Notes under the pieces: generated by a model
What the model was told of the DNA's origin: nothing
Databases searched by the model: none
The model's input: only the letters and a program-made list of their open reading frames with translations
Assembly (NCBI GenBank): GCA_027024025.1
Contig: JALVTT010000079.1
Location: 1-36,090, forward strand
Source of the DNA: Sedimenticola sp.
Lineage (GTDB): Bacteria > Pseudomonadota > Gammaproteobacteria > Chromatiales > Chromatiaceae
DNA length: 36,090 nucleotides
Direction: 5' to 3'
Shown here: positions 1 through 36,090 of the stretch, one piece after another
Numbering within the stretch: position 1 is the stretch's first letter
How the letters are laid out: the number at the start of each line of letters is the position of its first letter
Translations under genes and position numbers: made by a program

Positions 1-177
1 GCCCCGCCCACCCTGGACGAGGCCCGTCTGGCCTTCGAACGCCGCTATCTCACCGGCATCCTGCGCGCCACCAACGGCAACGTCACCAACGCCGCGCGCC
101 TGGCCGGGCGCAACCGCACCGAGTTCTACAAGCTGCTGCACCGCCACGAGCTGGACCCGGCCGCCTTCCGCCCCTGA
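1..177 (+). CDS. glrR: C-terminal fragment of a sigma54-dependent response regulator, GlrR/QseF-like (Fis-type HTH)
   Basis: Frame 1 from the window edge reads APPTLDEARLAFERRYLTGILRATNGNVTNAARLAGRNRTEFYKLLHRHELDPAAFRP*, which closely matches the recalled E. coli GlrR C-terminus (GNVTHAARMAGRNRTEFYKLLSRHELDANDF). 5' truncated by the window. Confidence 0.8.
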   Translation, partial: APPTLDEARLAFERRYLTGILRATNGNVTNAARLAGRNRTEFYKLLHRHELDPAAFRP

Positions 178-188
178 GCACCAATAAA

Positions 189-210
189 GCTGTCGCATAT
201 CGCAGACAGC
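189..210. promoter_or_regulatory. Inverted repeat GCTGTC-N10-GACAGC containing TGTC-N10-GACA (candidate GlrR/QseF activator site)
   Basis: Sequence GCTGTCGCATATCGCAGACAGC; TGTC at 191-194 and GACA at 205-208 are separated by exactly 10 nt. No U-run follows, so it is not an intrinsic terminator. Confidence 0.5.
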
Positions 211-263
211 GTCATAACCCTTTCTTTATGGCGGCAACACCCGCCAAGCCGTAACATTAAGCC

Positions 264-668
264 ATGCTTAACACCCTAGAGATTAACGCAATGTGCAAGG
301 GATCTGTTCTGCTGGTGGAGGACTCGGACATCCAACGCCGCCTGATCCAACGCCTCCTCTTGGCCTGTGACCGGCCGGTGGAGACGGTGGACAACGGCGA
401 GGATGCGGTCCGGTACGCCCTGGAGACGGACCCGGACCTCATCCTTATGGACATCGACATGCCCGGCATGAACGGCCTCGACGCCTGCCGGGCCATCTCT
501 CGCAATCCTCACACCCAGCACATCCCGATTGTCATGCTGTCCTCCTATGAGGATAAAGCCTACCGCCTGCGTGCCGCCATGCGCGGCGCCGTTGATTACC
601 TGGTTAAGCCGGTGACTCGCGAGCAACTCTGCAATACACTGGCGCCGATACTGAACAACGAAGACTGA
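264..668 (+). CDS. Stand-alone CheY-like receiver domain protein
   Basis: VEDSD, LILMDIDMPGMNG, VMLSS and VKP motifs are all present. The start could also be the ATG at 291 (MCKGSV). Confidence 0.9.
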   Translation: MLNTLEINAMCKGSVLLVEDSDIQRRLIQRLLLACDRPVETVDNGEDAVRYALETDPDLILMDIDMPGMNGLDACRAISRNPHTQHIPIVMLSSYEDKAYRLRAAMRGAVDYLVKPVTREQLCNTLAPILNNED

Positions 669-788
669 AACAGGCCCGCCACCACCGGCGGACCCGTTGC
701 CTTGCCCGCGCCGGCGCCCGGCGGATGCCCAATTCACCAAGGCGTTTGGCTGTGGGAAGGGCAACACCCTCGTGAGGAGCTCAGATAA

Positions 789-1199
789 ATGGCCAAGAAA
801 CCCAATACCCAAGCCCCCGCGGCCGACAGCATGCAACAGGTCCGCGAGCTGCTTTTCGGCGAATACCAGCGCCGGGTGGACGCCCAGCTTGCCGAGACCG
901 GCAAGGCCCTGGCCCAGCTTGGAGAAGACACCCGCAAGGCCCATGCCCAGCTCGACCAGGCCACGCGCAGCGCCCAGCAGGAGATGGAGGCCGCGCTGCG
1001 CGATGAGCTGAACCGCACCCGCCAGGCCCTGGAGCAGCGCATCGAGGACCTGCAGACCAGCCTGGAGCGCGCACTCAAGGAACTGGAGCGCGACACCCAC
1101 AAGCAGCTCGACCGACTGGACGCGGCCAAGGTTGACCGCGGCGTGCTGGCCGCTCTGATGCGCCAGCTGGCCGACCAGCTGGAAGGCCAGGACGGCTGA
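789..1199 (+). CDS. Small coiled-coil protein of unknown function
   Basis: 136 aa, heptad-like Ala/Leu/Gln/Glu-rich; GAGGAG upstream of the ATG; N-terminal VRELLFGEYQRRV motif resembles the N-terminus of the next protein. Confidence 0.75.
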   Translation: MAKKPNTQAPAADSMQQVRELLFGEYQRRVDAQLAETGKALAQLGEDTRKAHAQLDQATRSAQQEMEAALRDELNRTRQALEQRIEDLQTSLERALKELERDTHKQLDRLDAAKVDRGVLAALMRQLADQLEGQDG

Positions 1200-1209
1200 G
1201 CCGCCGCTC

Positions 1210-3120
1210 ATGAACACCCCCGCCGGTTCCGACGATGCGCTGGGCACGCTCAAGCAGCTGCTGCTGGGCGAGGAACAGCAGCAGATCGAGGCCATCAGCG
1301 AACGCCTCGCCGACCCCTCGCTGCGCAGCGAGGACGTGGCCGAGGTGCTGCCGGACGCGGTGCGCCTGCGCGACGCGCGCGACGACGAGCTGACCGACGC
1401 CCTCGAGCCCCCGGTGACCCAGTGCATCGAGCGCTCCATCCGTCGCGACCCGGACAACTTCGCCAACGCCCTGTACCCGGTCATGGGCCCGGCCATCCGC
1501 CAGTCCATCACCAGCACCCTGCGCGGGCTGGTGGAGAACATCAACCGCACCCTGGAACACAGCCTGTCCATCCAGGGCCTGAAGTGGCGCATCGAGGCCC
1601 TGCGCACGGGCGTGCCCTTCGCCGAGATCGTGCTGCGCCACACCCTGGCCTACCGCGTGGAACAGGTGTTCCTGATCCAGCCCGGCAGCGGCCTGCTGAT
1701 GCAGCACGTGCAGGACGAGCTGGCCGGCCAGGCCGACGCCGACGCCATCTCCGGCATGCTCACCGCCATCACCCAGTTTGTGCGCGACGCCTTTCAGGCC
1801 GACGAAAAGGATGGCCTGGACACGGTCGAGATGGGCGAGCACACCGTGCTCCTGGTACATGGTCCCCAGGCCTATCTGGCGGCGGTGGTGCGCGGCATCG
1901 TGCCCAGCGAGCTGCGCGAGCACTGCCAAGAGGTGCTGGAGAACCTGCACGCCCGCTACCGCAGCCAGCTCGAACAGTTCGACGGCCGCACCGAGACCCT
2001 GGCCCCGGCCGCTCCGCTGCTGGGCCGCTGCCTGCGCTCCCAGCACAAGAGCGTGGAGAAGAAACGCGGCCTCTCGCCGGCCTTCATCCTGATTCTTCTG
2101 GGCCTGGCCATGCTGGCGGCCTGGTGGGGCTACCGCCTGTGGCAGGCACACCGCGCGCAACAGGACTGGCAGGCGCGCGAACACCGCCTGGTCGCGCTGC
2201 TGGACGCGCAGCCCGGCCTCACTCTCACCGACGTGATCTACGGCCGCCAGCGCCTCCGGCTGCGCGGCCTGCGCGACCCCCAGGCCGCCCCGGTCGAGCC
2301 GCTGCTGAAGCAGGCCGGCATCGAGCCCGGGCGGGTGGACATGCAGTGGCGGCCCTATCTCGACCTGGACCCGCGGCTGGTGGAGCAGCGCGCGCGCAAG
2401 ACCCTGGCCCCGCCGGAGGGGGTGAGCCTGAGCCTGCGCCAGGGCATCCTGCGCCTGTCCGGGCACGCCCCCGCGGACTGGCTGCGGCGCGCGCGCCTGC
2501 AGGCCCCGCTGATCCCCGGGGTGCAGGGTCTGGACGAGCAGGGCCTGCAGAGCCTGGACGACTATCTGCTGGAGCAGGCCCGGACCCGTCTGGCCCCGCC
2601 ACAGGGGGTGGAGATGCGGGTCGAGCAGCAGCGCCTGGCGGTCCGCGGCAGCGCCCCGCTGGCCTGGATCGAGGGTCTGGACCAGGCGGCCGCCGCCATC
2701 CCCGGGCTGCAGGGCGTCGACCGCCAGGGTCTGGTGCCGACCGAATCGCTGGAGTTTGAACAACTCCGCATTCGGATTGAGAACACGAACATATACTTCA
2801 CCGAACGCAGCGAGCTGGACCAGAACCAACAGCAACAGCTGGCGCGGCTGGGTCAAACGCTTAAGCAGCTTTACCATCTTGGCCAACGGCTGCACACCCC
2901 TTTCCATGTGCTTCTGATCGGGCACACGGACGGCGTCGGCCTGCCGGAACTGAATAGCCAGATCGGCCTGACCCGCGCCCTGCTGGTGCGCGACACGCTG
3001 GTCTCCCAGGGCCTGCCCGCGGAACTGTTCCGCTGGCAGGCCGAAATCGGCCAAACGCCTATCCAGGATGTCAGTGCGCGCCGAACCGAATTTCGTATTA
3101 TCTTGGATCAAGGACAATAG
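1210..3120 (+). CDS. OmpA-family protein with a large N-terminal cytoplasmic region, one TM helix, BON-like repeats and a C-terminal OmpA/MotB-type domain
   Basis: One hydrophobic segment (SPAFILILLGLAMLAAWWGY), two clear ~65 aa repeats (APPEGVSLSL...GVQGLDEQGL and APPQGVEMRV...GLQGVDRQGL), and a C-terminal LIGHTDGVG...LNSQIGLTRALLVRDTL...RRTEFRIIL region. Confidence 0.82.
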   Translation: MNTPAGSDDALGTLKQLLLGEEQQQIEAISERLADPSLRSEDVAEVLPDAVRLRDARDDELTDALEPPVTQCIERSIRRDPDNFANALYPVMGPAIRQSITSTLRGLVENINRTLEHSLSIQGLKWRIEALRTGVPFAEIVLRHTLAYRVEQVFLIQPGSGLLMQHVQDELAGQADADAISGMLTAITQFVRDAFQADEKDGLDTVEMGEHTVLLVHGPQAYLAAVVRGIVPSELREHCQEVLENLHARYRSQLEQFDGRTETLAPAAPLLGRCLRSQHKSVEKKRGLSPAFILILLGLAMLAAWWGYRLWQAHRAQQDWQAREHRLVALLDAQPGLTLTDVIYGRQRLRLRGLRDPQAAPVEPLLKQAGIEPGRVDMQWRPYLDLDPRLVEQRARKTLAPPEGVSLSLRQGILRLSGHAPADWLRRARLQAPLIPGVQGLDEQGLQSLDDYLLEQARTRLAPPQGVEMRVEQQRLAVRGSAPLAWIEGLDQAAAAIPGLQGVDRQGLVPTESLEFEQLRIRIENTNIYFTERSELDQNQQQQLARLGQTLKQLYHLGQRLHTPFHVLLIGHTDGVGLPELNSQIGLTRALLVRDTLVSQGLPAELFRWQAEIGQTPIQDVSARRTEFRIILDQGQ

Positions 3121-3121
3121 C

Positions 3122-3625
3122 ATGCTGACACGCAAGATCTGCATGATCGGTGATTTCGCGGTCGGCAAGACCAGCCTGGTGTCACGCTATGTGCGCCATA
3201 CCTTTTCCGAGGCCTATCAGACCACCATCGGCGTCAAGATCGACAGCAAGATCATCCGACTGCCCTCGGGCGACGACCTCAAGCTGGTGCTATGGGACAT
3301 CGCCGGCAGCAACGCGCTCTCCACCGTCGAACAGTCCTACCTCAAGGGCGCCAGCGGCTACCTGCTGGTAAGCGACGCGACCCGCTGCGAGACCCTGGAC
3401 CACGCCATCGACCTGCACCGCCAGGCCGAGCGCCAGATCGGGCACGTACCCTTTGTGCTGGTACTGAACAAGGACGATCTGCACGAGCAGTACGAACTTT
3501 CCACCGACACCCTGAAACAGCTGCGCTCCAGCGGTTGGCACAGCGTGCGCAGCAGCGCCCTGACCGGGCTCGGGGTGGAGGAGGCCTTTCAGAGACTGGG
3601 CGAACAACTGGCGATCAAGGCATGA
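3122..3625 (+). CDS. Rab/Ras-like small GTPase
   Basis: G1 GDFAVGKTS, switch I TTIGVKID, G3 WDIAG, G4 NKDD, G5 SAL. ATG at 3122 lies 1 nt after the OmpA-like stop codon. Confidence 0.92.
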   Translation: MLTRKICMIGDFAVGKTSLVSRYVRHTFSEAYQTTIGVKIDSKIIRLPSGDDLKLVLWDIAGSNALSTVEQSYLKGASGYLLVSDATRCETLDHAIDLHRQAERQIGHVPFVLVLNKDDLHEQYELSTDTLKQLRSSGWHSVRSSALTGLGVEEAFQRLGEQLAIKA

Positions 3626-5139
3626 GCGCAGAGGAACAGAACGCATCCCCCATCGAACGGCTGACCGCCTATCTACGGGAAGTCGATAACCAGCAACAGT
3701 TGCCTTTCTATCTGCTGGTCAACGACGCCCTGGAGCTGGCCGACGCCCAGGGCCAGGCGGCACATTACGGCTTTCATGACTTGCACCGCGGCAAGGATCT
3801 GTCCGACCGCCTGCTGTTCCTGGTCGGCATGGAGGACGCCCCGCTCGGTCAGATCACCACCCTGCCCATCCTCGACCTGGGCGATGAGATGTTCGCCCAC
3901 GTCTATATCCTGCGCCTGAAAAACGGCTGGGGCATGGCCTTCACCGACGCCCGGCGCGAACACGCCGAGCGCCTGCGCTACCAGCAACTGGCCAACGAGC
4001 TGGCCCTCTCACAGCGCGAACTGGCGCGCAAGCACACCGAGCTGGAGCGCGCCATGCAGGCAAAGAGCCTGTTCATCGGACGCATGTCGCACGAGTTCCG
4101 CACCCCGCTGTCCTCCATCCTCGGCTTCGCCACCCTGGCAGAGGAGGACATGGGCGACGCCGGACGCCTGCACGCCGACCTGCAGGCGATCAAGCGCGGC
4201 GCCAACTACCTGCTCTCGCTAGTGGACAACCTGCTCGACCAGAGCGTGCTGGAGCACGACCGGCTGCACATCCGCCCGGTGGCCTGCGACATCGCCCGCC
4301 TGGTCAACGAACTGGAGGAGCTGTTCCAGCCCACCGCGCGCCAGAAAGGCCTGTCCCTGGCCTGGTGGCTAGGTGGCAACATGCCCAAGCGCCTGTGGCT
4401 GGACGAGCTGCGCCTGCGCCAGGTGCTGGTCAACCTGATCGGCAACGCCATCAAGTTCACCCGCGAGGGGGCGATCAGCGTGTCCCTGGAATGGGCCAGG
4501 GACCGCCTGGAAGTATCTGTGGAAGACACTGGCTCGGGCATCCCCCCGCAGGATCTCAAGCGCCTGTTCCAGCCCTTCAGCCAGGGCCCCGCGACTGATC
4601 GCGGCCAGCAGGGGGCCGGCCTGGGCCTGGGCATCAGCCGCTCCATCGTGCAGGGCATGGGGGGCGAGCTGACCCTGGAGTCCCAGCCCGGCAAGGGCAC
4701 CCGGGCCAGCTTCCATGTCGAGGCGCCGGCGCGCGACCGCAAGAGCGACGAGGAACGCACCCTGGTGCAGCGCCGGGTGCTGCTGCTGGAGGACGACCCG
4801 GACACCCGCGAGCTGTTGACGATCTTCATCACGGGCGCCGGGGCCCGCCTGAGCGTGGCGCGCGACGCGGACGAGTGCGAGGCCCTGGTGAGTCAGAACC
4901 CGGAGCTGATCGTGGTCAATCTGCTGCCGGAGCCCCACCACCGCCTGCTCTTGCGGCACCTGCAACAGGCCGGCTTCCGCGGCCCTGTGGTGGCGGTCAG
5001 CGCCCAGGACGACGAGGATCTGCACCGCAAGATCCGGCGCGCCGGCTATGCCGGGCTGATCACCAAGCCCATCCGGCGCGGCGAGCTGGTCAGCGAGTTG
5101 GCGACCCTGCTGGAGGAGAGCGAGGGCGAAAACGCCTGA
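3622..5139 (+). CDS. Soluble hybrid histidine kinase with a degenerate C-terminal receiver
   Basis: ATGA overlap with the GTPase stop. HisKA HEFRTPLSSILGF, HATPase N-box NLIGNAIKFT, DTGSGIPP, GAGLGLGIS, then a REC domain with LLLEDDPD, LIVVNLLPEP and ITKP. No TM helix visible. Confidence 0.92.
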   Translation: MSAEEQNASPIERLTAYLREVDNQQQLPFYLLVNDALELADAQGQAAHYGFHDLHRGKDLSDRLLFLVGMEDAPLGQITTLPILDLGDEMFAHVYILRLKNGWGMAFTDARREHAERLRYQQLANELALSQRELARKHTELERAMQAKSLFIGRMSHEFRTPLSSILGFATLAEEDMGDAGRLHADLQAIKRGANYLLSLVDNLLDQSVLEHDRLHIRPVACDIARLVNELEELFQPTARQKGLSLAWWLGGNMPKRLWLDELRLRQVLVNLIGNAIKFTREGAISVSLEWARDRLEVSVEDTGSGIPPQDLKRLFQPFSQGPATDRGQQGAGLGLGISRSIVQGMGGELTLESQPGKGTRASFHVEAPARDRKSDEERTLVQRRVLLLEDDPDTRELLTIFITGAGARLSVARDADECEALVSQNPELIVVNLLPEPHHRLLLRHLQQAGFRGPVVAVSAQDDEDLHRKIRRAGYAGLITKPIRRGELVSELATLLEESEGENA

Positions 5140-5153
5140 GCCCGGCGAAGCGG

Positions 5154-7868
5154 CTACAGCCGGATCTCCACCCGCGGCCGGCCGTCGGCCGTATCGTCGA
5201 TGCGCGGCCGGCAGGCGCGCAACTGGCCACTGGCCACCCCCGTCTCCAGCAGCACCCGGCGCACCCAGGCGGCGCGTTGTTCCGCCAGCTTCAGCATGGC
5301 CGCGGCGTCATCTTTCTTGTCTCCGCCGCGATCGGAGGCCACCGCCACCCCGCACAGGCGCAGACGCAGCTTCGGCCGGTCGGCCAGCTTCTTGCCCAGG
5401 GCGCGCAGCCGGGCCTCCATCCCGGCGCGCGGCCGGCTGGCGCCGGCCTGGAAGCCCACCGGCTGGAAGCGCACCTGCAGCGCCGCGTCGGCCAGCAGGC
5501 CACCGACCAGGATCACGCTGCCCAGGGGCTGGATGGCCAGCGCGGCGGTCCCGGCCACGGCCTTCATGATGATGGGATCGAGCGCGCCCAGGACGTGAAA
5601 ATCCGGACGTGACAGATCGCCGTCGATCGGCACGTCCAGCGTGATGCGGCCCTGGCGGTCCTCCAGCAGGGCCGCCGCCAGGGACAGCGGCGGGCCCTTG
5701 CGCCCGGGGATGGGATCGACCTCCAAGTCGTTCAGCTCCAGGTGGTTGCGCATGTGCAGGCGGTGACGCGCGATCCTGAGCTTGAAGCGGTCGCTCAGCT
5801 CGCCCTCGACGAAGCGGTGCCCCAGCTGATCGGCCACCAGGCCGTTGACCAGGGGCAGATGCAGCCCGCTCAGCGTCCCGTGGCCCTCGATGGCCGGCGG
5901 CCGGGCGAAGGGCCGCAGACGCGCCTGCAGGCCCAGGTGGGAATAGCGGTCCAGCACCAGGTTGAGATCCAGCGGGGTGTCCTGCCCGGGCCGCCCGCTG
6001 TCCAGGGCCCCCAGCTCGAGGCGGGCGATGTGCAACTCGCGGTCCAGCGGCGGCTGGATGTGCCGGTCGACCAGGTGCACCCGGTTGTCGCCGGCCAGGC
6101 GCAGCCCGGCCAGGCGCCAGCGCGGACGGGCCGGGTCCGCTGCGCCGGCCCCGGCGCCGGAGGTTGCCGGCGCGCTCAGCCGCGGTCGCTGCCAGTGACC
6201 GTCCGCGTCCCGACTCAGGCCGAGACGCAGATCGTGCAGGGTCAGGCGGCCCAGCGCCCAGTCCGAGGCCGACAGGGTGGAGGCGGCGAGCTCGGCGCGC
6301 GCCAGGCGCAGGGGGTAGCGGCGCAGGGCCAGGCCGTCCAGGGCCGCCTCCCGCAGGCGCAGGCGCGCGCCGTCCCAGTCCAGCCCCTCCAGGGACAGCC
6401 CGGCCAGGGACAGCTGTTCGCCCTCCGCGCCCTGCGGCTGGAAGCGCAGGCCGGTGAGCTGCGCACCGCCCCGCGCGGTCGCCCGCGCCGGGTCGAGTTC
6501 GCCCGCATCCAGCCGCGCCAAGCCCGCCTCCAGGGTCAGGGCGCGCGGTGGATCATCCAGCGCGAGGCCCTGCACATCCAGCCTCAGGCCGGCCTGGGTC
6601 CAGCGGCCGCCCTGGTAACGCCATGCGCCCTGGATGGCGGCGCGGCCCAGACTCAGGGCGCGTCCGGCCTGATGCGCCCTCACGCCGGTCAGGGACAGAT
6701 CGCCGCCACTGAGCGCCGGCCTGGCGTCCGCTTCGCGGGGCAGGGACAGCGCCGGGGCCTCCAGCCTCAGCCGATCCAGAGCCAGATCGCCGGCCTCCCC
6801 GCTCAGGGCCAGGCCCCGCGCCTGCAGCGCCTCGCCCTGTACCCGCCAGGCCGCCCGGTCCGGATGGAGATCCAGGGCCCGCAGCGCGGCGCTGTCCAGA
6901 TCGATGCGGTAGGCGCCGTCTTGCAGATGCAGGCCGCTCAGGCTCAGGCTTTGGGCGCTCAGGCGCGGCCGGCCCGGGTCGCCGGGATCCAGACTCAGCC
7001 GGAGCCTTTCCAGGCCGAGGGTGTCGATGCGCAGCCGCCCGCAGGCGGCCGCGTCATCACAGGCCGCCTGCGGTGACGTGCGAGCCAGGCGGTAGGCCAG
7101 CTCACCGACCGCGGCCCGGCCGGCGAGGCGCAGCGCGCCGGGCGAGGCCCGCAGGTCGAGCCGGGCATCCAGCCGCCCGCCCAGCGGCAGCGGCCGGCGG
7201 GCCAGGCGCAGGACGCGCCTCAGGGGCAGTTGGCGCAGGTCCAGGCGGCCCCGCAGCCGGGGCCGGGGCGCCAGGCGCAGGCCGCCGTCGAATCCCAGCC
7301 GCGCCGCGCCCCAGCGGGCCCGCAGATGCAGGGAAGCCGGGGTGGATGCGGCCGGGTCGAGATCCTCCAGGCTGAGCGATCGCAGACGGATCACCTGCGC
7401 CGGCAGGCCGGTGGCCGGATCCTCGTAGATCAGACGGAAGCGCGCCAGGCGGGCCGCGTCCACCCGTGGCGGCGGCACGGATGCCTGTCCCTGTCCGGCC
7501 GGGGCCGCCGGCAGGCCGGTGTCCAGCCCGCCATCGGGGCGACGGCGCACACGCCAGTAGCCGCGCGCCAGGTCCAGCCGCCGCACCCGCAGCCGGCCGC
7601 GCAGCAGGGCGCCCGTGTCCAGCTCCAGGCGGGCCTCCTCCAGGCGCAGCCAGGGCCGTTGCGGCGGGCCCAGGACCAGGCCGTCGATGGCCAGCAGGCC
7701 GCTGAACAGGTTGAGATCGACCTCGCCCAGATAGCTGAGCTGGCCCGCTCCCAGGGCCCGCTGCAGCTGGGTGCGCATCAGCCAGGGCGCCGCCAGGTGC
7801 AGCCCGACCAGCAGCAGCGCCAGGCCCGTCAGGAATACGAGGCCGAGCGATACCAGGGAGCGACGCAT
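5154..7868 (-). CDS. DUF748/AsmA-like envelope protein
   Basis: 904 aa, N-terminal TM, C-terminal GRITLDVPIDGDLSRPDFHVLGALDPIIMKAVAGTAALAIQPLGSV typical of DUF748 proteins. Confidence 0.82.
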   Translation of the reverse strand: MRRSLVSLGLVFLTGLALLLVGLHLAAPWLMRTQLQRALGAGQLSYLGEVDLNLFSGLLAIDGLVLGPPQRPWLRLEEARLELDTGALLRGRLRVRRLDLARGYWRVRRRPDGGLDTGLPAAPAGQGQASVPPPRVDAARLARFRLIYEDPATGLPAQVIRLRSLSLEDLDPAASTPASLHLRARWGAARLGFDGGLRLAPRPRLRGRLDLRQLPLRRVLRLARRPLPLGGRLDARLDLRASPGALRLAGRAAVGELAYRLARTSPQAACDDAAACGRLRIDTLGLERLRLSLDPGDPGRPRLSAQSLSLSGLHLQDGAYRIDLDSAALRALDLHPDRAAWRVQGEALQARGLALSGEAGDLALDRLRLEAPALSLPREADARPALSGGDLSLTGVRAHQAGRALSLGRAAIQGAWRYQGGRWTQAGLRLDVQGLALDDPPRALTLEAGLARLDAGELDPARATARGGAQLTGLRFQPQGAEGEQLSLAGLSLEGLDWDGARLRLREAALDGLALRRYPLRLARAELAASTLSASDWALGRLTLHDLRLGLSRDADGHWQRPRLSAPATSGAGAGAADPARPRWRLAGLRLAGDNRVHLVDRHIQPPLDRELHIARLELGALDSGRPGQDTPLDLNLVLDRYSHLGLQARLRPFARPPAIEGHGTLSGLHLPLVNGLVADQLGHRFVEGELSDRFKLRIARHRLHMRNHLELNDLEVDPIPGRKGPPLSLAAALLEDRQGRITLDVPIDGDLSRPDFHVLGALDPIIMKAVAGTAALAIQPLGSVILVGGLLADAALQVRFQPVGFQAGASRPRAGMEARLRALGKKLADRPKLRLRLCGVAVASDRGGDKKDDAAAMLKLAEQRAAWVRRVLLETGVASGQLRACRPRIDDTADGRPRVEIRL

Positions 7869-7871
7869 GGC

Positions 7872-9698
<1,827 letters not shown>

Positions 9699-9711
9699 GG
9701 CAGGCTCCCTG

Positions 9712-11079
9712 CTATTTGTTCTTCTTGGGCCGTTGCCAGCCGCTGATGCTCACCTGGCGGGCGCGGGTGAGGCTGAGTTCCCCGGCCGGGGCGTCCTTGC
9801 TGATCACCGAACCGGCGCCGATGGTGGCGTCCTCGCCCACGCTGACCGGGGCCACCAGCGCGGTGTTGGAGCCGATGAAGGCATTGTCCCCGATCCGGGT
9901 CAGGTGCTTGTTGGCGCCGTCGTAGTTGCAGGTGATGGTGCCGGCGCCGATGTTCACCCCGCTGCCGATCTCGCTGTCGCCGACATAGCTGAGGTGGTTG
10001 ATCTTGGAACCCGGGCCGACCTCGGCCTTTTTGATCTCCACGAAGTTGCCGACATGGTTGTCGCCGAGCAGGCGGGCCCCCGGGCGCAGGCGCGAGAAGG
10101 GGCCCACGCGGCAGCCCGGGCCGATCTCGGCCTGTTCGATCACACAGTTCTCGAGGATCTGGACGCCGTCGTGCACGCGGCAGTCACGCAGCACCGTGTT
10201 GGCGCCCACGCGCACACCCTCGCCCAGGACCACCTCGCCCTCGATCAGGACGTTGATGTCGATCTCGCAGTCCGGCCCGTGTTGCAGCCGCCCGCGCAGG
10301 TCGAAGCGCGCCGGGTCGCGCAGGCCCAGGCCGGCGCGCATCAGCCGTTCGGCCTGGCGGCGCTGCAGGGCGCGCTCCAGGGCCGCCAGCTGCAGGCGGT
10401 CGTTGACGCCCTCGGCCTCCATGGGATCGGCGGGCTGGCTGACCGCCACCGGCACCCCGTCGGCCACCGCCATGCCCAGCACATCGGTCAGATAGTATTC
10501 GCCCTGGGCGTTGTCGTTGGACAGGCGCCCGAGCCAGTCGCCCAGGCGGGCCCGGGGCAGCAGCATGATGCCGGTGTTGACCTCGCGGATCGCCAGCTGC
10601 GCGGGGCTGGCGTCCTTCTGTTCGACGATGCCGCTGACCCGCCCCTCCGCGTCGCGCAGCACCCGGCCGTAGCCGCTCGGATCGTCCAGGGTGACCGAGA
10701 GCAGGCCGAAGCCGTCCCCGGCGCGGGCCACCAGCTCGCGCAGGGTGTCCGCCGTGATCAGCGGCACATCGCCATAGAGCACCAGCACCCGGTCGATGCC
10801 CTCCAGGCAGGGCATGGCCTGGGCCACGGCGTGTCCGGTGCCGAGCTGTTGCGCCTGCTCCACCCATTCGATGTCCGGGTCGCTGATGGCGGCGCGCACC
10901 TGATCGCCGGCATGCCCGTACACCACCACGATGCGCCGCGGGTCGAGCTGCCGGGCGGTGTCGATGACGTGCGCCAGCAGCGGGCGGTCGGCCAGGCGGT
11001 GCAGCACCTTGGGCCGGCGGGACTTCATGCGGGTACCCTGACCCGCGGCGAGAATGACGATTCCCAGGTTCATGCCCAT
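9712..11079 (-). CDS. glmU: Bifunctional UDP-GlcNAc pyrophosphorylase/glucosamine-1-phosphate acetyltransferase
   Basis: VILAAGQGTRMKSRRPKVLH, hexapeptide-repeat C-terminus, GTITCNYDGANKHLT. Confidence 0.98.
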   Translation of the reverse strand: MGMNLGIVILAAGQGTRMKSRRPKVLHRLADRPLLAHVIDTARQLDPRRIVVVYGHAGDQVRAAISDPDIEWVEQAQQLGTGHAVAQAMPCLEGIDRVLVLYGDVPLITADTLRELVARAGDGFGLLSVTLDDPSGYGRVLRDAEGRVSGIVEQKDASPAQLAIREVNTGIMLLPRARLGDWLGRLSNDNAQGEYYLTDVLGMAVADGVPVAVSQPADPMEAEGVNDRLQLAALERALQRRQAERLMRAGLGLRDPARFDLRGRLQHGPDCEIDINVLIEGEVVLGEGVRVGANTVLRDCRVHDGVQILENCVIEQAEIGPGCRVGPFSRLRPGARLLGDNHVGNFVEIKKAEVGPGSKINHLSYVGDSEIGSGVNIGAGTITCNYDGANKHLTRIGDNAFIGSNTALVAPVSVGEDATIGAGSVISKDAPAGELSLTRARQVSISGWQRPKKNK

Positions 11080-11113
11080 GCCATCACCTCTCGCAAGATA
11101 CGCCTCCGGACGC

Positions 11114-11135
11114 GCTGGCCGTGATTGCGGCCAGC
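11114..11135. other. Perfect 8-bp inverted repeat with 6-nt loop in the glmU upstream region
   Basis: GCTGGCCG-TGATTG-CGGCCAGC, about 35 nt upstream of the glmU start on the minus strand. Confidence 0.6.
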
Positions 11136-11183
11136 CCCTGGATCGACGATATTGAGGCCCATCCCTGCTTCCCCGTCGCGGAT

Positions 11184-11684
11184 TCAGTTGATGGTGGGGT
11201 GGGTCGGGGCCTGCACCGCGTGGATGCCGGAGACCTTGTCCTCGCCCGGATTGGCGTCGCGCACCTCGACGATGCGCACCTTGACCTTGAGGGTCTTGCC
11301 CGCCAGCGGGTGGTTACCGTCCACGGTCAGCTTGTCGCCGCTGATGTCGGTGACATAGAAGGTCTTGACCTCGCCGGCCTCGTTCTGCATCTGCACCTCG
11401 GCGCCGACCTTGCGGAACTGGGGCGGGACGTTCTCCAGGTCGTCGGTGAAGGTCAGCGAGGGATCGCGCTCGCCGTAGGCGTCCTCGGGCCGCAGCTCGA
11501 CCTCCACCTCGTCACCGGCCTTCTTGCCCAGAACGGCACGGTCCATGCCGCCGATCAGCTCGGTGTCACTGCCGTACACGAAGCCCAGGGGCACATCGTG
11601 CTGTTCGACGACATTGCCCTGCTCGTCCATGATGGTGTAGGTCAGGCCGACGTACTTGCCGGGCTGCACTGTCTGTTCGCTCAT
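11184..11684 (-). CDS. FKBP-type (SlyD-like) peptidyl-prolyl cis-trans isomerase
   Basis: KYVGLTYTIMDEQGNVVEQ, GGMDRAVLGKKAGDEVEVELRPEDAYGERD, DGNHPLAGKTLKVKVRIVEVR. No His-rich tail. Confidence 0.88.
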   Translation of the reverse strand: MSEQTVQPGKYVGLTYTIMDEQGNVVEQHDVPLGFVYGSDTELIGGMDRAVLGKKAGDEVEVELRPEDAYGERDPSLTFTDDLENVPPQFRKVGAEVQMQNEAGEVKTFYVTDISGDKLTVDGNHPLAGKTLKVKVRIVEVRDANPGEDKVSGIHAVQAPTHPTIN

Positions 11685-11704
11685 ATCAACTGGATCTCTG
11701 AAAC

Positions 11705-11738
11705 AAAAAGGCCCCGCGGGTACGCACCGGCAGGGCCC
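11705..11738 (-). terminator. Probable intrinsic terminator downstream of atpC
   Basis: Minus strand reads GGGCCCTGCCGGTGCGTACCCGCGGGGCCTTTTTG: GC-rich arms followed by a T-run. Confidence 0.7.
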
Positions 11739-11760
11739 TGTATTCTAGCAAGACGCGCGC

Positions 11761-12183
11761 TTACTTGCTTTTCCGCAGGCGTTCGATGGCTCGCAGCTGG
11801 GCCACCGCCTCGGCCAGCTCGGCCTGGGCCTTGGCCAGATCCATCTCGGCCGACTGGTTGGCCAGGGCGTCCTCGGCGCGGCGCTTGGCCTCCAGGGCCT
11901 GGGCCTCGTCCAGATCGGCGGCGCGCACCCCGGTGTCGGCCAGCACCGTGACCTTGAAGGGCTGCACCTCGATCAGCCCGCCGGAGACATAGAAGTGCTC
12001 CTGCGGCTTGCCCTCGCCGGGATCGACCCGCACCTCGCCCGGCTTGAGACGGGTCACCAGCGGGGCGTGGCGCGGCGCGATGCCGATCTCGCCCATCGCC
12101 GCCGGGGCGTACACCATCTCGCCCTGGCCGCTGAACAGCGGACCCTCGGCGCTCACGATGTCGACATGTATGGTCATAGCCAT
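11761..12183 (-). CDS. atpC: F1 ATP synthase epsilon subunit
   Basis: [49 protein letters not shown]. Confidence 0.97.
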
Positions 12184-12220
12184 GATTCTAGCTCCTGGTG
12201 CGCGAGCGGCCCGGCCGGGC

Positions 12221-13612
<1,392 letters not shown>

Positions 13613-13627
13613 TCAATCTTCAAACTT

Positions 13628-13643
13628 TCGCAGCAAGCTGCGA
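13628..13643 (-). other. Hairpin in the atpG-atpD intergenic region
   Basis: Minus-strand RNA UCGCAG-CUUG-CUGCGA: 6-bp stem closed by a CUUG tetraloop. The T-run lies 5' of it, so it is not a terminator. Confidence 0.55.
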
Positions 13644-13663
13644 CTCGTAACTCAAAAAATTCT

Positions 13664-14530
13664 TCACGATACCGCGGCGGCGCCACTGACGATCTCGGAG
13701 ATCTCCTGCGTGATCGCGGCCTGGCGGGCCTTGTTGTAGACCAGCTGCAGCTCGTCGATCAGGTTGCCCGCGTTGTCGGTGGCGGACTTCATGGCGACCA
13801 TGCGCGCCGACATCTCGCAGGCGGTGTTCTCGACCACCGCCTGGTAGGCGACCGACTCGATGTAGCGCACCAGCAGGTTGTCCAGGACCTCGCGCGCGTC
13901 CGGCTCGTAGATGTAGTCCCAGTGGTGCTTGAGTTCCTCGGCGTCCTCGCCCGGCGGCAGGGGCACCAGCTGGGTCACGGTCGGGCGCTGGGTCATGGTG
14001 TTGACGAACTCGTTGTAGGCCAGGCGGATCTCGTCGATCTCGCCCTCCATGAAGGCATCGAGCATGACCTTGACCGGGCCGATCAGGCTGTCCAGATGCG
14101 GCGCGTCACCCAGGTGGGTGACCTGGGCGCGCACGTCCCCGCCGACCCGCTTGAAGAAGCCCAGGGCCTTGGTGCCGATCAGGCAGTAGCTGACCTCCTT
14201 GCCTTCCTCGCGCAGCGCCGCGATGTCCTTGACCAGGCGCCGGAACAGGTTGGTGTTGAGGCCTCCGCACAGCCCCCGGTCGGAGGACACGATGATGTAG
14301 CCGATGCGCTTGATCTCGCGCGCCTGCATGAACGGATGCCGGTATTCCGGGTTGGCCAGGGCCACATGCCCGATGACTTCGCGCATCTTCTGCGCATAGG
14401 GGCGCGAGGACTCCATGCGCTCCTGCGCCTTCCGCATCTTGGAGGCGGCCACCATCTCCATGGCACTCGTGATCTTCTGAGTGCTCTTGATCGAGGAGAT
14501 CTTGGTCCGAATCTCTTTAGCGCCTGCCAT
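13664..14530 (-). CDS. atpG: F1 ATP synthase gamma subunit
   Basis: [36 protein letters not shown]. Confidence 0.99.
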
Positions 14531-14563
14531 GTCAAACCTTCTGTCTGAAAATTAATCGCCGGT

Positions 14564-14578
14564 CGGGGCCGGGCCCCG
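14564..14578 (-). other. GC-rich palindrome in the atpA-atpG intergenic region
   Basis: CGGGGCC-G-GGCCCCG, perfect 7-bp arms. Confidence 0.5.
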
Positions 14579-14586
14579 CGTCCCGC

Positions 14587-16128
<1,542 letters not shown>

Positions 16129-16142
16129 GGTTGCGTACCCTG

Positions 16143-16682
16143 TTAGATTCCTAATTCTTGCGCCAGCTGGCCCAGCTGTGCGGCCACCGAGCCGTCGATG
16201 ACCATGTCACCCGCGCGCAGGCGGAAGCCGCCGATCAGTTCGGGGTCCTCCTCGGCGTGGATGCGGACCTCGCGCCCCAGCTTGCTCTTGAGCGCCGTGC
16301 CGATGGCCTGCTCCTGGGCCGGCTTGAGCGGGAAGGCCGTGGTCACGGTGACGTCCACCGTGCCCTCGTGCTCGGCCTTTTTCTGTTCGAAGGCCTCGGC
16401 GATCTCGGGCAGCACGCCCAGACGGCCGTTGGCGGCCAGCAGGCGGACCAGGTTCTGCCCCTCGTCGGACAGGCGTCCGCCGCCGATCTCGAGCACCAGC
16501 TCGGCCTTCTGCTCGCGGCTCAGCTCGGGGTTGCTCAGCGCGGCGGCCAGCACGGGGTCGGCCGCGGCAGTGCCCAGAAAGCCCAGCATCCCGGACCACA
16601 GGTCCAGCTTGTCGGTTTCGACCGCGCGCTGAAAAACGGCTTCCGCGTACGGTCGGGCGATGGTTGTTGCGTCTCCAGCCAT
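16143..16682 (-). CDS. atpH: F1 ATP synthase delta subunit
   Basis: [16 protein letters not shown]...[47 protein letters not shown]. Confidence 0.97.
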
Positions 16683-16691
16683 GGGCCTGCC

Positions 16692-17162
16692 CTAGATCTG
16701 CCTGGCGACAGCTTCGACGATGTCCTTGTGCGCCTCGGCATCGATCTCGCGGCGCAGGATCTTCTCCGCGCCGGCCACGGCCAGCTCGGCCACCCGGGCG
16801 CGCAGCTCCTCGCGTGCCTTGTTGGTGGCCTGCTCGATCTCCGCCTGGGCCGCCGCCAGCTGGCGTGCGCCCTCGGCCTGGGCCTTTTCCTTGGCCTCCT
16901 CGACAAGCTGTGCCGCCTGCCGCTCGGCCCTGGCCTTGATCTCGGCCGCCTGCTGCTTGGCCTCGTGCAGATACTCGGTGGCGCGCTCCTGCGCCAGCAC
17001 CTGCTCGTGCTGGCCGCGTTCCGCCGCCGCCAGGCCGTCAGCGATCTTTGCCTTGCGCTCGTCCATCGCCTTGACCAGCGGAGGCCATACAAACTTCATG
17101 GTGAACCAGACGAACACCGCGAAGGACAGCAGCTGGGCAATGAGTGTCAGGTTGATATTCAT
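16692..17162 (-). CDS. atpF: Fo ATP synthase subunit b
   Basis: MNINLTLIAQLLSFAVFVWFTMKFVWPPLVKAMDERKAKIADGLAAAERG. Confidence 0.98.
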   Translation of the reverse strand: MNINLTLIAQLLSFAVFVWFTMKFVWPPLVKAMDERKAKIADGLAAAERGQHEQVLAQERATEYLHEAKQQAAEIKARAERQAAQLVEEAKEKAQAEGARQLAAAQAEIEQATNKAREELRARVAELAVAGAEKILRREIDAEAHKDIVEAVARQI

Positions 17163-17214
17163 CCCGAAACCTCGTTCAGACGAGAGTTGAATACATGTAC
17201 TGCGAGGATCGTCC

Positions 17215-17460
<246 letters not shown>

Positions 17461-17497
17461 TTAAGTGTCAATCCAGGTAAGTTGAAGAATCGGTTTG

Positions 17498-18376
<879 letters not shown>

Positions 18377-18383
18377 TTATCTC

Positions 18384-18764
18384 TCAGCGGGCGATACGGT
18401 TCGCCAGCAGCGGGGGTAAAACCTGTACGAACAAAAAGGCGCCCAGAAGGGCCACCGGGTTGAGGTCATCCAGACCCCACATCGCCAGGCCAAAGACCAG
18501 GACGATGCCGAGCAGCTTGATCAGCTCGCCGCTGAAAAAGCGGGCCACGATCCGACCGGGCTGCTGCGCCCTGTAGGGTGCAAAGACCCATACGGCCAGG
18601 AGGGCGCTGCCCAGGGAGGCGGCCAGTCCACCGATCAATACATCACGTGCGATGCGCAGATCATACAGACTTGCCAGCAAAAAAATAACCACCGCGGTGG
18701 TCAATTGGGCCGATACCAGGCGCCAGGCGCGCCGGGCATCCGGTTTCTGCGTGTGGCGATTCAC
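18384..18764 (-). CDS. atpI: ATP synthase accessory protein AtpI
   Basis: Small hydrophobic protein first in the atp cluster; multiple TM segments (VVIFLLASLYDLRIARDVLIGGLAASLGSALLAVWVF). Confidence 0.85.
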   Translation of the reverse strand: MNRHTQKPDARRAWRLVSAQLTTAVVIFLLASLYDLRIARDVLIGGLAASLGSALLAVWVFAPYRAQQPGRIVARFFSGELIKLLGIVLVFGLAMWGLDDLNPVALLGAFLFVQVLPPLLANRIAR

Positions 18765-18799
18765 GAACCACCCGGGCCGGTCGTTTCAAAGCGGGGCGG

Positions 18800-18828
18800 A
18801 GTATAAGCAGTTCCTGTAATAAGGTCAA
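18800..18828 (-). promoter_or_regulatory. Candidate sigma70 promoter of the atp operon
   Basis: Minus strand TTGACC-N17-TATACT (-35 at 18823-18828, -10 at 18800-18805), just upstream of atpI. Confidence 0.75.
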
Positions 18829-18840
18829 ACGATAGTTTGA
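18825..18840. promoter_or_regulatory. Inverted repeat overlapping the -35 of the atp promoter
   Basis: TCAAAC-GATA-GTTTGA, perfect 6-bp arms. Confidence 0.5.
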
Positions 18841-18868
18841 TAAAAAAACGTCTTATTCCGCCCGCCCC

Positions 18869-19759
18869 TCATTTGATATGGGCCAGGATGCCCTCCAGCT
18901 CGTCCAGGCTGTTGTAGCTGATCTCCAGGCGGCCTTTGCCGCCGCTGCCCTGCTTGATCGCGACCCGCGCGCCCAGGCGGTCGGTGAGATCGTCGAGCAG
19001 GCGGCGGATGTCGGGATCGTCCTCGGCCGCGGGGGCCGCCGGACGCGCCGGGGTCTCGCTGCTCAGGCGGCGCACCAGGGCCTCGGTCTCGCGGACCGAC
19101 AGGCCCTTGCGCGCCACCGTGGTGGCCGCCTCGGCCTGGCGCGCCGGATCCTTCAGCGCCAGCAGGGCGCGCGCGTGGCCCATCTCCAGGGCGCCCTCGT
19201 CGAGCAGCTCCTTGACCGCCGGGTCCAGGTCCAGCAGGCGGATCAGATTGGTCACGGTGGTGCGCGACTTGCCAACCGCCTGGGCCACCTGCTGGTGGGT
19301 CAGCTCGAACTCGTTGAGCAGGCGGTGCAGGGCCGCGGCCTCCTCCAGCGGATTGAGGTCGTCGCGCTGGATGTTCTCGATCAGGGCCATGGCCATGGCG
19401 GCCTGGTCGTCGACCTGCTTGATCACCACCGGGACCTCTTCCAGACCGGCCAGCTGGGCGGCCCGCCAGCGGCGTTCGCCGGCAATGATCTCGTAGTTGC
19501 CGCCGCCGACCTCGCGCACCACGATGGGCTGCACCATGCCCTGGGCGGCGATCGAATCGGCCAGCTCGCGCAGCTTGTCCTCGTCGAAGTGGCGCCGCGG
19601 CTGGTAGCGGCCGCGCTGGATGCGCTCCACCGGCAGGCTGTCGCCGCCGCTCGGGCCCGCGGGATCGGAATCGGTCTGTGCCTTGGCGGGTTGCTCCGCG
19701 GACTGGGCGCCGCCAAGCAGCGCGTCCAGGCCGCGACCCAGGCCTCGTTTCTTTGCCAT
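18869..19759 (-). CDS. parB: Chromosome partitioning protein ParB
   Basis: MAKKRGLGRGLDALLGG; GERRWRAAQLAGLEEVPVVIK; ALIENIQRDDLNPLEEA; KSRTTVTNLIRLL. Confidence 0.97.
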   Translation of the reverse strand: MAKKRGLGRGLDALLGGAQSAEQPAKAQTDSDPAGPSGGDSLPVERIQRGRYQPRRHFDEDKLRELADSIAAQGMVQPIVVREVGGGNYEIIAGERRWRAAQLAGLEEVPVVIKQVDDQAAMAMALIENIQRDDLNPLEEAAALHRLLNEFELTHQQVAQAVGKSRTTVTNLIRLLDLDPAVKELLDEGALEMGHARALLALKDPARQAEAATTVARKGLSVRETEALVRRLSSETPARPAAPAAEDDPDIRRLLDDLTDRLGARVAIKQGSGGKGRLEISYNSLDELEGILAHIK

Positions 19760-19762
19760 GGT

Positions 19763-20545
19763 CTATACGGATATCGTCTGGGGTTGGTGACGGCGCGCCA
19801 TCTCGCTGGCCAGGGCCATGTAGCTGATGGAGCCGCGGGAGGACTTATCATACAGCATCACCGGCATCCCGTGACTGGGCGCCTCGGCCACGCGCACATT
19901 GCGCGGTATGACGGTGCGGAAGACCTTGTCCTGAAAGTGGCTGATCAGCTGCCCGGAGACATCGTTGGCCAGATTGTTGCGCGGATCGTGCATGGTGCGC
20001 ACGATGCCCTCCAGGTCCAGGCGCGGGTTGCGGTGGGCCTTGATCTGCTCGATGGTGTTGAGCAGGGCCGACAGCCCCTCCAGGGCGTAGTACTCGGTCT
20101 GGATGGGCACCAGCACGCCGTCCGCCGCGACCAGGGCGTTCAGCGTCAGCATGTTCAGCGAGGGCGGGCAGTCGATCAGGATGTAATCGTATTCGTTGCG
20201 CACCGGCTCCAGGGCCAGGGCCAGGCGGCGCTCGCGCATGGGCGCGTCCAGCAGCTGCACCTCGGCCGCGGTCAGATCACCGTTGGCCGGCAGCACATCG
20301 AACAGATCCTGGATGCTGGGGCGCACCGCCCGGCGCGCCGGCAGCTCGCCCAGCAACACCTCCAGGACCGAGTTGTCCAGCGCGTATTTGTCCACCCCGC
20401 AGCCCATGGTGGCGTTGCCCTGGGGGTCGAGATCGATGAGCAGGACCTTCTTGCGCATGTCCGCCAGCGCGGCCGCGAGATTGACCGTGGTGGTGGTCTT
20501 GCCGACCCCGCCCTTCTGGTTGGCTACACAGATGATGCGTCCCAT
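19763..20545 (-). CDS. parA: Chromosome partitioning ATPase ParA
   Basis: MGRIICVANQKGGVGKTTTTVNLAAALA; LLIDLDPQGNATMG. Confidence 0.98.
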   Translation of the reverse strand: MGRIICVANQKGGVGKTTTTVNLAAALADMRKKVLLIDLDPQGNATMGCGVDKYALDNSVLEVLLGELPARRAVRPSIQDLFDVLPANGDLTAAEVQLLDAPMRERRLALALEPVRNEYDYILIDCPPSLNMLTLNALVAADGVLVPIQTEYYALEGLSALLNTIEQIKAHRNPRLDLEGIVRTMHDPRNNLANDVSGQLISHFQDKVFRTVIPRNVRVAEAPSHGMPVMLYDKSSRGSISYMALASEMARRHQPQTISV

Positions 20546-20702
20546 GGTGCTCGATCCGTTGTCTGGCTGGACCGGCCATCATAAGACGTATGCCGGACGC
20601 CCACAACCGAGCCGCTCCAGCCGGCCCGCCGCGAAAGATCACCGGGTATTCCCGGGTCTGTATGGGCAGGAACCCTTCTACCATATGACTCAAGGAGCCC
20701 CC

Positions 20703-21113
20703 ATGAATATCAAAACTGGCCTCATTTCCGGTTTCATCGCCACCCTCGTTCTCTCCGCCATCATGGTCCTGAAGGCCAAGATGGGGCTGATGCCCGATCT
20801 CAACGCCATCAAGATGCTGGCCGGGATGCTGCACGGGCCGCTGGTCCTGGGCTGGGCCGCGCACTTCATGATCGGCGTGATCACCTGGGGCATTCTGTTC
20901 GCCCTGCTGGTCGACAGGCTGCCCGGCGGCGTGATGAGCAGCGCGATCATCTTCTCGATCGGCGCCTGGCTGGCCATGATGCTCGGTCCCATGCCCATGG
21001 CCGGCGCCGGCCTGTTCGGCCTCAAGATCGGGATCATGGCGCCGGTCGCCACCCTGGTGCTGCACCTGATCTGGGGCGTGGTGCTGGGCTTCAGCTACAA
21101 GCGCCTCGCCTGA
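20703..21113 (+). CDS. Small integral membrane protein of unknown function (DUF6789-like)
   Basis: MNIKTGLISGFIATLVLSAIMVLKAKMGLMPDLNAIKMLAGMLHGPLVLGWAAHFMIGVI...; about four hydrophobic segments; AAGGAG upstream of ATG 20703. Confidence 0.75.
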   Translation: MNIKTGLISGFIATLVLSAIMVLKAKMGLMPDLNAIKMLAGMLHGPLVLGWAAHFMIGVITWGILFALLVDRLPGGVMSSAIIFSIGAWLAMMLGPMPMAGAGLFGLKIGIMAPVATLVLHLIWGVVLGFSYKRLA

Positions 21114-21764
21114 TCACGCCGGCCCGATCAGCACCAGGTGGCGCTGACCGGGCTCTCCGGGCACCCGCAGACGCTCGACCTGCATCCGCAGGTCGGGCGT
21201 CAGGGTGTCGGGATCGAAGGCCTCCAGTCCCGCCTTCATGGCCGCCCACCGGCCACCCGGGGCGCGCAGGTGGGCGGTGAGTTCGAGCATGTGTCGCAGC
21301 TCGCTGAAGGCGCGCGAGGTGATGGTGTCGAAGCCGGTCTCGTCCGCCAGGGACTCGACCCGTTTCTGCACCACGCTCACATTGCCCAGGCCCAGCTCGA
21401 TGACCGCCTGCTGCACGAAGCGGGTCTTCTTGCCGTTGGCGTCGAGCAGGGTGAAGGACAGCGTCGGAAGCGCCAGCGCCAGCGGGATGCCCGGCAGGCC
21501 CGCGCCGGTGCCCACGTCCAGCACCCGCGGCCCGCGCACCCAGGGCAGGATGGACAGGCTGTCGAGGAGGTGACGGGAGACCATCTCCCGCGGATCGCGC
21601 ACCGCGGTCAGGTTGTAGGCCCGGTTCCATTTCAGCAGCAGGGCCAGGTAATCGAGCAGGCGTGCCTGGCAGGCCGCGTCCAGCGACAGGCCCATCTCGC
21701 GCAGACCGTCGCGCAGCTGCGCGGACCACAGGTCCAGGGGGGGGTTGTCGGACGAACGGCTCAT
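21114..21764 (-). CDS. rsmG: 16S rRNA (guanine527-N7)-methyltransferase
   Basis: WNRAYNLTAVRDPREMVSRHLLDSLSILPWVRGPRVLDVGTGAGLPGIPLAL. Likely start MSRSSDNPPLD at 21764. Confidence 0.97.
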   Translation of the reverse strand: MSRSSDNPPLDLWSAQLRDGLREMGLSLDAACQARLLDYLALLLKWNRAYNLTAVRDPREMVSRHLLDSLSILPWVRGPRVLDVGTGAGLPGIPLALALPTLSFTLLDANGKKTRFVQQAVIELGLGNVSVVQKRVESLADETGFDTITSRAFSELRHMLELTAHLRAPGGRWAAMKAGLEAFDPDTLTPDLRMQVERLRVPGEPGQRHLVLIGPA

Positions 21765-21804
21765 GCCTGCTATTATCCGCCATGCGGCCATCCTGGATAA
21801 ACCG

Positions 21805-22419
21805 ATGATCACACTCTACGGCATCAGCGCCTCTCGCGCCTTCCGCTGCCTGTGGATGCTCGAGGAACTGGGCATCGACTACCGGCGGGAGCCCCTGGAC
21901 TACCGCGACCAGGACGCCCTGAACGACCCGGCCTACCGCGCGCTCAACCCCAATGGGCGCATCCCCACGCTGGTGGACGGCGACTATGTGCTGTGGGAGT
22001 CGATGGCCATCAACCTCTACCTGGCGCGCCGCTACGGGCAGGCAACCGGCCTCTGGCCCGACGACGAACAGGCCGAGGGCCTGGCCTGGCAGTGGTCCTT
22101 CTGGATCATGACCGAGGTGGAACACCCCCTGCTCAGTGTGCTCATGCACCGCCGTGTGCTGCCGGCCGAGAAACGCGACCCGCAACGCGCCGCGCGCAAC
22201 CAGGGCCTGCTGCGCCAGCCCCTGGGGGTACTGGATCAGGCCCTGCGGGGCCGGGACTGGCTGCTGCACGACCGCTTCACCGTGGCCGACCTCAACCTCG
22301 CCTCGGTGCTGGGCTGGGCGCGCCCGGCGCGCCTGTCACTGCGCGATTGGCCGGCGCTCGACGCCTGGCTGAAACGCTGCCTGGAACGTCCCGCGCGGCG
22401 GCGGGCTCAGATCGATTGA
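21805..22419 (+). CDS. Glutathione S-transferase family protein
   Basis: MITLYGISASRAFRCLWMLEELGIDYRREPLDY...NPNGRIPTLVDGDYVLWESMAINLYLARRY. Confidence 0.93.
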   Translation: MITLYGISASRAFRCLWMLEELGIDYRREPLDYRDQDALNDPAYRALNPNGRIPTLVDGDYVLWESMAINLYLARRYGQATGLWPDDEQAEGLAWQWSFWIMTEVEHPLLSVLMHRRVLPAEKRDPQRAARNQGLLRQPLGVLDQALRGRDWLLHDRFTVADLNLASVLGWARPARLSLRDWPALDAWLKRCLERPARRRAQID

Positions 22420-22423
22420 ACAC

Positions 22424-23872
22424 TCATCCGTCCAGCTGACGCGCCACGATCCCGCCCAGGCGCACCACGGCCTGTTCGATCGCCTCGCTCCAGGAATGCC
22501 CGCAGCTGATGCGGATGAAGTTGCGATAGCGGCGGGTGGCGGAGAACAGGATCCCCGGGGTGATGCTGATGCCCGCCTCCAGGGCCAGGTGAAACACCTC
22601 CAGGCAGTCACTGCCGCGCGGCATCTCCACCCACAGCACGAAGCCGCCGCCCGGCTGGGTGATGCGCGTGCCCGGCGGGAAATGCCGCGCCACCAGCAGG
22701 CGCATGCGTTCGACCTGGTCGCGGAAGGCCTTGCGCAGGCGCCGCAGATGGCGCTCGTATTCGCCGCTGCGCAGATACTCGGACACGCCCAGCTGGGTCA
22801 GCGAGGTGGTCGCCGAGGTCGTGGCCTGTTTCCATTCCAGCACATCGTCCAGATAGCCGCCGGCCAGCACCCAGCCGACACGATAGCCGGGCGCCAGGGT
22901 CTTGGAGAAGGACGAACAGGTCAGCACCTTGCCGGACAGGTCGAAGCGCCGCACCGGGGGTGGGCGCTCGCCCTCGAAGTACAGGTCGCCGTAGATGTCG
23001 TCCTCGATCAGGGCCACATCGTGCTCGGCCACCAGTTCGGCGATGCGGCGCTTGTTGGCCTCCGGCATCAGGGCGCCCAGCGGGTTGTTGAAATTGGGCA
23101 CCGTGAGCACCGCGCGGATGTCCATGGTCTCCAGCGCCAGCTGCAGGGCCTCGGGGCACATGCCGGTCTCGGGGTCGGTATCGATCTCCAGCGCCAGCAG
23201 CCCCATGCGCTCGATCAGGCGCAGCACCGAGAAATAGGTCGGTGACTCGACCGCGATGATGTCGCCGCGCCGCGCCACCGTCTGCAGGGCCAGGGTCAGG
23301 GCCTCGGTGGCGCCCGAGGTGATCACCACCTCCTCGGGCGAGACGCCGATGCCCAGATCGGCATAGCGCCGCGCGATCTGCCGGCGCAGCCGCGGCAGGC
23401 CCGGCGGAAAGCAGTAATCGATGGCCTCGCCGGCATGCAGCGCGGCGGCGCGGCGGGTGGCGCGCAACAGGCCCTTGCCCGGCATCAGATCGGGCGAGGG
23501 CACCGCGGCGCCCAGGGGCACGATCTCGGGATTGTTGGCGAGCAGAAAGATCTCCTCGAACAGCTCGCCGAAGCGCACCTTGCGCGGCTTGCAGCACACC
23601 GCGCGCCGACGCGGCACCGGCGCCGCCGGCTGCGGCAGGCCGTTCACATAGAAACCCGACTGTGGCCGCACCCGCAACACGCCGCGGTCCTCCAGCTCGG
23701 CATAGGCCTGCTTCACCGTGGAGATGCTGACCTTGAGCTGCCGGCTCAGCCCGCGCAGCGAGGGCGCCCGGTCACCCGGTTGCAGGGTGCCCTGTTCGAT
23801 CAGGTCGAGGATATGGCGCGAGACCCGGTCATACAGAAAACCCGTCTCGCGCCGGCTGGTGGCAACTGTCAT
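22424..23872 (-). CDS. MocR-type regulator (GntR HTH fused to an aminotransferase-I-like domain)
   Basis: N-terminal wHTH (GDRAPSLRGLSRQLKVSISTVKQAYAELEDRGVLRVRPQSGFYV); C-terminal PLP fold (PNFNNPLGALMPEANKRRIAEL, EDDIYGDLYFEG, CSSFSKTLAPGYRVGW). Alternative start at 23884. Confidence 0.94.
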   Translation of the reverse strand: MTVATSRRETGFLYDRVSRHILDLIEQGTLQPGDRAPSLRGLSRQLKVSISTVKQAYAELEDRGVLRVRPQSGFYVNGLPQPAAPVPRRRAVCCKPRKVRFGELFEEIFLLANNPEIVPLGAAVPSPDLMPGKGLLRATRRAAALHAGEAIDYCFPPGLPRLRRQIARRYADLGIGVSPEEVVITSGATEALTLALQTVARRGDIIAVESPTYFSVLRLIERMGLLALEIDTDPETGMCPEALQLALETMDIRAVLTVPNFNNPLGALMPEANKRRIAELVAEHDVALIEDDIYGDLYFEGERPPPVRRFDLSGKVLTCSSFSKTLAPGYRVGWVLAGGYLDDVLEWKQATTSATTSLTQLGVSEYLRSGEYERHLRRLRKAFRDQVERMRLLVARHFPPGTRITQPGGGFVLWVEMPRGSDCLEVFHLALEAGISITPGILFSATRRYRNFIRISCGHSWSEAIEQAVVRLGGIVARQLDG

Positions 23873-23882
23873 CACCCGCTCC

Positions 23883-23932
23883 AAACTGTGTTGGTCACAT
23901 TTCTGATTTTCTGAAACTGTTGATGTAACAGT
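23883..23932. promoter_or_regulatory. Candidate MocR operator region
   Basis: Two AAACTGT direct repeats at 23883-23889 and 23914-23920 (31 bp apart), each starting a dyad: TGTG-TTGGT-CACA and ACTGTT-GATGT-AACAGT. Confidence 0.5.
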
Positions 23933-23983
23933 AGACCCACTACGCTAAGACTACCAGCCACACCGGGACAGGAGACCCCACCC

Positions 23984-24190
23984 ATGAACACCCAGGCCCT
24001 CACCCTTCCGCAATGGGAACAGCCCGGCCTTCGCAGACATCTGGCCCGGGCCCTCTGCACCCTGAACCGCTGGCACGAACGGGCGCGCCAGCGCCGCCAG
24101 CTGGCCCGGCTGGACGCGCATCAGCTTCGGGACATCGGCATCAGCCGCGAGCAGGCGCTGGCGGAGGCCCGCCGCCCCTTCTGGGAATGA
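23984..24190 (+). CDS. DUF1127 domain-containing small protein
   Basis: HLARALCTLNRWHERARQRRQLARLDAHQLRDIGISREQALAEARRPFW is characteristic of DUF1127; GGAG upstream of the ATG. Confidence 0.93.
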   Translation: MNTQALTLPQWEQPGLRRHLARALCTLNRWHERARQRRQLARLDAHQLRDIGISREQALAEARRPFWE

Positions 24191-24199
24191 GCGCCGGCC

Positions 24200-24967
24200 T
24201 CAGCGGGTGAAGACCCAGGTGTCGCCCTTGGAGAGATCCGGGTTGTAGGCGTAACCGGCGTAGTCGAAGGCCTTGAGCTGCTCCGGGTCGGAGAGCCGTT
24301 CGGTGATGAGATAGCGGCTCATCAGGCCGCGCGCCTTTTTGGCGTAGATGCCGATCATCTTGTAGCTGCCGTCGTCACGATGTTCCTTGAACTGCGGGGT
24401 GATGATCCGTCCCTTAAGTTTCTTTGGACGCACGGCCTTGAAGTATTCGTTCGAGGCGAGGTTGATCAGCACATCGTCACCCTGCGCGGCCAGGGCCTCG
24501 TTGAGCTTTTCGGTGATCATGTCGCCCCAGAAGTCGTAGAGATTCCTGCCGCGCGGGTTGGGCAGGGAGGTGCCCATCTCCAGGCGGTAGGGCAGCATCA
24601 GGTCCAGCGGACGCAGCACCCCGTACAGGCCGGAGAGCATACGCAGATGATCCTGGGCGAAGGCGATGTCCCCGGCCTCGAACTGGTCGGCGTTGAGCCC
24701 GGCATACACATCGCCCTTGAAGGCGAACAGGGCCTGCTTGGCCTTGTCCTTGGTGATCTTCGGCGTCCAGGCCTGGTAGCGCTCGTAATTGAGTTGCGCC
24801 AGCCTGTCGCTGAGCTTCATCAGCCCGGCGATCCGCTCGGCCGAGTAGTCCTTGAGGATGTCGATCAACTGCTTCGACTCATCCAGCAGCTCGGGCAGGG
24901 TGGCCTGCTCGGTGGGGGCAGGGGTGTCGTAGTCCAGTTTCTTGGCGGGCGAGATGACGATGAGCAC
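24200..24967 (-). CDS. yaaA: Peroxide stress protein YaaA (DUF328)
   Basis: (GTG start)[15 protein letters not shown]...[15 protein letters not shown]...[29 protein letters not shown]...[13 protein letters not shown]. Confidence 0.95.
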
Positions 24968-25068
24968 GGAACAGGGCCTCTTGGGTGGGCGTCGTGGGGT
25001 TGCTGTTGGCGATACCTGCCGCCGCATGGTCCTGCCTTGGATCACCCCCTGTCAATCCCGAGAAACCA

Positions 25069-25278
25069 TCATCGTCGCAGGAAATAATGGATGGGCACCT
25101 CGATACGCCAATGGTCCCGCTTCAGGACCGCGGGCAGCGGTCCGGCATGATCCAGGCGCTTCAGAGTCTGCCTTGCGGCGCGGTCCAGACGGCTGGAACC
25201 CGATGACTGCTTGATCCGGACCTGAAGGAAGCGGCCATCCGCGCCGATCAACAGATCGAGCACCACCCGACCTTCCTC
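25069..25278 (-). pseudogene. Remnant of a TonB C-terminal domain protein
   Basis: EEGRVVLDLLIGADGRFLQVRIKQSSGSSRLDRAARQTLKRLDHAGPLP...RIEVPIHYFLRR* resembles a TonB C-terminal domain. An in-frame TAG at 25279-25281 precedes it and there is no room for a full N-terminus before mnmG. Confidence 0.6.
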
Positions 25279-25327
25279 CTAGGGACTGTCGATCGAACCA
25301 GACTTGATCCTTGTCAAGCCCGGCCGC

Positions 25328-27214
<1,887 letters not shown>

Positions 27215-27349
27215 GGGCTGTCACCCCGCCGAAGTCCGGCCCGAAACTAAAGACAGACGCCGATTTTAGTCCAAAGCCCGCCCGCCATCCGCTGCAATCT
27301 TTACGGGCTTGGGCCGGTCTCCGATCCAGTCGCTTCACTGGAGATCCCC

Positions 27350-27889
27350 ATGCCCCGATATCGCGCCTCCGCCCGGCTGTTGTGCCTGCTGCTGCCGCTG
27401 CTCGCCGTCCGGCTTTCGGCCGAGACCCTCGACCGCCGCCCGCTGCCGCCGTTCACCCAGACCCAGCCGGCGGCCTGGTTCAACTCGCCGCCGCTGAAGG
27501 TCGGGGATCTGCGCGGCCGGGTGGTGCTGATCGACGTCTGGACCTACGGCTGCTGGAACTGCTACCGCTCCTTCCCCTGGCTGCGCGACCTGGAGGCGGA
27601 CCTTGCCGATCGGCCCTTCCAGGTGATCGGCATCCACACCCCCGAGTTCGCACACGAGCGCGATCCGGAACGGGTCGCCGCCAAGATCCGCGAATTCCGC
27701 CTCCACCACCCGGTGATGCTGGACAACGACAGGGCCTACTGGCGGGCCCTGGACAACCAGTACTGGCCCAGCTACTACCTGGTGGACAGGCAGGGCCGGC
27801 TGCGCTACCGCTTTGTCGGCGAGACCCATGCGGACGACCGCCAGGCGCAGATCATCCGTCAGGCCATCGAGACCCTGCTGGCGGAATGA
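27350..27889 (+). CDS. Exported thioredoxin-like (redoxin/TlpA-type) protein with CWNC motif
   Basis: N-terminal signal-like segment; VVLIDVWTYGCWNCYRSFPWLRDLE; FQVIGIHTPEF; YWPSYYLVDRQGRLRYRFVGE. Confidence 0.9.
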   Translation: MPRYRASARLLCLLLPLLAVRLSAETLDRRPLPPFTQTQPAAWFNSPPLKVGDLRGRVVLIDVWTYGCWNCYRSFPWLRDLEADLADRPFQVIGIHTPEFAHERDPERVAAKIREFRLHHPVMLDNDRAYWRALDNQYWPSYYLVDRQGRLRYRFVGETHADDRQAQIIRQAIETLLAE

Positions 27890-27956
27890 ACCCGCGTTGC
27901 CCTCTCCGGCGGCTGGGTTACACTCGGGGTCTTCCGGTCATGAAATGGAGTCGCGC

Positions 27957-28856
27957 ATGAAAATCCTGTTGCTCTCTCTGACGCTCGCCTGCCTGCTGGC
28001 AGGCCCCGCATTGGCCGCCGGCCAGGGCGAAAAGCCCCTGCTCGAGGAACTGCGCGCGCTGGCGGAGAAGGCGCGTCGTCAGCAGGCGGCGGACCGCTGG
28101 CTGCAACGCGCCCTGGACGACCTGGTCGCGCGTTACGACCGGCCCTGGCAGCGAACCCTGCTGTTCGATGACTTCAGCGATGGTGATTTCAGACGCAACC
28201 CGGCCTGGCAGGTGGTCGAGGGCCGCTTCGAGGTATCGCGCGCCCAAGGCCTGGTCGCCCGCGCCGGAGACCCGGTTCGGGCCGGACGGACGACCGACGA
28301 AGCCGATGCCCGGGCGCAGCCGGATCTGACCGGCGCCCTGGTCGGGGCCATCCTGGACCAGGCCTTCGGGACCAACAAGCATCAGGAGGACAGGCCCGGC
28401 GATCATGAACGAAACGCGGTCCCGTTCGCCTCCGGGCCCAACCGGATCCGGGTCAAGGCCGGGGTGAGCAATGCCTTCGCCATCACCGCCACCCTGCGCG
28501 CCAGTGACCGGCCGGCGACCCGCTTCGAGATCGCCGTGCTGCAGGACACCCGCGGCCGATACGGCTATCGCCTGCGCGTGGACGCGGGCCGGCCCGGACA
28601 GGTGGAGCTGGTGCGTCTGCGCCGGGGTTACGAGGCCATTGTGGAACGCGCAAAACTGCCCGCGGCGCTCGGCGACGGCCATCTGCACGACCTGGCCTGG
28701 CGCCAGGCGCCGGACGGCCGCGTCTCGGTCCTGCTCGACGACAAGCCGGTGTTCAGCGTGCGCGATCGCGCCTTCCGGGATGGCTATCCCTGGCTGGAGC
28801 TGCGCCAGGAAGGTGGCGAACTGGTGCTGCGCTCGCTGCGGGTCGAGGGGACCTGA
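27957..28856 (+). CDS. Secreted protein of unknown function with a jelly-roll/LamG-like region
   Basis: Signal peptide MKILLLSLTLACLLAGPALA; LLFDDFSDGDFRRNPAWQVVEGRFEVSRAQGLVARA; C-terminal DGRVSVLLDDKPVFSVRD. Upstream in-frame ATG at 27945 is also possible. Confidence 0.65.
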   Translation: MKILLLSLTLACLLAGPALAAGQGEKPLLEELRALAEKARRQQAADRWLQRALDDLVARYDRPWQRTLLFDDFSDGDFRRNPAWQVVEGRFEVSRAQGLVARAGDPVRAGRTTDEADARAQPDLTGALVGAILDQAFGTNKHQEDRPGDHERNAVPFASGPNRIRVKAGVSNAFAITATLRASDRPATRFEIAVLQDTRGRYGYRLRVDAGRPGQVELVRLRRGYEAIVERAKLPAALGDGHLHDLAWRQAPDGRVSVLLDDKPVFSVRDRAFRDGYPWLELRQEGGELVLRSLRVEGT

Positions 28857-28886
28857 GCCGGCCGGCGGGCGCCTGATCCGAAGCGC

Positions 28887-29672
28887 TCAGCAAGGCAGAT
28901 CCCCGGTCTCTATCCCGTCTTCGATCGACAGCAGGTCTGAAACGCGCCGGGCCAGCGCGGCGGGATCGGCCGAGCTGAGCAGGCGCAGGCGGGGCCCGCC
29001 GGTGGCCGGGCGATCGACCTCGGGCACCCGGCGGCGCAGTTCGGCGGTCACGGCGGGCGCCGGGTCGATCAGGCCTTCATGCCCGCCCACCGCCTCGGCG
29101 ATGACATCGCTCAGAAAGGGGAAGTGGGTGCAGGCCAGGACCCAGGTGTCCACGCCCCGCTCGATCATGGGTTGCAGTTCCCTGCGCAGTCCCTCCACGA
29201 AGTCCGGTGCCTGTTCCTCGCCCTGTTCTATCCGCGTCACCCAATGATGCGGGGCGTACTCGATGACCTCGATGTCCGCGGCGTGGCGCTGACGCAGAGT
29301 CCGGTAACGGCGGCTGGCCAGGGTCGAGGCCGTGGCCAGGACCGCAACCCGACCGCTGCGGGTCATGGCGGCGGCCGGCTTGATGGCCGGTTCCATGGCG
29401 ATCACCGGGATGTCCAGGGCCTCGCGGATGGCCTCGGCGGCCAGCGCGGTGGCGGTGTTGCAGGCGATGACCAGGGCATCGACGCCACGGTCGCGCAGGT
29501 GGCGGGCGATACGCAGGCTGCGCGCCCGGACCCATTCGGGCGGCCGCTCGCCATAGGGGGCGTGGGCCGAGTCGGCGCAATAGATGAACGAGGCCTGAGG
29601 CAGGTGGTTCAGGGCATGGCGCAAGACGCTCAGCCCGCCGATACCCGAATCGAACACCCCGATACGGATCAT
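28887..29672 (-). CDS. murI: Glutamate racemase
   Basis: [64 protein letters not shown]. Confidence 0.97.
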
Positions 29673-31021
29673 TTGCCGATGCAGAAGCTGGAGAAGATCT
29701 CGCCGAGCAGGTCGTCGGCGCTGAACTCGCCGGTGATCTCGGACAGGGCGTTCTGCGCCTGGCGCAGATCCTCGGCCAGCAGTTCAGCGGCACGGGCCTG
29801 ACGCAGGGCCTCGGCCCCGGCGCGCAGATGGGCCTCGGTGCGCGCCAGCGCATCCAGATGACGGCGGCGCGCGAGAAACTCGCCTTCGGCGCCCTGCTCC
29901 AGACCCATGCACCGGCGCAGGTGCCCGCGCAACGCATCCATGCCCGCGCCGGTGCGCGCGCTGAGGCGGATCTCCACCTGCCCGTCGTGTTCATGCAGCC
30001 CGCAGGGCAGGCCGCTGAGATCGGCCTTGTTGTGGATGAAGGTGACCGGCACGCCGGAGGGCAGCTGGCATGGATCGAAGGCCCGGTGGCCAGGATCGGC
30101 CTGACCGTCATAGACCCACAGCACCCGGTCGGCCGATTCGATCTCGGCGCGCGCCCGTTCCACGCCGATACGCTCCACCTCGTCGGCCGCCTCGCGCAGC
30201 CCGGCAGTGTCCACCAGGTGCAGCGGCATGCCGTCGATCTGTACCGATTCGCGTACCAGGTCGCGGGTGGTGCCGGGGATGTCCGTCACGATGGCGCGTT
30301 CCGTTCCGGCCAGGGCGTTCAGCAGGCTGGACTTGCCGGCATTGGGCAGGCCCGCGATCACCAGGGTCATGCCGTCGCGCATCACCCGTCCGACACCGGC
30401 GCTGCGCCGCAGGGTCTGCAGCCGGTCGATCAGGCCGTCCAGGGCCTCGACGACATGGCGGTCGGCCAGAAAGTCGATCTCCTCCTCGGGGAAATCCAAG
30501 GCCCCCTCGACATACATGCGCAGATGGATCAGACCGTCCAGCAGTTCCTGCACGCGGCGCGAGAACACGCCCTCCAGGGAACGCAGGGCCAGGCGCGCCG
30601 CGGCCCGGGTCTCGCTGTCGATCAGATCGGCGACGGCCTCGGCCTGGGCCAGATCGAGCTTGTCGTTGAGAAAGGCGCGTTCGCTGAACTCACCGGCCCG
30701 CGCGATGCGCGCGCCCAGGGCCACGCAGCGTTCCAGCAGCATGTCCATGACCACCGGCCCGCCATGACCCTGCAGCTCCACCACGTCCTCGCCGGTGAAG
30801 GAATGCGGGGCGGGAAAATACAGCAGCAGGCCGGCGTCGATCGGGCTGCCGCCGGCATCGAGAAAGCGCACGAAATGGGCATGCCGCGGGACCGGCGAGA
30901 TACCGCTGATCCGCTCGCCTATGCTCAGGGCCCGCGGGCCCGACAGCCGCACGATGCCCACGCCGCCACGGCCCGGGGGCGTGGCGATGGCCGCGATGGT
31001 ATCGGCCACCGGCGCGGTCAT
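29669..31021 (-). CDS. mnmE: tRNA modification GTPase MnmE (TrmE)
   Basis: [45 protein letters not shown]-terminal CIGK. Confidence 0.99.
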
Positions 31022-31028
31022 GCCGGGA

Positions 31029-32675
31029 TCAGGCCTTGGCGCCCTGCTCGATGCGGCGGGTGATGAGCCACTGCTGGGCGATGGACAGGATGTTGTTGGT
31101 CACCCAGTAGATCACCAGCCCGGAGGGGAAGAAGGCGAACATGAAGCCGAACACCAGCGGCAGGAAGGACATGATCTTGGCCTGCATGGGATCCGGCGGC
31201 GCCGGGTTCAGCTTCTGCTGGATGAACATCGAGACCGCCATGATGATGGGCAGCACGAAATAGGGATCCTTGATCGAGAGATCCTTGATCCACAGGATCC
31301 ACGGCGCCTGGCGCATCTCCACATTCTCCAGCAGCACCCAGTACAGGGCGATGAAGAAGGGGATCTGCACCAGCATGGGCAGACAGCCGCCCAGGGGATT
31401 GATCTTCTCCTTCTTGTAGATCTCCATCATGGCCTGCTGCATGCGCTGCTTGTCGTCACCGTAACGGTCCTTGAGCGCCTGGATGCGCGGCCCCAGCTTG
31501 CGCATATTGGCCATGGAGCGATAGCTGGTCTCGGACAGCTTGAAGAACACCCCCTTGATCAGGATGGTGAAGATGATGATGGTCCAACCCCAGTTGCCGA
31601 CGAAGGCATAGATCCGGTCCAGGATCCAGTGGATGGGTTTGGCCAGGAAAACCAGCCAGCCATAGTCCACGGTCAGGTCCAGGCCCTCGGCCACCTTCGG
31701 CAGCTCCTGGGTGGACTTGGGTCCGATGAAGCCGGTGCCGCCGAACTCGGCACTGGCACCCGGCGCCACGCTGCGCACCGGGGTATAGGCGCCCAGGACA
31801 TAGCGCTGTTCACCGACCTGCTTGCCATAGAAGTGCTCGGTCTCGCCGCGCGGCGGCACGAAGGCCGCGAGGAAATAGTGCTGGATCATGGCGATCCAGC
31901 CGTCCTTTACATCGATATTGGGCTCGCCCTCGGCCAGCTTGGAGAACTTGTACTTGCGGTACTTGTCCTCCGGCGAATAGATGGCGCCGCCGGTAAAGGT
32001 GTACATCATGCCCGGCCCCTTCTTGACCTGCGGCTCGCCGCGCTGCAGCTGGCGGTACTCCCGGCCGCTCCAGGGCTTGTCCGAGCCGTTGTGCACGATC
32101 TCCTTCAATTCGAAGGCGTGGGTGCCGCGCCTGAACACATAGCGCTTGGTCACCTGCACCCCGTCCGGTGAGCGCCAGGTGAAATCCACCTGCAGGCGCT
32201 CGGCCTTGGGGTCCATGCGGTATTCCCGGCTGGCGCTGCTGAACAGGGCCAGGTGGGTCGGCGCCCGATCCTTGTCGCTGGACAGCAGCCCGCTCTGCGC
32301 GATGAAGAAGTCCTTGGGATCCCGGCTCAGCAGGCGAACCTTGACGTCCGGCTGGTCCACCGACACCGGAAAGTCCACCAGATGCGCCTGCACGATGGTC
32401 GCGCCCCTGGGGTCGATCTCGAGATCCAGCTTGTCGGTCACGACATGCACCAGCGCAGCCTTGGGATTCTCGGCGGCCGCTTTGCCACTGTTGGGCGCAG
32501 CCGGCACCGTGGCCCTGTCGGTGGCAACCTGCGGCACGGCCTTGTCGCCCGGGACCGTCTGGGCGGCGGCCTGGGCCTGTTGTCTGGGACGCACATAGTC
32601 GTCCTGCCAGGCCTGCCACAGCTGCAGGGAGACGAAGGCCAGGGCCATGAACAAGAACAGGCGTATGTTACTCAT
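31029..32675 (-). CDS. yidC: Membrane protein insertase YidC
   Basis: [28 protein letters not shown]-terminal insertase domain ([46 protein letters not shown]). Confidence 0.98.
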
Positions 32676-32768
32676 TGGGATATCGGGACTCTCGATTGAC
32701 CAGGCCGGGCAACGATTGCCGGCCGTGGCGATGCAAAGCGCGAAGTTTAAGCCACGGGCCGCGGGCTG

Positions 32769-33179
32769 TCATTTCCGCAGCGCGTCGAACAGTTGCGCCA
32801 GCGAGGCGAACAGGCGCCGGTTGTCGGCCTGACGGGCGGCGGCGCGCGCCATGACCACATAGTCGAGGCCGGAGCCGGCGGTCGGCTGGACCTCCCGGCG
32901 GAAGTATTCGCGCACCAGGCGCTTGATCCGGTTGCGGTCCACCGCGCGGCGCAGCTGCTTCTTGGCGATCGCCAGGCCCAACCGGTCGTGAGCCAACCCG
33001 TTGGGGCGGGCCAGGACCGTGAAATAGCGATCGGAGCGACGCGTGGCCCCGGCAAAGACACGCGAGAAATCCGCTGCCCTGAGCAGCCGGTAGGCACGCA
33101 AAAAGGCCTGGGACGGCTTTGCGCCATCCCCGGCCCCGGTATCGAACAGCGGCTTGCCCGGATCTGCGATCAGGATCAC
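32769..33179 (-). CDS. rnpA: Ribonuclease P protein component
   Basis: RLLRAADFSRVFAGATRRSDRYFTVLARPN...RLGLAIAKKQLRRAVDRNRIKRLVREYFR. GTG start in the ORF track; the exact start is uncertain. Confidence 0.93.
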   Translation of the reverse strand: MILIADPGKPLFDTGAGDGAKPSQAFLRAYRLLRAADFSRVFAGATRRSDRYFTVLARPNGLAHDRLGLAIAKKQLRRAVDRNRIKRLVREYFRREVQPTAGSGLDYVVMARAAARQADNRRLFASLAQLFDALRK

Positions 33180-33196
33180 GGCAGTCGCGAGACTGC

Positions 33197-33331
33197 TCAG
33201 GGGGTCAGACGGGCGCGGCCCTTGGCGCGGCGGGCGTTGATCACCTTGCGACCGGCTCGCGTGGCCATGCGCGCGCGGAAGCCGTGGGTACGGGCACGCT
33301 TCAAATTACTCGGTTGGAAAGTACGTTTCAT
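33197..33331 (-). CDS. rpmH: 50S ribosomal protein L34
   Basis: Reverse translation [44 protein letters not shown]. Too short for the supplied ORF track. Confidence 0.98.
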
Positions 33332-33571
33332 GACCGGACACTCCGGGTTGGATTCGCTGACAGGCCCGGCCTGGCCTGAAACCTCAGGCGGGCCGGACGG
33401 AAAGGCGCGCGACTTTACGCCAAGCGGGCCCCGCTGTCAAATCGAACCCCCGCCATCGCCCGGCTGGTTCATACAATTACGAAGACAAAACTCTCTAACC
33501 ACAGGTTTAAATGGAAAGTAATTACTCACTTAACATCCAGGGCCAAGACCGGCCGGCCGGAACAAAACAGC

Positions 33572-33580
33572 TGTGGATAA
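33572..33580 (-). promoter_or_regulatory. Perfect DnaA box in the rpmH-dnaA intergenic region
   Basis: TGTGGATAA, reverse complement of TTATCCACA. Confidence 0.8.
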
Positions 33581-33715
33581 CTTTTTCCGCTGGGTTTAGA
33601 ATCCACGGACAGACCGGCCCGACGCCCGCCGCAACGGCCGGGCGCCCAATGCGGACGACACCGGCATCCGGGCCCGCTGCCGATACCATAATAAACAGAC
33701 ACACTGCACAGCACA

Positions 33716-35074
33716 TTGGCCATCAACACCTGGGATCACCTGCTGGAACGACTGGGACGGGACATACCCGAACAGCAGTTCAATACCTGGATCCGCCCGC
33801 TGCAATGCGTGCAGCAGGAGGACCGGCTGCGTCTGATGGCCCCCAACGCCTTTGTCCTCGACTGGGTGAAAAAACACTATCTGGAAAAGCTCCAGTCCTA
33901 TCTCTCCGACGGGACCGAGGCCTGTCCCATGCAGATCAGCCTGGAGATCGGCAGCGCCCCGCGCGAACCGGGCACGCCGTCGCCGGCCCCGGCCCGGATC
34001 GGCGATGCGCCCGCGCCGGCCGCGGAACACGCCCCCGTGGCGGAAGACACCCTGCCCTCGACCAATCCCGAATTCAATTTCGACACCTTCGTGGAAGGCA
34101 AATCCAACCAGCTGGCGCGCGCCGCGGGCATCCAGGTCGGCGAGAACCCGGGCCGCATGTACAACCCCCTGTTCATCTACGGCGGCGTGGGCCTGGGCAA
34201 GACCCACCTGATGCACGCAGTGGGCAATCTGATCAAGGAAAAGAACCCATCCGCGCGCGTCCTCTACATGCACTCCGAGGGCTTTGTCGCGGAGATGGTC
34301 AAGGCCCTGCAGCACGGCACCATCGAACAGTTCAAGCGGCGCATGCGCGGGGTCAATGCCCTGCTCATCGACGATGTGCAGTTTTTCGCCGGCAAGGAAC
34401 GCTCGCAGGAGGAGTTCTTCCACACCTTCAACGCCCTGTTCGAGAGCCGCCAGCAGATCGTGCTCACCAGCGACCGCTTCCCCAAGGAGGTAGACGGGCT
34501 GGAGGACCGGCTCAAGTCCCGTTTCGGCTGGGGCCTGGCGGTGTCGATCGACCCGCCCGACCTGGAGACCCGGGTCGCCATTCTGATGAGCAAATCGCTG
34601 CAGCTGTTCAACACCGAACTGCCCAGCGAGGTCGCCTTCTTCATCGGCAAGCATGTGCGCTCCAATATCCGGGAACTGGAGGGCGCGCTGCGGCGCATCA
34701 ACGCCAATGCCCAGTTCACCGGCCAGTCCATCTCGGTGGATTTCGCGCGCGAGGCCCTGCGCGACATGATCGACGCCCAGGCGCGCATGGTGACCCTGGA
34801 CAACATCCAGAAGACCGTGGCCGAGTACTTCAAGATCCGGGTCTCGGATCTGCTGTCGAGCAAGCGCAGCCGGACCATCGCGCGGCCGCGCCAGATCGCC
34901 ATGGCCCTGTCCAAAGAGCTGACCAATCACAGCCTGCCGGAGATCGGCGAGGCCTTCGGAGGCCGGGACCACACGACGGTGCTGTATGCCACGCGCAAGA
35001 TCGCCGAGCTGCGCGAGGCCGATGTGCATGTGGCGGAAGACTACAACAACCTGTTGAGAACCCTGAGCAGTTGA
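33716..35074 (+). CDS. dnaA: Chromosomal replication initiator DnaA
   Basis: (TTG start)[76 protein letters not shown]-terminal [15 protein letters not shown]. Confidence 0.98.
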
Positions 35075-35120
35075 TGTGCATAGATCGGGCTTATGACGAT
35101 CCGGGGCCGGTGGGGCCAGG

Positions 35121-35129
35121 TTATCCACA
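35121..35129 (+). promoter_or_regulatory. Perfect DnaA box in the dnaA-dnaN intergenic region
   Basis: TTATCCACA. Confidence 0.8.
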
Positions 35130-35230
35130 GGCCGCGCACAGCAAACCCGGCCTCCACCAAGGTCTTGGCAGGGTACTCAACACATTGAAAGTATTAGACA
35201 AACCGGGCCTTTCCGAGGTTATCCCAAGGC

Positions 35231-35277
35231 CTAATAGCAACAATAAGTTTTATATATAAAATACTTTTTATTACAAG
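35231..35277. other. AT-rich island with 14-bp palindrome (candidate DNA unwinding element or dnaN promoter)
   Basis: CTAATAGCAACAATAAGTTTTATATATAAAATACTTTTTATTACAAG; perfect palindrome TTTTATATATAAAA at 35248-35261. Confidence 0.55.
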
Positions 35278-35294
35278 AAGCGGAGCTTCGGCCC

Positions 35295-36090
35295 ATGAAG
35301 ATCAACGCCAATCGAGACGATCTGCTCACCCCGCTGCTGAAGGCCGGCAATGTGGTCGAGCGCAGACAGACCCTGCCCATCCTGGCCAATATCCTGATTG
35401 GGGCCAGCGCGGACAGATTGCGCTTCACCGCCACCGATCTGGAAGTGGAACTGACCACTAGCTGCAGCGCCTCGGCCGACGAGGAGATGGAATTCACCCT
35501 GCCGGCACGCAAGCTGATCGATATCTGCAAGGCCCTGCCCGAGGGCGCCGAGGTCGATCTGGATATCAGCGGCGACAAGGCGACCCTGAGGTGCGGGCGT
35601 GGTCGCTACACCATGGGCATGCTGCCGGCGCAGGACTATCCGAGCATCGAGCCCTCGGCGGCGGCCGAGGAGTTTTCCATGCCCGAATCGGTACTCAAGC
35701 GGCTGATCGAAAAGACCGCCTTTGCCATGGCCCAACAGGACGTGCGTTATTACCTGAACGGCCTGCTGCTGGAGATCCACAGCGGCCGGGTCCGGGCCGT
35801 GGCGACCGATGGACACCGGCTGGCCCTGTGCGATGCGGATTACGAGGTGCAGAGCGGCAGCGACATCCAGGTGATACTGCCGCGCAAGGCAGTGCTCGAA
35901 CTGGGGCGGCTGTTGAGCGACACCGATGATCCCCTGCGCATGGAGATCAGCAACAGCCATGTGAGGATCCATTTCAACGATACCATCTTCACCTCCAAGC
36001 TGATCGATGGCCGGTTCCCGGACTATGAGCGGGTGATGCCCACCGGCGATACCCAGACCCTGCAGGCCGACAAGGACAGCCTGCGTCTGC
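35295..36090 (+). CDS. dnaN: DNA polymerase III beta subunit (sliding clamp), 3' truncated by the window
   Basis: MKINANRDDLLTPLLKAGNVVERRQTLPILANILI...ATDGHRLALCD...LIDGRFPDYERVMP. No stop before the window end, hence absent from the ORF track. Confidence 0.98.
   Translation, partial: MKINANRDDLLTPLLKAGNVVERRQTLPILANILIGASADRLRFTATDLEVELTTSCSASADEEMEFTLPARKLIDICKALPEGAEVDLDISGDKATLRCGRGRYTMGMLPAQDYPSIEPSAAAEEFSMPESVLKRLIEKTAFAMAQQDVRYYLNGLLLEIHSGRVRAVATDGHRLALCDADYEVQSGSDIQVILPRKAVLELGRLLSDTDDPLRMEISNSHVRIHFNDTIFTSKLIDGRFPDYERVMPTGDTQTLQADKDSLRL

Follow-up and report, generated by a model that had tools for sequence, protein, structure and literature searches.

Which protein regulates a Rab-like GTPase in a bacterium, and on what does the GTPase act? 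The question is raised by a group of genes at the start of a Sedimenticola sp. contig (JALVTT010000079.1, assembly GCA_027024025.1), of which we analyzed positions 1 to 36,090 of the forward strand (36,090 nucleotides, hereafter the window, to which coordinates refer unless another locus is named). The cassette is real, well conserved and in outline already described; the valuable part of the analysis is the fold assignment of its central domain. We think it probable that in this kind of system, known as Group 1 Rup, a platform in the inner membrane controls a Rab-like GTPase switch, which acts on an output kinase.

Gene content of the cassette

Five co-directional genes, all on the forward strand, encode a stand-alone receiver (264–668; 134 aa, Pfam Response_reg, 8e-29), a cytoplasmic coiled-coil protein (789–1199; 136 aa, matching no specific Pfam family), an OmpA-type membrane protein (1210–3120; 636 aa), a Rab-like GTPase (3122–3625; 167 aa, Pfam Ras, 2e-30) and a soluble histidine kinase (3622–5139; 505 aa). 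The coordinates and tight junctions given in the preliminary description were reproduced: 10 nt between the coiled-coil and OmpA-type genes, 1 nt between the OmpA-type and GTPase genes, and an ATGA overlap between the GTPase and kinase genes. The gap between the receiver and coiled-coil genes (120 nt) is looser than the other junctions. All five genes are thus present as described, but there is also a sixth conserved neighbor: positions 1–177 (+) encode the C-terminal end, with a Fis-type HTH (HTH_8, 1.5e-4 on 1–174), of a sigma-54 (NtrC-type) response regulator, whose gene is cut by the left edge of the window and contig.

Matches to a sigma-54 promoter pattern upstream of the cassette did not exceed the chance level (none lies in the gap 178–263), and in the cassette region we found no sigma-70-like promoter and no terminator-like sites above chance. 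Rfam has no match for the cassette DNA. Two other origins or roles were considered and rejected: a link to defence systems (no PADLOC match of note, the matches of the coiled-coil protein being compositional) and a viral origin (no relative of the cassette among viral contigs).

Assignment to Group 1 Rup

The preliminary description knew of no pathway with this parts list. That statement was wrong, because a matching composition, that of Group 1 Rup, was published in 2014 from genome analysis (Wuichet and Sogaard-Andersen, PMC4316618); the preliminary description had itself named such a publication as grounds for refutation. The first of the four published parts is a Ras-like GTPase that lacks the catalytic Gln and is reported to resemble eukaryotic Rab/Ran/Ras/Rho very closely. 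The others are a coiled-coil protein of the cytoplasm, a protein whose conserved domain is often followed by a TM helix and OmpA, and an output enzyme with an invariant Gln in its N-terminus. The authors also propose that the Gln of the output protein may stand in for the one absent from the GTPase, and state that no Rup member had been experimentally characterised as of 2014.

All of these features are present here: Ras-type G1–G5 motifs (including G1 GDFAVGKT, G3 WDIAGS, G4 NKDD, and SAL), a G3 motif in which S63 replaces the catalytic Gln, a coiled coil, an OmpA-type protein and a Gln-bearing output protein. Judged from these component features rather than from a position in a tree, the cassette is a Group 1 Rup system, and it shares with the 2014 description the four components, the Gln-less G3, the invariant output Gln and the common neighborhood. 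It has two extra genes, for a stand-alone receiver and a sigma-54 regulator, and the receiver of its kinase is degenerate. The folds predicted below for the conserved domain and for the N-terminus of the output enzyme are additions made here. In the open-access journal literature searched we found no later experimental study of a Rup and no longin domain in a Rup. Nor did that literature yield the longin/roadblock prediction, the PAS fold with a Gln on its exit helix, the lost phospho-Asp of the kinase receiver or the sigma-54 regulator ahead of the cassette in the genus, all presented below.

The nearest solved structures to the GTPase are a Thorarchaeota Rab (4e-22) and Rab2. The G3 motif lacks Gln in 79 out of 81 family GTPases among the matches listed; the only two seen with it in these matches (WDxYGQ) are from Desulfobacterota (L059 and L101). 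A Blastocatellia locus (L041:8001-9133) carries a tandem pair of Rup GTPase genes.

Distribution and conserved gene order

Scanning a single genome from each species with the GTPase alignment yielded at least 80 loci; those listed come from Gamma-, Beta- and Alphaproteobacteria, Desulfobacterota, Acidobacteriota, Nitrospirota, Chloroflexi, Deinococcota, Myxococcota, Bacteroidota, Spirochaetes and others. The locus counts that follow refer to the matches listed. A profile of the OmpA-type N-terminus matches 67 of the 87 loci examined, a set in which a few genomes are counted twice. Upstream DNA of 2.5 kb or more is available for 69 loci; in 52 of them the OmpA-type gene lies directly 5' of the GTPase gene, and in 45 of those 52 a coiled-coil gene, recognised by its motif, lies directly 5' of the OmpA-type gene; the other 17 loci, mostly from Thiotrichales and Desulfobacterota, have no adjacent OmpA-type gene. 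With the same gene order in many phyla, the arrangement is far beyond chance. (One locus, L077, is in a record titled as a Klebsiella pneumoniae MAG, probably a mislabelled bin.)

The two genes also co-occur at the genome level. The OmpA-type domain is found in 30 and a GTPase match in 34 out of 369 genomes of the class, with both in 29, so that one genome has the OmpA-type domain only and five have a GTPase match only (four of these five have only weak matches, E 1e-17 to 1e-24). Within the genus, the GTPase and OmpA-type genes occur in the same four out of eight genomes. The neighborhood analysis suggested by the preliminary description finds the coiled-coil, OmpA-type and GTPase genes together elsewhere, and a single functional module is supported.

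The OmpA-type protein and its periplasmic end

A ∼290-aa N-terminal part, a single TM helix and an OmpA domain had been noted in this protein, and this layout is borne out: a predicted longin/roadblock-like domain is followed by one TM segment (about residues 287–310, window 2068–2139, +; Kyte-Doolittle 2.08 at residue 287), a periplasmic part and an OmpA peptidoglycan-binding-like domain (2806–3066, +). None of the other four proteins has a TM segment, in agreement with the earlier view of the kinase as soluble. There are more lysines and arginines before the TM segment (six) than after it (three), therefore the first 285 residues should be cytoplasmic. The Pfam match of the OmpA domain (1e-5) is slightly below threshold, with 26.2 bits versus a cut-off of 27.2; this part of the protein is also recognised by YiaD-type NCBIfam models, at 1.6e-8, and D574 and R589, at the peptidoglycan-contact positions, are both present.

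Among the matches listed, a TM segment follows the conserved domain in 56 out of 60 OmpA-type proteins, the OmpA motif is found in 28 out of 60, and Chloroflexi copies end right after the TM segment; peptidoglycan binding is therefore not essential. Proteins without the OmpA end include two from Dehalococcoidia (L073 and L083), whose chains stop directly past the TM helix, and two from Meiothermus (L075 and L089). In three further genomes (G065, G209 and G315) the N-terminal stretch is duplicated inside one very long ORF (888–982 aa).

These counts bear on the scheme first put forward for the locus, in which the OmpA end senses or anchors at the cell wall and the signal passes through the GTPase to the kinase and on to the receiver. 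The topology and the presence of D574 and R589 fit the scheme, as do the gene set and the intact stand-alone receiver. Sensing as the core function is weakened by the optional OmpA end: the OmpA end is missing or unrecognisable in about half of the family, we saw the receiver in no locus outside the genus of the window, and there is no sign that the wall is the signal, so we consider this order of events unlikely.

The coiled-coil and OmpA-type proteins begin with similar motifs: MQQVRELLFGEY (831–866, +) in the former, whose family is recognised by its consensus [IVLM]R-x-[IL]LFG, and LGTLKQLLLGEE (1240–1275, +) in the latter, with the consensus LR-x-LLLG. The two motif profiles align by hhalign with a score of 19.4 (maximum 10.8 over 100 column shuffles), a value that helical periodicity may inflate. 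One reading of the resemblance is that both proteins carry a common docking site. A proposed homology between the conserved C-terminus of the coiled-coil protein and the OmpA-type N-terminus was rejected (hhalign 8.6, matched by 28 out of 100 shuffles).

A predicted longin/roadblock domain next to the GTPase

The N-terminus of the OmpA-type protein was modeled with AlphaFold2 from an alignment of 60 homologues (mean pLDDT 81.8, pTM 0.55); the low pTM indicates that the two halves of the model are poorly placed relative to each other. An ordered helical part comes first, and residues 146–272 are predicted to form a strand-strand-helix-strand-strand-strand-helix-helix arrangement. In a Foldseek search of the PDB, the best 50 matches are all longin/roadblock domains or chains containing them (top E 6e-5), among them TRAPP subunits, Ragulator, Mon1-Ccz1, adaptor sigma subunits, an Asgard roadblock protein and MglB. 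At the sequence level, hhalign places 70 columns of the domain in register with a proteobacterial roadblock profile (built from members found with PF03259), with a score of 24.4, against a maximum of 16.3 over 60 column shuffles and 11.5 for the reversed profile; HHalign's own probability for this alignment is low (9–12%). Pfam gave nothing significant on 60 OmpA-type N-termini (Robl_LC7 in one out of 60, at E 0.026), no Robl_LC7 match on the N-terminus in the window, and no PF03259 match anywhere in the genome. The cytoplasmic domain (residues 137–272; 1618–2025, +) is thus predicted, from the model and its structural matches, to have a longin/roadblock fold.

TRAPP, Mon1-Ccz1, Ragulator and MglB all handle small GTPases by way of the longin/roadblock fold. 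Rup GTPases thus appear to have an MglB-like partner, at the level of the predicted fold and fixed to the membrane, and the earlier suggestion that the cytoplasmic N-terminus engages the GTPase becomes likely. We infer binding and regulation of the GTPase by this domain from genomic linkage. A small GTPase with a roadblock/longin-fold partner would be a likeness to MglA/MglB, but MglB is a soluble Robl_LC7 homodimer, whereas here the domain is inside a membrane protein and its sequence similarity is marginal. Actinobacterial conservons (CvnA-D, with a Group 2 MglA) likewise combine a kinase, a small GTPase and a roadblock-type protein (by fold in our case); they have an MglA-type GTPase and a Robl_LC7 protein, in contrast to the Rab-like GTPase and the domain tethered to TM and OmpA here. 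The likeness to TRAPP, Mon1-Ccz1 and Ragulator, in which the fold is found beside Rab-like or Rag GTPases, is at the level of the predicted fold; compared with these eukaryotic platforms, the protein here is bacterial and a single chain with a TM helix and a peptidoglycan-binding end.

If the partner is indeed a longin/roadblock domain, a regulator of Group 1 Rup GTPases is identified, the question of the missing GAP/GEF becomes a two-protein biochemistry experiment, and there is a bacterial case for comparison when asking how longin domains came to regulate Rab proteins. A true Rab–longin pairing would give Rup GTPases an MglB-type partner thought to be absent, and would place that partnership in bacteria.

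Longin and roadblock domains can also merely dimerise. The domain could accordingly be only a dimerisation scaffold or a ligand sensor, with the coiled coil or the kinase regulating the GTPase; the longin fold is related to the PAS-like and profilin folds, all of them with many uses (PMC3521125), and the sequence support for the assignment is modest. This reading is more doubtful than wall sensing, as the co-occurrence of the domain with the GTPase is near-strict and the best 50 structural matches are all to GTPase-handling or closely related trafficking domains.

The kinase, its invariant Gln and the proposed path of the phosphate

The kinase (PAS, HisKA with H157, HATPase and pseudo-receiver) has Pfam matches to HisKA, HATPase_c and Response_reg, and no match to Pfam PAS. 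Its N-terminus is predicted to have a PAS fold (about residues 27–110; 3700–3951, +): the AlphaFold2 model has a mean pLDDT of 93.7, and PAS and phytochrome PAS-GAF structures lead its Foldseek matches in the PDB (E 6.6e-3). In the model, Q122 (codon 3985–3987, +) is on a long helix leaving the PAS domain toward HisKA. This column is Gln in 64 out of 65 downstream output proteins among the matches listed (the single exception is probably a wrong ORF), and is invariant in a second alignment (A5) too. The domains behind the Gln-bearing N-terminus vary: HisKA in 38 proteins, SpoIIE in 10, HD in six, cyclase in three and sigma-54 in one, among the matches listed.

The kinase was called a hybrid kinase in the preliminary description. 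A receiver domain is present, but its phospho-Asp position is occupied by Asn433 (codon 4918–4920, +), so the kinase is hybrid by domain only. Across four genus members this position is N/H/G/H, whereas the separate receivers have D (MDIDMP) and hybrid kinases from other families keep the receiver Asp. The stand-alone receiver in the window, aligned with its genus copies, retains D63 (codon 450–452, +) and K115, which makes it a plausible acceptor of the kinase output, as was proposed earlier. In the nearest relative its gene is interrupted, with the halves separated and in different frames (L022:6900-7494). The sigma-54 response regulator is found 5' of the receiver gene, and complete, in three out of three genus relatives (L022:5524-6864, L023:10473-11924 and L024:5561-6922; each with Response_reg, Sigma54_activat and HTH_8). 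Both proteins are candidate phosphate acceptors, and, with the internal receiver swapped for a stand-alone one in this genus, a tractable two-component readout of the GTPase becomes available.

The kinase is plausibly regulated by the GTPase. The reverse direction has been proposed for actinobacterial conservons, which join an MglA-type GTPase to a kinase and a roadblock protein; the analogy was drawn by the 2014 authors (PMC4316618). Here it would mean that the kinase senses by way of its PAS domain and lies upstream, and that the GTPase, placed on the membrane platform, is the output that passes the signal on; the kinase does have a predicted PAS domain of its own. We regard this direction as improbable: the slot of the kinase is filled elsewhere by SpoIIE phosphatase, HD, cyclase or sigma-54 activator proteins and looks like an interchangeable output, and a receiver and a sigma-54 regulator adjoin the genes here.

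Proposed mechanism

Our preferred reading, a GTPase switch run from a membrane platform, takes gene order, co-occurrence and conserved residues as observed and both folds as predicted; the interactions and the direction of signaling, all inferred, would be as follows. The OmpA-type protein would span the inner membrane, its N-terminus facing the cytoplasm, where the putative longin/roadblock domain would bind the GTPase and control its nucleotide state, by analogy with TRAPP, Mon1-Ccz1, Ragulator and MglB. Where a periplasmic OmpA end is present, it would tie the platform to peptidoglycan, and the coiled-coil protein would join the platform, perhaps via the common LR-x-LL-x-G motif. In one nucleotide state the GTPase would bind the kinase around the PAS domain and the Q122 helix, altering kinase activity; Q122 may also provide the missing catalytic Gln, along the lines of the 2014 proposal (PMC4316618), an idea against which count, among the matches listed, the two family GTPases with their own G3 Gln. 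Because the kinase's own receiver has no acceptor Asp, the phosphate would be taken up, in this genus, by the stand-alone receiver, by the sigma-54 regulator next to it, or by both. The broader proposition, which we advance tentatively, is that many bacterial phyla have a true Rab–longin pairing in one operon, coupled via a Gln-bearing PAS helix to interchangeable enzymes.

A chiefly spatial module, with the GTPase and output enzyme placed at a wall-defined site (pole or septum) and catalysis unchanged, would suit the predicted membrane and peptidoglycan anchoring and a roadblock-type domain as in MglB, but has little in its favor given that family members can do without the OmpA end and that the invariant Gln is on the helix joining sensor and catalytic parts, where activity is usually set.

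Genomic surroundings

The translations in the rest of the window were read by eye. A gene convergent with the kinase gene (5154–7868, –) encodes a 904-aa DUF748/AsmA-like protein with a C-terminal OmpA-like stretch. It is followed by a conserved origin-proximal block (7872–35074) that includes glmS, glmU, ATP synthase genes, parB/parA, rsmG, mnmG, mnmE, yidC, rnpA and dnaA.
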